Assembly (NCBI GenBank): GCA_902774395.1 | Contig: CACYIK010000005.1 | Span: 124,001 to 188,000 of the forward strand | Source of the DNA: an uncultured Bacteroidota bacterium | GTDB lineage: Bacteria; Bacteroidota; Bacteroidia; Bacteroidales; P3 | Direction: 5' to 3' | DNA length: 64,000 nt | In this document: positions 1-64,000 of the stretch, piece by piece | Position numbering within the stretch: the first letter of the stretch is position 1 | How the letters are laid out: each line of letters opens with the position of its first letter | Translations under genes and position numbers: made by a program | The notes under the pieces: generated by a model | What the model saw: the letters and a program-made list of their open reading frames with translations, nothing else | Databases searched by the model: none | Told to the model about the DNA's origin: nothing

Positions 1-2024
1 CTACTGCGGGTATTGCCGCGGGACAGCCTTTCACGGTGCACGTGTGGTATACCTGCACGGGTTATGTGGAGAGTGGCGGCTGGGGTGGCATGCATTTCGA
101 CCAGGACATGAGCTATAACCTCGGCGTGGGCTTCGATGCCAACCCGCATGTGATGGGACGTGCCTTCTTCCCCTGCCGTGACAACTTCACCGACAAGGCC
201 ACCTATACGTTCCGTGTGAAGACCCGTGCGGGTTGGACGGCCGAATGTGGCGGTATGCTGCAGAGTCGTGTGCTCAACGCTGACAATACCGAGAACACTG
301 TGTGGCGTATCGAGCAGCCCACACCCACCTATCTGGTGTCGGTGAGCCAGGCGGCATGGAAACGCATCTACGACAGCATCGAGTCGGTATATGGCACCTA
401 TCCTGTTACCTATGGCTATCTCTATCCCGACAGCACAACGGTACGGCGTGTCTTCGCCGAGCTCGACTCGGTGGTGCCCATGTACGAGCGCTGCTTTGGA
501 CCCTATCGCTGGGGCCGCATAGGCTATATCGCCACCAACCGTGGCTCGATGGAGCACGTGAACAATATCGGTCTCGCCTATCAGGCCATGTCTACCATGG
601 CGGAGTCGGGCCAGGCCACCATAGCCCATGAGTTGGGGCACGCGTGGTTCGGCAATCTGGTGACTTGTGAGACGGCGAAGGATATGTGGATTAACGAGGG
701 TGGCGCATCGTTTGCCAGCGAGGTGGCCATGGAGGGAGTCAATGGACGTACATGGTCTGACGACTACTACCAGCGCAAACTCGAGTCGGTGTTGCGCACC
801 ACGCATATCACCGACGGCGGCTACTATGCCCTCACCCCCATCTCGCATGCCCTCACCTATGGCTCGACGGTCTACGAGAAAGGGTGGATGGTGTGGCACT
901 CGCTGCGCGGATACCTCGGCGAGGAGGTCTTCTATAACGCCCTCCAGCGTCTGATGAACTCCTGCGCCTTTGGCAATATCGACTCCTACCGTCTGCGCGA
1001 CTCGCTGAGTCTTTACACTGGTGTCGACCTCACAGACTTCTTCGACTTCCACGTCTTCTCTCCCGGCTTCGTCGACTATAGGGCTAGCTATAGCGCCAAT
1101 GGGCAGGAGGTGACGTTGAACCTGCGTCAGCAGGGTGTGGCCACCAACGCGAGGGCTCGCGGCAACCGTGTGCCGGTGACCTTCTTCAGCGCCGATGGCG
1201 GAAGCCATAAGGTGTGGACTGCCTTCGATGGGGAGGACACCACGGTGACCCTCACGCTGCCATTTGACCCCGTCTACTGTGTGCTCGACTACGACCAGGA
1301 GATTTCCGATGCCGCCACGGTGAGCACCCTCTCCCTCGAGGGTGACAACTTGTCGCTGACGGCCAATGTGTGCCATGTGAAGGGGCGTTCCACACGCCCT
1401 GCCACGGTAAATGTGGAGCACCACTGGGGCAAGCCCTATGGGACGATGCCCGCCAATGTAATCCGCACGGCCAACCGCTACTGGGTGCTGCGCGGCCAGT
1501 GGGGTCTGGAGGACGAGGTGAAGATGAACTTCCGCTTTGTGCGGACGGGCAGCAACACCTCCAAATATGCCAATCTCGACCGCGGCTTCTATGCCAGGAC
1601 GGCTTCGCGCGATTCCTTGGCGCTGCTCTACCGTGGCGGCGAGGCGGACGAATGGCATGTGGTGTCGTGGACGAAGAGTGGCAGCGCCAACGAGGGGTTC
1701 CTCGATGGCGAGAACCTCCTGCCAGGCGAATACACGCTGGCGATAGTCGACAGCACGCTGTCGGGCATCGGCGAAGTAGAGGGCTCGAAATGGGGCATCG
1801 AGATGTTCCCCAACCCGCTGCGGCGTGGTGAGCCGCTGACCGTCAAGACGGGCAGCACGGCACCCTACACGGTGTCCATTTTTGATGAGGAAGGGCGTCA
1901 GGTGTGGCTGAAAAACGGTTGCACCGATGGCCAGAAACTGAGCCCTGCTCTAGGAAAGGGAACATATTTGGTACGAATTGAAAATAATTTCATATCTTTG
2001 CAGTCGAAATTGATACAATTATGA
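1..2024 (+). CDS. M1-family (gluzincin) aminopeptidase-like secreted protein with type IX secretion signal, 5'-truncated by window edge
   Basis: The reading frame is open from base 3, so the true start and signal peptide lie outside the window; the GTG at 36 is not the start. The M1 zinc site is complete: HELGH at 627-641 followed by the third ligand Glu at 696-698 (HExxH-x18-E). A GSMEH sequence at 543-557 replaces the usual GxMEN exopeptidase motif. After the catalytic region comes a long beta-rich stretch. The last 80 residues look like a type A type IX sorting domain (FPNP motif near 1804-1815, then a beta-sandwich ending in YLVRIE-like strands), so the protein is probably exported by the T9SS and cell-surface attached or released. 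The stop overlaps the next start in ATGA. Peptidase family assignment is firm; the substrate is unknown. Confidence 0.88.
   Translation, partial: TAGIAAGQPFTVHVWYTCTGYVESGGWGGMHFDQDMSYNLGVGFDANPHVMGRAFFPCRDNFTDKATYTFRVKTRAGWTAECGGMLQSRVLNADNTENTVWRIEQPTPTYLVSVSQAAWKRIYDSIESVYGTYPVTYGYLYPDSTTVRRVFAELDSVVPMYERCFGPYRWGRIGYIATNRGSMEHVNNIGLAYQAMSTMAESGQATIAHELGHAWFGNLVTCETAKDMWINEGGASFASEVAMEGVNGRTWSDDYYQRKLESVLRTTHITDGGYYALTPISHALTYGSTVYEKGWMVWHSLRGYLGEEVFYNALQRLMNSCAFGNIDSYRLRDSLSLYTGVDLTDFFDFHVFSPGFVDYRASYSANGQEVTLNLRQQGVATNARARGNRVPVTFFSADGGSHKVWTAFDGEDTTVTLTLPFDPVYCVLDYDQEISDAATVSTLSLEGDNLSLTANVCHVKGRSTRPATVNVEHHWGKPYGTMPANVIRTANRYWVLRGQWGLEDEVKMNFRFVRTGSNTSKYANLDRGFYARTASRDSLALLYRGGEADEWHVVSWTKSGSANEGFLDGENLLPGEYTLAIVDSTLSGIGEVEGSKWGIEMFPNPLRRGEPLTVKTGSTAPYTVSIFDEEGRQVWLKNGCTDGQKLSPALGKGTYLVRIENNFISLQSKLIQL
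1967..2000 (+). promoter_or_regulatory. Possible internal promoter in the 3' end of the peptidase gene
   Basis: TATCTTTG at 1993-2000 matches the Bacteroidetes -7 box TAnnTTTG, and TTTG at 1967-1970 stands 22 bases upstream. It lies inside the peptidase coding region, 20 bases before the next start codon, and could drive the outer-membrane protein and rbfA independently. Confidence 0.45.
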
Positions 2025-2635
2025 AGCAGATAAAGACTCTCATTCTTGCCGCGATGGTATGCTTTGCGTACTCTGCGACGGCACAGTACTCACAGCTCGG
2101 AAAGAAGAATGAATTCATGCTGAAAGTGGAGGCTGGCTATGCCCCCTTCATGGGCAACGTGGGTGAAGCGGGCGACAACGGCTACAATATCGACAAGTTC
2201 CACAATGCCGGCAACCTGAATGTGATGGCCGGACTGAATATCAGCCAGGACTGGTTCCTGGGCGGCGGTGCCGGCTTCTGCTATTACTTCAATACCAAGC
2301 AGGAATCGGCGGAGTCGCTGATGGGCGCCAACGTGTTTGTCGACATGGACTTCCGCCCCATCTGGAAAGCCATCATGGGCCTCGACTACCAGCCCACCTC
2401 TATCACGTGGGCTCCGATGGTGGGCACACGTCTGGGCGGCAGCATGCTCTTCGGCGACAACGTGCTTTTCACCCCTATGGCCGAGGTCTATGGCGGTGTG
2501 AACTGGTACTATTGGTACCACATCCACGGCATGCGCAACATGACACGCAACTGGCACAGCTTCTATCTCACCATCGGTGTGGCTTATATGCAGCAGGCAG
2601 TGTTCCTGCCCATACGTCTGGGTTGGCGCTGGTAA
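2021..2635 (+). CDS. Outer-membrane beta-barrel-like protein, unknown function
   Basis: A 204-residue protein with a clear N-terminal signal peptide (KQIKTLILAAMVCFAYSATAQ, cleavage after the alanine-rich end near residue 21). The mature part alternates hydrophobic and polar residues with many Gly, Tyr and Trp and ends in an aromatic residue (GWRW), which is typical of small outer-membrane barrels. No specific family is recognised. The start codon overlaps the stop of the peptidase gene by four bases (ATGA), so the two are translationally linked, and a promoter-like box lies just upstream. A short TTAACGG-type repeat separates it from rbfA. Confidence 0.75.
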   Translation: MKQIKTLILAAMVCFAYSATAQYSQLGKKNEFMLKVEAGYAPFMGNVGEAGDNGYNIDKFHNAGNLNVMAGLNISQDWFLGGGAGFCYYFNTKQESAESLMGANVFVDMDFRPIWKAIMGLDYQPTSITWAPMVGTRLGGSMLFGDNVLFTPMAEVYGGVNWYYWYHIHGMRNMTRNWHSFYLTIGVAYMQQAVFLPIRLGWRW

Positions 2636-2662
2636 GTAAATGATGATTAACGGTTAAGGATT

Positions 2663-3007
2663 ATGCAATCGACACGCCAAAATAAGATTTGCCGACTGAT
2701 ACAGCAGGATATGGGCGACATCTTCCTGCGGGAGATGAAGCCTGTGTTGGGTCCGTCGCTCATCACGGTGACGCAGGTGCGTATCACCCCCGACCTCTCC
2801 ATTGCCCGCATCTATGTTTCGCTGATGATTATTGGAGAAGGCACCAAGGAAAGCCTGCTGGCGCTGATACGTGAGAACACCTCCGACCTGAGGCGCCGTC
2901 TGGGCATGCGTGAGGGGAAGCAGCTGCGTATCATCCCCCACCTGGAGTTCTATCTTGACGATTCCCTCGACTATATCGAGAATATCGAACGGCTCTTGAA
3001 GCAATGA
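2663..3007 (+). CDS. rbfA: 30S ribosome-binding factor RbfA
   Basis: This 114-residue protein has the RbfA layout: an N-terminal helix carrying Arg/Gln/Ile contacts with LIQQDMGDIF, then the VRITPDLSIARIYVSL strand-turn region and the C-terminal LEFYLDDSLDYIENIERLL segment. RbfA binds the 30S subunit near the 5' end helix of 16S rRNA during late maturation and cold adaptation. Length is normal. Its stop overlaps the start of the following permease gene (ATGA), a pairing that suggests one transcript. Cytoplasmic. Confidence 0.93.
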   Translation: MQSTRQNKICRLIQQDMGDIFLREMKPVLGPSLITVTQVRITPDLSIARIYVSLMIIGEGTKESLLALIRENTSDLRRRLGMREGKQLRIIPHLEFYLDDSLDYIENIERLLKQ

Positions 3008-4224
3008 AGATTGAGGGTCTCATTGCCGTACGTTACCTTTTTGCCCGCCGCCACAAGTCGGTGGTCAACGTCATCTCGTGGATTTCGCTCATCGGACTGC
3101 TGGTGAGCACCACGGCGTTGATTGTCGTGCTGTCGGTATACAACGGCATTGGAGACCTTACGAAGAGCCTTTTCAACACTTTCGACCCCGAGCTGCTCGT
3201 CGAGCCTGCCGAGGGCAAGACTTTCCACACCGGCGACCTCGACCTGACAGGGCTGAGGGCGATGGACGAGGTGGAGGCGGTATCCTGTATGGTCAACGAG
3301 GTGGCGTGGATTACCAACGGCGAGAACCAGGCCATCGTCAAGCTTCGGGGCGTCGACGCCCACTATGGCGCCGTCACGGGTCTCGACACCCTGCGGCCTC
3401 CCCAGCTGGAGGGAGAATATCGGATCTCCCCGGGCACGCTGATCGTGGGTGTGCAGATCTTCAGCAATCTGGCCATGCATATCCCTGCCAGCACCCCCGT
3501 GGCTGTGCATATCCCTAAGCGCGGCACCACCTCGATGGGCTTCACCCTCGACCAGGCCTTCAATATCGACTACGCCTACCCTGTGGCCCGCTTCGCCATC
3601 CAGCAAGACCTCGACCGCCAGTATGTGGTGGCCGACATCGCCTTTGTGCAGAAGTTGATGAACTATGCCCCCGACGAGGTGTCGGCCTTGGCCCTCAAGC
3701 TGAAAGCCGGTGCCAATGTGCAGAAAGTGAAGGAAGCCATCCTTTCATCACTCATCACTCACCACTCATCACTAGTAGTCAAGGACCGCTATGACCAGCA
3801 GCCGCTCTACTACAAGATCTACCGCACCGAGCGGCTGGGCATCTATCTTATCCTCTCGCTGATAATCCTTATCTCCACGCTCAGCCTTGTGGCATCGCTG
3901 TCGCTGCTCATCATCAACAAGCGCGACGACATCTTCATCTTGCGTGGCATGGGTATGGAGAAACGCGATATCCGGCGGGCGTTCTTCCTCGAGGGACTGC
4001 TCATCTGCGCCCTCGCCGTGGTGGTGGGACTGGTGCTGGGATTTGTGGTGTGCCTCCTCCAGCAGCAGTTTCACCTCATCCCCATGGGTGACGGCAACTT
4101 CGTCATCAGCTACTTCCCCGTCGCCATGCGGGCCGAAGACTTCCTTATCACCTTCCTCCTGGTGATGGCCATCAGCACTTTCTCCGTGGGTTTGACGGTG
4201 AGGAAACTAAGAATCAGAAATTAA
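3004..4224 (+). CDS. ABC transporter permease of the LolC/LolE (FtsX-MacB) type
   Basis: A 406-residue membrane protein with one transmembrane segment near residues 25-48, a large extracytoplasmic domain (about 50-265) and three C-terminal transmembrane segments (about 277-400). This is the layout of lipoprotein-releasing LolC/E proteins. The sequence RRHKSVVNVISWISLIG near the N terminus and RGMGMEKRDIRRAFFLEG before the third membrane span are typical. No cognate ATPase (LolD) lies nearby. Oddity: bases 3744-3775 encode SSLITHHSSLV, an in-frame copy of a TCATCAC-type simple repeat also seen between genes, placed at the end of the periplasmic domain. The start overlaps rbfA by four bases. 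Confidence 0.85.
   Translation: MKIEGLIAVRYLFARRHKSVVNVISWISLIGLLVSTTALIVVLSVYNGIGDLTKSLFNTFDPELLVEPAEGKTFHTGDLDLTGLRAMDEVEAVSCMVNEVAWITNGENQAIVKLRGVDAHYGAVTGLDTLRPPQLEGEYRISPGTLIVGVQIFSNLAMHIPASTPVAVHIPKRGTTSMGFTLDQAFNIDYAYPVARFAIQQDLDRQYVVADIAFVQKLMNYAPDEVSALALKLKAGANVQKVKEAILSSLITHHSSLVVKDRYDQQPLYYKIYRTERLGIYLILSLIILISTLSLVASLSLLIINKRDDIFILRGMGMEKRDIRRAFFLEGLLICALAVVVGLVLGFVVCLLQQQFHLIPMGDGNFVISYFPVAMRAEDFLITFLLVMAISTFSVGLTVRKLRIRN
3744..3775 (+). repeat. In-frame TCATCACTCA-type repeat inside the LolC/E-like permease
   Basis: Tandem TCATCACTC-like words encode SSLITHHSSL in a region that is variable in this family. A related tract (CACTCTTCAC words) lies between genes near 57826-57855. 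Confidence 0.7.
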
Positions 4225-4236
4225 TAATTAAGATAT

Positions 4237-5235
4237 ATGAATAAAGACATCGTTTGCAGCGGCATACGTCCTACGGGCAACCTCCATCTGGGCAACTATT
4301 TCGGTGCCCTGAAGAACTTCGTGAAGATGCAGGACGAGTACGACTGCTACTTCTTCATTGCCGACTATCACTCGCTGACCACGCACCCCACGCCGGGCAG
4401 CATCTATGGTGATGCCAGCAAGATCATGGCGGCCTATCTGGCGGCGGGTCTCGACCCCGAGAAGGCCACCATCTACCTGCAGAGTGATCTGCCCGAGACC
4501 ATCGAGCTCTACCTCTTCTTCAACATGAACGCCTACCTCGGCGAGCTGGAGCGCGTCACCTCCTTCAAGGATAAGGTGCGCCAGAACCCCAATAACGTCA
4601 ATGCCGGTCTGCTGACCTACCCCACGTTGATGGCTGCCGACATCCTTATCCACAAGGCCACGCGTGTCCCTGTCGGCAAGGACCAGGAGCAGCATCTCGA
4701 GATGACCCGCACTTTCGCCCAGCGTTTCAACAACATGTATGGCGCCGAGGTGTTCCCCTTGCCGCAGGCCATAGGCTCGGCTACGGGATTGGTGAAAATC
4801 CCCGCCCTCAACGGCGCTGGCAAGATGGGCAAGAGTGAGGGCGAGGCAAGCACCATCTTCCTCACCGACGAGCCGGCGGTCATCCGCAAGAAGATCATGA
4901 AGGCCAAGAGCGACAGCGGTCCCACGGAGATGAACCAGAAGAAGCCCGAGGAGATAGAGAACCTCTTCGCGCTGCTGCGCGCCGTCTCCACGCCCGACAC
5001 CGTGGAATATTTCGACGACCTCTACAACCGCTGCCAGATACGCTACGGCGACCTCAAGAAGCAGCTGGCCGAAGATATGGTGAACTTCGTCGAACCTATG
5101 CGTCAGCGCATCCTCGAGATCGGCGCCGACCAGGAGGCTCTACAGCGCATCTTCGACCGCGGCAAGGAGAAAGCCCGCGAGAGCGCCCGCAAGACCCTCG
5201 ACGAGGTGCGCCGCGTCATCGGCTACCGCGACTGA
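4237..5235 (+). CDS. trpS: Tryptophan--tRNA ligase
   Basis: A 332-residue class I aminoacyl-tRNA synthetase that charges tRNA-Trp. The HIGH-type motif appears as PTGNLHLGNYFGAL at residues 11-24, and the KMSKS motif as KMGKS near residue 196, preceded by KIPALNGAG. The conserved DYHSLT and TYPTLMAADIL segments are present. Length is normal for bacterial TrpRS. It follows the permease after 12 bases and is followed by a GC-rich hairpin, so it is probably the last gene of the rbfA transcript. Confidence 0.97.
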   Translation: MNKDIVCSGIRPTGNLHLGNYFGALKNFVKMQDEYDCYFFIADYHSLTTHPTPGSIYGDASKIMAAYLAAGLDPEKATIYLQSDLPETIELYLFFNMNAYLGELERVTSFKDKVRQNPNNVNAGLLTYPTLMAADILIHKATRVPVGKDQEQHLEMTRTFAQRFNNMYGAEVFPLPQAIGSATGLVKIPALNGAGKMGKSEGEASTIFLTDEPAVIRKKIMKAKSDSGPTEMNQKKPEEIENLFALLRAVSTPDTVEYFDDLYNRCQIRYGDLKKQLAEDMVNFVEPMRQRILEIGADQEALQRIFDRGKEKARESARKTLDEVRRVIGYRD

Positions 5236-5261
5236 TTTTTTCAAATAAAATGTTAAATTTT

Positions 5262-5290
5262 CACCCCCGCACAATTTTTTTGCGGGGGTG
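5262..5290 (+). terminator. GC-rich hairpin after trpS
   Basis: CACCCCCGCA at 5262-5271 pairs perfectly with TGCGGGGGTG at 5281-5290 around a 9-base loop. No long T run follows, so termination efficiency is uncertain. Confidence 0.55.
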
Positions 5291-5340
5291 TAGTTATTAT
5301 TGGTGAAAATTAATTGATTGTTCAACATATAAAGGCGCGT

Positions 5341-5502
5341 ATGATGCAGGAATATGATTTTATCAACACGGACACATTTCCGACCTCTGCAAGCACAAGC
5401 ATACAACCCTCGGAGCAGATACTCCAGAACATCATGAGTTTTGCCCGCTGCTGCCAGAATGTGGATGCAGGGGGATTGAAGATGCGACTCTTCCTCAACT
5501 AA
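5341..5502 (+). CDS. Small conserved-looking protein, unknown function
   Basis: A 53-residue reading frame from tandem ATG codons at 5341 and 5344; a TTG further upstream at 5314 is less likely as the start. The sequence ends PSEQILQNIMSFARCC...MRLFLN. From memory this resembles a widespread class of roughly 50-60-residue Bacteroidales proteins with a PSE(x)4-5I(x)NxARA...LN pattern. No signal peptide or membrane segment is visible. The stop codon lies at the edge of the terminator hairpin shared with lptB. Function unknown. Confidence 0.6.
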   Translation: MMQEYDFINTDTFPTSASTSIQPSEQILQNIMSFARCCQNVDAGGLKMRLFLN

Positions 5503-5531
5503 AAGAGCGAGCTCAGTGAGCTCGCTCTTTT
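5501..5531. terminator. Bidirectional terminator shared by the small ORF and lptB
   Basis: A perfect 14-bp stem (5501-5514 with 5518-5531) closes a 3-base loop and is flanked by A and T runs on both sides. The TAA of the plus-strand gene (5500-5502) and the TGA of lptB (5513-5515 on the minus strand) are both inside the hairpin. Confidence 0.85.
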
Positions 5532-6280
5532 AGTACGAAGTCGCGCCCTAAATATTTTTCTCGGACGTCAGGGTCGTTGGCCAAATCCTCGGGGGTGCCT
5601 TTCTGCAGCACGGAGCCCTCGTAGAGGAGGTATGCCCTGTTGGTGATATGTAGGGTCTCGCGGACGTTGTGGTCGGTGATGAGGATGCCGATGTTGCGCT
5701 TCTTGAGTTCCAGGACGATGTCCTGGATGTCCTGCACGGCGATGGGGTCGACGCCGGCGAAGGGCTCGTCGAGAAGCAGGAACATGGGGTCGTTGGCCAG
5801 CGCCCGCGCTATCTCGGTGCGGCGGCGTTCGCCGCCGGAGAGCTGTATGCCCTTGCTGTTGCGTATGTGTTGCAGGTGGAACTCGTCGAGGAGCGATTCG
5901 AGCTTCTCTTCGCGCTGGTGCTTGTCGAGGTCCTTGCGGAACTCAAGGATGGACATGATGTTGTCGGCCACGGACATCTGGCGGAAGACGGAGGCCTCCT
6001 GCGCGAGGTAGCCCACACCCATCTGTGAGCGCTTGTACATGGGATACTGCGTGAGCTCGATAGTCTCGCCAGTCTCACCCTTGTCCTCCTCGGGGGCGAG
6101 GTATACCTTGCCGCTGAAGGGCTTGATGATACCCACTACCATGTAGAAGGTGGTGGTCTTACCGGCGCCGTTGGGGCCGAGGAGCCCCACTATCTCGCCT
6201 TGGCGTACCTCGACGGAAGCGCCCTTGACGACGGTGCGCGAACGATATTTTTTGACGACGTTGTCGGTGTAGAGACGCAT
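5513..6280 (-). CDS. lptB: LPS export ABC transporter ATP-binding protein LptB
   Basis: A 255-residue ATPase with Walker A GPNGAGKT (residues 35-42), ABC signature LSGGE (147-151), Walker B FLLLDEP (167-173) and the switch histidine in ITDHNVRETL. The LptB hallmarks YLAQEASVFRQMSV and DPIAVQDIQ are present. It powers extraction of lipopolysaccharide from the inner membrane with LptF/G. A dozen extra residues (about 62-74, EEDKGETGETIEL region) interrupt the usual short loop before the Q-loop. Upstream on its strand lies a 9-bp repeat ladder leading directly to the ATG, then 27-bp units, then kdsD. lptE is encoded at 30.5 kb. Confidence 0.96.
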   Translation of the reverse strand: MRLYTDNVVKKYRSRTVVKGASVEVRQGEIVGLLGPNGAGKTTTFYMVVGIIKPFSGKVYLAPEEDKGETGETIELTQYPMYKRSQMGVGYLAQEASVFRQMSVADNIMSILEFRKDLDKHQREEKLESLLDEFHLQHIRNSKGIQLSGGERRRTEIARALANDPMFLLLDEPFAGVDPIAVQDIQDIVLELKKRNIGILITDHNVRETLHITNRAYLLYEGSVLQKGTPEDLANDPDVREKYLGRDFVLKERAH

Positions 6281-6290
6281 TAGCTTAGGG

Positions 6291-6543
6291 TTTAAAGGGT
6301 TTTAAGGGTTTAAAAGGTTTAAGAGGTTTAAAGGGTTTAAAAGGTTTAAGAGGTTTAAAGGGTTTAAAGGGTTTAAGAGGTTTAAAAGGTTTAAGGGGTT
6401 TAAAGGGTTTAAGGGGAACAGAACCTTTTCAACTTTTAAGCGAAGCGAACCTTTCTAACCTTTTAAGCGAAGCGAACCCTTCTGACCTTTTAAGTGAAGC
6501 GAACCTTTTTAACTTTTAAGTGAAGCGAACCTTTTCAACTTTT
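6291..6543 (-). repeat. Composite leader repeat upstream of lptB: 9-bp ladder plus 27-bp units
   Basis: Bases 6291-6416 hold fourteen 9-bp units of the form TTTAARRGG. A junction GGGGAACAGAACC follows at 6413-6425. Then come four units of about 27 bp carrying AAGCGAAGCGAA at 6438 and 6465 and AAGTGAAGCGAA at 6492 and 6518. Bases 6396-6494 are the exact reverse complement of 21607-21705. Read on the minus strand, the order is 27-bp units, junction, ladder, lptB start, the same polarity as at the second copy. Confidence 0.95.
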
Positions 6544-7506
6544 TTAGATGATTCCTTCGCGGAGGATGTCGTGGATATGGACGATGCCGAGGTAGTGGCC
6601 GTCGGTATCGGTGACGATGACCTGGGTGATGGAGTTCTGGCGCATCATCTGGAGGGCGTTGACGGCATACTCGGTGTCGAGGATAGTGCGGGGGTTGGGG
6701 TGCATGATGTCGGAGGCTATCTTGGGGGTGTGGCTGGTTTGCATCATGCGGCGAAGGTCGCCGTCGGTGATGATACCGCAGACCTTGTCGTCCTCGACGA
6801 CGACAGCGCAGCCGAGGCGTTTGGAGGTCATCTCGATGATGGTGTCGTTGATGGACGTGGTGGGGGTGACGGCGGGTCGCTCATTCTGGATATAAAGGTC
6901 GGCGACACGGAGGTAGAGCTGCTTTCCGAGGGCTCCGCCGGGGTGGAAGCGGGCAAAGTCGCGCGCCGAGAAGTTGCGGCACTCGATGAGCGCCACGGCC
7001 AGGGCGTCGCCCATGACGAGCTGGGCGGTGGTGCTGCTGGTGGGCGCCAAGTTGTTGGGGCAGGCCTCATGCTCCACGGTGGTGTTGAGCACGATATCGG
7101 CCTCGTGGGCCAGGAACGAGTCGGTGTTGCCGACGATGGCGATGAGGGTGTTGCCGAAGTTCTTGATTAGCGGCACCAGCACCTTGATCTCGGGGGTGTT
7201 GCCACTCTTGGAGATGCAGATGACCACATCGCCGGGGCGCACCATGCCCAGGTCGCCATGGATGGCGTCGGCGGCATGGAGGAAGAGGGCAGGGGTGCCG
7301 GTGGAGTTGAGCGTGGAGACAATCTTCACGGCGATATTGGCGCTTTTGCCAATACCGGTGACGACAACACGTCCAGAGGCCGAAAACAGGGTCTCGACGG
7401 CCTTCGAAAAGCTGTCGTCAATATAGTTCTGGAGATTTTCTATTGCTTTTTTCTCGTCATTAATTACTTGAACAGCAATCTTTTTTATCTCTTCTGGGCT
7501 TTTCAC
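6544..7506 (-). CDS. kdsD: Arabinose-5-phosphate isomerase KdsD (KpsF/GutQ family)
   Basis: A 320-residue protein with an N-terminal SIS sugar-isomerase domain (about 35-175; VTGIGKSANIAVKIVSTLNSTGTPALFLHAADAIHGDLG and SKSGNTPE motifs) and two C-terminal CBS domains (about 205-320). It interconverts ribulose-5-phosphate and arabinose-5-phosphate, the first step to KDO for lipopolysaccharide. The start is GTG at 7506, since no ATG fits before the conserved region. It lies upstream of lptB on the same strand, separated by the composite repeat, so an envelope operon is likely. Confidence 0.94.
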   Translation of the reverse strand: MKSPEEIKKIAVQVINDEKKAIENLQNYIDDSFSKAVETLFSASGRVVVTGIGKSANIAVKIVSTLNSTGTPALFLHAADAIHGDLGMVRPGDVVICISKSGNTPEIKVLVPLIKNFGNTLIAIVGNTDSFLAHEADIVLNTTVEHEACPNNLAPTSSTTAQLVMGDALAVALIECRNFSARDFARFHPGGALGKQLYLRVADLYIQNERPAVTPTTSINDTIIEMTSKRLGCAVVVEDDKVCGIITDGDLRRMMQTSHTPKIASDIMHPNPRTILDTEYAVNALQMMRQNSITQVIVTDTDGHYLGIVHIHDILREGII

Positions 7507-7541
7507 AGTGAATTTTTTTTTACCAATTCATTTTTTTTGAC

Positions 7542-7549
7542 TATCTTTG
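7542..7549 (+). promoter_or_regulatory. Promoter -7 box for recQ
   Basis: TATCTTTG matches TAnnTTTG, 38 bases before the recQ ATG in the divergent kdsD-recQ spacer. A T-rich tract precedes it; no clear TTTG element is at the right distance. Confidence 0.6.
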
Positions 7550-7587
7550 TAAACCATAACGCGCCTTTGCGCAAAATATTGTGAACG

Positions 7588-9792
7588 ATGAAGGATTTGC
7601 ATAGATATTTGAAGGAAATCTTTGGCTTTGACCAGTTCAAAGGCGACCAGGAGGCTATTATACAGAGTCTTCTCGATGGCAACGACACCTTTGTCATCAT
7701 GCCTACCGGCGGCGGTAAGAGTCTCTGCTACCAGCTGCCGGCCATGATAAGCGATGGCATCGCCATCGTGGTGTCGCCGCTCATCGCCCTCATGAAGAAC
7801 CAGGTCGACGCCGTCCGCTATACTTCTGGCAGCCAGTGTGTGGCACATTTCCTCAACTCGTCGCTGAACCGTGCGCAGGTCACCGAGGTCAAAGAAGACC
7901 TGCTGAAGGGCGACACCAAGCTTCTCTATGTGGCTCCCGAGACCTTGTCGAAAGAGGAGACCGTGGAGTTCCTCCGCCAAATCAAGATATCGTTCTTTGC
8001 CATCGACGAGGCACACTGTATCTCGGAGTGGGGCCATGACTTCCGCCCTGAATACCGCCGCCTGCGCGACGCCATCAAGGCCATCAACCCCGGCGTGCCC
8101 ATCCTCACCCTCACCGCCTCGGCTACGCCCAAGGTGCAGCAGGACATCATCAAGAACCTGGGCATGGAGAATGCCAAGACCTTCATCTCGAGCTTCAACC
8201 GCCCCAACCTCTACTACGAGGTGCGCCCCAAACCGTCCGACCCCATGCTGCTGCACAAGGAGATTATCCGCTTCATCAAGGAAAATCCCGGCAAGAGCGG
8301 CATCATCTACTGTCTCACGCGCAAGCGTGTCGAGGAACTGGCCGAGTTGCTGGTCATCAACGGCATCAAGGCACTGCCCTATCATGCGGGCCTCGACAAC
8401 AAGGTGCGTGCCGAGAACCAGGACAAGTTCCTGATGGAGGATGTCGACGTCATCGTGGCCACCATCGCCTTCGGCATGGGTATCGACAAGCCCGATGTGC
8501 GTTTCGTCATCCACTACGACATCCCCAAGAGCATCGAGGGCTATTATCAGGAGACGGGACGTGCCGGCCGCGACGGCGGCGAGGGACGCTGCATAGCTTT
8601 CTATAGCGAGCAGGACGTGGAGAAACTCTACAAGTTCTTCACCGACAAGAACGTCACTGAGCAGGAGATGGCCAAGCAGCTGGTGCAGGAGATGGTCTCC
8701 TATGCCGAGAGCTCGGCCTGCCGCCGACTGAATATCCTCAAGTATTTCGGCGAGGACTACAACGAGCCCTACTGTGGCAACTGCGACAACTGCACGCATC
8801 CCAAGCCCCAGGTCGAGGCCAAGGAGGAGATGCAGTACGCCCTCGAGACCATCATGGCCATGAAGCAGGCCTTCAAGCCCAAGGATATCGTCGACGTGAT
8901 GATGGGCCGCAAGAACAGCAATATCAAGACCTACCACCTCGACAAGATAGAGCATTTCGGCGGTGGCTCCGACCACGACGACCTCTTCTGGAAGGCCGTC
9001 CTGCGGCAGGCCCAGTTCGAAGGACTCCTCCAGAAGGAGATTGAACAATACGGTGTGCTCAAGCTCACCCCCGCGGGCCACAAGTTCATCAAGCAGCCCT
9101 ACAGCCTCTATGTCACCACCGACCACGACTACTCCGCCGCCGCCAGCGAGGACGACGAGGAGCTCATGGCCGCCTCGGGTGGCGCCTCGGCAGCGGGCGA
9201 CGAGGCCCTCTACGTGCAGCTCAAGAGCCTGCGCAAGAGCATCGCCTCGCGCGAGAAACTCCCTGCCTACGTCATCTTCGAGGAGTCGTCGCTCAAGGAC
9301 ATGACCCTGCAGTACCCCTGCAATGTCGAGGAGCTGAGCCACTGCGCCGGCGTCGGTATTGCCAAAGCCCAGAAATACGGACAGCCCTTCATAGACCTCA
9401 TCAAGCAGTATGTCGAGGACAACGACATCGAGCGTCCGCAGGACATCGTCGTGCGCTCCGCCGTCAACAAGTCGGGTCTTAAGGTCTACATCATCCGCGC
9501 CATCGACGGCCGCAAGAGCCTCGAAGACATCGCCGCCGGCAAGGGCATCTCGATGGACGAGCTGCTCACCGAGATGGAACACATCATCTCCAGTGGTGCC
9601 AAACTAAATATTGATTACTATATTAATGATGTCATCGAGGCCGACCACCAGGAGGAACTGCTCGACTACTGGCGCAATTCCGAGAGCGCGTCGCTCGAGG
9701 AAGCCTACGAAGAGTATCAGGACGACCCCGACTACACGGAGGAGGAAATCCGCCTGATGCGCATCAAGTTCATGGCCGACTACGGACACTAG
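7588..9792 (+). CDS. recQ: ATP-dependent DNA helicase RecQ
   Basis: A 734-residue superfamily 2 helicase. Motif I is MPTGGGKSLCYQL (38-50) and motif II IDEAHCISEWGHDFRPEY (near 138-155). Motif VI, QETGRAGRDGG, is near 325-335. The RecQ zinc site follows with Cys at about 378, 394, 397 and 400 (ACRRLNILKYF...YCGNCDNC), then the winged-helix region and an HRDC domain (about 540-615). The C-terminal 100 residues are acidic and longer than in E. coli RecQ. It unwinds DNA 3' to 5' in recombination and fork repair. Monocistronic by context, with its own promoter and a hairpin terminator. Confidence 0.97.
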   Translation: MKDLHRYLKEIFGFDQFKGDQEAIIQSLLDGNDTFVIMPTGGGKSLCYQLPAMISDGIAIVVSPLIALMKNQVDAVRYTSGSQCVAHFLNSSLNRAQVTEVKEDLLKGDTKLLYVAPETLSKEETVEFLRQIKISFFAIDEAHCISEWGHDFRPEYRRLRDAIKAINPGVPILTLTASATPKVQQDIIKNLGMENAKTFISSFNRPNLYYEVRPKPSDPMLLHKEIIRFIKENPGKSGIIYCLTRKRVEELAELLVINGIKALPYHAGLDNKVRAENQDKFLMEDVDVIVATIAFGMGIDKPDVRFVIHYDIPKSIEGYYQETGRAGRDGGEGRCIAFYSEQDVEKLYKFFTDKNVTEQEMAKQLVQEMVSYAESSACRRLNILKYFGEDYNEPYCGNCDNCTHPKPQVEAKEEMQYALETIMAMKQAFKPKDIVDVMMGRKNSNIKTYHLDKIEHFGGGSDHDDLFWKAVLRQAQFEGLLQKEIEQYGVLKLTPAGHKFIKQPYSLYVTTDHDYSAAASEDDEELMAASGGASAAGDEALYVQLKSLRKSIASREKLPAYVIFEESSLKDMTLQYPCNVEELSHCAGVGIAKAQKYGQPFIDLIKQYVEDNDIERPQDIVVRSAVNKSGLKVYIIRAIDGRKSLEDIAAGKGISMDELLTEMEHIISSGAKLNIDYYINDVIEADHQEELLDYWRNSESASLEEAYEEYQDDPDYTEEEIRLMRIKFMADYGH

Positions 9793-9829
9793 TAATGGTT
9801 AATGGTTAACGATTAACGGTTAACGGTGA
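9793..9829 (+). repeat. TTAATGG/TTAACGG simple repeat after recQ
   Basis: Imperfect TAATGGT and TAACGGT words immediately follow the recQ stop. A shorter relative (ATTAACGGTTAAGG) precedes rbfA at about 2646. Confidence 0.6.
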
Positions 9830-9834
9830 AATAG

Positions 9835-9870
9835 GAAAAGTGAAAATATTTTTTCACTTTTCTTTTTTTT
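9835..9870 (+). terminator. recQ terminator
   Basis: A 12-bp stem (9835-9846 with 9851-9862, GAAAAGTGAAAA pairing with its complement) has a TATT loop and a run of eight T residues after it. Confidence 0.8.
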
Positions 9871-9872
9871 TG

Positions 9873-9880
9873 TATCTTTG
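9873..9880 (+). promoter_or_regulatory. Promoter -7 box of the thiamine operon
   Basis: TATCTTTG matches TAnnTTTG just after the recQ terminator and just before the TPP riboswitch, so transcription would begin near 9887 and include the whole aptamer. Confidence 0.7.
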
Positions 9881-9896
9881 CCCCGTCAACGAGAGC

Positions 9897-10001
9897 ATAG
9901 GGGTGCACATAAGTGACTGAGTGACTGTGTTGTTAAGAGACTAAGTGTGCTGAGAAAATACCCTTCAAACTTGATCCGGATAATGCCGGCGTAAGGAATT
10001 G
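9897..10001 (+). promoter_or_regulatory. TPP riboswitch (THI element)
   Basis: The conserved parts are in order: AGGGGTGC (9899-9906), GCTGAGAAAATACCC (about 9949-9963) with the CTGAGA pyrimidine-sensing bulge, and CTTGATCCGGATAATGCCGG (about 9970-9989) followed by GTAAGGAA. The variable P3 arm is the GTGACTGAGTGACTG stretch. The ATG of the TonB receptor is only a few bases after the aptamer, so control is more likely on translation initiation than by a separate terminator. High TPP should switch off the operon below. Confidence 0.95.
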
Positions 10002-10005
10002 AATT

Positions 10006-12273
10006 ATGAAACACAACTTTTATAGCTGTGGTCGCTATCTGATTTATCAGGCCACCAGGATTAGTCGCAAGCAGATGATAGCCTGCTGTGCGTTAGTTTT
10101 CACCTTTCACTTTTCTCCTTTCACCTCGAACGCGCAAGATACTGTGCGCCGTTTGGACGAGGTGATTATCCAGGACGTCCGTGTCAGTAACAAGACCCCG
10201 CTGACTACCAGCACACTTGACAGGAAGACGCTTGAGGAAAACAAAATTGCTGTCTCGGTACCATACATGCTTGAACTTGAGCCTTCCGTGGTAACCTCGG
10301 CAGAGAACGGCGCCGTTGGTGTCACCAGCATGCGCATCCGTGGCGTTGACGCTACGCGTATTAACGTTAACATCAATGGCATCCCTCTTAATGACGCAGA
10401 GAGCCAGCAGGTTTATTGGTACAACATCCCAAACCTCGGCGGTATGGCACAGAGTGTGCAGCTGCAGCGCGGTGTGGGTGCCAGCAACGGCGGCTCAGCA
10501 GCACTGGGAGGAGCATTGAACATGCAAACCCTCAACACTACCAACAATCCTTATGCCACCGCCGACCTCTCGTGGGGCTCGTGGAACACTCGTCAGTACG
10601 GATTCATTGCCGGTAGCGGATTGACTAAACACGGCTTCTCGTTCGACGCTGCATACAATGGACTCTCCTCCGACGGCTTCTTGCGTGGCGGCCAAACCGA
10701 CCAACAGAGCCTTTTCCTCAATGCCGGCTGGTATGGCAAACGTTCCATGTTGAAAGCCATCGCCATCATCGGCAAACAGAAGAGTGGTATCACCTACGAT
10801 GGCGCCACGCTGGAAGAGATAGAAAAATATGGCCCCACCTATCACGCTCGCGGAGAATACTATGACCAATACGGCAACCGCTTCTACTACCCCAACGAGA
10901 CCGACAACTATGACCAGCAGCACTACCAACTTTACTACTCCTACCTTCTCAACGACTATTGGAGCCTCAGCAGTGCCCTTGACTACACCTATGGTTTCGG
11001 CTACACCGAGAGCTACAAGGATGATAAAAAAGTATCCAACTATGGTAGCCTCAACACTCTCCTCACTGATCCCACCCGCACGGACCTCATTACCCGCAAA
11101 AACATGCGCAACGACGCCTATACCGCCAACATCGCCCTCCACTACGACCGTGATGCACTCTCCCTCTCCTTCGGCGGCAGTTACCAACTCTACGACGGCG
11201 ACCACTATGGCGAAATCCTTTGGGCCGATCGTGACACCGCCAACGGACAGCACCACTTCGACCGCGACCACCCCTTCGACGATTGGTACACCAACTCTGG
11301 CCGCAAGCATGATGCCACTGCCTTCGCCAAATTCAACTATGAGTTTTCGCCCCGCTTCAACCTCTATGCCGACCTTCAGGTGCGCTACATCAGCTACGGC
11401 CTCCATGGCATAGACGATGACTATGGTCAACTCGATTATGATACCACTCACCTTTTCTTTAACCCCAAGGTGGGTGTCAACTACCGCATCGATGATCAAC
11501 AGCGTGCCTACTTCGTGGCTGGCATCAGCAACCGCGAGGCTGCACGCGCCGACATCAAGGAAGCGCTGGCAGACGGCTCGCATATGAACCATGAGACCAT
11601 GCTCGATCTTGAACTGGGCTACCAACTCCAGAAACAGGACTTCCACTTCGAGGGCAACCTCTATGCCATGCTCTATAAAGACCAGCTGGTCGCCAACGGC
11701 AAAGCCACCGAGAGCGGCTACTCGCTGATGGATAACGTTGACAAAAGCTATCGCCTCGGCGTCGAACTCGTCGGTGGCTATCGCTTCTGCAAACAGTTCT
11801 CCCTTGACGGCAACCTCACCCTGAGCCTCAACAAAATCATCGACTATCAATACGAGGCAACACTCAATGACTGGTACACTAAGACCATCCTCGACCTTGG
11901 TACCACCGACCTCGCACTCTCGCCCTCTGTCGTTGGCACCCTCGTGGCAACTTACCGTCCCGTCGACAACGCCAAGCTGCAACTCATCGGCAAATATGTC
12001 GGCGAACAATATGCCGACAATACTAGTCGCGACGAGGTGAAAGTCCCCGCCTACTTCCTCCTCAATGCCCGCGCCTCCTACACCTTCCGCCTGCGCAACA
12101 ACAATGAAATCGAGTGCCAGCTGGCCGTCAACAACATCCTCGATCATGACTACCGTCTCAGCGCCTACATCTATGGCACCTACGATCCCTCTACTCAGAC
12201 CTACGACAACTATCACTACTGGTTCCAGCAGCCTGGCATCAACTTCATGGGCCGCGTGATTTACCGTTTCTAA
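10006..12273 (+). CDS. TonB-dependent outer-membrane receptor, probably for thiamine
   Basis: A 755-residue receptor: N-terminal export signal, plug domain (about 45-165, with SMRIRGVDATRINVNINGIPLNDAESQQVYW), then a long beta barrel ending in RVIYRF with a terminal Phe. No carboxypeptidase-like leader domain precedes the plug. The TPP riboswitch directly upstream and the PnuC-type permease and thiN downstream match the OMR1-PnuT-TNR3 arrangement predicted for Bacteroidetes thiamine uptake, which is the basis for the substrate. The signal peptide is odd: residues near VFTFHFSPFTSNAQ come from a TTTCACC-type repeat tract (10094-10130). Confidence 0.92.
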   Translation: MKHNFYSCGRYLIYQATRISRKQMIACCALVFTFHFSPFTSNAQDTVRRLDEVIIQDVRVSNKTPLTTSTLDRKTLEENKIAVSVPYMLELEPSVVTSAENGAVGVTSMRIRGVDATRINVNINGIPLNDAESQQVYWYNIPNLGGMAQSVQLQRGVGASNGGSAALGGALNMQTLNTTNNPYATADLSWGSWNTRQYGFIAGSGLTKHGFSFDAAYNGLSSDGFLRGGQTDQQSLFLNAGWYGKRSMLKAIAIIGKQKSGITYDGATLEEIEKYGPTYHARGEYYDQYGNRFYYPNETDNYDQQHYQLYYSYLLNDYWSLSSALDYTYGFGYTESYKDDKKVSNYGSLNTLLTDPTRTDLITRKNMRNDAYTANIALHYDRDALSLSFGGSYQLYDGDHYGEILWADRDTANGQHHFDRDHPFDDWYTNSGRKHDATAFAKFNYEFSPRFNLYADLQVRYISYGLHGIDDDYGQLDYDTTHLFFNPKVGVNYRIDDQQRAYFVAGISNREAARADIKEALADGSHMNHETMLDLELGYQLQKQDFHFEGNLYAMLYKDQLVANGKATESGYSLMDNVDKSYRLGVELVGGYRFCKQFSLDGNLTLSLNKIIDYQYEATLNDWYTKTILDLGTTDLALSPSVVGTLVATYRPVDNAKLQLIGKYVGEQYADNTSRDEVKVPAYFLLNARASYTFRLRNNNEIECQLAVNNILDHDYRLSAYIYGTYDPSTQTYDNYHYWFQQPGINFMGRVIYRF

Positions 12274-12275
12274 AA

Positions 12276-12439
12276 ATTAAAAGAAAACCCCTACGGGGTA
12301 TAATGAAAATGGATTAATCGCGTTATGCTATTAAAAGGAAACGCCTACGGCGTAGTAACATTACCCCGTAGGGGTTTCCTCTTAATAGAAACACACCCCC
12401 CAACAAAACAATAATACCCCGTAGGGGTTTTCTCTTAAT
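12276..12439. repeat. Four copies of a palindrome-cored element between the receptor gene and pnuT
   Basis: Copies at 12276-12301 and 12330-12355 run one way; copies at about 12361-12386 and 12414-12439 run the other way. Each has a core such as CCCCTACGGGG or CGCCTACGGCG plus an AT-rich arm (ATTAAAAG). The outer pair is complementary at 25 of 26 positions. The array fills the whole 171-base spacer and could fold into nested stem-loops in the mRNA. Confidence 0.9.
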
Positions 12440-12444
12440 AGATT

Positions 12445-13056
12445 ATGAACGTTTTCGAAATTATCGGTGCCACCATCGGCCTGTTCTATATCGTCAGCGA
12501 ATATAGGGCGGACCGGTGGTTCTGGCCCCTCTCGCTCCTGATGTCGGCCTTCTACGCCGTCATCGACTTCACCAGCGGCATCTACGCCAACGGCGCCATC
12601 TGCGTCTACAACTTCCTGATGTCCATCTACGGCATCATGGTGTGGCGCGGCATCATCCAGAAGCGCAAAGAAGACCAGGGCGGCGAGCGTCATATCTCCT
12701 CCTGCCCCAAAGCCTACTGGTGGCAGATCATCATCGTCATCGTGGCGCTCAGCGCGCTGCTCACCTGGCTGCTGGGATTCCTCAACCAGAGCACCTACAC
12801 GCTGCCCAGCGGCCGCACCATCAACCTCGCCGTCCTCGACGGCATCTCGTCGGCACTCACCATCGTCGGCATGCTCATGCTGGCGCACAAATGGTGGCAG
12901 CAGTGGCTCTGCTGGATGCTCGTCGAACCCCTGATGATAGCCATCTTCTGGCTCACCGGCAACTACGCCTCGGCGGTCCTCTACGCCGTCTTCGAAGTCT
13001 TCTGCGTCCTCGGAGTCCTCCGCTGGCGAAAAGAAAGTAGAAAAACGGCGAATTAA
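12445..13056 (+). CDS. pnuT: PnuC-family transporter, probable thiamine transporter PnuT
   Basis: A 203-residue inner-membrane protein with seven or so hydrophobic segments and the PnuC-family pattern: an early WxLSLLxxxFY region, YNFLMSIYGIMVW and WW...W(x)EP motifs. PnuC proteins move nicotinamide riboside; members in TPP-controlled Bacteroidetes operons are assigned to thiamine. Position between the receptor and thiN supports that reading; sequence alone cannot separate the substrates. The last codons (KTAN-stop) lie in an ACGGCGAATTAA repeat element. Confidence 0.88.
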   Translation: MNVFEIIGATIGLFYIVSEYRADRWFWPLSLLMSAFYAVIDFTSGIYANGAICVYNFLMSIYGIMVWRGIIQKRKEDQGGERHISSCPKAYWWQIIIVIVALSALLTWLLGFLNQSTYTLPSGRTINLAVLDGISSALTIVGMLMLAHKWWQQWLCWMLVEPLMIAIFWLTGNYASAVLYAVFEVFCVLGVLRWRKESRKTAN

Positions 13057-13110
13057 TCTAATTTAAGACCAGCGCAGGCAATTAGCATAATTCGTAAAAT
13101 TAGCCGTTAA
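13046..13110 (+). repeat. Dispersed CCGTT-ended element between pnuT and thiN
   Basis: An AT-rich element begins ACGGCGAATTAA (carrying the pnuT stop), includes GACCAGCG near 13067-13074 and ends in AGCCGTT. A clearly related sequence with the same GACCAGCG and CCGTT landmarks lies in frame inside tatD (23855-23924), and a looser relative lies at 19863-19940. Confidence 0.75.
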
Positions 13111-13117
13111 AAAAGAA

Positions 13118-13768
13118 ATGCAGATGAAAGTAGTAATCCTGGCGGCGGGTGACTTCCCCACACATCCCATCCCCCTCAAAGCCCTGCAGGAGGCCGACTT
13201 CGTCGTCTGCTGCGACAGCGCCTATGAGGCAATTAGGAATGAGGAATTAGGAATGAGGAATTTCGTTGTAATAGGCGATGGCGACTCGCTCTCCGAGCAA
13301 GACAGAACCGCCCTCGGCGACCGCTGGATACACGTCCCTGAGCAGGACTACAACGACCTCCACAAAGCCCTAGCCTGGGCCACCCAAAAATTTTCAATTT
13401 TCAATTCTCATTTTTCAATTTTAGGTGCCACCGGCAAGCGCGAGGACCACACCCTCGGCAATATCTCCTACCTGGTGACTTTCGCCGAGGAGTACCCCGG
13501 CATCAACCTCGAGATGCTCACCGACCACGGCCGCTTCTGCGCGGTGCGTGGCACGCATACCTTCGACAGCTTCCCGCGTCAGCAGGTCTCGCTCTTCGCC
13601 ATGAATCCCGATGTCCCCATCAGTGGCGACGGGCTGCAGTACCCCCTGAACAACCTCCGTGTGATCCGCTGGTGGCAGGCTACGCTCAACGCCGCCCTGG
13701 CCGACCGTTTCACCGTCTGCTGCGACGACTGGCTCGTCGTCTTCCAGACCTACGACCCCAAGGTCTGA
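13118..13768 (+). CDS. thiN: Thiamine pyrophosphokinase
   Basis: A 216-residue enzyme that transfers pyrophosphate from ATP to thiamine. Family motifs seen are VVCCDSAYEAIR, VIGDGDSLS (acidic Mg-binding site), EQDYNDLHKAL and GATGKREDHTLGNI, followed by a beta-rich C-terminal half. It completes the receptor-PnuT-kinase thiamine pathway. Two in-frame repeat tracts are visible: RNEELGMRN (13229-13261, TTAGGAATGAGGAA words) before the acidic motif and FSIFNSHFSIL (13388-13424, TTTTCAATT words) before the GATGK motif. The 3' end is overlapped by the reverse-strand DUF6266 frame. Confidence 0.94.
   Translation: MQMKVVILAAGDFPTHPIPLKALQEADFVVCCDSAYEAIRNEELGMRNFVVIGDGDSLSEQDRTALGDRWIHVPEQDYNDLHKALAWATQKFSIFNSHFSILGATGKREDHTLGNISYLVTFAEEYPGINLEMLTDHGRFCAVRGTHTFDSFPRQQVSLFAMNPDVPISGDGLQYPLNNLRVIRWWQATLNAALADRFTVCCDDWLVVFQTYDPKV
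13229..13261 (+). repeat. In-frame AATTAGGAATGAGG repeat in thiN
   Basis: Two tandem copies of a 15-base word encode IRNEELGMRNF in a surface-loop position just before the conserved VIGDGDS strand. Confidence 0.75.
13388..13424 (+). repeat. In-frame TTTTCAATTTTCAATT repeat in thiN
   Basis: The tract encodes FSIFNSHFSIL directly before GATGKRED. The same words lie before nifU (21081-21120) and at the tatD start (23560-23593), always with the same orientation relative to the gene. Confidence 0.8.
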
Positions 13769-14503
13769 CCGTCCGATATAGACGCTTTCGCTGGCCGTGC
13801 CTTCATAATCCGCGGCGAAGCCGTAGAACACCGCCTCCTTGCCCTGCCACCGTTCGGGCAGTGTCAGCGTCACGACGCCCGTCCGCCGATACGCCGGTGC
13901 CGATAACACCCCCTCTCCCATCTCCGGACAATAAGCATAGACATACACTTCATCTCCGCCGCAGGCCCGCACGCCCTCGGCGTGGGGGAGGAAAGAGAAC
14001 GTCGCCCCCACCCCGGCGCTTTGCGCCACCCCTCCCTGCAGGGAGGGGACGGGCTGCCGCATCACGTTGTCATTCTGCAAGGTCATCCCTTTGGCCTGCG
14101 TAGCCATCCCCTCCCTGCAGGGAGGGGTAGGGGTGGGGGTTACAAAGAGAGGAGCCGGAAGCGTTCCTTCGCTGACAATCAGCTGTTCCCAGTCCACCGA
14201 CAGTTTCCCGTCGGCGTCCAGCGAGAAACACCCTTTGTTCCTCTTCAGGAACAGGTTGCACTCCGTGACATGCATGCCCAGCGACACGTGGCGCAGACCC
14301 TTCCGCAGCGCCGTCTTCATGCTCCCCGCCAGGTCCACCATCTGTCGGAACAGCGAGCGGTTGGCCTGCTGCTTCTCCGTCCGCGGATTGTGCACATGCG
14401 AAGGCCTCGAGCGCAGGCACCACTTGCCGCGCCACTCATACCCGATGACCGTCCCCACCGTCCCACGGTAGGCGTCGTTGATTCCATATCGTTGCTTTGC
14501 CAT
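13421..14503 (-). CDS. DUF6266 family protein with internal insertion and antisense tail
   Basis: The ATG at 14503 begins GINDAYRGTVGTVIGYEWRGKW, and the NPRTEKQQ, TECNLFLKRNK and DEVYVYAYCPEMGEGVLSAPAYRRT segments are typical of this Bacteroidetes family of unknown function, usually about 200 residues. Here the frame is 360 residues. Around residues 119-170 an insertion rich in Pro/Gln holds two 20-bp palindromes. After the usual family end (VYIG, about 13772-13783) no stop occurs, and the frame runs 118 codons antisense through thiN to a TAA supplied by a repeat at 13421-13423. The conserved core is credible; whether the tail is made is unknown. Confidence 0.7.
   Translation of the reverse strand: MAKQRYGINDAYRGTVGTVIGYEWRGKWCLRSRPSHVHNPRTEKQQANRSLFRQMVDLAGSMKTALRKGLRHVSLGMHVTECNLFLKRNKGCFSLDADGKLSVDWEQLIVSEGTLPAPLFVTPTPTPPCREGMATQAKGMTLQNDNVMRQPVPSLQGGVAQSAGVGATFSFLPHAEGVRACGGDEVYVYAYCPEMGEGVLSAPAYRRTGVVTLTLPERWQGKEAVFYGFAADYEGTASESVYIGRSDLGVVGLEDDEPVVAADGETVGQGGVERSLPPADHTEVVQGVLQPVATDGDIGIHGEERDLLTREAVEGMRATHRAEAAVVGEHLEVDAGVLLGESHQVGDIAEGVVLALAGGT
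14029..14127. repeat. Two identical 20-bp palindromes inside the DUF6266 gene
   Basis: CCCCTCCCTGCAGGGAGGGG occurs perfectly at 14029-14048 and again at 14108-14127, flanked by C-rich CCCCACCCC-like sequence. Both lie in the stretch that interrupts the DUF6266 consensus. Confidence 0.95.
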
Positions 14504-14510
14504 AACTTTT

Positions 14511-14613
14511 GAATTAAGAATTAAGAATTAAAAATTAAGAATTTTGGGACTTGAAGGTCCTTAAGGTCTTTAAGGTCCCTAAGGTCTTTAAGGTCTTTAA
14601 GGTCCCTAAGGTC
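14511..14613. repeat. GAATTAA and AAGGTCTTTA tandem repeats before DUF6266/purD
   Basis: Bases 14511-14545 are GAATTAA-type units; a similar tract lies at 26317-26355. Bases 14554-14613 are six or so 10-11-bp AAGGTCTTTA or AAGGTCCCTA units. They occupy the first part of the divergent spacer between DUF6266 and purD (14504-14888), which holds no gene. Confidence 0.85.
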
Positions 14614-14668
14614 ACTATATAATATAAGCCCAAAGCGTGTTACCGTCAAGTGGAAAATTGTTAAAAAT

Positions 14669-14750
14669 GCCTATCCGCATCCTATCCCCGACCTATCATC
14701 TCCTACCGTGGTAGGAGTTGGTAGGGAGATGGTAGGTCGTTGATAGGTGG
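14669..14750. repeat. CTCCTACC/GGTAGGAG hairpin region
   Basis: CTCCTACC (14700-14707) pairs with GGTAGGAG (14710-14717), and outer arms GACCTATCATCTC and GAGATGGTAGGTC nearly pair as well. The same core forms the 48-bp palindrome at 52646-52693. Confidence 0.8.
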
Positions 14751-14821
14751 TTTACAGCTGGTTGGCGTTGTGCTGCCCGTCCGGTGGGGTGGGCGGGAAA
14801 ATGGTTGCGGTGGAAAATAAA

Positions 14822-14853
14822 TTTGGCCACATCGAAAAAAGAATGTATCTTTG
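14822..14853 (+). promoter_or_regulatory. purD promoter
   Basis: TTTG at 14822-14825 and TATCTTTG at 14846-14853 are 20 bases apart, an excellent fit to the Bacteroidetes TTTG-N19-21-TAnnTTTG promoter, 35 bases before the purD ATG. Confidence 0.8.
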
Positions 14854-14888
14854 CATTTTATTATTGTGTATATAAATAGACGTAAGAT

Positions 14889-16196
14889 ATGAATATTCTA
14901 CTCCTTGGTTCGGGTGGTCGTGAGCACGCAATAGCCCATAAAATAGCACAGAGCAGCCAGTGCAGCCAGCTCTTTATCGCTCCCGGCAATGCCGGCACAG
15001 AGGCTTTGGGCGAGAATGTAAAACTCGACATCGCCGACTTCGAGGCCATCGGCCAGTTCGTCGTCTCCCACCGTGTGGACATGCTCGTCGTGGGTCCCGA
15101 GGCGCCGCTGGTGGCGGGCATCGCCGACTACTTCGCCGAGCAGCCCCTGCTGCGCAACGTCATGGTCATAGGTCCCTCGAAACAGGGTGCCATGCTTGAA
15201 GGCAGCAAGGACTATGCCAAGGCTTTCATGCAGCGCCACAATATCCCCACGGCGCGCTACCGTACCTTCACCGAGGCCACCCTCGAGGAGGGCGAGCGTT
15301 TCCTCGAGACGCTGCAGGCCCCCTATGTGCTCAAGGCCGACGGTCTGGCGGCCGGCAAGGGTGTGCTGATTGACCCCGACCTCGACACCGCCAAGGCTCA
15401 CCTGCGCGAGATGCTCAGCGGACATAAGTTCGGCGACGCCTCGGCGAGTGTGGTGGTGGAGGAATACCTCTCCGGCATCGAGATGAGCGTCTTCGTGCTC
15501 ACCGACGGCAGCCACTACCTGCTGCTGCCTTCTGCCAAGGACTACAAGCGCATCGGCGAGGGCGACACCGGCCTCAACACCGGCGGCATGGGTAGCGTGA
15601 GCCCCGTGCCCTTTGCCGACAAGGCCTTCATGAAGAAGGTCGAGGACCGCATCGTCAAGCCCACCGTCCGCGGACTGCGCGACGAGAAAATACCCTATTG
15701 CGGATTCATCTTCATCGGTCTGATGTGCTGCGGTATCGGCACCCCCGACGCCGAGCCCTACGTCATCGAATACAACGTCCGCATGGGCGACCCCGAGACC
15801 GAGAGCGTCTTCCCCCGCATCAAGAACGACGTGGTGGAGCTCTTCGAGAACGCCGCCCACGGCAACCTCGACGGCTGCAAGCTCGAGGTGGACCCCCGCA
15901 CGGCGGCCTGCGTGATGATGGTGGCCGGCGGATACCCCGAGAGTTACCGCAAGGGCGACCTCATCGAACTCGGCGCCGACGACGAGACCCTCATCTTCCA
16001 CTGTGGCACCAAGCGCAACGACCTCGGCAAGCTCGTCACCAACGGCGGCCGTGTGCTCTGCGCCACCGCGCTGGCCAACAGCCTCCCCGAGGCACTGCTG
16101 AAGAGCTACAACCGCACCATGGCCGTGGAATGGAAGGACAAATACTACCGCCGCGATATCGGACAGGACCTGCTCAAGCTGATGCAGGAGGGTTGA
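14889..16196 (+). CDS. purD: Phosphoribosylamine--glycine ligase
   Basis: A 435-residue ATP-grasp enzyme that makes glycinamide ribonucleotide in purine synthesis. It begins MNILLLGSGGREHAIA, the family signature, with GPEAPLVAGIADYF, the ATP-grasp segment LKADGLAAGKGV near residues 148-159, and NVRMGDPETE near 296-305 for metal binding. Length is normal. A strong consensus promoter precedes it. Downstream after 76 bases of repeat-bearing spacer lies an EamA transporter. Confidence 0.97.
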   Translation: MNILLLGSGGREHAIAHKIAQSSQCSQLFIAPGNAGTEALGENVKLDIADFEAIGQFVVSHRVDMLVVGPEAPLVAGIADYFAEQPLLRNVMVIGPSKQGAMLEGSKDYAKAFMQRHNIPTARYRTFTEATLEEGERFLETLQAPYVLKADGLAAGKGVLIDPDLDTAKAHLREMLSGHKFGDASASVVVEEYLSGIEMSVFVLTDGSHYLLLPSAKDYKRIGEGDTGLNTGGMGSVSPVPFADKAFMKKVEDRIVKPTVRGLRDEKIPYCGFIFIGLMCCGIGTPDAEPYVIEYNVRMGDPETESVFPRIKNDVVELFENAAHGNLDGCKLEVDPRTAACVMMVAGGYPESYRKGDLIELGADDETLIFHCGTKRNDLGKLVTNGGRVLCATALANSLPEALLKSYNRTMAVEWKDKYYRRDIGQDLLKLMQEG

Positions 16197-16202
16197 TTCA
16201 TT

Positions 16203-16250
16203 GTAAGGAGTGAAAGGGAGTGACACGGAGTGACAAGGGAGTGAAGGGAC
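16203..16250 (+). repeat. GGAGTGAAA/GGAGTGACA tandem repeat after purD
   Basis: Four or five units of 10-12 bp (AAGGAGTG, GGGAGTGACA) fill most of the spacer. The same word recurs at 21023-21075, at the end of mrp. Confidence 0.85.
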
Positions 16251-16272
16251 AAATGTAAATATCGCGAGGAGG

Positions 16273-17190
16273 GTGCGAATCAGCAAGAACATCGCTATTG
16301 GACATTTGGCTGCTGCCGCGGCCTATGTCATCTTTGGCATCAACGTGGTGGTGTGCCGCGATATCGCCATCGAGGGACATGTGGAGCCCATCGTGCTCTT
16401 CAGCATGAGGGCACTGATGGCGGGTGCGCTGTTCTGGCTGCTCTCGCTGTTCACACCCAAGGAACAGGTACCGCCCAGAGACCTTCTCAAACTGGCGGGT
16501 GCCGGTATCCTCGGCCTCTTCCTGCCACAGCTGACATTCCTCCACGCCATCGCCCACACCACGCCGGTGGACCTCTCGGTGATGAGCACCACGACGCCCA
16601 TCTTCACCATGTTTGTCGCCGCCATCTTCCTCAAGGAACCCATCACCTGGAAGAAGGCGCTGGGCGTGGCCCTGAGTTTCGGCGGCATCCTGTGGCTCAT
16701 CCTGCAGAGCACCTTCGGCGGCAACGGGCCGTCGGAGACGGAGCCCATAGGCATCATGTTCTGCTTCGCCAACTATATCGTCTTCGCCCTCTACCTGGGC
16801 ACCTGCCGCAACCTCATCTCGCGCTATACGGTGGTGACGAGCATGAAGTGGATGTTCCTCGTCTCGTTCCTCATCTCGCTGCCCTTCAGCGTGCCCAAGC
16901 TGGCGACGACCGAGTTCGCCCTGGTGTCGTCGCAGGTGTGGTGGGAGATAGGCTTCATGATATTCTTCTCCACTTTCGTGGCCTATTACCTCATCCCCGT
17001 GGGGCAGCAGCGCATACGTCCCACGCTGGTGAGCATGTACGGCTACCTGCAGCCCATCATCGCCATTGCCGTGGCCATCTGGACCGGCATGGACCGGCTG
17101 ACGCCGACCAAGCTGCTGGCCGCCGTGGCGGTGTTCCTCGGCGTCTGGGTGGTCAACCAGAGCCGTGCGGCGGGGCAGGAGAAAAAGTAA
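16273..17190 (+). CDS. EamA/DMT-superfamily transporter
   Basis: A 305-residue inner-membrane protein with ten predicted hydrophobic segments arranged as two EamA repeats (about 10-140 and 155-290). Features include PVDLSVMSTTTPIFTMFVAAIFLKEPITWKKALGVALSFGG closing repeat 1 and the matching RPTLVSMYGYLQPIIAIAVAIW segment in repeat 2. Substrate cannot be told from sequence. The start used is GTG at 16273; no upstream ATG fits, and the next internal Met is past the first two membrane spans, so the exact start is uncertain. Followed by a protease gene 45 bases later. Confidence 0.88.
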   Translation: MRISKNIAIGHLAAAAAYVIFGINVVVCRDIAIEGHVEPIVLFSMRALMAGALFWLLSLFTPKEQVPPRDLLKLAGAGILGLFLPQLTFLHAIAHTTPVDLSVMSTTTPIFTMFVAAIFLKEPITWKKALGVALSFGGILWLILQSTFGGNGPSETEPIGIMFCFANYIVFALYLGTCRNLISRYTVVTSMKWMFLVSFLISLPFSVPKLATTEFALVSSQVWWEIGFMIFFSTFVAYYLIPVGQQRIRPTLVSMYGYLQPIIAIAVAIWTGMDRLTPTKLLAAVAVFLGVWVVNQSRAAGQEKK

Positions 17191-17235
17191 ACGGAAAGAA
17201 TACGATAAAAAAGATAACTTCGTTATAGCAAAGGT

Positions 17236-18834
17236 ATGGACGAAAAGAAAGCGACGAACGGCATCAGGAACTTCCTGATCATCCTCACCACCATGCTGAC
17301 CGGCGTGATGATAGGTGTGCTGGCTACGTCGCATATCAAGAGCAAAGGCTATGAGACGCTGGAAGAGAAGGTGACGGAGGTGCTCAACCTCGTCGACAGG
17401 GAGTATGTCGACGTGCTGGACGCCGACACGCTGGGCGAGCGTCTCCTGTCGGTGATACTGAGCGAACTGGACCCCCACAGCATCTATATGACCCCCAAGG
17501 AGAAAGCCAATACGGATGAGTTCATCCGTGGCAACTTCGAGGGTGTGGGGCTGGTGCTGCGCCGTGAGGGCGACACCACCTTTGTGGGACAGATCCTCGC
17601 CGGTGGCCCGTCGGAGGGATCGGGACTGCTCCCGGGCGACCTCATCTGGTCTGTCGACGGCGTGCAGGTGAGCGGTGTGAATATGCCTGCCGACTCGGTG
17701 GTGGCGCGTCTGCGCGGCGACCGCGGGTCGAAGGTGACCGTCAAGGTGCGCCGCGGCGCCACGTCCTACGAATGCAAGATAGTGCGCGGCGTGGTGAACC
17801 ACGAGACCGTCCATTGTACCGCCATGCTCGACGCCACGACAGGATATATCGCCTTGGGCTCCTTCTCGTCGACGACATACGACGAGTTCTGCGACGCCCT
17901 CCGCAGCCTGCAGTCGCAGGGGATGAAGAACCTCGTCTTCGACCTCAGAGGCAATACCGGCGGCTCGCTGGATGCCGCCATCGGCATCGCCGACGAGATG
18001 CTGCCCTCCGGCAGCCTCATCGTATACACCCAGGGAGCGCACCAGCGCAGGGAGAACGTCTATGCCGGCCGCGGCGGACTCTTCACCAAGGGCAAGATCA
18101 TCGTCCTTGTCGACGAGGGTTCGGCTTCGGCCAGCGAGGTGGTCAGCGGTGCCCTGCAGGACAACGACCGCGCCCTCATCGCCGGCCGTCGCACCTTCGG
18201 CAAGGGCCTCGTGCAACGCCAGTTCGAGCTCAAGGACGGCTCGTCGGTGCTCCTCACCGTGGCACGCTACTATACCCCCTCGGGACGCTCCATCCAGCGC
18301 CCCTATACCAACGGCACCGACGAGTACTACCGCGACTACCTGGAGCAGCTCATGGAGGAGTCGTATGTCGACAACCCCACCATGCACATCACCGACTCGA
18401 CGCCCTACCATACCGTGGGCGGCCGTGTGGTCTACGGCGGTGGCGGCATCTTCCCCGACAGCCTCATCGCCTACCGCAAAGACCCGGCCTACGGCTACTA
18501 CAACCGCCTGTCGGGCAAGGACCTCTTCGGCCGCGTGGCCTTCGAGCAGGTGCGGCGCCATGCCGCCGAGTGGCTCCGCCGCTACCCCGACCAGAAGAGC
18601 TTCTGCCGCCAGTTCAACGTGACGGACGAGATGCTGAGCCGTCTGGTGGCGTTGGGCGAGAAGGAAGGCATCCCGCTCGAGCAGAAAAGCTTTGACACGC
18701 TGCGGCGCCAGATGGGCAACACCATCAAGGCCTATATCGGCAACTTCCTCTACGGCACCGATGCCTTCTACCAGATACACCTCGAGACGGATGAGGATAT
18801 CATCAAAGTGAAAAAAATAATGTCCAAGATATGA
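17236..18834 (+). CDS. C-terminal processing protease, S41 family (CtpA/Prc type)
   Basis: A 532-residue periplasmic protease: N-terminal membrane anchor (about 12-33), a PDZ domain (about 90-180) with GVGLVLRREGD and GLLPGDLIWSVDG, and a peptidase S41 domain (about 185-375). The catalytic Ser lies in DEGSASASEVVSGAL (near residue 300) and the Lys in RRTFGKGLVQ (near 325), forming the Ser-Lys dyad. The roughly 150-residue C-terminal extension is common in Bacteroidetes members. Its stop overlaps the next gene in ATGA, so the thioredoxin-fold partner is co-translated. Confidence 0.94.
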   Translation: MDEKKATNGIRNFLIILTTMLTGVMIGVLATSHIKSKGYETLEEKVTEVLNLVDREYVDVLDADTLGERLLSVILSELDPHSIYMTPKEKANTDEFIRGNFEGVGLVLRREGDTTFVGQILAGGPSEGSGLLPGDLIWSVDGVQVSGVNMPADSVVARLRGDRGSKVTVKVRRGATSYECKIVRGVVNHETVHCTAMLDATTGYIALGSFSSTTYDEFCDALRSLQSQGMKNLVFDLRGNTGGSLDAAIGIADEMLPSGSLIVYTQGAHQRRENVYAGRGGLFTKGKIIVLVDEGSASASEVVSGALQDNDRALIAGRRTFGKGLVQRQFELKDGSSVLLTVARYYTPSGRSIQRPYTNGTDEYYRDYLEQLMEESYVDNPTMHITDSTPYHTVGGRVVYGGGGIFPDSLIAYRKDPAYGYYNRLSGKDLFGRVAFEQVRRHAAEWLRRYPDQKSFCRQFNVTDEMLSRLVALGEKEGIPLEQKSFDTLRRQMGNTIKAYIGNFLYGTDAFYQIHLETDEDIIKVKKIMSKI

Positions 18835-19862
18835 TGAAAAAACTGATAGCACTATTGACGGTGCTGCTGCCGCTGGCTGCGGGAGCGCAGAACAGCACGG
18901 TGAAATGCACGTTCAACGGCCTCCCCGACAACAAGATCGTCGTTGGCGAAGCCCGTGGCGGCCGTGTGGTCCCCGTCGACACCGTGACCCTCGACGCCAA
19001 GGGACGCATGAGGGTTGAGCGTGCGGTGGCCGACCCCACGATGGTCTTCCTGACCTTGCCGCAGGCCAACAGCCCGATGGTCCATGTGCTGCTGCTGCCG
19101 CGCGAGAACATCACCCTGGAGGTCGACTATATGCCGGCCATCAACCTCCTGAACGTCACGTCGGCGAAGGGCTCTGACAATATGGTCCTCTACAAGGAAT
19201 ACACCAATCTGATCAGCAACCTCGTGCTCGACCAGCATACCGACCGCGTCGCCGAGGAGATGGAGAAGCTGCTCATGGCGCACCCCGACGTGCTTATGAG
19301 TGCCTTTCTGGCCACCTTCTTCGACCAGCAGTTCGAGCAGTATGTGACGCTCTTTAAGACCATCCGCGACAGCCTGATCACGAAGTGGCCCGACCACGAA
19401 CTCGTGAAGCATATCGATGGCCGCCTGCGCTCGGTGCTGCTGCCCGGCATGGAGGCTCCCGACATCGTCATGAACGACCCCAACGGCAAGGAGCGCAAGC
19501 TCAGCGACCTGCGCGGCAAAGTGGTGCTCATCGACTTCTGGGCCTCCTGGTGCCGCCCCTGCCGCATGGAGAACCCCAACGTGGTGCGCCTCTACGGAAA
19601 ATACCATGACAAGGGTTTCGAGATCTTCAGCGTGTCGCTCGACAAGGACTACAATAGCTGGGTCAAAGCCATCGAGACTGACAACCTCTCGTGGCCCAAC
19701 CATGTCAGCGACCTCAAATACTGGAGCTCCGCCGCCGGCCGCCTCTACGGCATCTCCTCCATCCCCTCCACCGTCCTCGTCGACCGCGAGGGCAAGGTGG
19801 TGGCACGGAATTTGCGGGGAAGAGAATTGGAAAACAAACTCGAAGAAATTTTTAATCAATAA
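18831..19862 (+). CDS. TlpA-like thioredoxin-fold protein with N-terminal DUF4369-like domain
   Basis: A 343-residue exported protein with signal peptide (cleavage after GAGAQ, near residue 20), an N-terminal beta-rich domain (about 20-110, similar to DUF4369), a helical linker, then a thioredoxin/AhpC-TSA domain from about residue 205. The redox motif is WCRPC in DFWASWCRPCRMENPNV, and the cis-Pro segment is GISSIPSTVLVD. It probably handles disulfides or peroxides in the periplasm. The start overlaps the protease stop by four bases. A tract of ACGGCTTAAA repeats follows the stop. Confidence 0.88.
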   Translation: MMKKLIALLTVLLPLAAGAQNSTVKCTFNGLPDNKIVVGEARGGRVVPVDTVTLDAKGRMRVERAVADPTMVFLTLPQANSPMVHVLLLPRENITLEVDYMPAINLLNVTSAKGSDNMVLYKEYTNLISNLVLDQHTDRVAEEMEKLLMAHPDVLMSAFLATFFDQQFEQYVTLFKTIRDSLITKWPDHELVKHIDGRLRSVLLPGMEAPDIVMNDPNGKERKLSDLRGKVVLIDFWASWCRPCRMENPNVVRLYGKYHDKGFEIFSVSLDKDYNSWVKAIETDNLSWPNHVSDLKYWSSAAGRLYGISSIPSTVLVDREGKVVARNLRGRELENKLEEIFNQ

Positions 19863-19947
19863 AACGGCTTAAATATAAACGGCTTAAAACAACGGCTAAT
19901 TTAACGAATTAAACTAATATTTGTATAATTCGCCGTTAAATAAAAAA
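19863..19947 (+). repeat. ACGGCTTAAA / AATTCGCCGTT repeat between the thioredoxin-fold gene and mrp
   Basis: Three AACGGCTTAA-like words are followed by AATTTAACGAATTAAAC and end in ATAATTCGCCGTT. The CCGTT end matches the elements at 13046-13110 and inside tatD. Confidence 0.7.
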
Positions 19948-19952
19948 AAGTT

Positions 19953-21044
19953 ATGATTACCACTACCCAGATAGAAATGGCCCTTGGCCATGTCAACGAC
20001 CCCGATCTTGGCCGCAGCCTCACAGAGCTCGGCATGATTGAGAATATCAAAGTCGACGGCCTCAAGGTCTCCTTCGACCTTGTCCTCACCACCCCCGCCT
20101 GTCCCATGAAGAAGAAGATGAGCGACGACTGCATCAACGCCATCCATGAACTCGTGGACCGCAACGCCGAGGTGGAGATCAACCTCACCAGCAAGCCCCA
20201 GCCCGACCCCAAGGCCGACTTCCAGAAAGAGTTCACCGGCGTGAAGAACATCATCGCCGTGGCCTCCGGCAAGGGCGGCGTGGGCAAGAGCACCGTGGCC
20301 GCCAACCTCGCCGTGTCGCTCGCCAAGAGCGGCGCCAAGGTGGCCCTCGTCGATGCCGACATCTATGGTCCTTCCATCCCCCTGATGTTCCACATCGAGG
20401 GCGAGGAGGTCTATGGCCATAAGGTGGGCGACAAGACCTACATGCTGCCCATTGAGAAATACGGCATTAAGCTGATGTCTGTGGGCTTCTTCGTCGACGC
20501 CGACAAGGCCCTCGCCTGGCGCGGACCCATGGCCAGCGGCGCCCTCAAGCAACTCCTCACCGAGACTTGGTGGGACGAGGTCGACTACATGGTCGTCGAC
20601 ATGCCCCCGGGAACGGGTGACATACAGCTCACCCTGGCGCAGACCATCCCCGTGACCGGCGCCATCATCGTCAGCACGCCCCAGCAGGTGGCTTTGGCCG
20701 ACGTGGTGCGTGGCGTCGAGCTCTTCCGCAACGAGAGCGTCAACATCCCCGTCCTTGGATTTGTCGAGAACATGGCGTACTTCACCCCTGCCGAGCTGCC
20801 GCAGAACAAGTACTACATCTTCGGCAATGGCGGCTGCCGCCGTCTGGCCGAGGAGATGAACATCCCCCTGCTGGGCGAGATACCGCTGGTGCAGAGCATC
20901 GCCGAGAGCGGCGACAGCGGCAAGCCCGCGGCACTCTTCACCCCCGACAAGACCAACGACCCCGTCCGCGACGCCTTCGATACCCTCGCACAGAACACCA
21001 TCAGAGAGATATGCAAGGTGGTGAAAGGGAGTGAAAAGGAGTGA
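19953..21044 (+). CDS. mrp: Mrp/NBP35-family iron-sulfur carrier ATPase
   Basis: A 363-residue protein with an N-terminal MIP18-like domain (about 1-85) and a deviant Walker A P-loop ASGKGGVGKST (about 106-116). The switch regions DADIYGPS and DYMVVDMPPGTGD follow. It is thought to assemble or deliver Fe-S clusters. The pairing with a NifU-domain gene 78 bases downstream supports that. The usual C-terminal CxxC (often near GPF.CP) is not seen; instead YYIFGNGGCRR carries one Cys. The last codons (KGSEKE-stop) are encoded by a GGAGTGAAA repeat. Confidence 0.93.
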   Translation: MITTTQIEMALGHVNDPDLGRSLTELGMIENIKVDGLKVSFDLVLTTPACPMKKKMSDDCINAIHELVDRNAEVEINLTSKPQPDPKADFQKEFTGVKNIIAVASGKGGVGKSTVAANLAVSLAKSGAKVALVDADIYGPSIPLMFHIEGEEVYGHKVGDKTYMLPIEKYGIKLMSVGFFVDADKALAWRGPMASGALKQLLTETWWDEVDYMVVDMPPGTGDIQLTLAQTIPVTGAIIVSTPQQVALADVVRGVELFRNESVNIPVLGFVENMAYFTPAELPQNKYYIFGNGGCRRLAEEMNIPLLGEIPLVQSIAESGDSGKPAALFTPDKTNDPVRDAFDTLAQNTIREICKVVKGSEKE

Positions 21045-21120
21045 GAGGGGAGTGAAAGGGGAGTGAAAGGGACAATACAAAATTTTCATTTTTCATTTTT
21101 CATTTTTCAATTTTCAATTT
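21023..21120 (+). repeat. GGAGTGAAA and TTTTCATTT repeats spanning the mrp end and nifU leader
   Basis: Bases 21023-21075 are five GGAGTGAAA-type units (carrying the mrp stop codon). Bases 21081-21120 are TTTTCATTT and TTTTCAATT words leading up to the nifU ATG. Confidence 0.85.
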
Positions 21121-21122
21121 GT

Positions 21123-21368
21123 ATGACCGACCAAGAGAAACCTATCGTCGAGCAGAAAGTAAAGAACGCCCTCGACCAGATACGCCCCTACTTGCAGCAG
21201 GACGGTGGCGACGTGGAGTATGTCGACATGACCGCCGAAGGCGTCGTCATCGTGCGCCTCAAAGGCCACTGTGGCTCCTGCCCCCACGCCATGCAGACCC
21301 TCAAGCAGGGCATCGAGGCCGCACTGAAGAAAGTCATCCCCGAAGTGAAGGCTGTGGAAAAAATATAA
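21123..21368 (+). CDS. NifU C-terminal-domain protein (Fe-S scaffold)
   Basis: An 81-residue protein made only of the NifU C-terminal domain: IRPYLQQDGGDVEYVDMTAEGVVIVRLKGHCGSCPHA. The CxxC (CGSC, about residues 46-49) binds a transferable Fe-S cluster. It follows mrp and probably works with it. The start is ATG at 21123; a longer in-frame GTG start at 21063 would only translate the TTTTCATTT repeat and is rejected. Followed by the long composite repeat. Confidence 0.92.
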   Translation: MTDQEKPIVEQKVKNALDQIRPYLQQDGGDVEYVDMTAEGVVIVRLKGHCGSCPHAMQTLKQGIEAALKKVIPEVKAVEKI

Positions 21369-21369
21369 A

Positions 21370-21820
21370 AGTTGAAAAGGTTCGCTTCGCTTAAAAGGTT
21401 TAGAAGGGTTCGCTTCGCTTAAAAGGTCAGAAGGGTTCGCTTCGCTTAAAAGGTTAGAAGGGTTCGCTTCGCTTAAAAGGTCAGAAGGGTTCGCTTCGCT
21501 TAAAAGGTTAGAAGGGTTCGCTTCGCTTAAAAGGTTAGAAAGGTTCGCTTCGCTTAAAAGGTTAGAAGGGTTCGCTTCGCTTAAAAGGTTAGAAAGGTTC
21601 GCTTCGCTTAAAAGGTCAGAAGGGTTCGCTTCGCTTAAAAGGTTAGAAAGGTTCGCTTCGCTTAAAAGTTGAAAAGGTTCTGTTCCCCTTAAACCCTTTA
21701 AACCCTTTAAACCCCTTAAACCTTTTAAACCTCTTAAACCTTTTAAACCTTTAAACCTCTTAAACCTCTTAAACCTTTTAAACCTTTAAACCCTTTAAAC
21801 CTTTTAACCCCTTTAAACCG
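21370..21820 (+). repeat. Composite leader repeat before the cobalamin adenosyltransferase gene: 11 x 27 bp plus 9-bp ladder
   Basis: TTCGCTTCGCTT starts at 21381, 21409, 21436, 21463, 21490, 21517, 21544, 21571, 21598, 21625 and 21652: eleven units, almost all exactly 27 bp apart. A junction GGTTCTGTTCCCC (21676-21688) follows, then about fifteen 9-bp CCYYTTAAA units to 21818. Bases 21607-21705 are the exact reverse complement of 6396-6494. The 463-base spacer contains no gene. Confidence 0.95.
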
Positions 21821-21831
21821 TTAATCATTAC

Positions 21832-22407
21832 ATGATTTACACTAAGACTGGCGACCACGGCACCACCTCCCTCGTGGGTGGCAGCCGCGTCAACAAGGAT
21901 GACCATCGCGTCGAGGCCTACGGCACCGTCGACGAGCTCAACTCGCACATCGGCCTCCTCGCCGAGATGATACGTCCGCTGCAGGGCGGCTATTATGACG
22001 AGCTCAAAGCCGTCCAGCACAACCTCTTCACCCTGCAGACCCTTCTGGCTACGGAGGATGCCGCTATCTATGGCCGCCTCCCGCAGCTCCCCGAAGAGGA
22101 GGTGGAGATGCTCGAGCGCCAGATTGACACCATCACGGACCAGCTGCCCAAGCTCCAGAACTTCGTCATCGCCGGTGGTAACCTCGCGGGCGCACAGTGT
22201 CATGTGGCACGCACCGTCTGCCGCCGTGCCGAACGCCGCGTCGTCACCCTCGCACGCGAGGCCGTCGAGGAATCGGGCAACCAGGCCGTCAGGCAATCTA
22301 CCGATGTCATCCTCCGCTACCTCAACCGTCTTTCCGACTACCTTTTCGTCCTCGGACGACGCCTCGTGGTGATGGAGGGTAAGGAGGAAGACCTGTATAT
22401 CAGCTAG
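21832..22407 (+). CDS. Cob(I)yrinic acid a,c-diamide / cobalamin adenosyltransferase, PduO type
   Basis: A 191-residue protein beginning IYTKTGDHGTTSLVGGSRVNKDDHRVEAYGTVDELNSHIG, the ATP-binding signature of PduO-type adenosyltransferases. The HVARTVCRRAERRV helix and RYLNRLSDYLFVLGR motif follow in the C-terminal half. It attaches the adenosyl group to cob(I)alamin for B12 coenzyme. A short stretch GNQAVRQSTD (about 163-172) looks longer than the usual loop and resembles the CAGGCAATC repeat word. The ATG lies 13 bases after the 9-bp ladder, so the repeat is its 5' leader. Confidence 0.94.
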   Translation: MIYTKTGDHGTTSLVGGSRVNKDDHRVEAYGTVDELNSHIGLLAEMIRPLQGGYYDELKAVQHNLFTLQTLLATEDAAIYGRLPQLPEEEVEMLERQIDTITDQLPKLQNFVIAGGNLAGAQCHVARTVCRRAERRVVTLAREAVEESGNQAVRQSTDVILRYLNRLSDYLFVLGRRLVVMEGKEEDLYIS

Positions 22408-22419
22408 ATAAAAAAAATA

Positions 22420-22450
22420 TTTGCAAGTATCAAGAAAAGGTGTACTTTTG
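22420..22450 (+). promoter_or_regulatory. Promoter of the DUF2795 gene
   Basis: TTTG at 22420-22423 and TACTTTTG at 22443-22450 are 19 bases apart, a full Bacteroidetes promoter match. About 85 bases of leader follow, including a CGTAAA/TTTACG stem. Confidence 0.8.
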
Positions 22451-22544
22451 CAAAAACTTTTTAGAGAGAGGATGTATCGTAAAGCATACAACATGATATA
22501 TTTACGCTACGTCGATAGTCAAAATAACTGAAGGAAAGAAAAGT

Positions 22545-22766
22545 ATGTATTGGACACTTGAATTAGCATCGAAGTTGGAGGATGCCCCTTGGCCTGCTAC
22601 CAAGGATGAACTCATTGACTATGCCCAGCGCACCGGCGCACCCATGGAGGTTGTGGAGAACCTCATGGAGATAGAGGATGAAGGAGACCAGTATGAGAGT
22701 ATCGAGGATATCTGGCCCGACTATCCCACCAAGGAGGACTTTTTCTTTGAAGAAGACGAATATTAA
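22545..22766 (+). CDS. DUF2795-family small acidic protein
   Basis: A 73-residue acidic protein: MYWTLELASKLEDAPWPATKDELIDYAQRTGAP, then a Glu/Asp-rich C-terminal half. The N-terminal LEDAPWPATKxELI(D/E)YA pattern is that of DUF2795, a small conserved family of unknown function common in Bacteroidetes. It has its own strong promoter and is followed after four bases by the DUF2520 gene, so the two are likely co-transcribed. No signal peptide or cysteine. Confidence 0.88.
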   Translation: MYWTLELASKLEDAPWPATKDELIDYAQRTGAPMEVVENLMEIEDEGDQYESIEDIWPDYPTKEDFFFEEDEY

Positions 22767-22770
22767 CAGC

Positions 22771-23562
22771 ATGAGCATGAGCCGTCCTGCCGGCTCGCGC
22801 ATTATTTCCATTATTGGGTCGGGCAATGTGGCTACCCACCTGGCCCTGGCCCTCCACCACGCCGGTCACATCATCCGGCAAGTCCTTTCGCGCGAATACG
22901 ACCATGCCGCGTTGCTGGCGTCGCGCGTGGGAGCACAACCCATCGACAAGCCTTCGCTGATTGACGACACCGCGGAGGTGTTCCTCCTGGCGGTCAACGA
23001 CGACGCCCTCTACGACCTCGCCCTCGACCTCCGTCTGCCTTCGTCGCTGGTGCTCCACACCTCCGGCAGCACTCCCGCCACCGTCCTCAAAAGTATCTCG
23101 CACCGCTATGGTGTCGTATGGTCGCCGCAGACCTTCGTGCGCGACCTCGCCATGGACTATTCGCGTCTGCCCCTCTGCATCGAGGGCAGCGACGCTGCCG
23201 TGGAGAGTGAGACAGAGGCGCTGTTCTCCTCCATCAGCAATCACATCTATCCTCTCGACTTCGAGCAGCGTCGCTGGGCGCACCTCGCAGCCGTGATGGT
23301 CAACAACTTCGGTAATGCCATCAACGCCCTCGCCCAGGAGCTCTCGGTAGTCCACGGCATCGATTTCGAGATGCTGCGGCCCCTGGCCGAGATGACCGTC
23401 AAGAAGATGGACTACGGCCCCCTGTGGCCGCAGCAGACGGGCCCTGCCCGCCGCCACGACCAGAAGACCCTCGACGCCCAACGCCGCCTCCTGGCCGACA
23501 ACCCCAAGATGCTGCAACTCTACGACCTGATGACCGAAATCATCCAAAGCCGTGACAGATAA
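22771..23562 (+). CDS. Rossmann-fold DUF2520 (F420/NADP-oxidoreductase-like) protein
   Basis: A 263-residue protein with an N-terminal Rossmann nucleotide-binding motif IISIIGSGNVATHLALAL (GxGxxA, residues 10-27) and a C-terminal all-helical DUF2520 domain (about 130-255; AVMVNNFGNAINALA). It resembles pyrroline-5-carboxylate or 6-phosphogluconate dehydrogenase-like folds, with unknown substrate. The start is ATG 22771, four bases after DUF2795; a longer frame from 22678 would overlap that gene and is rejected. The stop overlaps the GTG start of tatD by 11 bases. Confidence 0.86.
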   Translation: MSMSRPAGSRIISIIGSGNVATHLALALHHAGHIIRQVLSREYDHAALLASRVGAQPIDKPSLIDDTAEVFLLAVNDDALYDLALDLRLPSSLVLHTSGSTPATVLKSISHRYGVVWSPQTFVRDLAMDYSRLPLCIEGSDAAVESETEALFSSISNHIYPLDFEQRRWAHLAAVMVNNFGNAINALAQELSVVHGIDFEMLRPLAEMTVKKMDYGPLWPQQTGPARRHDQKTLDAQRRLLADNPKMLQLYDLMTEIIQSRDR

Positions 23563-24430
23563 TTTTCAATTTTCATTTTTCAATTTTCAATTCGTCGACA
23601 CTCATTGCCACCTCTACGACGAGGCCTTTGACGAAGACCGTACCGCCGCGGTGCAGCGCGCCCTCGACGCCGGTGTCACCACCATGCTCCTGCCCGACAT
23701 CGACAGCACCTCCACCCCCCGCCTCGACGCCCTCGCCACTCAAGCAATCAAGCAATCAGGCAGTCAAGCAATCTTCTACCGCATGGCCGGCCTTCATCCC
23801 ACCTCCGTCAAAGAAGACTATGAGGCCGAACTCCAACACGTCCACGACCGCCTCTTCAATTCGAATAATTCGCCTGAAATTGACCAGCGTAGCAATTCGC
23901 TAAATTCGAATAATTCGCCGTTGAAGTTCATCGCCGTGGGCGAAATCGGCATGGATCTCTACTGGGACCGTACCTTCGAGGCGCAGCAGCGCGAGGTTTT
24001 GAAGACCCAGCTGCAGTGGGCCGTGGACCTCGACCTCCCCGTCTGTCTCCACATCCGCAAAGCCCACAACGAAGTCTTCGCTGTGCTGCGCGAGATTAAC
24101 CGTCCGTCGTGGCGTGGCGTCATGCACTGTTTCGGTGGCAGCGTCCAGGAGGCGCAGCGCGCCCTGGAGATGGGCTTCCACCTCGGCATCGGTGGTGTGG
24201 TCACCTTCAAGAACGCCACCATGGCCGATGTCGTCAAGGCCGTCCCCCTCGACCGTCTCCTCCTCGAGACCGACGCCCCCTACCTCAGTCCCGTGCCTCA
24301 CCGTGGCCAGCGCAACGAGAGCGCCTACATCCCCCTCATCGCCCAGAAGATCGCCGACCTCAAAGAGATTTCCCTCGCCGAAGTCGCCGCCGTCACCACC
24401 GCCTCCGCCAAGGACCTTTTCCGCCTGTAG
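23552..24430 (+). CDS. tatD: TatD-family metal-dependent deoxyribonuclease
   Basis: A 292-residue TIM-barrel nuclease. Metal-binding VDTHCHLYD follows residue 14; later motifs are AVGEIGMDLYWD (Glu ligand), LPVCLHIRKAHNEVF, HCFGGSVQEA and LLLETDAPYLSP. It is longer than usual because of repeat insertions. The N-terminal codons (NFQFSFFNFQF) are TTTTCAATT repeat that also carries the GTG start. IKQSGSQAI (23741-23773) and LFNSNNSPEIDQRSNSLNS (23855-23924) interrupt the region between the first and second conserved motifs. All tracts keep the frame. Overlaps the DUF2520 gene by 11 bases. Confidence 0.93.
   Translation: MTDNFQFSFFNFQFVDTHCHLYDEAFDEDRTAAVQRALDAGVTTMLLPDIDSTSTPRLDALATQAIKQSGSQAIFYRMAGLHPTSVKEDYEAELQHVHDRLFNSNNSPEIDQRSNSLNSNNSPLKFIAVGEIGMDLYWDRTFEAQQREVLKTQLQWAVDLDLPVCLHIRKAHNEVFAVLREINRPSWRGVMHCFGGSVQEAQRALEMGFHLGIGGVVTFKNATMADVVKAVPLDRLLLETDAPYLSPVPHRGQRNESAYIPLIAQKIADLKEISLAEVAAVTTASAKDLFRL
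23560..23593 (+). repeat. TTTTCAATTTTCAATT repeat at the tatD start
   Basis: The repeat supplies codons 4-13 of tatD, immediately before the catalytic DTHCH motif; family members normally begin at or near that motif. Confidence 0.8.
23741..23773 (+). repeat. In-frame CAAGCAATCAAG repeat in tatD
   Basis: Three to four CAAGCAATC/CAGGCAGTC words encode QAIKQSGSQAI. The stretch departs from the GCC/CTC-rich codon use on both sides. Confidence 0.75.
23855..23924 (+). repeat. In-frame copy of the CCGTT-ended intergenic element in tatD
   Basis: Contains AATTCGAATAATTCGCC twice, the landmark GACCAGCG near 23883-23890 and the ending TTCGCCGTT, in the same order as in the pnuT-thiN spacer (13046-13110). 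It is 70 bp, framed without a stop, and encodes an Asn/Ser-rich loop. Confidence 0.8.
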
Positions 24431-24475
24431 CCGCTTTTCATATGAACTTTTTTATGGTATAAATAATATTTTTTG

Positions 24476-24483
24476 TATATTTG
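24476..24483 (+). promoter_or_regulatory. Promoter -7 box of the carboxyltransferase gene
   Basis: TATATTTG matches TAnnTTTG. Transcription would start near 24490, exactly where a perfect 9-bp hairpin begins. Confidence 0.65.
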
Positions 24484-24489
24484 CATTTC

Positions 24490-24512
24490 CCCCATTTTAT
24501 GTTAAAATGGGG
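24490..24512 (+). promoter_or_regulatory. 5'-end stem-loop in the carboxyltransferase leader
   Basis: CCCCATTTT (24490-24498) pairs perfectly with AAAATGGGG (24504-24512) around a five-base loop. It is followed by TATTGTTTTTT, so it could protect the 5' end or act as an attenuator. Confidence 0.6.
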
Positions 24513-24541
24513 TATTGTTTTTTAATTCAATAGGTTACATA

Positions 24542-26314
24542 ATGAATAAAGAGATAAAATTCAGTCTGGTGTACCGCGATATGTGGCAATCGAGCGGGAA
24601 ATATCAGCCCCGCGTCGACCAGCTGGAGAAGATTGCCCCCGTGATTGTGGACATGGGCTGTTTCGACCGCATAGAGACTAACGGCGGTGCCTTCGAGCAG
24701 GTGAATCTGATGTACGGCGAGAACCCCAACAAGGCCGTGCGCGCCTGGACCAAGGCTTTCAATAAGGCCGGCATCCAGACCCACATGTTGGAACGCGCCC
24801 TCAACGGCCTCCGCATGTACGGCGTGCCTAAGGATGTGCGCCAGCTGATGCCCAAGGTGAAGAAGGCACAGGGCGTGGACATTATGCGTTCGTTCTGCGG
24901 ACTGAACGATCCCCGCAACTTGGAACTCAGCGTGAAATACGCCAAGGAGGCCGGCATGATCAGCCAGGCCGCCCTGAGCATCACCCACTCGCCCGTCCAC
25001 ACCGTGGAGTACTACATGGGTATCGTGGACAAGCTGGTGGAGTTCGGCGCCGACGAGATTTGCCTGAAGGACATGGCCGGCGTTGGTCGTCCCGCCACGC
25101 TGGGCAAGTTGGTGCATGAGATCAAGACCAAATATCCGCACATCAAGGTGCAGTACCACGGCCATACCGGTCCCGGCCTCTCGATGGCCAGCACCCTCAT
25201 GGTGGCCCAGGCCGGCGCCGACGTCATCGACTGCGCCATGGAGCCTCTGTCGTGGGGCATGGTGCACCCCGACGTCATCAGTGTGCAGGCCATGCTCAAG
25301 GATGCCGGTTTCCTGGTGAAGGACATCAACATGGACGCCTACATGGAGGCCCGCAAGCTGACGCAGGAGTTCATCGACGACTTCCTCGGTCTCTATATCA
25401 ACCCCGGCAACCGCGTGAGCACCTCGCTGCTGGTGGGCTGCGGCCTGCCTGGCGGCATGATGGGCTCGATGATGAGTGACCTGCGCGGTGTACACGGCGC
25501 CATCAACATGGCCCTGAAGAAGAACGGCAAGCCCGAGGTGAGCTTCGAAGAACTCACGGTGCAGCTGTTCCAGGAGGTGGAACTCATCTGGCCTATGCTG
25601 GGTTATCCCCCGCTGGTGACCCCCTTCAGCCAGTATACCAAGAATATCGCCGTGATGAACCTGCTGTCGATGGCTCAGGGCAAGCCCCGCTTCAGCCAGA
25701 TTGACAAAGACAGCTGGAGCATGATTCTCGGCCGTGCCGGCAAACTGCCCGGCGAGTTGGCTCCCGAAATCGTGGAGCTGGCCAAGCAGCAGGGTATGGA
25801 GTTCTACACCGGTGTGCCCCAGGATGCCTACCCCGACGCGCTGCCCGAATACATCAAGGAGATGGAGGAGAACGGCTGGGAGCGCGGAGAGGACGACGAG
25901 GAACTCTTCGAACTGGCCATGCATGACCGCCAGTACCGCGACTACAAGAGTGGTCTGGCCAAGGAGCGCTTCAATAAAGAAGTCGCCCAACTGAGAGGTG
26001 AAAGGTTAAAGGTGAAAGGTGAAAATGCTGACGCGGCCACTGGGGCTTTGAACTATATATCCCAGAAGCACCCCAATGCCACGCCCATCGTGGCCGACGC
26101 CACGGGCCGTCTGCTGTGGGAGGTGAACTTCGACGACCAGAGCACTCCTCCCGCCCCCGGGACCGAGGTGAAAGAGGGTGCCGTCATCGCCCACATCGAG
26201 GCTTCCTACGCCCTCATGCCCCTCGTCGCCCTCAAGGGTGGCAAGGTGGTAGACACCTGCGCCAAACAAGGCCAGATGGTCAAGAAAGGTGACGTGTTGG
26301 GATGGGTGGAATGA
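24542..26314 (+). CDS. Oxaloacetate decarboxylase alpha / pyruvate carboxylase subunit B-like protein
   Basis: A 590-residue protein. Residues 1-300 form the HMGL-like carboxyltransferase barrel (VYRDMWQSSGKYQPRVDQL, GGAFEQVN, CLKDMAGVGRP with the catalytic Lys, YHGHTGPG metal ligands). Residues 300-465 form the conserved PYC-OADA region. A degenerate biotinyl/lipoyl-like domain ends the protein (about 515-590), but the biotin motif AMKM is replaced by EASYALMP, so there is no acceptor Lys there. The linker (25994-26024) is an in-frame GGTGAAAGGTTAAA repeat (GERLKVKGE). Start ATG 24542; an upstream TTG is rejected. It probably works with a separate biotin carrier. Confidence 0.87.
   Translation: MNKEIKFSLVYRDMWQSSGKYQPRVDQLEKIAPVIVDMGCFDRIETNGGAFEQVNLMYGENPNKAVRAWTKAFNKAGIQTHMLERALNGLRMYGVPKDVRQLMPKVKKAQGVDIMRSFCGLNDPRNLELSVKYAKEAGMISQAALSITHSPVHTVEYYMGIVDKLVEFGADEICLKDMAGVGRPATLGKLVHEIKTKYPHIKVQYHGHTGPGLSMASTLMVAQAGADVIDCAMEPLSWGMVHPDVISVQAMLKDAGFLVKDINMDAYMEARKLTQEFIDDFLGLYINPGNRVSTSLLVGCGLPGGMMGSMMSDLRGVHGAINMALKKNGKPEVSFEELTVQLFQEVELIWPMLGYPPLVTPFSQYTKNIAVMNLLSMAQGKPRFSQIDKDSWSMILGRAGKLPGELAPEIVELAKQQGMEFYTGVPQDAYPDALPEYIKEMEENGWERGEDDEELFELAMHDRQYRDYKSGLAKERFNKEVAQLRGERLKVKGENADAATGALNYISQKHPNATPIVADATGRLLWEVNFDDQSTPPAPGTEVKEGAVIAHIEASYALMPLVALKGGKVVDTCAKQGQMVKKGDVLGWVE
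25994..26024 (+). repeat. In-frame GGTGAAAGGTTAAAGG repeat in the carboxyltransferase linker
   Basis: The tract encodes RGERLKVKGE precisely between the catalytic part and the biotinyl-like domain. The same words recur at 57070-57114 in the DUF4954 gene. Confidence 0.85.
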
Positions 26315-26316
26315 AT

Positions 26317-26355
26317 TGAGAATTAAGAGTTAAGAATTAAGAATTAAGAATTAAT
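26317..26355 (+). repeat. GAATTAAGAATTAAG repeat between the carboxyltransferase and rnfA
   Basis: Five GAATTAA or GAGTTAA units follow the stop; the matching tract is at 14511-14545. Confidence 0.85.
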
Positions 26356-26386
26356 TTGGTGGGTTTGGAAAAAGTTTGTACTTTTG
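26355..26386 (+). promoter_or_regulatory. rnfA promoter
   Basis: TTTG at 26355-26358 and TACTTTTG at 26379-26386 are 20 bases apart, a full promoter match 34 bases before the rnfA ATG. Confidence 0.75.
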
Positions 26387-26419
26387 CAGTCCGAATTCAA
26401 CTATTAAAATAATAGACTT

Positions 26420-27010
26420 ATGACAGGTATCTCAATATTTGCACTGATTATCGGCGCCATCTTTGTCAACAATGTGGTGCTGGCTCAGTTCCTCGGCATC
26501 TGCCCCTTCCTGGGTGTGTCGAAAGATGTGAAAAGTTCTGTCGGCATGGGCGGCGCTGTGCTCTTCGTGATGCTGCTCGCCACCATGGTGACCTACCTTA
26601 TCATGACCTACGTCCTCGAGCCGCTGGGGCTGCAGTATATGCAGACCATTGCTTACATTCTCGTTATCGCCGCCTTGGTGCAGATGGTCGAGATTGTGCT
26701 GAAGAAGATGGCTCCCGCACTCTATCAGGCGCTGGGTGTGTTCCTGCCGCTGATTACCACCAACTGCGCGGTTCTCGGTGTGGCCATTCTGGTCATCCAG
26801 AAGAATATGACGTTCATTGAGAGCGTGGTCTATTCGGCCAGCATTGCCGTGGGCTTCACGTTGGCATTGGTTATCTTTGCCGGCATCCGTGAGCAGCTCG
26901 AACTCACCGGTACACCCAAGGGAATGAAGGGTGTGCCCATCGCGCTGGTCACCGCCGGTATCCTCGCCATGGCCTTCATGGGATTCAGTAATCTGGTTCC
27001 GCTGCCGTAA
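26420..27010 (+). CDS. rnfA: Electron transport complex subunit RnfA/RsxA
   Basis: A 196-residue membrane protein with six hydrophobic helices. The twin family motifs are VNNVVLAQFLGICPFLGVSK (16-35) and LPLITTNCAVLGVAIL (about 109-124), each with the Cys that binds the intramembrane Fe-S cluster. It is closer to RnfA than to NqrE by the LGICPFLGV and FAGIREQLEL segments. RnfA is part of the ferredoxin:NAD ion pump. Here it stands alone with its own promoter and terminator; no other rnf genes are in the window. Confidence 0.92.
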   Translation: MTGISIFALIIGAIFVNNVVLAQFLGICPFLGVSKDVKSSVGMGGAVLFVMLLATMVTYLIMTYVLEPLGLQYMQTIAYILVIAALVQMVEIVLKKMAPALYQALGVFLPLITTNCAVLGVAILVIQKNMTFIESVVYSASIAVGFTLALVIFAGIREQLELTGTPKGMKGVPIALVTAGILAMAFMGFSNLVPLP

Positions 27011-27041
27011 GTAGAAGAATGACAAATGAATACATAAAATA

Positions 27042-27073
27042 CGACCCCATCCCATCCGGATGGGGTCGATTTT
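27042..27073 (+). terminator. rnfA terminator
   Basis: CGACCCCATCC (27042-27052) pairs perfectly with GGATGGGGTCG (27058-27068), five-base loop, then ATTTTT. Confidence 0.9.
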
Positions 27074-27321
27074 TGCCCACAAAACACCCCTTTTAGCCTG
27101 TTTTTCAGCCTTTGAGGTAAAAAAAATGAAAAAAATAGACTATCGTAAGTATCTGTGTATTAGTTGTGTGCTAAAATTTTAGGAATTATTAAAACTTTAT
27201 TTTTTAACGTTTTTGATTTATGTTGTACTTTTGCACCTCGGAAAAAGGAAATAAAGAGCTTTTTCCAAGAAAATAAGAGAGTTAATTAATAAAGTATAAA
27301 CCATTTAAAAATTAAATTAAA
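27074..27321 (+). promoter_or_regulatory. Promoter and leader of the small lipoprotein gene
   Basis: AT-rich spacer without a gene. TACTTTTG at 27226-27233 is the -7 box; a TTTG lies at 27212-27215, too close for the usual spacing. The predicted leader is about 80 bases. Confidence 0.6.
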
Positions 27322-27540
27322 ATGAAGAAAGTTATCTTTACCCTTGCTATCGCTGGTATGTTCGGTTTCGCCGCTTGTGGCAACAACACCGAGGCTGTTG
27401 ATTCCGCCGCTATCGCTGACTCCATCGCCGCTGTTGAGGCCGCCGCTCAGGCTGAGGCCGAGGCCGCTGCTGCCGCCGCCGCCGACACCACCGTCGTCGA
27501 GGCCGCTGCTGAGGAAGCTGCTGCTACCGTCGCTGAATAA
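27322..27540 (+). CDS. Small Ala/Glu-rich lipoprotein
   Basis: A 72-residue protein with a lipoprotein signal: KKVIFTLAIAGMFGFAAC, lipobox FAAC with Cys about residue 19. The mature part is low complexity, mostly Ala, Glu, Asp and Val (EAAAQAEAEAAAAAAADTT), probably helical and acidic. Bacteroidetes genomes often carry such short abundant lipoproteins; function unknown. It is flanked by its own promoter and a strong hairpin terminator shared with the convergent gene, which suggests a single, well-expressed transcript. Confidence 0.82.
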   Translation: MKKVIFTLAIAGMFGFAACGNNTEAVDSAAIADSIAAVEAAAQAEAEAAAAAAADTTVVEAAAEEAAATVAE

Positions 27541-27560
27541 TTGCGATTGCAACTTAAGAA

Positions 27561-27590
27561 AAAAAGCCGCTCAATCGAGCGGCTTTTTTT
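27561..27590. terminator. Bidirectional terminator
   Basis: GCCGCTC (27566-27572) pairs with GAGCGGC (27577-27583), flanked by A5 and T7 that extend the stem. It serves the lipoprotein gene and the convergent barrel gene. Confidence 0.92.
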
Positions 27591-27606
27591 ATGTCCATAT
27601 GTTTGG

Positions 27607-28704
27607 TTATCGTAGGTGATAGGTACCCCATCCGAGACCCGCACCCAGGTGCAGGTAGATGCCCCAACCCGAGGGGCTGCCCGAGATGTGGTTGAACTGG
27701 GAGTGCATGACGGCGACCTTGGCGACGATGTCGAGGTCTTCTCGTTCCATCCTCCCTTCGGTAATGTCGGAGAAGGAGAGGCTGATGCGGTACTGCAGCA
27801 CGAGTCCTGCACCGAAGGTGAAGGCCGAGGAGTTGAAGGTGACATCCTCTTCGCTCTGGTCGAGCACGTGCAAGCCGCCACCCAGATAGGGCGTCATAGA
27901 CCAGTGGTTGTTGTCAACGATGCGGTAGCCGTATTCTAGCCTAAACTGCAGGTCGGTGACCGAGGTGTTGGAGTAGAAATAATCGTCGACGCTCCAGATG
28001 TCGTGATAGGCGCTTGTCACGCCGATGCTGAGGTCGAAGCCCAGCGCGTGGCGGTTTTTCAGAGCCTGGATGTCCATGTTGAAAGAGATGCCAGGGGAGA
28101 AAGCCTTGCCCAATGTCCCGCCAAACGACTGGAACCCGAGACCGTAGGAGCATTCATAGAACCATGAGGGGACGAAGTGCAGCTTCTTGGTATCGGGCAG
28201 GCTGCTCAATGTCTCGGCAGTCATTTGTTCGTAGCGCCCGAGGGCCGCAGTGTCTCTGCCTTCGGAGGTGAAGAGCCGCAGACTGTCGAATTGTTGCATC
28301 AGGTGGGCATAAGCGTTGTCGAGGATGTCTTCGCCATAAAGTCCGTTCTTGACCAGGGCATGTTGCATTTGACGGCGCTCGATCTCGGCGAGGTCGAACT
28401 GCAGCTGGTGGTAGCGCAGGCGTTTCTCGTTGCGGTAGTAGGGGAGCATCCACGAGCCATGAGGCATCATAAGTGCTTCGGCATAGGGATAGCCTATCGC
28501 GATGCCATTCACGGTGTCGTAGGCGATGGAATAACTCAGGTGGAACTCGGCGAAGCTGCCCTCTGACGACTGTGAGGGGTGTCCACGGAAGTCGTCGTAG
28601 TGGAGTCGTCCGTCGTTCCAGGATTTCCCCTGATGGGGGTTTCTCTGGGCGTAGACGTTGAGACTGACAAATGCCAGTGCTAGAAGAAAGATGGAGTGTT
28701 TCAT
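27607..28704 (-). CDS. Exported beta-barrel-like protein, unknown function
   Basis: A 365-residue protein with a signal peptide (KHSIFLLALAFVSLNVYAQ, about 20 residues). The first half (about 25-180) has a SWNDGRLHYDDFRG start and a helical ERRQMQHAL segment, suggesting a soluble periplasmic domain. The second half (about 180-365) has alternating beta strands, Gly/Tyr-rich, ending GWGTYHLR, as in outer-membrane barrels. No catalytic motif is recognised. Its start overlaps the stop of the DUF2723 gene by four bases, so it is translationally coupled to it. Confidence 0.75.
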   Translation of the reverse strand: MKHSIFLLALAFVSLNVYAQRNPHQGKSWNDGRLHYDDFRGHPSQSSEGSFAEFHLSYSIAYDTVNGIAIGYPYAEALMMPHGSWMLPYYRNEKRLRYHQLQFDLAEIERRQMQHALVKNGLYGEDILDNAYAHLMQQFDSLRLFTSEGRDTAALGRYEQMTAETLSSLPDTKKLHFVPSWFYECSYGLGFQSFGGTLGKAFSPGISFNMDIQALKNRHALGFDLSIGVTSAYHDIWSVDDYFYSNTSVTDLQFRLEYGYRIVDNNHWSMTPYLGGGLHVLDQSEEDVTFNSSAFTFGAGLVLQYRISLSFSDITEGRMEREDLDIVAKVAVMHSQFNHISGSPSGWGIYLHLGAGLGWGTYHLR

Positions 28705-30515
28705 GGTTGACAGGTATTGGCTTCCCAGATGCGGAGGAACGCCCGCGAGATACGGTCTACGTATTCGTCGTCGGTGATGTGCCAGCGGATGGAGTCGGCA
28801 ATGTGACGCCGCAGAGGCTCTGTGCTCGTCACGCCAACGGTATCGGGAAGCAGGCGCCAGCAGAAGCCCTCGCAGCGCATGCGGTCGGGATAGTACCGTT
28901 TGAAGCGGTCGTAGGCGAACTGAGAGAAGTAGACCGGCCGCGAGAAGTTGTTTTCCTCAAGGAGATGCATGATGGCATAGGAACCGGTGAGGTTGACGTT
29001 GTAGATATCGATGTCGGTGCGGCGGTGCTCCACATGCTGAAGGTACCACAGGGGGAAGGTGTCGTTGTCGCCCAAGGTGAGCAGGATGGCGTTGTGATCG
29101 CAACTCTGCAGGTGGTTGAGGCTGATGTCGTGTACCGAGTGACAGTGGCTGCGGTCGTGGTCGCTCCAGTTGCCCACAGCCATCAGCAGTGGCGCTAGTA
29201 GAATGATGTATTTTGACTTCAGCGAGTTGGCGCCGATGCCGATCCATAGAGCGAAGGCATAGAAGGAGAGGATATAGGCGTAGTCGCGGTCGCGTGGTTC
29301 GTAGCAGGGATGGTTGAGGTAGAGGTTGAGGATGATGCCACCGAAAAGGAAGAGCAGGAGCACCGCGCCGAAGTCGCCGCGCCGTCGCCGCCAATGAACT
29401 ACCATGCCCCACAAGCCTAGCAGGAACGGCAGGACGAAGATAGAATATTTAATATTGAAAATAGAGAATCCTTTTCTGTCGGGGTTGTAGGCTTGGTTCT
29501 CGCGGCCGATGAAGTTGAACATAAGGTAGCGGCAGTACATGAATCCGAACTGGTAGCTGCCGTAGTAGCAGAGGTTGCCCCAGAGGCCGTCGTTGCCGCC
29601 GTTCCACTGCTGCCAGTTTGCGGTGTCGCGCTCGCGCCACATGCGGGGATATAGCGGGGCTTTCTCATATTGGTCGCGTCCGATGTACTTCTTGAAGTCT
29701 TCGAAGGTGGCGGGGTTGCCCTCGTTGATGGGTGGGTCGGCTTGTGCCCGTAGAGGGATGATGGCGTAGGGCGTCAGGCCCAGCACGAAGAAAAAGACGA
29801 TGAGTAGGGTGGAGGAGAGGTGAGAGGCGAGGGTGTGCTGCCAAGGACTCAGAAAGCCTGTCTCTTTGCGCTGCCGCAGCCCTTCGCGGTTCTTCCTCAC
29901 GAAAATCCATAGCAGCATGGGAGTTACCAGGAGCGTCATCAGGTGTACGCACACTCCCAGTCCCGCCAGCAGTGCCACCAAGGGTAGCAGACGATGGTCG
30001 TCTTTTTGCTCCCAGCGCAGCATTAGCCACACCTCGGCTGAGCAGAAGAGCATGGCCATGCTGTATACCTCGCTCTCTACGGCCGAGAACCAGGCGCTGT
30101 CGCAGAAGAGGTAGCACAGTGCACCGACGACGGCTGCCAGCCGATGGCCGTCTGGTAGCAGCAGTCGCAGGGTCTTATAGAGGAACATTACCGTCAGGGC
30201 GCCGCAGAGGACGGAGACGGCATTGCTCAGCGGCGCCACCCACAGGGGGTTGCCGAAAGAGAGAAGCATGGCGCAATGGGTGATGAGTTGGTAGAAAGGA
30301 GCTCCCGGAGGGTGCCCTATCATCAGGCCATGGCCTGTGGTGATGAACTCGCCGCAGTCCCACCAACTCGCCGAGCGGTCCATGGTGAGGAGGTAGACGA
30401 CAAAGGAAAAAGAAAAAAGAAAGAGTGAAGAATGAAGAGTGAGGAATCGGTTTACGCAATACAATCTGCGGCAGCCGAATTCTTCACTCTTCATTTTTGA
30501 TTCTTCACTCTTCAT
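28701..30515 (-). CDS. DUF2723 membrane protein (glycosyltransferase-like), short form
   Basis: A 604-residue membrane protein. The DUF2723 core is clear: DRSASWWDCGEFITTGHGLMIGHPPGAPFYQLI (about 46-78) followed by many hydrophobic helices. The family shares a fold with C-type protein mannosyltransferases and is usually around 1000 residues or more, so this is a short form. The N terminus (KSEESKMKSEEF, then LTLHSSLFLFSFSF) is encoded by TTCTTCACTC-type repeats on both sides of a unique stretch. The start codon overlaps the lptE stop (TAATG), supporting it. Confidence 0.8.
   Translation of the reverse strand: MKSEESKMKSEEFGCRRLYCVNRFLTLHSSLFLFSFSFVVYLLTMDRSASWWDCGEFITTGHGLMIGHPPGAPFYQLITHCAMLLSFGNPLWVAPLSNAVSVLCGALTVMFLYKTLRLLLPDGHRLAAVVGALCYLFCDSAWFSAVESEVYSMAMLFCSAEVWLMLRWEQKDDHRLLPLVALLAGLGVCVHLMTLLVTPMLLWIFVRKNREGLRQRKETGFLSPWQHTLASHLSSTLLIVFFFVLGLTPYAIIPLRAQADPPINEGNPATFEDFKKYIGRDQYEKAPLYPRMWRERDTANWQQWNGGNDGLWGNLCYYGSYQFGFMYCRYLMFNFIGRENQAYNPDRKGFSIFNIKYSIFVLPFLLGLWGMVVHWRRRRGDFGAVLLLFLFGGIILNLYLNHPCYEPRDRDYAYILSFYAFALWIGIGANSLKSKYIILLAPLLMAVGNWSDHDRSHCHSVHDISLNHLQSCDHNAILLTLGDNDTFPLWYLQHVEHRRTDIDIYNVNLTGSYAIMHLLEENNFSRPVYFSQFAYDRFKRYYPDRMRCEGFCWRLLPDTVGVTSTEPLRRHIADSIRWHITDDEYVDRISRAFLRIWEANTCQP
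30410..30515 (-). repeat. AGTGAAGAATGAAGAG repeats at the DUF2723 N-terminal codons
   Basis: On the minus strand, GAAGAGTGAAGAATC words occupy 30480-30515 (including the ATG) and again about 30410-30445. Both are translated in frame. Confidence 0.8.
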
Positions 30516-31036
30516 TACCAGTTGACAACGGATTTATTAAAGACATCTTCGCACAGGTCGGTGACGATTTCGTCCACCAGACTATTCTCTACTGCCGAGA
30601 AATCTTTTGAAGCGGGATAGTCGCGGTAGCGTGAGAACTGCTGCTCGAAGTTTGCCTCGGGGTCTATCGAGTTGGTGAAGCGCACCTTGATGGTGATGGT
30701 CAGGCGGTTCGTCGACACCTCGTCGTTGCTCGACAGGGCGGCGGCACGGGCGTCGTAACCTATGATTTGGCCCTCCACCTGCAGGTCGCCGTCGGCGGTA
30801 GTGACCGTCAGAGGTGTCTGGCTGGAGAACATCTGCCTCAGCCCCTCGGTGAGTTTCTGGCTCAGTTGGGGATTCACCGTAGAGGCGTTGTTAGGGAAGG
30901 TGGCCACCGACAGGGTCTTCGCCCCCGGCGGTATCGAGGCGCCGGTGAAAGAGTAGCCCCCGGAGCAAGCCGTCAGTATCAGGCCGCCGGCAAATGCCAG
31001 CAACTTGATATGCTTAATAATCTCTCGAGTCTTCAT
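30515..31036 (-). CDS. lptE: LPS assembly lipoprotein LptE
   Basis: A 173-residue outer-membrane lipoprotein: signal IIKHIKLLAFAGGLILTAC with lipobox LTAC, then YSFTGASIPPGAKTLSVATFPN, typical of Bacteroidetes LptE. It forms the plug of the LptD/E translocon that inserts lipopolysaccharide. The start chosen is ATG 31036, the last Met before the signal sequence; a longer frame to 31108 adds a non-signal leader. It overlaps the small gene upstream by 23 bases and the DUF2723 gene downstream by one base, so the three are coupled. Confidence 0.9.
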   Translation of the reverse strand: MKTREIIKHIKLLAFAGGLILTACSGGYSFTGASIPPGAKTLSVATFPNNASTVNPQLSQKLTEGLRQMFSSQTPLTVTTADGDLQVEGQIIGYDARAAALSSNDEVSTNRLTITIKVRFTNSIDPEANFEQQFSRYRDYPASKDFSAVENSLVDEIVTDLCEDVFNKSVVNW

Positions 31037-31184
31037 CGATACGTTGTTCGTCTTCGAGCTGCCACAGCAGAAATCCCGACTCCTGCTGGATGTAGTTGAG
31101 TACGGCAATTTTTGTTGTCAGGTCGGGGATGGCGGCCACCTCGCTGACGAGTTTGTCTATTTTGTCTTTGAATTCCAGGTTCAT
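31014..31184 (-). CDS. 56-residue protein upstream of lptE, unknown function
   Basis: A frame from ATG 31184 to TAA 31014 encodes 56 residues: NLEFKDKIDKLVSEVAAIPDL, then KIAVLNYIQQESGFLLWQLEDEQRIDEDSRDY. It is amphipathic, mostly helical in appearance, without signal peptide or cysteine. Codons use the same C/G-ending preference as neighbours. The 3' end overlaps lptE by 23 bases in another frame, which is common in compact operons. It is too short for the usual cut-off but sits exactly where an operon gene would be. Function not recognised. Confidence 0.65.
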   Translation of the reverse strand: MNLEFKDKIDKLVSEVAAIPDLTTKIAVLNYIQQESGFLLWQLEDEQRIDEDSRDY

Positions 31185-31196
31185 GATATTGTGTTA

Positions 31197-32375
31197 TTAT
31201 CCGTTTATTCTATTATAATAGTGCCACCACATCTCGGGGATTTCGTTTTCCATGGCACGCTGGTAGTCGGCATAGCTGCAGGGGATGAGGGTGTGGCGCA
31301 GGTAACGCTCGCGGCGCTCGGCGTCGTCACAGGGCACCTCCATCCACCAGCGGTCGCTTTTGAGGCTCTTGTAGAAGACAATGTCGAGGCCGTGTTCGCG
31401 CAGTTCTACGGTGAAGCGTTTGTAGCACTGCTTGTCGCGGTAGGGGAAGTCGTTCTGGCGGTAGTAGAAGCCCTCGATGAAGAACCATACGGCGTGAGCC
31501 AGCATGTGGGCTGTCTGGCCGTTGTGGTCGCGCATGGGGTTCATCTCGAAGAATCCCATGCAGGAGGTCTTGTCGCTCATGCCGGCGAAGCGCGCCAGCT
31601 GGCACACCTGCTCGCCGTAGAAGCCATGAGGCGACGGTGCTGCATTGGCGGGAGCGTCGCTCTGGCGCACGGCGCTGATGTCCACGGCCACGACGTCACT
31701 GTAGCGTATCAGCGGCTCGGCGTTCTCCATCTTCACCTGCACTTCGCCCAGACGTTTGGTGCTGAATTTCAGTTCTTCCATCAGCTGTATCATCTCCTGG
31801 CCAACGAAGTATGTCTGATAGCCCACGTTGACATAGTCAAACAGGTAGTTGGGCTGCTGCAGGATGATGTGCTGGAGGTAGTTGTTCGAGTTAATCTCTT
31901 CGCCGCCCTCGAGGTTGAAACGCGAGTCGACGGAGCAGATATTGATGACGCGGCCCAGCACCTCATAGGCTTTATAGATGGGGAATACCAGGTCGTCGCT
32001 GCCACCGAGGATTACCACCGTCATACCCTTCTCCAGCAACTGTTGCAGTGCTTCGATAAGGGCGAAGTAGGTGTCGCGTGTCTCTGCTCCGGGCATGATG
32101 TTTCCCAGGTCTGCGATGTGCATGTCGGCATGCGGCTTGGCAAGTCGGTAGAGGTAGTGGCGTATGAGGTCTGGGGCGGCGGCGCAGCCACGGTTCTCCA
32201 CCGAGGCGCGGTCTTCCTTTACACCCAGCAGCACCAGGTTCACGTCGTCAAGGTTAGGGAAGCGGCCAGGCTCCGTGTAGGCTATGATATCGTCGCCCAG
32301 CATCGGACGGAACTCCATGCTCTGGTAGTCCACTATTCCAGTGTCGATAGGTTCAAAATAAGTGCTTAGCTCCAT
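31197..32375 (-). CDS. Arginase/formimidoylglutamase-fold protein with altered metal site
   Basis: A 392-residue ureohydrolase-fold protein. The three metal motifs are recognisable but changed: GGDHS is GGSDD, DAHxD is VDSRFN, and DxDxxDP is VDISAVRQSDAPAN. The His ligands are gone. The rest (FDYVNVGYQTYFVGQE, HGFYGEQVCQLARFAG, GFFEMNP, IVFYKSLKSDRWWMEVP) matches, from memory, a Bacteroidetes family annotated as formimidoylglutamase. A normal two-manganese arginase mechanism is therefore doubtful. It begins the small-gene/lptE/DUF2723/barrel cluster, 12 bases upstream of the small gene. Confidence 0.82.
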   Translation of the reverse strand: MELSTYFEPIDTGIVDYQSMEFRPMLGDDIIAYTEPGRFPNLDDVNLVLLGVKEDRASVENRGCAAAPDLIRHYLYRLAKPHADMHIADLGNIMPGAETRDTYFALIEALQQLLEKGMTVVILGGSDDLVFPIYKAYEVLGRVINICSVDSRFNLEGGEEINSNNYLQHIILQQPNYLFDYVNVGYQTYFVGQEMIQLMEELKFSTKRLGEVQVKMENAEPLIRYSDVVAVDISAVRQSDAPANAAPSPHGFYGEQVCQLARFAGMSDKTSCMGFFEMNPMRDHNGQTAHMLAHAVWFFIEGFYYRQNDFPYRDKQCYKRFTVELREHGLDIVFYKSLKSDRWWMEVPCDDAERRERYLRHTLIPCSYADYQRAMENEIPEMWWHYYNRING

Positions 32376-32434
32376 GTTTTTGTCTTTTCTACCCTTTAGA
32401 ACGCCAAATAAGCAGTTTTATTGTATTTTTTTCG

Positions 32435-32442
32435 TATTTTTG
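32435..32442 (+). promoter_or_regulatory. Promoter -7 box almost touching the radical SAM gene start
   Basis: TATTTTTG matches TAnnTTTG and ends only four bases before the ATG, so the predicted transcript would have no or almost no leader. Confidence 0.6.
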
Positions 32443-32446
32443 CACC

Positions 32447-33409
32447 ATGTTTTACAACACCTATTCCGACTATTTCCGCAAGCGATTCGGGACGCGGGTT
32501 CAGAAGCTTTCGGTCGATGCGGGCTTCTCCTGCCCTAATCGTGACGGTCATCTTGGCACAGGGGGATGCACTTTCTGCACCAATGAGGCCTTCAATCCAT
32601 CCTACTGCCGTCGTGTATCCACCATTACCGAGCAACTTGACGAAGGCATCGCCTTCCATCGCCGCCGCTATCGCTCTGCCGCTTGCTATCTAGCCTATTT
32701 CCAAGCCTACAGCAACACTTATGCGACTCTTGATGTCCTTCGGCAGCGTTACAAAGAGGCTTTGCGTCACCCTGAGGTGGTGGGCCTTGTCATCGGCACG
32801 CGGCCTGACTGTGTAGATGACGCTGTCTTTGAACTTCTCAAAGAGCTTGCACGCGACGCCTATGTCGCCGTGGAGTTCGGCATCGAGAGTTGCTACAATC
32901 GGACCCTGCGTCTCGTCAACCGCGGTCACGACTTTGCCTGCACGCAACGTGCCATTCGTGCCGCCGCCGGATATGGCCTGCCTGTGGGAGGCCATCTTAT
33001 CCTCGGCCTTCCCGGTGAGAGTCGTGACGACATGGTCGCCGAGATTGATATGCTCAATGATCTGCCACTCACCTCTGTGAAGTTCCATCAGTTGCAGATA
33101 CTGAAGGGGACGGCCATGGAACAGCAGTATCGTGACGACGAGGCCTTCCGCTGCTTGTTGCTGCACTTTTCGCTCGACGAATACATTTCCCTAGTCTGTG
33201 ACCTTCTTGAACGTTTGCGGCCCGACATAATTGTCGAGCGTCTGGCTGGAGAGGTGCCGCCGCGCTACCAAGCCTGTCCTGAGCGCAGTTTCCGCCGTCC
33301 CGATGGTCGTCTCCTCCGCAACGAAGAGATTCCGGCCCTCGTCAATGCTGAATTGGAACGTCGCTGCTCCCGACAAGGATCGCGCTATGTGTATAGTGAG
33401 AAGGGCTGA
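32447..33409 (+). CDS. TIGR01212-family radical SAM protein (YhcC-like)
   Basis: A 320-residue radical SAM enzyme. It begins YNTYSDYFRKRFGTRVQKLSVDAGFSCPNRDGHLGTGGCTFC: the cluster Cys are in the family form CPNRDG-x5-GGCxxC (residues about 29-42). Later segments are VVGLVIGTRPDC, ESCYNRTLRLVNRGHDF and GGHLILGLPGES. The reaction of this family is not established. The ATG at 32447 fits family starts exactly, and the promoter box lies four bases upstream. No downstream gene is co-directional before the tRNAs. Confidence 0.93.
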   Translation: MFYNTYSDYFRKRFGTRVQKLSVDAGFSCPNRDGHLGTGGCTFCTNEAFNPSYCRRVSTITEQLDEGIAFHRRRYRSAACYLAYFQAYSNTYATLDVLRQRYKEALRHPEVVGLVIGTRPDCVDDAVFELLKELARDAYVAVEFGIESCYNRTLRLVNRGHDFACTQRAIRAAAGYGLPVGGHLILGLPGESRDDMVAEIDMLNDLPLTSVKFHQLQILKGTAMEQQYRDDEAFRCLLLHFSLDEYISLVCDLLERLRPDIIVERLAGEVPPRYQACPERSFRRPDGRLLRNEEIPALVNAELERRCSRQGSRYVYSEKG

Positions 33410-33543
33410 AAAATGGTAAAAAATATGATGTAAAGAAGGTTTTTATGAGCCCTATGGCGATATTTTATGTTAAAAAATGAATAATGTAAAATATTGATAT
33501 ATAGTAATTAATAGAATATTTTAAAATTTTTGTTCAAAAAAAT

Positions 33544-33574
33544 TTTGCCATATCGGAAAAAGGTTGTACTTTTG
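33544..33574 (+). promoter_or_regulatory. Promoter of the tRNA-Ala pair
   Basis: TTTG at 33544-33547 and TACTTTTG at 33567-33574, 19 bases apart, precede the first tRNA by about 33 bases. The 198-base spacer after the radical SAM gene is otherwise AT-rich without a gene. Confidence 0.8.
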
Positions 33575-33607
33575 CACCCGCTTTCAAGAGAGAAAGCATA
33601 GCAAAAT

Positions 33608-33684
<77 letters not shown>

Positions 33685-33686
33685 AG

Positions 33687-33711
33687 AGGGTCGCAACAAC
33701 GGCCCTTTTTT
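33687..33711 (+). terminator. Hairpin between the two tRNA genes
   Basis: AGGGTC (33687-33692) pairs with GGCCCT (33701-33706, one G-U pair), then a T run. Confidence 0.6.
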
Positions 33712-33721
33712 GATAAAAAGA

Positions 33722-33794
33722 GGGGTAGTAGCTCATCTGGTAGAGCATTTGGTTCGCAATCAAAAGGTAGTGGGTTCGAGTCCCATCTACTCCA
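33722..33794 (+). tRNA. tRNA-Ala (anticodon CGC)
   Basis: A 73-base cloverleaf without encoded CCA. The anticodon arm TTTGG-TTCGCAA-TCAAA gives CGC, reading GCG. The acceptor stem GGGGTAG/CTACTCC also has G3:U70. T arm GTGGG-TTCGAGT-CCCAT. Confidence 0.88.
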
Positions 33795-33800
33795 CATAAG

Positions 33801-33828
33801 GAGGTCCGGTTGACCTCTTTTTTTTTTG
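33801..33828 (+). terminator. Terminator after the tRNA-Ala pair
   Basis: GAGGTC (33801-33806) pairs with GACCTC (33812-33817), followed by eleven T residues. Confidence 0.9.
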
Positions 33829-34147
33829 TTGCCCTTTTTCTATTTTTTTACACAATCCGGTGAGTGGTGAAAAATGTGAAAAACGTGTTAATAAAAGTAG
33901 AATTTTGCATGCTGTTTTTGTTGATAAATAGCATTTTTATGCAAAAAAATTGTGTTAAAATATTTTTGTAACATTCTGTGCTTCAACTTCTCTATAATAT
34001 TTTAAGATTATTTAACACAAGTGGTAAAGTCGGATGCTTGGTGGGGTCGGAAAAAAGTAGTACTTTTGCAATTCCTTTTTGGGCGAGTTATGCCCATAAA
34101 TGAGACTGAAAAACAATAATAATAAATAAAAAAACAAGTAAAAAGAA
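33829..34147 (+). promoter_or_regulatory. AT-rich spacer and promoter of the ribosomal superoperon
   Basis: No gene is seen. TACTTTTG at 34061-34068, with a weak CTTG about 20 bases upstream, is the likely main promoter, giving a leader of about 80 bases. The stretch 33840-34020 is AT-rich without recognised structure. Confidence 0.7.
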
Positions 34148-34531
34148 ATGCCAACAATTCAGCAATTAGTTCGCAAAGGACGTCAGCAGATGGAGTACAA
34201 ATCCAAGTCTCCCGCCCTCGACAGCTGCCCTCAGCGTCGCGGAGTCTGCACCCGTGTGTACACCACCACCCCCAAGAAACCTAACTCGGCCATGCGTAAA
34301 GTGGCCCGTGTGCGTCTTACCAATGGTAAGGAAGTCAACGCCTATATCCCGGGTGAGGGTCACAACCTGCAGGAGCACTCGATCGTGATGATCCGCGGAG
34401 GCCGTGTGAAGGACCTTCCCGGTGTGCGTTATCACATCATCCGTGGTGCCCTTGATACCAGCGGAGTGGACGGTCGTCGCCAGCGTCGTTCGAAATACGG
34501 TGCCAAGCGTCCGAAACAGGCCGGCAAGTAA
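34148..34531 (+). CDS. rpsL: 30S ribosomal protein S12
   Basis: A 127-residue protein of the decoding centre and the first gene of the 18-kb ribosomal operon. Conserved [20 protein letters not shown] (carrying the Lys linked to streptomycin response) and [30 protein letters not shown] are intact. The C-terminal tail is [19 protein letters not shown], normal for the family. Directly follows the strong TACTTTTG promoter region. A 14-bp GTTGAAAGTTTAAA direct repeat (34536-34563) separates it from rpsG. Confidence 0.98.
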
Positions 34532-34535
34532 GTCA

Positions 34536-34563
34536 GTTGAAAGTTTAAAGTTGAAAGTTTAAA
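34536..34563 (+). repeat. Two GTTGAAAGTTTAAA units between rpsL and rpsG
   Basis: Two perfect tandem 14-bp units, the only simple repeat of this kind noticed within the ribosomal operon, placed strictly between genes. Confidence 0.85.
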
Positions 34564-34576
34564 GATTTTAGCAGCA

Positions 34577-35044
34577 ATGAGAAAAGCTAAACCCAAGAAA
34601 AGAATCATCCTTCCGGATCCCAAATACAATGACATCCTGGTCACCAAGTTCGTCAACAACCTGATGATGGGTGGTAAGAAGACCATCGCCTACAAGATTT
34701 TCTATGAGGCAATCGACGTGGTCGCCGACCGTACGAAAGAGGACGGTCTCGAGGTGTGGAAGAAGGCTCTGGCCAATGTTACCCCGAGCGTCGAGGTTCG
34801 CAGCCGCCGTATCGGTGGTGCCACCTTCCAGATTCCTACCGAGATCCGTGCCGAGCGTAAGCAGAGCATCGGTATGAAGAACCTTATTGGTTTCTCGCGC
34901 AAGCGCAGTGAGAAGACCATGGCCCTGAAGCTGGCCGCCGAAATCCAGGCCGCTTACAAGGAAGAGGGTGCCGCCTTCAAGCGTAAGGAGGATATCCACC
35001 GCATGGCTGACGCCAACAAGGCCTTCTCGCACTTCAGAGTGTGA
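34577..35044 (+). CDS. rpsG: 30S ribosomal protein S7
   Basis: A 155-residue primary 16S rRNA-binding protein of the small-subunit head. The N terminus [18 protein letters not shown] and the segments [43 protein letters not shown] and [20 protein letters not shown] match the family over full length. It lies between rpsL and fusA as in the classical str operon, and by analogy could carry translational feedback. Confidence 0.98.
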
Positions 35045-35104
35045 TTATATTAATAATATAGGATATACATTAATATAATATAACAAACAGCAACAAGTAA
35101 CAAT

Positions 35105-37192
35105 ATGTCCGATCTCAGATACACTCGCAACATCGGTATTATGGCCCACATCGACGCCGGCAAGACGACGACGACGGAGCGCATCCTCTTCTACACCGGC
35201 AAGAACTACAAGCTCGGTGAGACTCACGAGGGTAGTGCCACCATGGACTGGATGGTGCAGGAACAGGAACGTGGCATCACCATTACCTCAGCCGCCACCA
35301 CTGTGTACTGGGAATGGCATAACAACCGCTACAAGTACAACATCATCGATACTCCGGGTCACGTGGACTTCACTGTCGAGGTGGAGCGTTCGCTGCGTGT
35401 GCTCGACGGTGCCATCGCCATCTTCTGTGCGGTGGGCGGCGTGGAGCCTCAGAGCGAGACCGTCTGGCGCCAGGCCGACAAGTATGGTGTGCCCCGCATC
35501 GCCTTCATTAACAAGATGGACCGCGCGGGTGCCGACTTCTTCTCGGTGGTGAGCCAGATCAAGGAGCGTCTTGGAGCCAACCCCATTCCCATCGAAATCC
35601 CCATCGGTCAGGAAGACCTCTACAAGGGTGTTGTCGACCTCATCGCCAACAAGGCCTTGGTGTGGGACGAGAGTTCGAACGGCCAACAGTTCATGGAAAT
35701 TCCCATGCCTGAGGACCTGAAGGATATCGCCGCCGAGTATCGCCAGAAACTCATCGAGGGTGTGGCCGAGGAGAATGAGGAGCTGATGATGAAGTTCTTC
35801 GACGATCCCAACTCCATCACAGCCGACGAGGTTATCGCCGAGATTCGCAAGGCTACCCTCTCCCGCAAGATTGTTCCCGTGATGTGCGGTTCCGCCTTTA
35901 AGAACAAAGGTGTCCAGACGTTGCTTGACGCTGTTGCTGCTTTCCTGCCCAGCCCGATGGATATGCCGGAGATTGACGGCATCAACCCCAAGACTGAGAA
36001 GGAGGAGTGCCGCAAGGTGGATGTCAAAGCCCCCTTCAGCGCCCTCGCCTTCAAGATTGCCACCGACCCCTATGTGGGACGTCTGTGCTTCTTCCGCGTC
36101 TACAGCGGCAGCCTCGAGAGTGGTTCGTATGTCTACAATGCCAACACCGGCAAGAAGGAGCGTATCTCGCGCATCATGCAGATGCACTCCAACAAGCAGA
36201 ACCCCCTTGACCGCATCGAGGCCGGCGACATCGGAGCCGCTGTCGGTTTCAAGGAGATCAAGACCGGACATACACTCTGCGATGAGCAGCACCCCATCAT
36301 CCTCGAGTCGATGAAGTTCCCCGAGCCTGTCATTAGCATCGCCGTGGAGCCTCACACTCAGGCCGACATGGACAAGATGACCAACGCCCTGATGAAGCTG
36401 GTGGAGGAAGACCCCACCTTCCGTGTGAAGACCGACGAGGTGAGCGGCCAGACCGTTATCAGCGGTATGGGCGAGCTTCATCTGGATATCATCATGGACC
36501 GTCTGCGCCGCGAGTTCGGTGTCGACGTGAATCAGGGTCGTCCCGAGGTGGCCTACAAAGAGGCCATTACCACCACGGTACAACACCACGAGGTTTACAA
36601 GAAGCAGACGGGTGGCAAGGGTAAGTTTGCCGACGTGCTCTTCGAGATTGGTCCCGCCGACGAGGGTTTCGTGGGCCTGCAGTTTGTCAACGAGGTGAAA
36701 GGTGGCAATATTCCTAAGGAGTTCATGCCCGCAATTGAGAAGGGCTTCAAGGAGGCCATGCAGAACGGTGTTCTGGCCGGTTATCCGATGGACTCGATGA
36801 AGGTGACGGTCATCGACGGCTCGTTCCACCCTGTGGACAGCGACCAGCTGAGTTTCGAGCTCTGTGCCAAGATTGGTTTCAAGGCAGCCTGCCGCAAAGC
36901 CAACCCTGTGTTGCTGGAGCCCATCATGAAACTCGAGGTGCTGACCCCCGACGCCTATGTGGGTGATGTGACTGGCGACCTCAACCGTCGCCGCGGCATG
37001 TTGGAGAACATCACCGCCAAGGTGGGTGTCCAGGCCATCCATGCCAAAGTGCCGCTGGAGCAGATGTTCGGCTATGTCACCTCGCTGCGTACCATCACTT
37101 CCGGCCGTGCCAACTCGACGATGGAGTTTTCTCATTATGCCGAGGTGAGCCGCGACCAGCAGGAAGCTATTTTGAAGAATAAAAATAATTAA
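35105..37192 (+). CDS. fusA: Elongation factor G
   Basis: A 695-residue translocation GTPase. G1 is [15 protein letters not shown] (residues 15-29), switch I includes [13 protein letters not shown]3 is DTPGHVDFT, and G4 is INKMD. Domains II-V follow, including [20 protein letters not shown] and the domain IV tip region YKEAITTT. Length is normal. It is the third gene of the str cluster. The usual downstream tuf gene is absent and rpsJ follows after 13 bases, the arrangement expected in Bacteroidetes. Confidence 0.98.
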
Positions 37193-37205
37193 AAAAAAAA
37201 TAACA

Positions 37206-37514
37206 ATGAGTCAAAGAATCAGAATCAAACTCAAATCTTACGACCACAACCTCGTCGACAAGTCGGCTGAGAAGATTGTGAAGACCGTTAAGATGACTGG
37301 CGCAGTGGTCAATGGTCCCATACCCCTGCCTACCAACAAAAAGATTTTCACCGTGAACCGCTCGACCTTCGTGAACAAGAAGTCGCGTGAGCAGTTCGAG
37401 CTGAACACCTACAAGCGTCTGATGGACATCGAGATCAACGATCGTACGAAGACCATCGATGCCCTGATGAAGCTCGAGCTCCCCAGCGGTGTTGAAGTCG
37501 AAATCAAAGTGTGA
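37206..37514 (+). CDS. rpsJ: 30S ribosomal protein S10
   Basis: A 102-residue protein, first of the S10 block: [43 protein letters not shown]. The long loop that enters the small-subunit head is present. S10 (NusE) also joins the antitermination complex with NusB. Fused to the str cluster only 13 bases after fusA. Length is normal. Confidence 0.98.
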
Positions 37515-37580
37515 ATTTAATCAGCCAATGTCGAGAGATAAGCTGAATTGTCTAACAAATTAAAGAATCCAAACTAAGAA

Positions 37581-38210
37581 ATGTCAGGATTAATTGGAAA
37601 GAAAATTGGAATGACCAGTCTTTTTGATGCCGACGGAAAGCAGATTCCGTGCACTGTTATTGAAGCTGGTCCTTGTGTTGTTACACAAGTGAGAACGATT
37701 GAGAAGGACGGCTATGAGGCCATCCAGCTCGCTTTTGGCGAGAAGAAAGAGAGCCACACGACGAAGTCCATGAAGGGCCACTTCGCCAAGGCCAACACCA
37801 CCCCGAAGCGCTACCTCGCTGAGTTCAGCCGCTTTGAGGAGGGTCACAAGAAAAAACACGGTGAGGTGCTTACCGTCGAGGTTTTCCAGGAAGGTGAATT
37901 TGTCGACGTCGTCGGTACTTCGAAAGGTAAAGGTTTCCAGGGTGTCGTCACTCGTCACGGCTTCGGTGGCGTCGGTGACAAGACCCACGGTCAGCACGAC
38001 CGTCTGCGCGCTCCCGGTTCGATTGGTGCTTCTTCGTACCCCTCGCGTATCTTCAAGGGCATGCGCATGGCCGGTCAGACTGGTAACCACCGCGTGAAGG
38101 TGCAGAACCTGCAGGTGGTGAAGATCATCGCTGAGAAAAACCTTATGCTGGTCAAGGGTTCCGTCCCCGGCCCCAAGGGTTCTATTGTCAAACTTGAAAG
38201 ATGGAGCTAA
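37581..38210 (+). CDS. rplC: 50S ribosomal protein L3
   Basis: A 209-residue protein needed to start 50S assembly. [34 protein letters not shown] opens the protein. The central loop [41 protein letters not shown], which reaches toward the peptidyl transferase centre, contains the Gln modified by PrmB in other bacteria. Normal length. Seven bases precede rplD. Confidence 0.98.
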
Positions 38211-38216
38211 TCAGAA

Positions 38217-38849
38217 ATGGAGATTAAAGTTTATAACATCAACGGAAGCGAAACCGGGAGAACCATCAACCTGGAGGATTCTATTTTCGCCATCGAGCCC
38301 AACGACCACGCCATCTACCTTGATGTCAAGCAGTATCTGGCCGACAACCGTCAGGGCACTCACAAAGCCAAAGAGCGTAGCGAGAATGCACATAGCACCC
38401 GCAAGCTGAAACGTCAGAAAGGCACCGGCGGTGCTCGTTCGGGCGATTTGAAGAGCCCCGTCTTCGTCGGCGGTGGTACCATCTTCGGACCCAAGCCCCG
38501 TGACTATCGTTTCAAACTCAATGTCAAGGTCAAACGTCTTGCCCGCCGCAGCGCTCTGAGCTACAAAGCCAGCGAGAACAATATGACTGTTGTTGAGAAC
38601 TTCACTTTCGAAGGTCCCAAGACCAAGAAAATGATCGAGGTGCTCAATAATCTGAAATTGAATGATAAAAAGTCACTTTTTGTGCTTGAGAATCAAAATA
38701 ATTTCGTATCTTTGTCCGCTAGAAACCTTAAGAACGTGAAGGTCGTAAACGTGTCGCAGTTAAATACTTACGACATTGTTAACGCCTCCAATATTGTCGT
38801 TTGTGAGGGTTCATTGAACGAAATCAACCGTGTTCTGGCAACAAAATAA
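38217..38849 (+). CDS. rplD: 50S ribosomal protein L4
   Basis: A 210-residue protein with the extended tunnel loop [32 protein letters not shown], which lines the exit tunnel and is the usual site of macrolide-altering mutations. In E. coli L4 represses its own operon; whether it does so here cannot be seen. Bases 38707-38714 inside the gene read TATCTTTG, a possible internal promoter. Confidence 0.97.
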
Positions 38850-38885
38850 GGCTTGTGAGTATAACGATTTAAGAAAGTTTAACAA

Positions 38886-39239
38886 ATGATGAACATTATA
38901 GTAAAACCGCTGATTAGTGAAAAGATGACCCGCCTGACCGAGGCTGCGGCCAATCCTATCCAGACCCGCATCCAGCGCAAGAAGGGCATTGCTGTTGCTC
39001 CCGCTCACAACCGCTACGGTTTTGTTGTTGACAAACGCGCCAACAAGATTGAGATCAAGAATGCCGTCGAGCAGTTCTACAATGTGAAGGTTGTTGATGT
39101 CAACACCATGAACTACTCTGGCAAGCTGAAATCGCGCTATACGAAATCGGGCTTCCTGACTGGCCGCACGAACGCCTACAAGAAGGCCATCGTGACTTTG
39201 GCAGAAGGTGACAGCATTGATTTCTATGCCAGCATCTAA
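38886..39239 (+). CDS. rplW: 50S ribosomal protein L23
   Basis: A 117-residue exit-site protein that docks trigger factor and SRP. IVKPLISEKMTRLTE opens the family fold, which ends with VDVNTMNYSGKLKSRYTKSGFLTGRTNAYKKAIVTL. It is about 20 residues longer than E. coli L23 because of an insertion around PIQTRIQRKKGIAVAP (about 20-37). Tandem ATG codons at 38886 and 38889 leave the start ambiguous by one residue. Confidence 0.96.
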   Translation: MMNIIVKPLISEKMTRLTEAAANPIQTRIQRKKGIAVAPAHNRYGFVVDKRANKIEIKNAVEQFYNVKVVDVNTMNYSGKLKSRYTKSGFLTGRTNAYKKAIVTLAEGDSIDFYASI

Positions 39240-39303
39240 TCAGAAAAACAAGTAATAATAGTTAAGTCCACTGATAAGAGACTAATAAGAATTAAGTAAA
39301 AAA

Positions 39304-40128
39304 ATGGCTTTAAAGAAAATTAAACCTACAACCCCCGGTCAGCGCCACAAACTGGTTGTCACTAATGATGACATCACCGCTACCAAACCGGAGAAAAGCC
39401 TTGTCTACGGTATCCGCAAGAGCGGTGGCCGTAACAATCAGGGTAAGATGACCATGCGTTATATCGGCGGCGGCCACAAACAACTGTACCGCTTTGTCGA
39501 CTTCAAGCGCACGAAGGATGGTATCCCCGCCGTGGTGAAGACCATCGAGTATGACCCCAACCGCAGTTCGCGCATCGCCCTTATCTGCTATGCCGACGGT
39601 GAGAAGAGCTACATCCTCTGCCCGCAGGGCCTCAAGGTCGGTCAGACCGTGATGTCGGGTAAAGGTGTCGCCCCCGAGGTGGGAAACACCCTGTTGCTTG
39701 CTGAGATTCCTTTCGGCACGCTGATTCACAATATCGAGCTCCGTCCCGGCCAGGGTGCCAAGATGGTGCGTTCGGCCGGTGCCTATGCCCAGCTGATGTC
39801 GCGCGACGACAAGTACGCCATCATCAAGATGCCCAGCGGCGAGATGCGCATGATCCTTCAGGCCTGCCGCGCTACCGTTGGTATCGTGAGCAATCCTGAG
39901 CACAACCTGGAAGTCGGCGGTAAAGCCGGTCGCAGCCGTCACCTCGGCCGTCGTCCGCGCAACCGTGGCGTTGTCATGAACCCCGTTGACCACCCGATGG
40001 GCGGTGGTGAGGGCCGTCAGACCGGCGGACATCCCCGTTCGCGTAAGGGTATCCCGGCCAAGGGCTACAAGACTCGCGCTCCCAAGAAGCAGTCGAGCAA
40101 GTACATCGTCGAAAGAAGAAAGAAGTAA
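39304..40128 (+). CDS. rplB: 50S ribosomal protein L2
   Basis: A 274-residue protein that binds 23S rRNA and lies near the peptidyl transferase centre. Conserved elements are [22 protein letters not shown] and the C-terminal [25 protein letters not shown], which holds the essential His. Full length for the family. It lies between rplW and rpsS as in other S10 operons. Confidence 0.98.
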
Positions 40129-40148
40129 CTCAGTAAAAAGAAGAAACA

Positions 40149-40427
40149 ATGAGTCGTTCATTAAAGAAAGGTCCGTATATTTTCCACAAACTGGAAAAAC
40201 GTGTAATCGAGGCACAGCAGTCCAACAAGAAGGTTACCATCAAGACATGGTCGAGAGCTTCGATGATTTCGCCCGACTTCGTGGGTCAGACTATCGCCGT
40301 GCATAACGGCAACAAGTTCATCCCCGTGTACGTCACCGAGAACATGGTGGGTCACAAGCTTGGCGAGTTCGCTCCCACCCGCATCTTCCGCGGCCATGCA
40401 GGATCTAAAGATAAAGGTAAAAAGTAA
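40149..40427 (+). CDS. rpsS: 30S ribosomal protein S19
   Basis: A 92-residue head protein that contacts S13 and t[21 protein letters not shown], then [51 protein letters not shown]. Complete and of normal length, with a basic C-terminal tail. Spaced 13 bases before rplV. Confidence 0.98.
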
Positions 40428-40440
40428 ACATTAAAAGAAA

Positions 40441-40878
40441 ATGGGACGTAGAAAACATAATAGTGCAGAAGCACGTAAAGAAGCCAACAAGACCCTTTAT
40501 GTGGCAAAGTTGATGAATAACCCCACTTCGCCTCGTAAAACCCGTCTCGTCGCTGACCTCGTCCGTGGTGTCGACGTCGAGAAGGCTCTCGGTATCCTCC
40601 AATACAACCCCAGAGAGTCCGCTCCTAAGATGCGCAAGCTCATCCTCTCGGCTGTCGCCAACTGGCAGGCCAAAAACGAGGGTGCCCGCATGGAGGACGC
40701 TCAGCTGTATGTCAAGCAGATTAAGGTTGACGAAGGTCGTACGATGAAGCGTATGCGCACCGCCCCCCAGGGCCGTGGCTACCGTATCCGCAAGCGCAGC
40801 AACCACATCACCGTGATTCTTGGCAGCCGCATCGAGGAGGCCCCTGTTGCCCAGGCTGAAAAAGAAGAAACTAAATAA
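40441..40878 (+). CDS. rplV: 50S ribosomal protein L22
   Basis: A 145-residue exit-tunnel protein. The beta-hairpin that lines the tunnel is RTMKRMRTAPQGRGYRIRKRSNHITVIL. The N-terminal ARLNNPTSPRKTRLVADLVRG-like segment (here KLMNNPTSPRKTRLVADLVRG) is intact. A C-terminal Ala/Glu tail (RIEEAPVAQAEKEETK) exceeds E. coli L22 and is common in Bacteroidetes. Confidence 0.97.
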   Translation: MGRRKHNSAEARKEANKTLYVAKLMNNPTSPRKTRLVADLVRGVDVEKALGILQYNPRESAPKMRKLILSAVANWQAKNEGARMEDAQLYVKQIKVDEGRTMKRMRTAPQGRGYRIRKRSNHITVILGSRIEEAPVAQAEKEETK

Positions 40879-40903
40879 GTAATTAAAAAGAAGAAACTCA
40901 ACA

Positions 40904-41662
40904 ATGGGACAAAAAACTAACCCAATTGGAAACAGATTAGGTATCATCCGCGGATGGGATTCTAACTGGTTTGGCGGAAGAAGATTTGAACAGAAGCTCG
41001 TTGAGGACGACAAGATCCGTAAGTATCTCAACGCCCGTCTCGCCAAGGCTAGCATCTCGAAGATTTACATCGAGCGTACGCTCAAGCTGCTCACCGTGAC
41101 CATCAACTCCGCCCGTCCGGGTCTGATTATCGGACGTGCCGGTTCTGAGGTCGACAAACTCCGCGAGGAGCTCAAGAAGCTCACTGGCAAGGATGTCCAG
41201 ATCAACATCAGCGAGGTGAAGCGCCCCGAGATGGACGCCGTTCTCGTTGCCCAGAACATTGCCAAACAGATTGAAGGCCGTATCCAGTATCGTCGCGCCA
41301 TCAAGAACGCCATCACTTCCACGATGCGTACCGGTGCCGAGGGTATCAAGGTCTCCATCGCCGGCCGTATCGGCGGTGCTGAAATCGCACGTAGCGAGCA
41401 CTTCAAAGAGGGTCGCACCCCGCTGCACACCCTCCGTGCCGACATCGACTATGCCAACGCTGAGGCTCACACCACCTATGGCCGTATCGGTATCAAGGTG
41501 TGGATTTGCCGCGGTGTCATCTATGGCAGACCCGAGCTCGTTCCCTCCACCGTGGGTGGTCAGCAGAAAGACCATCGCGCTGGTGCCATGGGAGCCGGTC
41601 GTCGCCCCGAAGGTGGTGCTCCCCGTCGTCGTCAGGGTAACAGAAATAACAACAGTAAATAA
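40904..41662 (+). CDS. rpsC: 30S ribosomal protein S3
   Basis: A 252-residue head protein with an N-terminal KH domain ([26 protein letters not shown] motif [19 protein letters not shown]) and a C-terminal S3 domain ([20 protein letters not shown]). It forms part of the mRNA entry helicase with S4 and S5. The C-terminal tail (about 225-252) is rich in Arg, Gly and Asn. Confidence 0.98.
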
Positions 41663-41706
41663 TTTGTAGTTTAGCATTCGTACTAAACACGAAACAATAA
41701 GAAGAA

Positions 41707-42129
41707 ATGTTACAACCTAAAAAAACAAGATATAGAAAGCAGCAGAAAGGCAAAATTAAAGGTAATGCCTTCCGTGGCCATGAACTCGCATTCGGTACCT
41801 TCGGTATCAAATCGCTCGAGACTTGCTTCATCACTGGCCGTCAGATTGAGGCTGCTCGTCAAGCTGTAACGCGTCACATGAAACGTGAAGGTCAGATTTG
41901 GATTCGCATCTTCCCGGACAAGCCCATCACCAAGAAGCCTAACGAGGTGCGTATGGGTAAAGGTAAGGGTGCTCCCGAGTATTTCGTCGCCCGTGTGATG
42001 CCCGGTACGATGCTGTTCGAGTGCGAGGGTGTTCCCATGGACATCGCCAAGGAGGCTCTCCGTCTGGCCGCCCAGAAGCTCCCCATCTCGACCAAGTTCG
42101 TTGTGAAAAGAGACTATATCGAAGAATAA
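41707..42129 (+). CDS. rplP: 50S ribosomal protein L16
   Basis: A 140-residue protein near the A site of the 50[36 protein letters not shown], then [47 protein letters not shown]. The Arg hydroxylated by YcfD in E. coli falls in this conserved region. Complete. Confidence 0.98.
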
Positions 42130-42147
42130 TTAGAAGCCCCTACAGTC

Positions 42148-42351
42148 ATGAAGAATGAAATTGCAATAAAAGAGCTCTCGACTGCTGAATTGAAGGAGAG
42201 ACTCGAGGCTGAGCGCGCCACCTATCAGAAGATGATTCTGACCCACGCCGTCTCCCCCCTCGAGAACCCCAACAAAATTAAAGAAAGTAGAAAAAACATT
42301 GCCCGCTGCCTTACAGAGCTCCGCGCCCGCGAAATCGCTGGCAACAAGTAA
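42148..42351 (+). CDS. rpmC: 50S ribosomal protein L29
   Basis: A 67-residue two-helix protein next to L23 at the tunnel exit: KNEIAIKELSTAELKERLEAERATYQKMILTHAVSPLENPNKIKESRKNIARCLTELRAREI. Length is normal. Lies 18 bases after rplP and 28 before rpsQ. Confidence 0.96.
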   Translation: MKNEIAIKELSTAELKERLEAERATYQKMILTHAVSPLENPNKIKESRKNIARCLTELRAREIAGNK

Positions 42352-42379
42352 GCATGGCAATTAGTAAAATCCAATTAAG

Positions 42380-42634
42380 ATGGAAAGAAATTTAAGAAAA
42401 GAAAGAATCGGTGTTGTGGTCAGCAACAAAATGGATAAATCCATCGTGATTCTTGTCGAGCGTAAGGTGAAACACCCGAAGTACGGCAAGTTCGTGAAGA
42501 AGTCCACCAAATTCATGGCTCACGACGAGAAGAACGAAGCCAACATGGGCGACACCGTGCGCATCATGGAGACCCGTCCGCTGAGCAAGAACAAATGCTG
42601 GCGCTTGGTCGAAATCGTCGAGAAGGCTAAATAG
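42380..42634 (+). CDS. rpsQ: 30S ribosomal protein S17
   Basis: An 84-residue OB-fold protein that binds 16S rRNA early: [77 protein letters not shown]. Complete, and placed after rpmC as in the usual S10-spc order. Confidence 0.97.
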
Positions 42635-42667
42635 TACTACACCTATCAGAAAAAACAAAAAGAAGAA

Positions 42668-43036
42668 ATGATACAGCAAGAAACCAGAATGACAGTTGCC
42701 GATAACAGCGGTGCCAAAAGCGCCCTGTGTATCCGCGTCCTGGGTGGCACCAAGAAGCGTTATGCTTCCATTGGTGATACCATCGTGGTGGCCATCAAAG
42801 ACGCTCTGCCCTCCGGCAACGTGAAGAAAGGTAGCGTGTCCAAGGCAGTCGTGGTGCGCACCAAGAAAGAGATTCGTCGCAATGATGGTTCCTACATCCG
42901 CTTCGACGACAATGCCTGCGTCCTGCTCACCGCCGCCGATGAGCTCCGTGGCACCCGTATCTTCGGCCCCGTGGGTCGTGAACTGCGCGAGAAACAGTTT
43001 ATGAAGATTGTCTCTCTCGCTCCCGAAGTATTGTAA
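42668..43036 (+). CDS. rplN: 50S ribosomal protein L14
   Basis: A 122-residue protein at the subunit interface, first of the spc block: [47 protein letters not shown] and a C-terminal [25 protein letters not shown]. RsfS binds this protein in ribosome silencing. Normal length. Confidence 0.98.
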
Positions 43037-43058
43037 ACAATAAAAGAAAAAGAGAACA

Positions 43059-43373
43059 ATGAAATTGCACGTTAAGAAAGGGGATATGGTTCAGGTAATC
43101 GCTGGCGATGACAAAGGTAAGATCGCCAAGGTCCTGAAGGTCTATCCCGAAAAGAACCGCGCCATCGTCGAGGGTGTCAACGTGAACAAGAAACACACCA
43201 AACCCAATGCCAAGAACACGCAGGGAGGCATCGTGGAGCAGGAAGCTCCCATCCACATCTCCAACCTCATGGTTGTGGTGGACAAGACCCCCACTAAGAT
43301 TGGCCGCCGCGTCGACGAAAAAACTGGCAAAATAGTCCGTTATTCTAAAAAAACTGGAGAGGAGATTAAGTAA
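43059..43373 (+). CDS. rplX: 50S ribosomal protein L24
   Basis: A 104-residue KOW-domain protein that starts 50S assembly: [47 protein letters not shown], ending [14 protein letters not shown]. The final TAA shares its last base with the rplE ATG (TAATG), so the two are translationally coupled. Confidence 0.97.
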
Positions 43374-43933
43374 TGGCATACATTCCCGCATTAAAGACCA
43401 AATACAAAGAGGAGATTCTGCCCGCTTTGATGAAAGAGTACGGCTACAAGACCGTCATGCAGGCTCCCCGTCTGAAGAAAATCACCCTGAATCAGGGCCT
43501 TGGTAAAGCCGCCATCGCTGACAAGAAAGTCATCGACAAGGGCATCGAGGAGATGACCGCCATCACTGGCCAGAAGGCTGTTGCCACCAAGTCGCGCAAA
43601 GATATCTCGAACTTCAAACTGCGTCGCGGCATGCCCATCGGCGTCCGCGTGACCCTCCGTGGCGAGCGCATGTATGAGTTCCTGGAGCGCCTTGTGACCG
43701 CCTCTATCCCCCGTATCCGCGACTTCCGCGGCATCAACGACAAGGGCTTCGATGGCAAGGGTAACTACACCTTCGGCATCGCCGAGCAGATTATCTTCCC
43801 CGAGATCGACATCGACAAGATTGATCGTATCCAGGGTATGGACATCACCTTCGTCACCTCGGCCAACACCGACAAGGAGGCCATGTCGCTGCTCAAGGAG
43901 TTTGGTTTACCGTTCAAGAATCAACAAAAATAA
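43373..43933 (+). CDS. rplE: 50S ribosomal protein L5
   Basis: A 186-residue 5S rRNA-binding protein: [42 protein letters not shown], then [26 protein letters not shown] and [10 protein letters not shown]. Complete. Start overlaps rplX by one base; rpsN begins five bases after it. Confidence 0.98.
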
Positions 43934-43938
43934 GCATA

Positions 43939-44238
43939 ATGGCTAAAGAATCGATTAAAGCAAGAGAGCGCAAAAGAGCTAAAATGGTCGCCAAGTACGC
44001 CGCCAAACGCGCTGCCCTGAAAGAAATTGTTCGCACCGGTGAACCCGAGGATGTCGAGAAGGCTGTCATCGCCCTTCAGAAACTTCCGAAGAACGCCTGC
44101 CCCATTCGCCAGCACAATCGTTGCCAGCTGACGGGCCGTCCCAAGGGTTACATGCGCCAGTTCGGTATCTCGCGTATCAACTTCCGCGAGATGGCTGTCT
44201 CCGGCCTTATCCCCGGCGTGAAGAAAGCTAGTTGGTAA
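43939..44238 (+). CDS. rpsN: 30S ribosomal protein S14, long zinc-free form
   Basis: A 99-residue protein. The C-terminal signature [38 protein letters not shown] has only two Cys (CPIRQHNRC) instead of the CxxC pair of the short zinc form, and the length is that of the long C-minus type. It therefore does not need zinc. Followed by rpsH after 72 bases. Confidence 0.97.
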
Positions 44239-44310
44239 GAAATAATTTATTGGTAGCTTTGCAAGTTGGCATTCCACCAATACTACAAAACTTAAAATCA
44301 AAAAATTAAA

Positions 44311-44712
44311 ATGGTAACAGATCCTATTGCAGATTATCTGACCCGCATGAGAAACGCCATCGCCGCCAAGCATCGCGTGGTCGAAATCCCCGGTTCCAAA
44401 CTGAAAAAAGAGATCACCAAGATTCTCTTCGAGAAGGGCTACATCCTGAACTACAAGTTCGAGAATGAAGGTTCCCACAACCAGAGCATCAAGATCGCTC
44501 TGAAGTATCACCCCGTGACCAAGCAGTCCGCCATCGCCGACCTCAAGCGTGTGTCGAGCCCTGGTCTGCGTAAGTATGTCTCCGTCGACGAGATGCCCCG
44601 CGTCCTCAATGGCCTCGGCATTGCTATCGTCTCGACCTCCAAAGGTCTGATGACCGACAAAGAGGCCCGCACCCTGAACGTGGGCGGTGAAGTTTTATGT
44701 TACATCAGCTAA
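44311..44712 (+). CDS. rpsH: 30S ribosomal protein S8
   Basis: A 133-residue 16S rRNA-binding protein: [43 protein letters not shown], then [41 protein letters not shown]. In E. coli S8 represses the spc operon; that feedback is not testable here. Complete. Confidence 0.98.
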
Positions 44713-44733
44713 TCAAGAGAGGAGAACTAAGAA

Positions 44734-45288
44734 ATGTCAAGAATAGGTAAAATGCCCATCCACCTTCCCAAAGGTGTTGAAGTGAAGATTTCTGATGACA
44801 ACGTCCTGACCGTTAAGGGACCCCTCGGAGAGCTCAGCCAGAAAGTGAACCCCATGATTGAGATGAAAGTTGAAGACGGCGTTCTGCACTTCATCCGTCC
44901 CAATGATGAGCGCGAGACCAAAGCACAGCACGGCCTCTATCGCGCCCTTGCCGCCAATATGGTGAAAGGTGTCAGCGAAGGCTTCAAGACTGTCCAGGAA
45001 GTCATCGGCGTGGGTTACAAGGTGCAGGCCACCGGTAACGTCATGGAGATGGACCTTGGCTACTCGCACAAGATTTTCTTCGAGCTCGCCCCTGAAATCA
45101 AGGTCGAGACCGTCACCGAGAAAGGTAAGAACCCCATCATCACCATGACCTGCTGCGACAAGCAGATCCTTGGTCAGGCTGCCGCCAAGATTCGTTCGCT
45201 CCGCAAACCCGAGCCTTATAAAGGTAAAGGTATCCGCTTCCAGGGCGAGGAGATTCGTAAGAAGGCTGGTAAAGCTGCTGCTAAATAA
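44734..45288 (+). CDS. rplF: 50S ribosomal protein L6
   Basis: A 184-residue protein near the sarcin-ricin loop made of two repeated domains: SRIGKMPIHLPKGVEVKISDDNVLTVKGPLGELSQ and the C-terminal CDKQILGQAAAKIRSLRKPEPYKGKGIRFQGEEIRKKAGKAAAK. A GAGGAG purine tract precedes its ATG. Complete. Confidence 0.98.
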   Translation: MSRIGKMPIHLPKGVEVKISDDNVLTVKGPLGELSQKVNPMIEMKVEDGVLHFIRPNDERETKAQHGLYRALAANMVKGVSEGFKTVQEVIGVGYKVQATGNVMEMDLGYSHKIFFELAPEIKVETVTEKGKNPIITMTCCDKQILGQAAAKIRSLRKPEPYKGKGIRFQGEEIRKKAGKAAAK

Positions 45289-45334
45289 ATAGTAAGGTAA
45301 AAAGATTTGCCAAAAAGCCAAAAGAAAAATTGTT

Positions 45335-45688
45335 ATGGCAACAAAAAAAGACATAAGAAGAACAAAGATTAAATTCCGCATCCGTCATAAAGTCAGCGGT
45401 ACCGCTGAGATGCCTCGCCTGTCGGTTTTCAGAAGCAACAAGGAAATCTATGCCCAGGTGATTGACGATGTAAAAGGTGTGACACTGACCGCAGCCTCTT
45501 CCCTCGAGAAAGGCTTTGAAAAGAGTGGCACAAAGAGCGAAGTGGCTGCCAAGGTCGGCAAGGCTGTTGCCGAGCGCGCCATTGCCGCTGGTATCAATAC
45601 CGTTGTTTTTGACCGTAATGGTTACCTCTACCACGGCCGCGTGAAGAGCTTGGCCGACGGTGCCAGAGAAGGTGGTTTAAAATTCTAA
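45335..45688 (+). CDS. rplR: 50S ribosomal protein L18
   Basis: A 117-residue 5S rRNA-binding protein: [49 protein letters not shown], then [33 protein letters not shown]. Normal length, eight bases before rpsE. Confidence 0.97.
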
Positions 45689-45695
45689 TAAAGTC

Positions 45696-46214
45696 ATGGC
45701 AGAAGTAAACATTAAAAGAGTAAAATCAAGCGAGATCGAATTCAAAGATCGTCTTGTCGCAATCAACCGCGTCACCAAGGTTACCAAAGGTGGTAGAACC
45801 TTCACCTTTGCTGCCATCGTCGTTATTGGAAATGAGAACGGTGTTGTTGGCTACGGCCTCGGCAAAGCCAAGGAGGTCCAGGCCGCCGTCCAGAAAGGTA
45901 TCGACGACGCCAAGAAGAACCTCATCCGTGTTCCCGTTCTGAAGGGTACCATCCCCCACGAGCAGTGCGGTAAGTACAGCGGAGCCAAAGTATTCCTGAA
46001 ACCTGCTGCCCCCGGTACCGGTGTCATCGCCGGCGGTGCTATGCGTGCCGTGCTCGAGAGCGTGGGTGTGAAGGACGTGCTTGCCAAGTGCAAGGGTTCC
46101 TCGAATCCCCACAGCGTGGTGAAGGCCACCATCAATGCCCTTCTCCAGATGAAGGATCCTTACATGGTGTCCCAGCTCCGTGGTATTTCCCTCGACAAAG
46201 TGTTTAACGGTTAA
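45696..46214 (+). CDS. rpsE: 30S ribosomal protein S5
   Basis: A 172-residue protein of the mRNA entry channel: [65 protein letters not shown], then [44 protein letters not shown]. Complete two-domain form. Confidence 0.98.
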
Positions 46215-46233
46215 TTAAAAGGAGGTCAAGAAA

Positions 46234-46413
46234 ATGAAGAAACTCAGAATCAAACAGGTCAGAAGTATCATTGGCCGTCCCGCCCGTCAGAAACGCACTA
46301 TGGAAGCGCTGGGCCTGCGCCGTATCAACCACACCCGCGAGGTGGTCGCCACTCCGCAGATTCTCGGTATGATTGAGAAGGTCAAGCACCTCATCACTGT
46401 CGAAGAAATTTAA
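46234..46413 (+). CDS. rpmD: 50S ribosomal protein L30
   Basis: A 59-residue protein, KKLRIKQVRSIIGRPARQKRTMEALGLRRINHTREV and so on, which matches L30 over its whole length. It lies between rpsE and rplO as expected. A textbook Shine-Dalgarno GGAGGT (46221-46226) sits seven bases before the ATG, unlike the other genes of this operon, which mostly show only A-rich leaders. Confidence 0.96.
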   Translation: MKKLRIKQVRSIIGRPARQKRTMEALGLRRINHTREVVATPQILGMIEKVKHLITVEEI

Positions 46414-46439
46414 CTCGTAAACAAGAAAGGAAACATATA

Positions 46440-46889
46440 ATGAACTTAAGTAATCTCAAACCCGCTGAAGGTTCTATTAAGCACTCGAAACGTATCGGCC
46501 GTGGTGCCGGTTCCGGTAAAGGCGGTACCGCTACCCGCGGTAACAAAGGTGCCAAGGCCCGTTCCGGTTACCACCAGAAGGTCGGCTTCGAGGGCGGTCA
46601 GATGCCTCTCTATCGCCGTGTTCCGAAATTCGGTTTCAAGAATATCAACCGTGTTGAGTATGTCGGTATCAACCTCGACACCCTCAACGCCATTGCCGAG
46701 GCCAAGAACATCACCGACTTCAACCTCGAGGTGCTGATGCAGAATGGTCTTATCTCCGGCAAGGATCGCATCAAGATCCTCGGCCGCGGCGAACTCGCCA
46801 AAGCGGTCAACGTTACCGCCCACGCTTTCTCGGCTGCTGCCAAGAAGGCTATTGAGGACAAAGGTGGCGTGGCTACCGTAATCGAATAA
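46440..46889 (+). CDS. rplO: 50S ribosomal protein L15
   Basis: A 149-residue protein with the Gly-rich N terminus LKPAEGSIKHSKRIGRGAGSGKGGTATRGNKGAKARSGYHQKVGFEGGQMPLYRRVPKFGF typical of L15, then the globular part ending AAKKAIEDKGGVATVIE. Complete, 14 bases before secY. Confidence 0.98.
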   Translation: MNLSNLKPAEGSIKHSKRIGRGAGSGKGGTATRGNKGAKARSGYHQKVGFEGGQMPLYRRVPKFGFKNINRVEYVGINLDTLNAIAEAKNITDFNLEVLMQNGLISGKDRIKILGRGELAKAVNVTAHAFSAAAKKAIEDKGGVATVIE

Positions 46890-46903
46890 AACAAACTATC
46901 ACA

Positions 46904-48256
46904 ATGAAGCGATTTATACAGACACTTAAAAACATCTGGTCGATTGAAGACCTGCGGAAAAGAATCCTCTACACCCTCGGTTTAGTGCTGATTTACCGCA
47001 TCGGTTGCTATGTCATCCTGCCAGGTGTTGATCCTCATCAGCTCGACGCCTTCAGAGAGAGTGGCGACAAGGGCCTGATGGGACTTCTCAACATGTTTTC
47101 TGGTGGTGCATTCTCCAATGCCTCCATCTTCGCCCTGGGTATCATGCCCTACATCACGGCTTCGATTGTCATCCAGCTGTTGGTGATGGTGGTTCCCCGT
47201 TTCCAGAAAATGCAGAGAGAAGGTGAAAGTGGCCGTAGAAAGATGAACCAGATCACCCGTTGGCTGACCGTCATTGTCACTGCTGCCCAGGCTCCTGCCT
47301 ACATCAGCAACATGGCTTCTCAGCTGGGTGCCACGTCAACCGCTTTTTATCCGTTCAATGGTCATCCCACGCTGTTCTTCTGGCTCAGCAGTGTCATCAT
47401 CCTCATCAGCGGTACGCTGTTCGTCATGTGGCTCGGTGAGCGCATCACCGACAAAGGTGTCGGCAACGGTATCTCGCTCTTGATTATGATTGGTATCATT
47501 GCCCGTCTGCCCTTCGCCCTGTCGTCCGAGTTCGCCTCGCGCATGAACGAGGGTGGTGGACTGGTGATGTTCCTCTTCGAGATTGTTGTCTTGTTGGTTG
47601 TCATTCTGCTCGTCATTCTGCTGGTGCAAGGCACCCGCCGCATCCCCGTGCAGTATGCCAAGCGCATCGTCGGTAACAAGCAATATGGTGGCGTCCGTCA
47701 GTACATTCCCATCAAGGTGAATGCCGCTGGCGTCATGCCCATCATCTTTGCCCAGGCCCTGATGTTCCTCCCCATCACCTTCATGGGCTTCTCCGACAAC
47801 ACCGACAGCGGCCTCGCCATGGCTCTGGCCGACTACAACGGATTCTGGTACAACCTCATCTTTGGACTCCTTGTGGTTGTCTTCACTTATTTCTACACCG
47901 CTATCGCTATCAACCCCAACCAGATGTCTGAGGATATGAAGAAGAATGGTGGCTTCATCCCCGGTGTCAAGCCCGGCAAGAGAACGGCCGAGTACCTCGA
48001 GAGCATCCTCTCGAAGGTCACCCTGCCCGGTTCCATCTTCCTGGCCTTCGTCGCCATCATGCCCGCCATCATCCGCCTCTTCGGTGTCTCCTCGCAGTTC
48101 GCCCAGTTCTACGGCGGCACCTCGCTGCTCATCCTTGTCGGTGTCATCCTCGACACCCTGCAGCAGATTGAGAGCCACCTGCTGATGCGCCACTACGACG
48201 GTCTCACCAAGACTGGCCGTATCAAGGGCCGCACCTCCATGTCCATCCAGGCATAA
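46904..48256 (+). CDS. secY: Preprotein translocase subunit SecY
   Basis: A 450-residue inner-membrane channel with ten hydrophobic segments. Landmarks are the plug region MGLLNMFSGGAFSNASIFALGIMPYITASIVIQLL, the cytoplasmic QGTRRIPVQYAKRIVGNKQYGG loop and the late loop NPNQMSEDMKKNGGFIPGVKPGKRTAEYLE. Exports proteins with SecE/G and SecA. Length is normal for Bacteroidetes. It sits in the spc block with map and infA downstream. Confidence 0.98.
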   Translation: MKRFIQTLKNIWSIEDLRKRILYTLGLVLIYRIGCYVILPGVDPHQLDAFRESGDKGLMGLLNMFSGGAFSNASIFALGIMPYITASIVIQLLVMVVPRFQKMQREGESGRRKMNQITRWLTVIVTAAQAPAYISNMASQLGATSTAFYPFNGHPTLFFWLSSVIILISGTLFVMWLGERITDKGVGNGISLLIMIGIIARLPFALSSEFASRMNEGGGLVMFLFEIVVLLVVILLVILLVQGTRRIPVQYAKRIVGNKQYGGVRQYIPIKVNAAGVMPIIFAQALMFLPITFMGFSDNTDSGLAMALADYNGFWYNLIFGLLVVVFTYFYTAIAINPNQMSEDMKKNGGFIPGVKPGKRTAEYLESILSKVTLPGSIFLAFVAIMPAIIRLFGVSSQFAQFYGGTSLLILVGVILDTLQQIESHLLMRHYDGLTKTGRIKGRTSMSIQA

Positions 48257-48277
48257 AAAAAGAAGCAACCATATAGA

Positions 48278-49045
48278 ATGATATTGCTCAAGACAAAAGA
48301 AGAAATCGAGCTCATACGTGATGCCGGCCTCCTCCTCGGGAAAACTCTCGCGGAGGTTGGCCGTCACATCCGTCCGGGTGTCACCACTGCTTTCTTGAAC
48401 CAGATTGGCGAGCAGTACATCCGCGACAACGGTGCCAAGCCGTTGTGCAAGGGCTATGAAGGCTTCCCGTCGGCATTCTGCATCTCTGTCAACGATGTGG
48501 TGGTTCACGGCATTCCCGGCGACCTCTTCATCAATGAGGGCGACAATGTCACGCTTGACTGTGTCATTGACCTCAACGGCTATGTTGCCGACTCGGCTTA
48601 CACCTTCGCTGTGGGCGAGGTGAGCCCCGAGATGCAGCGCCTGATGAAGGTGACCCGCGAGGCCCTCTATATAGGTCTTGACAAGTGCAAGGCGGGCAAC
48701 CGCGTAGGCGATATCGGTCATGCCGTGCAGATGCACTGCGAGAAAAACGGCTACTCTGTGGTCCGCGAACTCTGCGGCCACGGTGTGGGTTTCAAGATGC
48801 ATGAGTCGCCCAACGTACCCAACTACGGTGTCAAAGGCACCGGTCCGCTGCTCAAGGAAGGCATGGTCATCGCCGTTGAACCGATGGTCTGCATGGGCTC
48901 CAAGAACGTCAAGTTCTCCAAGGAGGACGGCTGGACCTGCCGCACTCGCGACGGCAAGCCGGCAGCCCACTACGAGCACACCGTAGCCATCACCGCCAAC
49001 GGTCCCGACATCCTCACCACACACGAATTTATCGAAAACAAGTAA
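48278..49045 (+). CDS. map: Methionine aminopeptidase type I
   Basis: A 255-residue dinuclear metalloenzyme that removes N-terminal Met. Landmarks are CISVNDVVVHGIPGD (substrate-side His), VTLDCVIDLNGYVADSAYTF (first metal Asp pair), CGHGVGFKMHESPNVPNYG (metal His), EGMVIAVEPM (Glu) and YEHTVAITANGPDILT (final Glu region). Length normal. Between secY and infA, as is common. Confidence 0.97.
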   Translation: MILLKTKEEIELIRDAGLLLGKTLAEVGRHIRPGVTTAFLNQIGEQYIRDNGAKPLCKGYEGFPSAFCISVNDVVVHGIPGDLFINEGDNVTLDCVIDLNGYVADSAYTFAVGEVSPEMQRLMKVTREALYIGLDKCKAGNRVGDIGHAVQMHCEKNGYSVVRELCGHGVGFKMHESPNVPNYGVKGTGPLLKEGMVIAVEPMVCMGSKNVKFSKEDGWTCRTRDGKPAAHYEHTVAITANGPDILTTHEFIENK

Positions 49046-49072
49046 AACAACACACGGTAAGTAAAACAACGA

Positions 49073-49291
49073 ATGGCAAAACAAGCATCCATACAACTTG
49101 ACGGAACCGTCGTCGAATCCCTCGGCAACGCCATGTTCCGTGTCGAATTGGAAAACGGACACCAGATCATTGCCCACATCTCCGGCAAAATGCGCATGCA
49201 TTACATCAAGATTCTTCCCGGCGACAAAGTGCAGATCGAGATGTCTCCCTATGACCTCACGAAAGGCCGCATCACTTACCGTCACAAGTAG
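49073..49291 (+). CDS. infA: Translation initiation factor IF-1
   Basis: A 72-residue OB-fold factor that occupies the A site of the 30S during initiation: [71 protein letters not shown]. Full match in length and sequence, followed by rpmJ. Confidence 0.98.
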
Positions 49292-49343
49292 GCTCAGACC
49301 TAACAAGAAGAAAAAGTAACAACAAGATTAATAATTACACAAC

Positions 49344-49460
49344 ATGAAAGTAAGAGTCTCAGTCAAGAAGAGATCGCCCGAATGCAAAGTGGTTCGTCGC
49401 CACGGGGTGGTCTATGTTATCAACAAGAAAAATCCTAAGTTCAAACAAAGACAAGGATAA
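49344..49460 (+). CDS. rpmJ: 50S ribosomal protein L36, zinc-free form
   Basis: A 38-residue protein: [20 protein letters not shown], then [17 protein letters not shown]. Only one Cys remains of the usual zinc ribbon (CxxC...CxH), so this is the zinc-free form. Short enough to be missed by length cut-offs; its place between infA and rpsM is standard. Confidence 0.95.
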
Positions 49461-49489
49461 TTAAAAAACAAAACAGATAAAAAGAATCT

Positions 49490-49867
49490 ATGGCACGTAT
49501 TGCAGGTATTGACTTACCCAAGAACAAAAGAGGAGAGATAGGTTTGACCTATATCTTCGGTATCGGACGTAGCACCGCCAAAGAGATCCTTGCCAAAGCC
49601 GGCATCGATGAAGGCAAGAAGGTGCAGGATTGGACCGACGATGAGCAGAACGCCCTTCGTAACATCATCAACGACGAGTACAAAGTCGAAGGCGCCCTCC
49701 GTTCCGAAGTCCAGATGAACATCAAGCGACTGATGGATATCGGCTGCTACCGTGGCATCCGTCACCGCCTGGGTCTGCCCCTCCGTGGTCAGAGCACCAA
49801 GAACAACGCCCGTACTCGTAAGGGTAAGAAGAAAACTATCGCTAACAAGAAGAAAGCTACCAAGTAA
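49490..49867 (+). CDS. rpsM: 30S ribosomal protein S13
   Basis: A 125-residue head protein bridging to the 50[40 protein letters not shown], then [46 protein letters not shown]. The basic C-terminal tail reaches the P-site tRNA. First gene of the alpha block. Confidence 0.98.
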
Positions 49868-49956
49868 GTAATGGTTGTAGCGCCCCAGCCGCGGATTAGA
49901 ATGTGACCTCAGGAGTGGTTGGCAGTAAGAAACAAAGAAAATCAAGCAAAAACAAA

Positions 49957-50346
49957 ATGGCAAAAACTTCAAAACCGACCAAAAAAAGAGTCGTAAAAGT
50001 TGAACCTCAGGGAAGAGCATGCATCTTTGCATCCTTCAACAATGTCATCATCTCGTTGACAAACAACGCCGGTCAAGTGATTTCTTGGTCGTCTGCTGGA
50101 AAAATGGGCTTCCGCGGATCGAAGAAAAACACTCCGTACGCCGCTCAGATGGCTGCGGAAGATTGCGGCAAAGTTGCTTATGATTTGGGCCTAAGAAAAG
50201 TCAAGGTCTTCGTCAAGGGACCTGGTCAAGGACGTGAATCTGCAATCCGCGCAATCAACACCTGCGGTATCGAGGTTATGGAAATCACCGACATCACCCC
50301 GCTGCCTCACAATGGTTGCCGTCCCCCCAAACGTCGTCGTGTGTAA
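49957..50346 (+). CDS. rpsK: 30S ribosomal protein S11
   Basis: A 129-residue platform protein: [62 protein letters not shown], ending [18 protein letters not shown]. The start is ATG 49957; a GTG at 49903 would add 18 non-conserved residues. Codon choice differs slightly from neighbours (more GGA, CAA, TTG, one CTA), and an 89-base spacer precedes it. Confidence 0.97.
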
Positions 50347-50374
50347 TTATTAATCTTAAAAGAACAACAGTACA

Positions 50375-50980
50375 ATGGCAAGATACACTGGTCCGAAGAC
50401 CAAAATCGCAAGAAAATTCCACGAGCCTATCTACGGCCCGGACAAAAGCTACGAGAAGAAACCTTATGCTCCCGGCATGCACGGCCAGAACCGTCGCCGC
50501 AGCAAGACCTCCGAGTACGGCATCCAGCTCAACGAGAAGCAGAAAGCCAAATATACCTACGGCATTCTCGAGCGCCAGTTCCGTAAACTCTATGCCGAAG
50601 CCTCCCGTCGTGGTGGCATCACCGGTGAGGAGCTGATGAAACTCATCGAGGCTCGCCTCGACAACGTGGTCTATCGTCTCGGCATCGCCCGCAGCCGCGC
50701 TCAGGCCCGTCAGCTGGTTTCCCACCGTCACATCGCCGTCAACGGCAATGTCGTCAATGTTCCTTCCTATTCCCTGAAAGAGGGTGACGTCGTCTCCGTC
50801 CGCGAGCGCAGCAAATCGCTCGAGGTTATCACCGACGCTCTCGCCTCGCGTGCCAACAACTATCCTTGGCTCGAATGGGACGGCGCCAGCATGAGCGGCA
50901 AGTTCGTCAACTTCCCCCAGCGCTCCGACATCCCCGAGACCATCAACGAGCAGCTCATCGTTGACCTCTACTCCAAGTAA
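50375..50980 (+). CDS. rpsD: 30S ribosomal protein S4, zinc-free form
   Basis: A 201-residue primary 16S rRNA-binding protein: [36 protein letters not shown], then the S4 RNA-binding domain (about 92-160; [39 protein letters not shown]). The N-terminal region has no Cys, so no zinc site. In E. coli S4 regulates the alpha operon. Confidence 0.98.
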
Positions 50981-51049
50981 TAGTATATAGGACGTCAGTC
51001 TGAGCCTTGGCTTGGACATCAACTCAATCAAAGAAAGAAAGGATCAATA

Positions 51050-52042
51050 ATGGCAATATTATCATTCCAAAAACCCGATAAGGTGGTCATGCTTGAAGCT
51101 GACGACTTCCGCGGCACGTTCGAATTCCGTCCGCTGGAGCCCGGTTACGGCACAACCATCGGCAACGCTTTGCGTCGCGTCCTTCTCTCTTCGCTCGAAG
51201 GCTATGCTATCACATCTGTCCAGATTGATGGCGTCGACCATGAGTTCTCCTCCCTCCCCGGAGTCGTCGAGGACATGACCGACATCATCCTGCGTCTGAA
51301 GCAGATCCGCTTCCGCCGTCAGCTGGAGGATTACGACCACGAGAAGATTTCCTTCACGGTCAAGAATCAGACAGTCTTCAAAGCCGGTGACCTCAACAGC
51401 AATCTCAATGGTTTCCAGGTGCTCAACCCCGACTTGGAGATTTGCCACATGGAAGCCCAGACCGAGCTCCGCATCACCCTGTCCATCGACAAGGGTCGCG
51501 GCTATGTCCCGGCCGACGAGAACAAGCGCGCCACCGACCCCATCGGTGTCATCGCCATCGACTCTATCCACACGCCTATCAAGAAGGTCATGTACGCCGT
51601 CGACGACTACCGCGTCGAGCAGCGCACCGACTATGAGAAGCTGACGTTCGATATCGAGACCGACGGCTCCATCCACCCCAAGGAAGCTCTCAAAGAGGCA
51701 GCCACCATCCTCATCCAGCACTTCATGCTCTTCTCCGACGAGCGCATCACCCTCGATGTCGAGACCAAGCCCGTCCAGGAAGAATTCGATGAGTCCACGG
51801 CACACACCCGCCAGCTCCTCAAGACCAAGCTTATCGACCTCGACCTCTCGGTCCGCGCACTCAACTGCCTCAAGGCCGCTGAAGTCGATACCCTGGGCGA
51901 TTTGGTGTCGTTCAACAAAGCCGATTTGCTCAAGTTCCGCAACTTCGGCAAAAAATCACTTACCGAGCTCGAGAACCTCGTGGCTTCGAAGAACCTCGAA
52001 TTCGGTATGAATGTAGCAAAGTATAAATTAGATAAAGAATAA
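51050..52042 (+). CDS. rpoA: DNA-directed RNA polymerase subunit alpha
   Basis: A 330-residue subunit. The N-terminal assembly domain has [51 protein letters not shown]. The C-terminal domain (about 260-325) has [50 protein letters not shown], which contacts DNA and regulators. Normal length, nine bases before rplQ. Confidence 0.98.
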
Positions 52043-52050
52043 GAAAGAAT

Positions 52051-52551
52051 ATGAGACACGGTTGCAAAGTAAATCATCTGTCCAGAACCCACGCTCATCG
52101 CGTTGCTATGCTCTCCAACATGGCCACCTCGCTCATCATGCATAAGCGCATCGAGACCACTGTTGCCAAAGCTAAAGCCCTCCGCGTGTATGTCGAGCCT
52201 CTTATCAATCGTTCGAAAGAGGACACCACCCATAATCGCCGTATCGTCTTCAGCTACCTCCACAGCAAAGAGGCCGTCAACGAACTCTTCCGCGAGGTTT
52301 CGCAGAAGGTCGCCAACCGCCCCGGTGGCTACACCCGCATCCTGAAGACCGGCATCCGTCACGGTGACAACTCCGAGATGGCCATCATCGAGCTCGTCGA
52401 CTACAACGAGAACATGCTCAAAGACACCACCAAGAAGGCTGCCAAGAGCACCCGCCGTAGCCGCGCCAAGAAGGCCGCCGAGGCTCCCGTGGCCGAAGCC
52501 CCTGCCGCTGAGGCCCCCGTCGCTGAGGCTGAAGCCCCCAAGGCTGAGTAA
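52051..52551 (+). CDS. rplQ: 50S ribosomal protein L17 with C-terminal Ala/Pro/Glu tail
   Basis: A 166-residue protein, last gene of the superoperon. The L17 core is [51 protein letters not shown], ending near residue 125. An extra tail rich in Ala, Pro, Glu and Lys ([23 protein letters not shown]) follows, as in other Bacteroidetes. A strong hairpin terminator lies 27 bases after the stop. Confidence 0.97.
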
Positions 52552-52577
52552 TTCTATCTGGAACATACTCCACATTG

Positions 52578-52612
52578 AAGCCCCTGCCATCCGGCAGGGG
52601 CTTTTCTTTTTG
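52578..52612 (+). terminator. Terminator of the ribosomal superoperon
   Basis: AAGCCCCTGCC (52578-52588) pairs perfectly with GGCAGGGGCTT (52593-52603), four-base loop, then a T-rich run. Confidence 0.93.
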
Positions 52613-52645
52613 TCAACCCCCTCCCAACCCCCTTCCAAGACCGTA

Positions 52646-52735
52646 CCAACACCGTACCAACTCCTACCATGGTAGGAGTTGGTACGGTGTTGGGTAGGAG
52701 TTGGTACGGAGTTGATACGGTGTTGGTGTTGATTG
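52646..52735. repeat. 48-bp perfect palindrome with flanking repeats
   Basis: Bases 52646-52693 are a perfect palindrome centred on CCATGG (between 52669 and 52670), with a core CTCCTACCATGGTAGGAG. Direct copies of GTAGGAGTTGGTACGG-like sequence continue to about 52730. It lies in the 328-base spacer between rplQ and eno, which holds no gene. The same core occurs near 14700. Confidence 0.95.
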
Positions 52736-52823
52736 TCAGTGTGATACAAATATGTTAAAATTTTCGTTTTTGATACCTTGTCGACAAGGATGAAATAATT
52801 CTCAAAGTATGATTTTTTTTTTG

Positions 52824-52831
52824 TAATTTTG
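52824..52831 (+). promoter_or_regulatory. eno promoter -7 box
   Basis: TAATTTTG matches TAnnTTTG, 48 bases before the eno ATG, preceded by a ten-T tract. Confidence 0.65.
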
Positions 52832-52873
52832 CGTTTTCAACGAAATAGATAAAATAATAACAAATAAACATAA

Positions 52874-54172
<1,299 letters not shown>

Positions 54173-54201
54173 TACTGTTGTCTCCCCGACAACAGACAGC
54201 A

Positions 54202-54232
54202 AAGGGTGCCCCGGACTTTCCGCGGCACCCTT
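54202..54232 (+). terminator. eno terminator
   Basis: AAGGGTGCC (54202-54210) pairs with GGCACCCTT (54224-54232) around a 13-base loop. No long T run follows. Confidence 0.7.
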
Positions 54233-54262
54233 CTCGACAAAAAATGAAAGACTGAGACACCC

Positions 54263-55774
54263 ATGACCACCATCCTCATCGCCATTGTCGCCCTTGTGGC
54301 AGGAATCCTCGCCGGAATGCTTATCGCCGGCCGTGGCAAGAACGCCCTCACTGCCGAGAAGCAGACCCTCGAGGCACAGCTCGGCGCCGCACGTCAGAGC
54401 CATGTCGCCGAGACGGCGCTGCTCAACCGTCAGCTTGAAAGCCAGAAGGCCGACGCTGCGAAAGACCTGCAGACCGCCAAGGCGGAGGCGGCACAGGCCC
54501 TCCAGGCCGCCAAAGAGGATGCCGACCGCCGGCTGGCCGACTACAAGGAGGAGGTCCTCAAACGTCACAACACTGTGGTGGACGAACTCAAGGCGAACCA
54601 CCAGCGCCTTCTCGACGAGCAGGACCGCCGTCACCGCAGCGACACCGAGGCCCTGGAGAAACGTTTTTCCGACACTATCGCCGCCCTCCGCGAGCAGGTG
54701 GAGAACACCACCAACACCATGCTCAAGCAGCGTCAGGAGGAGTTTTCCGATGCCAGCACCAAGAATATCGACAGCATCGTGAAACCTCTCAAGGAGACCA
54801 TCGACAAGATGAAGGAGGAGATGGCCAAGAACTCAACCGTGCAGACCACCATGAGCGCCGAAATCAAGACCAACATGGAGCACATGATACGGCAGAGCAT
54901 CGAGGCTCAGCGCAGCGCCGAGGAGCTGACGCGCGCCTTCAAGCACGAAAGTAAGACCCAGGGCGATTGGGGCGAGGTGGTGCTGAGCAACCTGCTGGAG
55001 AAGCAAGGCTTTACCCCGGGTAAGGATTTCGAGACACAGGTCGTGATGCGCGACGAGGATGGACAGACCATCCGTCCCGACGAAGGAGAGAACCTGCGTC
55101 CCGACGTGCTGCTGCATCTTGACGACAAACGTGACGTCATCATCGACTCCAAGGTCTCCATGACCGCCTATATCGACTATGCCAATGCCGAGGATGAACT
55201 CTCGCGTCGCCACTTCCTCAAGGAACACATCGCCAGCTTGAAAAAGCATGTCGACGAGCTCTCTGCCAAGAACTACACGCAATACCAGATTAATCCCCAC
55301 CTCGACTTCGTCATCATGTTCGTTCCGCAGGTTCCTGCCCTGTGGGCTGCCACCGCTGAGGAACCCTCGCTCTGGCAGGACGCCATGGAGAAGAAAGTCT
55401 TCATCGCCGACGAGCAGACGCTCTACGCCGCCCTGCGCATCATCCGCATCACCTGGACGCATATCGACCAGGAACAGAACCACAAGCGCCTCTTCGAGCT
55501 GGCGCAGGAGATGATCAACCGCACGGGTCTCTTCCTCAAGGAATACGACACCATCGGTCACAGCCTTCAGCAGGCCCTCGAGGCCTTTGAGAATGGCAAG
55601 AAAAAGCTGCAGCCCGGCGGCATGAGCATTGGCACCACCGCCAACAATATACTGAAACTGGGTGTCGAGAATCGCCGCTCCAACCGCAAGGTCAAGCGGC
55701 AGGAGACCGTCATCCCTACCGACTACATCGACAACGCCCTCGACCTTCCCGCAGATAACACGGAGGAGGAATAA
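54263..55774 (+). CDS. rmuC: DNA recombination protein RmuC
   Basis: A 503-residue protein. An N-terminal membrane anchor (TTILIAIVALVAGILAGMLIAG, residues 2-23) is followed by a long coiled coil rich in Ala, Glu, Lys and Gln (about 28-180). The conserved RmuC nuclease-like domain (about 215-430) contains QGDWGEVVLSNLLEKQGFTPGKDFETQ, RPDVLLHLDDKRDVIIDSKVSMTAYIDY and PQVPALWAA. It limits inversions at short inverted repeats in E. coli, which is notable given the repeat content here. Precedes the DUF4954 gene by 27 bases. Confidence 0.93.
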   Translation: MTTILIAIVALVAGILAGMLIAGRGKNALTAEKQTLEAQLGAARQSHVAETALLNRQLESQKADAAKDLQTAKAEAAQALQAAKEDADRRLADYKEEVLKRHNTVVDELKANHQRLLDEQDRRHRSDTEALEKRFSDTIAALREQVENTTNTMLKQRQEEFSDASTKNIDSIVKPLKETIDKMKEEMAKNSTVQTTMSAEIKTNMEHMIRQSIEAQRSAEELTRAFKHESKTQGDWGEVVLSNLLEKQGFTPGKDFETQVVMRDEDGQTIRPDEGENLRPDVLLHLDDKRDVIIDSKVSMTAYIDYANAEDELSRRHFLKEHIASLKKHVDELSAKNYTQYQINPHLDFVIMFVPQVPALWAATAEEPSLWQDAMEKKVFIADEQTLYAALRIIRITWTHIDQEQNHKRLFELAQEMINRTGLFLKEYDTIGHSLQQALEAFENGKKKLQPGGMSIGTTANNILKLGVENRRSNRKVKRQETVIPTDYIDNALDLPADNTEEE

Positions 55775-55801
55775 CCCCAAAGACCCTAAACCCCACATAA
55801 T

Positions 55802-57466
55802 ATGTATCGCAATCTTCTACCGAGCGAAATCGAGCAACTGGAGCGGCAAGGCAACTACTCCGACGACTGGTCCACCGTGCGTGTGGCTGACCTGTTTCTT
55901 GTCAAAAACGTGAGGAACAGCACCCTCAGCAACTGCACCCTTGGAGCCAATGTCACCATCCGCGATGTGCGCCTGCTCTCCGGTTACACGCTGGGCGCCA
56001 ATGTGACGCTATTCAATATCGGCGAGATGACGGGAGGCGGGACGCCCAAACCTCTCGAGGTGATGAATGAAAACGGCGGGCGCGCCATCGTTCCCTTCGC
56101 CGGCATGACTATCAGCGACGCCTATATGTGGGCCCGCTACCGTGGCCGTAAAGCCTTCATGCAGAAACTGGAAGCCTTCACCACGAGTGAGGTCGGAAGT
56201 CGGAAATCGGAGGTCGGAGAGTGTTGCAGCATCAAAAATACCACCTGCATCCGCAACGTTGACATCCTCTCCAGTGAGGAGGATCCCACGGTGGTCGACA
56301 GCTGTATCACGCTGTGTGACGGCGTGGTAGGTTACGGGTGCACCGTGGAGCATGGCGTCATCGCCGATCGTTTCCTGTTGGGCGAGCACGTGCATCTGGA
56401 GTTTGGCCTTCGTTTGAACGATACCGTGGTGGGCGACAACAGCACACTGGCGCGCTGTGAGGTGGGCAATAGCATTATCTTCCCTGCCCACGAGCAGCAC
56501 CATAACAACTCGTTCCTCATCGCAGCCCTCGTTATGGGGCAGAGCAACATCGCCGCTGGCGGCACCATAGGTAGCAACCACAACTCGCGCACCGCCGACA
56601 ATGAGATTGTCGCTGGCCGTGGCTTCTGGCCGGGACTCTGCTGTTCGTTTAAGCACAGCAGCCGCTTCGCTAGCTACTGCCTGCTCGCCAAGGGCAACTA
56701 TCCTGCAGAACTGGACATCACGCTGCCCTTCGCGCTGGTGAACAATAACGTGAGCAAAGACCAGCTGGAAATCATGCCAGCCTACTGGTGGATGTACAAC
56801 ATGTATGCCATGGACCGCAATAGCAAGAAGTTTGCCAAACGCGACAAGCGCGTGGTGAAAGCCCAGCATATCGAGTTCGACAACCTGGCGCCCGATACCG
56901 CCGAGGAAATCTTCCGTGGCATCATGCAGCTGCGCGCCTGGATGGCGGCCTCTACGAGCGACACCGTCTATGCCCAGAGGCAGGAGAACAGCAGGCGTCC
57001 CACTGTTGTCCTCAAAGCCGAGGAAGGTCTTAAGGCCTACGAGGAGATGCTGATATATTATGCTATGAAAACGGTGAAAGGTGAAAGGTTAAAGGTGAAA
57101 GGTGAAAGGTTAAATGACTGGCTCAACATTGGAGGCCAGTTGGTGGCCAAAGCCGACATGGAGCAGCTTATCGCTGATGTGGAGAGTGGCGCTATCGGCA
57201 GTTGGCAGCAAGTGCACGAGCGTATGGACGCCTTGTGGGAGACTTATCCCGCCCAGCGCGAGGCCCATGCCTATGGCATCCTCTGCCGTCTGGCAGGTGT
57301 GGACGCACTCACCGACGACCTCTGGCAGCAATATCAGCTGCGCTATACCGAGATACAAAAGTATATAGAAGAGCAGAAGGTCGTCAGCCGTCGCAAAGAC
57401 GATGTCAACCCCTTCCGCAACATGACCTATTGGGACGACGCCGAGCGAGAAGCGGTGTTGGGATAA
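55802..57466 (+). CDS. DUF4954 family protein (left-handed beta-helix-like)
   Basis: A 554-residue protein beginning YRNLLPSEIEQLERQGNYSDDWSTVRVADLF. The N-terminal two thirds have repeating hexapeptide-like turns (NSTLSNCTLGANVTIRDVRLLSGYTLGANVTLF; GYGCTVEHGVIADRFLLGEHV), as in acyl/nucleotidyl-transferase beta-helices, hence similarity to the DUF4954 family common in Bacteroidetes. Activity unknown. Two in-frame repeats are present: SEVGSRKSEVGE (56186-56221, GGAAGTCGGAAATCGG words) and KGERLKVKGERLND (57070-57114, GGTGAAAGG words). Cytoplasmic. Confidence 0.83.
   Translation: MYRNLLPSEIEQLERQGNYSDDWSTVRVADLFLVKNVRNSTLSNCTLGANVTIRDVRLLSGYTLGANVTLFNIGEMTGGGTPKPLEVMNENGGRAIVPFAGMTISDAYMWARYRGRKAFMQKLEAFTTSEVGSRKSEVGECCSIKNTTCIRNVDILSSEEDPTVVDSCITLCDGVVGYGCTVEHGVIADRFLLGEHVHLEFGLRLNDTVVGDNSTLARCEVGNSIIFPAHEQHHNNSFLIAALVMGQSNIAAGGTIGSNHNSRTADNEIVAGRGFWPGLCCSFKHSSRFASYCLLAKGNYPAELDITLPFALVNNNVSKDQLEIMPAYWWMYNMYAMDRNSKKFAKRDKRVVKAQHIEFDNLAPDTAEEIFRGIMQLRAWMAASTSDTVYAQRQENSRRPTVVLKAEEGLKAYEEMLIYYAMKTVKGERLKVKGERLNDWLNIGGQLVAKADMEQLIADVESGAIGSWQQVHERMDALWETYPAQREAHAYGILCRLAGVDALTDDLWQQYQLRYTEIQKYIEEQKVVSRRKDDVNPFRNMTYWDDAEREAVLG
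56186..56221 (+). repeat. In-frame GAGGTCGGAAGTCGG repeat in the DUF4954 gene
   Basis: Four GTCGGA-type words encode SEVGSRKSEVGE between conserved beta-helix turns. Confidence 0.75.
57070..57114 (+). repeat. In-frame GGTGAAAGGTTAAAGG repeat in the DUF4954 gene
   Basis: Tandem units encode VKGERLKVKGERL. Same family as the tract in the carboxyltransferase linker (25994-26024). Confidence 0.88.
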
Positions 57467-57472
57467 AAAAAG

Positions 57473-57502
57473 AAACGCTCCCGAATTGGGAGCGTTTTTC
57501 TT
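57473..57502. terminator. Bidirectional terminator between DUF4954 and rpsT
   Basis: AAACGCTCCC (57473-57482) pairs perfectly with GGGAGCGTTT (57488-57497) and is flanked by A and T runs. Confidence 0.92.
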
Positions 57503-57527
57503 TTTCAAGGATTCGCTTATCTGAAGA

Positions 57528-57779
57528 TTACATGGCGTTGACCTGACGCATGCATTTCGACTTCAGGTTGGAAGCTTTGTTCTTGTGGATGATGCTGCGC
57601 TTGGCAAGCTTGTCGATGATGCTGATCATCTTGGGCAGACGCTCGGTAGCCACGGCCTTGTCTTCCAGAGCACGGAAGTCGCGCAGAGCGTTGCGCATAG
57701 TCCTGGCGTAGTATCTGTTCTCAACTCTTCTTTTTTCGCTCGAGCGAATTCTCTTTTTTGCAGACTTGTGGTGTGCCAT
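57528..57779 (-). CDS. rpsT: 30S ribosomal protein S20
   Basis: An 83-residue helical 16S rRNA-binding protein: AHHKSAKKRIRSSEKRRVENRYYARTMRNALRDFRAL, then KMISIIDKLAKRSIIHKNKASNLKSKCMRQVNAM. Full family length. It stands away from the main ribosomal operon, as usual, next to a tRNA gene, with a shared terminator at its 3' end. Confidence 0.96.
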   Translation of the reverse strand: MAHHKSAKKRIRSSEKRRVENRYYARTMRNALRDFRALEDKAVATERLPKMISIIDKLAKRSIIHKNKASNLKSKCMRQVNAM

Positions 57780-57825
57780 AAATTAATTCTTGTTCTTATT
57801 CTTTATACTATTATTTACAATATAA

Positions 57826-57855
57826 TCATCACTCTTCACTTATCACTCTTCACTG
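57826..57855. repeat. ATCACTCTTCACTT repeat between rpsT and tRNA-Glu
   Basis: Two tandem 14-15-base words; related to the coding tracts at 3744-3775 and 30480-30515. Confidence 0.8.
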
Positions 57856-57861
57856 ATTTTG

Positions 57862-57936
57862 TACCGCGTGCGGGATTCGAACCCGCGATTTTGAGAATGA
57901 AAATCTCACGTCCTGGGCCAGCTAGACGAACGCGGC
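57862..57936 (-). tRNA. tRNA-Glu (anticodon TTC)
   Basis: A 75-base cloverleaf on the minus strand. The anticodon arm TGAGA-TTTTCAT-TCTCA gives TTC; the T arm has GCGGG-TTCGAAT-CCCGC. The acceptor stem is GCCGCGT/ACGCGGT. CCA is not encoded. Confidence 0.9.
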
Positions 57937-57976
57937 AGCCGTTTTTTTGCTCAAAATTTCTTTTGAAAAGCGGGTG

Positions 57977-58008
57977 CAAAAGTACGAACATTTTCCGACA
58001 TGGCCAAA
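57977..58008 (-). promoter_or_regulatory. tRNA-Glu promoter (minus strand)
   Basis: On the minus strand TTTG (complement of 58005-58008) and TACTTTTG (complement of 57977-57984) are 20 bases apart, about 40 bases before the tRNA. Confidence 0.8.
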
Positions 58009-58044
58009 TTTTTTTCAACGCTGTCGGTTCATATCTTTTGCCTT

Positions 58045-58719
58045 CTACTCGTTATCTGCCTGGAAACGAAAGCCTAAGCGCTTGCCTGTTACCAGCATTT
58101 TTTTGTCAAAATTACTCTTCATCTCACCCACGGAAACGAGCTTAACTTCGTCATACGGAGGGGTCAAAAGATCAAAATTGGTGGTATATTCGATAGCCGA
58201 TTCGACGATACCTTGGACGCTCTCCGGTGTCACCGTCGAGGTGTTGAAATTGGTGTAGAGCATGCCCAGCTCACGTTTCCCTTCGATGAAGTAGTGCTTC
58301 TCGTTGTTGACAAAGATGCGTCCAATCATGTATCCCAGGTCGTTGTCGCGCTGATAGGTGAAGCTGTCGGCCAGGAAGTTGTAGATGTGTATCACGCCGC
58401 AATAGCTCCTCCGAGGGTCTTCCCTCACATAGGGGGTCTTCATCACTTGGTGGTCGCGCGAGAACTCGAAGACATTGGTATGCATCATGAACAGCAGAAC
58501 GTCGCCGGCGAATGTCACCTCGAACTCGAAGTCGCCGCGGTCGGTGAATTCGAATACCACCTGTTTGCCTTCCTCTTGGCAGCGTGCGCGGAAGAGTTCG
58601 ATGAGCTGGCGAGTCTGTGTGCGGAAGAGTTCGAAGGTCTCCTTGGTGGCATCGAATACGTTCTTTTTCAGCTCACTCTTAGTGAAGACGAGGTCTTTCA
58701 GTGATTCTTTCAGTTCCAT
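58045..58719 (-). CDS. Conserved hypothetical protein
   Basis: A 224-residue soluble protein without signal peptide or membrane span. An N-terminal helical segment (about 1-50, KSELKKNVFDATKETFELFRTQTRQLIELFRARC) is followed by a mixed alpha/beta part with GDFEFEVTFAGDVLLFMMHTNVFEF and GYMIGRIFVNNEKHYFIEGKRELG. From memory, similar proteins are common in Bacteroidetes and unannotated. It lies 22 bases downstream of clpX on the same strand, so co-transcription is likely. Function unknown. Confidence 0.78.
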   Translation of the reverse strand: MELKESLKDLVFTKSELKKNVFDATKETFELFRTQTRQLIELFRARCQEEGKQVVFEFTDRGDFEFEVTFAGDVLLFMMHTNVFEFSRDHQVMKTPYVREDPRRSYCGVIHIYNFLADSFTYQRDNDLGYMIGRIFVNNEKHYFIEGKRELGMLYTNFNTSTVTPESVQGIVESAIEYTTNFDLLTPPYDEVKLVSVGEMKSNFDKKMLVTGKRLGFRFQADNE

Positions 58720-58741
58720 AAAGTTGAGTATAAATATTGGG

Positions 58742-59968
58742 TTATAGTTTCATTTTCTCGCGTGCGATATCGGGCGTGAGGGTATAGGTGGAGCCCTTGG
58801 CGAGCGAGGGGAGGTCGAACATGAGGTCCGTCATGATGCTCTCCATGATGGAGCGCAGGCCGCGGGCGCCGAGGTGGTACTTCACGGCGCGCTCGACCAC
58901 GAGGTCGAGGGTCTCGGGGGCGAACTCCAGCGTGATGTCATCCATCTTGAAGAGCTCCTGGTACTGTTTGACGAGGGCATTCTTGGGTTCGACGAGGATG
59001 CGGCGCAGTGCGTCGCTGTCGAGGGGCTGCAGGGCGGTGAGCACGGGGAAGCGTCCCACGAGTTCGGGGATGAGGCCGAACTTCTTGATGTCCATGGGCT
59101 GCACATACTGCAACATGTTGTCGCGGTCGAGTTCGGCGCGTGTCTCGTCGCCTTTGAATCCAATGACGTTGCTGTTGAGGCGCGAGGCGATGGCGCGTTC
59201 AATGCCGTCGAAGGCGCCGCCGCAGATGAAGAGGATGTTGCGGGTGTCGATGGTGATGAGCTTCTGCTCGGGGTGCTTGCGGCCGCCCTCTGGAGGCACG
59301 GAGACGAGGGCACCCTCGAGGAGTTTCAGCAGGGCCTGCTGCACACCCTCGCCGCTGACGTCGCGTGTGATGGAGGTGTTCTCACTCTTGCGGGCGATCT
59401 TGTCGATCTCGTCGATGAAGACGATGCCGCGCTGGCACGCCGCCACGTCGTAGTCGGCGGCCTGGAGCAGTCGCACGAGGACGTTCTCCACGTCGTCGCC
59501 CACATAGCCAGCCTCGGTCAGCGTGGTGGCGTCGGCGATACAGAAGGGCACCTTGAGGAGGCGGGCGATGGTGCGTGCCAGGAGGGTCTTGCCCGTGCCG
59601 GTCTCGCCGACGAGGATGATGTTTGACTTCTCAATCTCCACATCATTCTTATCGCCATGCTCGGCGTTGTACTTCAGGCGCTTGTAGTGGTTGTAGACGG
59701 CCACGGAGAGGACGCGTTTGGCGGCATCCTGACCGATGACATACTGGTCGAGGAAGGCCTTGATATCGGTAGGAACGGGGATGTCCGAATTCTGAATTGT
59801 GAATTTCGAATTTTGAGAGGTCTGCCCCTGCTCTTTGAAGATTTTTCCGGCTTGTTCGGAGCAGTCGTGGCAGATATAGCCGTTGAGGCCTGCAAGAAGC
59901 ATGCCGGCCTGCGAGGCAGGACGGCCGCAGAAAGAGCAGTGTTCTTCGTTGGTGGGTTTCTTGGACAT
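58742..59968 (-). CDS. clpX: ATP-dependent protease ATP-binding subunit ClpX
   Basis: A 408-residue AAA+ unfoldase. The zinc-binding domain is [10 protein letters not shown]...YICHDC (residues 11-36). Walker A is GETGTGKT, Walker B IVFIDEID, the pore loop GYVGDD, an RKH loop in GGRKHPEQ, and IGF in NVIGFKGD, which contacts ClpP. The linker between zinc domain and AAA+ domain contains [11 protein letters not shown], encoded by GAATTCTGAATTGTGAATT repeat words (59784-59817). clpP is not in the window. All catalytic elements look intact. Confidence 0.97.
59784..59817 (-). repeat. In-frame GAATTTCGAATTTTG repeat in the clpX linker
   Basis: Two or three GAATT(C/G)TGAATT words encode [11 protein letters not shown] exactly between the zinc-binding domain and the AAA+ module. 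Confidence 0.8.
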
Positions 59969-59973
59969 TATTC

Positions 59974-60011
59974 GGAATGCGTTAATGCGTTAATGTGCTA
60001 AAATGTTAGTG
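59974..60011. repeat. GTTAATGCGTTAATG repeat filling the rodA-clpX spacer
   Basis: The whole 43-base spacer is GCGTTAATGCGTTAATG words trailing into AAAATGTTAGTG. Confidence 0.8.
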
Positions 60012-61268
60012 TTATAAGAGTTGGTTTTTGGAGGCATCCTGGCGGATGAAGATGAACAGTAGGATGGTGAATGCCAGCAGCGACGAGCCGCCGTAGCTGA
60101 AGAAGGGTAGGGGGATGCCGATGACAGGCACGAGGCCCAGCACCATGCCTACGTTGACGAAGAGGTGGATGAAGAGGATGCTGGCCACGGAATAGCCGTA
60201 GACACGCGCGAAGGAGGAACGTTGTCGTTCTGCCATTACGATGAGGCGTTGCAGCAGGATGACATAGAGCACTATCAGCAGGGTGCATCCAAAGAATCCC
60301 CATTCCTCGCCCACGGTGCAGAAGATGAAGTCGGTTTCCTGCTCGGGCACGAAGTCGGCCTTGGTGAGGGTGCCGTTGAGGAAGCCCTTGCCTATGATGC
60401 CGCCCGAGCCGATGGCTATCTTCGACTGGTTGACGTTGTAGCCCGATCCCTGCAGGTCCTCGGTCTTGCCGAGCAGCACGTCGATGCGCTCACGCTGGTG
60501 CGGCTCGAGGATGCTGTTGAAGACGAAGTCGACCGAGAAGACGAAGAGAGCGCAGCTGGCCACCACGATGAGGGTGTGCAGGTAGTCGTTGCGGGTGCGT
60601 TTGTTGAGCCACACGAAGAGGTAGAGCAGCGCCAGTGTCACAAGGATGCCCAGGAGGATGAACTTGTTCACCAGCAGTGCCAGCACGAAGAGGACGATGG
60701 CAGAGACGCCGATGACGAGGATGTTGCCTGAGAGACCTTCGCGGTAGAGGGGGAGGACGAAGCCCAGAAAGACCAGCGCGGAGCCGGTGTCGTGCTGCAG
60801 GAAGATGAGTGCCGCGGGGATGGCGATGAGTGCTACAGTGACGACCTTGGTGCGCATCACCTTGAGGTCGACGCCGATGGCGGAGAGGTATTTCGACACC
60901 GCCAGTGCTGTGGCGAACTTGGCGAACTCCGAAGGTTGGAACTTGAAGGAGCCGAAGTCGATCCACGACTTTCCGCCCTTGGTGACGGTGGCGATGAAGA
61001 GTGTGACGACCAGCAGCACCATGACGATGCCGTAGATGGCGTAGGCTGTGTTGGAGAAGACGCGTGGCTCAGTATAGAGGATGATGATGGCCAGCAGGGC
61101 GGCGATGGCAATCCAGATGATCTGTTTGCCGTGCTGCACCGAGAAGTCAAACACTGCGGCGTGCTCCTCGTCATAGCCTGCGGCGTAGATGTTCAGCCAT
61201 CCGAAGAGCATGATGAAGATATAGAGGCCGATGGTCAGCCAGTCGTATTTGGGTTTTTCCTGGTACAT
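60012..61268 (-). CDS. rodA: Rod shape-determining protein RodA (SEDS glycosyltransferase)
   Basis: A 418-residue polytopic membrane protein with about ten hydrophobic helices. Signatures are KGGKSWIDFGSFKFQPSEFAKFATALAVSKYL, FLQHDTGSALVFLGFVLPLYREGL (with the catalytic-region Asp), the large loop YNVNQSKIAIGSGGIIGKGFLNGTLTKADFVPEQETDFIF and the last helix GIPLPFFSYGGSSLL. Polymerises glycan strands for elongation with PBP2. Its ATG directly follows the mrdA stop, so the pair is co-transcribed. Confidence 0.97.
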   Translation of the reverse strand: MYQEKPKYDWLTIGLYIFIMLFGWLNIYAAGYDEEHAAVFDFSVQHGKQIIWIAIAALLAIIILYTEPRVFSNTAYAIYGIVMVLLVVTLFIATVTKGGKSWIDFGSFKFQPSEFAKFATALAVSKYLSAIGVDLKVMRTKVVTVALIAIPAALIFLQHDTGSALVFLGFVLPLYREGLSGNILVIGVSAIVLFVLALLVNKFILLGILVTLALLYLFVWLNKRTRNDYLHTLIVVASCALFVFSVDFVFNSILEPHQRERIDVLLGKTEDLQGSGYNVNQSKIAIGSGGIIGKGFLNGTLTKADFVPEQETDFIFCTVGEEWGFFGCTLLIVLYVILLQRLIVMAERQRSSFARVYGYSVASILFIHLFVNVGMVLGLVPVIGIPLPFFSYGGSSLLAFTILLFIFIRQDASKNQLL

Positions 61269-63128
61269 TTATCTTTTCCTTTGTTTCTTCACCCTGCGGG
61301 TGAGCGGCAGCTTCTGGCAGGGGTTGATTTCTTTGTACATCTTCTCCACGTCCTTGCGCTTCACCTCGCCGTTGAGGTACTTCTCGATGATGAGACCGGC
61401 GATAGGTGCCGCCCAGGTGCCGCCGCCGCCCTGCGCGTTCTCCACATAGACGGCGAGGGCTATCTTCGGGTCGTTCTTGGGGGCGAAGCAGATGAAGACG
61501 GAGTGGTCGTTGCCGTAGTTCTCGGCGGTGCCGGTCTTGCCGCAGATGTCGAGGCCGTCGACGCGTGCGCGGCGTGCCGTGCCGCCGGGCACATGCACCA
61601 CGTCGAACATGCCGTCGGCGGCGATGTCGAAGTATTCCTTCTTGATGCCCGTCTCGTGGCGTTCGAGGTATTTGTCGTTGCGTATGGAGTCGGGTCCGTA
61701 GAAGCGCACCACGTGGGGAGTGATATAGTATCCGCGGTTAGCCACGATGGCGGCGAGGTTGGCCATCTGGATGGGCACCACGGTGACCTCGCCTTGGCCG
61801 ATGGAGTTGGAATAGATGGTCGAGAAGGCCCAGCGCTCGCGGCCGTACCAGCGGTTGTAGTAAGCCGTGTCGGGGATGTTGCCCGTGGAGAGGCCGCTCT
61901 TGGGTAGGTCGATGTCGAGTTTCTGTCCGAAGCCGAAGCGCAGCATATAGTTGCGCCAGACGGTGAGGCCGTACTGGCTGTCCTTGTAGATGTTCTTGTA
62001 CTTGCCTTGCTGGATGACGCGGCGGTATACCTGGTAGAAGTAGGGGTTACAGCTCATCTTTATGGCCTCGCGCACGGAGCGTGCCGACGGGTGGTTGTGG
62101 CAGCCCACGAGGCTTTTGTCGCAGGCGAAGCCTGTTTCGGGGGAGATAACGCCTAGGTCGAGGGCCACCATCGACTGTGCCACTTTGAAGATACTTCCTG
62201 GGGGGTACTGTCCCATGAGGGCGCGGTTGAGCATAGGCTTTGCCAGGTCGCCGTTGAGCATGAGGTAGTTCTTGCCGCGGATGCGGCCCACCAGCAGGTT
62301 GGGGTCGTAGGTGGGTGCCGACACCATGGCCAGCACCTCGCCCGTGGAGGGCTCGAGGGCCACTACGCAGCCGCGCTTGTTGGCCATCAACTCTTCGGCA
62401 TAGGCCTGCAGGTTAGCGTCGAGGGTGGTGTAGAGGTTGCAGCCCTCGATGGGCATGGTATCGAGTTCGCCGTTGCGGTAGGGGCCTATCTCGCGGTTGT
62501 GTACGTCGACATGCATGATCTTCTGACCTTTGGTGCCGCGAAGCACCTCTTCGTAGCTCTTCTCCAGGCCGCTCTTGCCGATGTAGTCGCCGCGTTTGTA
62601 GTAGTGGTCGCGGTCGAGGTCGCCCTGGTCCACCTCGCCCACGTAGCCCAGCACCTGTGCCGCGATGGGTCGGTCGTAGATGCGCAGCGTGCGCTGCGAG
62701 ATATAGAAGCCCTTGAAGCGGTACATCTTGTTCTCGAACTTGGCGTACTCCTCCTTGGAGATTTGCTTCATGAAGATGGAAGCCGAATAGGGCGAGTACT
62801 TGCGGGCTTTTTCCATGTGTTCGTCGAACTCCTCGCGCGAGATGTTGAGGCAGTGACAGAAATAGCCGGTGTCGAGGTCCTTCACCATGCGAGGGATGAC
62901 CATGAGGTCGTAGACGGCCTCGTTGTGGACGAGTAGTTCTCCGTGGCGGTCGTAGATGAAGCCGCGGGCGGGGTATTGGGTGACATTGCGGAGGGACTGC
63001 ATGATAGCCTTCTCCTTGTATTCTGGGTTGAACAGCTGCAGTATCGCCAGGCGCACTATAAAGAGCACCCCGACGACGAGGAAGATGATCTTCACCACGC
63101 GGCTGCGGTCTGAGAACTGATTTGACAT
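61269..63128 (-). CDS. mrdA: Penicillin-binding protein 2 (elongasome transpeptidase)
   Basis: A 619-residue class B PBP: membrane anchor (about 14-32), dimerisation domain (about 50-220) and transpeptidase domain. The active-site motifs are PPGSIFKVAQ (SxxK), SNSIGQGE (SxN) and GKTGTAEN (KTG). Cross-links peptidoglycan with RodA during cell elongation. The gene starts its operon here: mreBCD, commonly just upstream in related bacteria, is not within the 870 bases before the window edge on that side. Confidence 0.97.
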   Translation of the reverse strand: MSNQFSDRSRVVKIIFLVVGVLFIVRLAILQLFNPEYKEKAIMQSLRNVTQYPARGFIYDRHGELLVHNEAVYDLMVIPRMVKDLDTGYFCHCLNISREEFDEHMEKARKYSPYSASIFMKQISKEEYAKFENKMYRFKGFYISQRTLRIYDRPIAAQVLGYVGEVDQGDLDRDHYYKRGDYIGKSGLEKSYEEVLRGTKGQKIMHVDVHNREIGPYRNGELDTMPIEGCNLYTTLDANLQAYAEELMANKRGCVVALEPSTGEVLAMVSAPTYDPNLLVGRIRGKNYLMLNGDLAKPMLNRALMGQYPPGSIFKVAQSMVALDLGVISPETGFACDKSLVGCHNHPSARSVREAIKMSCNPYFYQVYRRVIQQGKYKNIYKDSQYGLTVWRNYMLRFGFGQKLDIDLPKSGLSTGNIPDTAYYNRWYGRERWAFSTIYSNSIGQGEVTVVPIQMANLAAIVANRGYYITPHVVRFYGPDSIRNDKYLERHETGIKKEYFDIAADGMFDVVHVPGGTARRARVDGLDICGKTGTAENYGNDHSVFICFAPKNDPKIALAVYVENAQGGGGTWAAPIAGLIIEKYLNGEVKRKDVEKMYKEINPCQKLPLTRRVKKQRKR

Positions 63129-63557
63129 AGATAATTATTAACGCACCCCTGCGTGTAATATTGTATAGCTGCCGAAAAAAATACAAAGGGGGCGGAATGC
63201 AAGTCGGGAACGCAGCATATTATTCTCTGTGCAGATTGTGGTTTGTTGGACTTAGAATTGCGATTGCGGTTGGGTTTGGGCTCTCGTGCGACAGGGGGTG
63301 AGTATCCGCCGGGTTTGCTGGCAATGTGAGTATTGGATGAATTATTTTCCTGCATCCAAGAAATTATGTACCTTTGCATCTCGGAAAAATGGCCTTTCCT
63401 TGTTTTTTCGTGGGAAGGAGCAGAAAGGAAAAAGAAGTTTTTGCGGTTATAGGTTTGGCTTAAGGAAAGTTAAATAATGTTAAATTCGTACTTTTTTTCA
63501 TACCCTTGTAGATAATTGCACAAAAAAAATCCTATTTTATAGTAGAAACGTTTCTGA
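63129..63557. promoter_or_regulatory. Divergent spacer between mrdA and the sigma-factor gene
   Basis: No convincing gene in 429 bases. TACCTTTG at 63369-63376 is a good -7 box for the plus-strand gene, giving a leader of about 175 bases. TACCCTTG at 63501-63508 is a weaker second candidate. No clear TAnnTTTG box was found for mrdA. Confidence 0.55.
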
Positions 63558-64000
63558 ATGACAATAGAAGACCGGCAGAAATACGAGCATTTCTATGGTC
63601 TGATTGAGCGGCACAAGGCACTAGTGGAGGGGCTGTGTATGCGCCGTGCATCAGGCGATAGCTGTTATTGTGCCGAGTTGATACAAGAATGTTATATCAG
63701 TATATGGAAACACGAAAAACAAATCAGCGCCGACATACATCCGTTGCAGGAGACGATGTGGATATATTGGCTGTGCCGCAATGCCTTCTCGCGTTTACGT
63801 TTCCTCCAACGCACACATCTCTATGCTCCCCTCGACGAGAGTATGGCCGACACTATCGCTACTACGGACAACCTAACCCAGATACGCGACTATATCGAAT
63901 CCCTCGCCACAATACTCAACTCTCACGAACGCCGAGCCGTTGAGCTGATGGCAGAGGGTTATACCCCTGACGAAATGGCACGAGAGCTCGGCATCAAAAC
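63558..64000 (+). CDS. Sigma-70 family RNA polymerase sigma factor, 3'-truncated by window edge
   Basis: The first 147 codons of an open frame from ATG 63558. The sequence FYGLIERHKALVEGLCMRRA, CAELIQECYISIWKHE resembles sigma region 2. After a linker, LNSHERRAVELMAEGYTPDEMARELGIK resembles the start of the region 4 helix-turn-helix. The size and layout suit an extracytoplasmic-function-like sigma factor of the Bacteroidetes type. Codon use is more A/T- and rare-codon-rich (ATA, CTA, TTA, CGA) than in neighbours. The end, partner anti-sigma factor and targets are outside the window. Confidence 0.78.
   Translation, partial: MTIEDRQKYEHFYGLIERHKALVEGLCMRRASGDSCYCAELIQECYISIWKHEKQISADIHPLQETMWIYWLCRNAFSRLRFLQRTHLYAPLDESMADTIATTDNLTQIRDYIESLATILNSHERRAVELMAEGYTPDEMARELGIK

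Follow-up and report, generated by a model that had tools for sequence, protein, structure and literature searches.

What is the 27-bp tandem repeat that fills the gap between two co-directional genes of a Bacteroidales genome, and how did it come to lie there? The repeat was found in a window of 64,000 nucleotides, the whole stretch of DNA analysed here, taken from G000, a Bacteroidales MAG of 2.35 Mb in 26 contigs. Genes in the window were called with a simple codon-based script. In a scan of GTDB species genomes, the named relatives carrying a 20-base piece of the repeat unit were mostly rumen (RUG) MAGs, and G000 is probably a rumen bacterium.

The sequence in question begins directly after the TAA codon of a gene for a NifU-like domain protein (21123..21368, + strand; Pfam PF01106, E 3.9e-27). 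Its first part, the left arm (21379..21668, + strand, from TRF and layout), was scored by TRF as 10.7 copies of a 27-bp unit, with 95% match and a score of 529. Eleven exact TTCGCTTCGCTT cores, contained in the unit GGTTCGCTTCGCTTAAAAGGTTAGAAG, are 28 bp apart at the first interval and 27 bp apart at all others; in 64 kb with equal base frequencies, chance alone would yield about 0.008 such cores. The units are head-to-tail and near-identical, and the array is thus a tandem repeat, as claimed by the original prediction, which had placed eleven copies of a 27-bp unit at 21381-21680. The point variants listed there, GGTTAG and GGTCAG, and AGAAGGG and AGAAAGG, are present in the array. A short centre on the + strand (21669..21688, bounds approximate) contains TTCTGTTCCCC; a second locus, at 6.4 kb, has the same centre. 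It is followed by a right arm (21685..21819, + strand), a 9-bp array (TTTAAACCC)n of complementary type and of 15.2 copies by TRF, which runs almost up to the next ATG. The downstream gene (21832..22407, + strand; Pfam PF01923, E 3.5e-59) encodes a cobalamin adenosyltransferase of the PduO type.

At the 6.4-kb locus all features lie on the - strand. A gene for a SIS-CBS protein of the KdsD type (6544..7506; Pfam SIS and CBS) is followed by a left arm of four units of about 27 bp (6421..6543, from TRF and layout; 3.7-4.7 copies by TRF), a right arm of 14.4 copies of (TTTAAACCC)n (6287..6416, from TRF) and a gene for an ABC-transporter ATPase of the LptB type (5513..6280; Pfam ABC_tran). The four copies predicted at 6438-6530 are therefore present, but as the reverse complement, with two of the four cores being variants (TTCGCTTCACTT) and with one spacing of 26 bp. 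Since this locus is reversed, both arrays are oriented alike relative to their flanking genes. In both cases the left array runs from a stop codon to a short centre, and (TTTAAACCC)n then continues to the next co-directional start codon. Thus the 27-bp array is real but makes up just one half of a compound element, the other half being the 9-bp arm.

The repeat had been described at two loci; both were confirmed, but the core is present at seven loci in G000, all with the same order of stop codon, 27-bp array, 9-bp array and start codon. Unit counts over the seven loci are 1, 1, 4, 8, 8, 11 and about 20, subject to the miscounting of long arrays that may occur in MAG assemblies, and unit lengths at the other core loci are 23, 26, 27 and 48 bp. 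The right arm lacks a complement of the TTCGCTTCGCTT core, and the 27-bp elements are therefore imperfect inverted repeats.

These features bear on several simple explanations, namely a coding repeat, a CRISPR-like array, a protein-binding array or an assembly artefact, which together are very improbable. The main array can be read through without a stop in one + frame (FASLKRLEG) and in one - frame, but any frame would be broken by the unit lengths of 23, 26, 27 and 48 bp found elsewhere; these lengths, and an open frame lacking a start codon, exclude a coding repeat. The units abut with no unique spacers, which excludes a CRISPR array. Carriage by viruses was rejected, viral contigs having given no match. 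Short reads assemble long arrays poorly, but the layout is shared by seven loci, and independently assembled relatives have single-unit versions at the same junctions.

To compare junctions between species, one genome was used per species. Most of the 30 listed genus genomes (G000 included in the list) have nifU and pduO overlapping by ATGA, so that the element is an addition at this junction. Gaps are found there in some relatives: 67 nt in G079, 28 nt in G069, 10 nt in G035 and a short one in G123. At the kdsD-lptB junction the genes overlap by ATGA in several species, others have their own unrelated arrays, and in G035 a whole gene matching PF05635 lies between inverted (GGAGTGCAAG)n arms. 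The lptB orthologues of G003, G006 and G014 gave split matches, with an insert of roughly 60-105 nt near codon 65-70, seemingly another case of a short repeat array lying in frame within a gene.

The closest relative examined was RUG12171, whose flanking DNA is 83-88% identical to that of G000. We took it as G123, with which it is very probably identical (five matches each, on contigs 1, 2, 2, 4 and 8). Gene names such as pyrG, mtnN, luxS and rpmI were read from the translated flanks alone. G000 has 4 units at kdsD-lptB, 20 at the C1:16k junction and 8 at mtnN-luxS, against 1 at each of these in RUG12171; at pyrG-mtnN it has 8 against one variant unit, and at nifU-pduO 11 against none in G123. 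These counts are direct evidence that the 27-bp array is a variable-number repeat between species. The original prediction of variable copy number, worded for differences between cells, therefore stands at the level of a species comparison. Of 120 genus genomes, 7 contain an exact 18-base piece of the unit, and in G000 alone it is highly amplified. In the GTDB scan the 20-base piece matched Bacteroidales MAGs and a single Bacillus record, the latter likely by chance; a spread of the motif beyond the genus was rejected on this ground.

A rival reading is a plain minisatellite, a chance A/T-rich gap between two genes grown by replication slippage with no link to movement or to elements with a PF05635 gene. 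Many other junctions in the genus carry differing short tandem arrays with no PF05635 gene, and the short TTTAACGTTAAACTTTAACCGTTAC gap at nifU-pduO of G069 and G123 could have seeded the right arm. Slippage alone, however, does not explain why one unit and one compound layout recur at seven separate junctions in G000 and at further junctions in relatives. We consider a plain minisatellite rather unlikely, also in view of a PF05635 element with a matching arm type, described below.

PF05635 is the 23S rRNA intervening-sequence protein (IVP, S23p), a four-helix bundle known mainly from rRNA insertions. Eight genomes of the genus were searched for it, giving 18 matches in G000 and 2-17 in each of the others. 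Almost all short IVP genes are found at gene junctions, with a tandem array on one side and its reverse complement on the other. The arm unit is mostly 7-8 bp and differs between IVP copies (GGAGTGAAGG, GGTTATG, AAAGTTT, GGAATTA, GTAGTTAA and GTGAAAA are examples). The left arm starts at a median of 0 nt from the upstream stop codon and the right arm stops a median of 8.5 nt short of the following start codon. The flanking genes are co-directional with the IVP gene at 33 of 34 loci upstream and 31 of 34 downstream. More G than C was found in 30 of 32 left arms. Stops in all three frames occur in 65% of left arms and in 27% of shuffles, a difference to which a period that is not a multiple of three contributes.

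To measure the relation between the arms, the right flanks of all loci were reverse-complemented, and each left flank was aligned both with its own partner and with the partners from every other locus. In the genus, the own pairing ranked in the top 4 of 75 for 32 of 34 short IVP loci. Four long PF05635 homologues at one conserved site served as a natural negative control, and ranked 12-17. The test was extended to the order with 26 other genomes, each represented by a single high-scoring IVP locus, and among these loci the own pairing was in the top three of 51 for 24 of 26. Similarity of arm units was correlated with similarity of IVPs at different junctions (Mantel r 0.43, p 0.0005).

The four longer homologues (L103, L110, L116 and L128, in G008, G069, G021 and G000) have no inverted arrays around them, and apparently represent a settled member of the family that is not bound to repeats. 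In G128, at least seven IVP genes lie within about 11 kb of one contig (L129, G128:C7:5000-18000). Different elements occupy the same junction in different species (L104 and L122; L090 and L100; L106 and window positions 6281-6543), as if some junctions were preferred sites for elements.

The 27-bp elements themselves contain no PF05635 frame, although such a frame is present in related elements of G000, and the full 27-bp unit was seen in no IVP copy. A probable link between the two is provided by L094 of G123, in which an IVP gene lies between AAAAGGTTAAAGAGG and CCTTTAAAACCTTTTAAAC arms, of the AAAAGG/CCTTTT type seen in the 27-bp elements. Its inner edges match those of the elements with no IVP gene at 17 of 18 and 16 of 18 bases, the matches being short and of low complexity. 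The junction of L094 is occupied in G000 by an IVP gene with AAAAGATT arms, which indicates that both arms changed together. A TCGCTTCGCT core was also found in the left arm of L091, an IVP element of another unit family, and L086 has the core in its right arm, as the reverse complement, before a start codon. Given one IVP copy with the same AAAAGG/CCTTTT arms, the 27-bp arrays are most simply read as the left arm of relatives that have no IVP gene, amplified in the species of G000.

Two further arrays in the window, both on the + strand, may belong to the same family. At the mrp-nifU junction (21021..21120, from TRF) an array of GGAGTGAAAG, resembling a left arm and ending in GGGACAATAC, is followed by a TTTTCAT array; its inner edge is the same as in the IVP elements L090 and L106, and it resembles what would remain of an IVP-type element. 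A second left-arm-like GGAGTGAAAG array, ending in GGGACAAATG and lacking a matching right arm (16197..16272, from TRF and the gap sequence, compared with L111), is a probable remnant of the same type. Other repeats were seen in the course of the analysis. Palindromic intergenic repeats with CCCCTACGGGGT and its inverse, at window positions 12274-12444, differ in type from the 27-bp repeat. The mrp-nifU junction of G014 (L030, upstream part, about 1340-1450) is filled by yet another type, with three GCAGGCGGGACGCCTGC palindromes. In L012, around 6950-7000, four copies of TCATCAC lie seemingly in frame in a gene between two C20 arrays.

Together these observations lead us to favour, at a little better than even confidence, the reading that the 27-bp array represents the left arm of a member of the IVP-associated inverted-array family of inter-gene elements, with its unit multiplied in G000. 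Elements of this family in Bacteroidales consist of two inverted arrays, mostly of 7-9-bp units and often with a small PF05635 gene between them, filling the space from a stop codon to the next start codon, with a left arm that is G-rich and C-poor and a right arm that is its complement. The 27-bp elements look like shortened relatives of L094 that lack the IVP gene, in which multiplication of the left-arm unit in G000 would have given a variable-number array. We infer that the family is mobile and that the IVP takes part in movement, although in no single species were both empty and filled sites seen; the arrays would grow by slippage or unequal exchange. It might also be that the IVP settles in pre-existing arrays rather than making them.

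The inverted arms could act as an RNA device, pairing in the messenger to form an RNase III stem, an attenuator or an insulator tuned by unit number. The purine-rich left and pyrimidine-rich right arms are able to pair and do so in predicted folds, some junction elements of relatives fold strongly (z -4 to -7.5), and RNase III is known to cut 23S rRNA intervening sequences (PMC4990558). The 27-bp elements, however, fold no better than shuffled sequences (z 0.5, -1.5, 5.3, -0.1 and -1.9). Arm mismatches pooled over 54 IVP loci were not enriched for those tolerated by G-U pairing in the sense RNA, 43 being tolerated against 66 transitions that are not (p 0.03); they lean against sense-strand G-U pairing, a bias for which we have no explanation. 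As far as wobble counts tell, maintenance of the arms as paired RNA is not supported. The counts thus favour a process at the DNA level, for example the copying of a hairpin or the action of a DNA-binding partner, and we regard an RNA device as improbable. A known RNA family was excluded: the only Rfam match in window positions 1-30000 is a TPP riboswitch (RF00059, 64 bits) at 9889-10014, just before the gene at 10006.

TAnnTTTG is the Bacteroidales -7 box. It was found in neither the 6.4-kb nor the 21-kb element, and is present in 12 of the 33 gap sides of at least 60 bp that were tested. As neither element has this box, the downstream genes are probably transcribed by read-through from the upstream gene. 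Judging from sequence, insertion would then have a small effect on the neighbours, since the ends of both genes are intact and transcription continues across the element; it probably acts mainly by uncoupling their translation. The number of units may also tune the downstream gene, as originally proposed. Three Y1 transposase matches in G000 identified no helper, and no match to the PF00078 reverse transcriptase was found in that genome.

Of known systems, mycobacterial interspersed repetitive units (MIRUs) are close in layout: they lie at gene junctions in variable number, are apparently mobile and leave the flanking genes usable (PMC12548453). The 27-bp elements likewise lie between the stop and start codons of co-directional genes, with repeat units in variable number and flanking genes left usable. 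The short frame of a MIRU couples to the downstream gene at -4 nt, whereas no start-bearing frame spans the 27-bp elements, so that there is no internal coupled frame; their units are also shorter, and they consist of two inverted arrays, some family members having an IVP gene between them. The 23S rRNA intervening sequences share a PF05635 frame within an inverted-repeat stem. In Coxiella the intervening sequence is excised by RNase III, and the IVP start is preceded by two or three heptamer repeats (GACAGAT) whose number varies between strains (PMC4990558), a close parallel. The Bacteroidales copies differ in that their arms are long tandem arrays and their neighbours protein genes; the 27-bp elements are likewise between protein genes, not inside an rRNA gene, and themselves have no IVP gene. 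Head-to-tail units with point variants and a species-dependent copy number are as in variable-number tandem repeats (minisatellites), but the 27-bp array is part of a compound, dispersed element with inverted arrays, confined to stop/start junctions. MITEs and REP/BIME sequences are similarly short, non-coding and roughly palindromic, present in several junction copies and perhaps moved by a helper. The 27-bp elements resemble L094 in arm type and inner edges, but their ends have no constant sequence and no transposase gene was recognised; in the family the arms are tandem arrays, with a unit that varies from one IVP clade to another. A likeness also exists between PF05635 and Avd, which serves diversity-generating retroelements as accessory protein (PMC10053308).

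The part of the literature that was searched contains no account of IVP elements that lie between genes and have tandem inverted arms. Apart from the likeness to Avd, we know of no role assigned to IVP/S23p proteins outside rRNA insertions. We propose tentatively, and at less than even confidence, that PF05635 marks a large undescribed class of small mobile elements in Bacteroidales that insert with stop/start precision, whose inverted tandem-array arms have units that co-evolve with the IVP and whose copies lacking an IVP gene give rise to variable-number arrays in core operons. If the IVP marks inter-gene elements with matching inverted arrays throughout Bacteroidales, its role would become testable, and the so far unexplained repeat-filled gaps in core operons of gut and rumen bacteria could be traced to a source. 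The arrays might also be used as strain markers, and they could offer natural tests of broken translational coupling.
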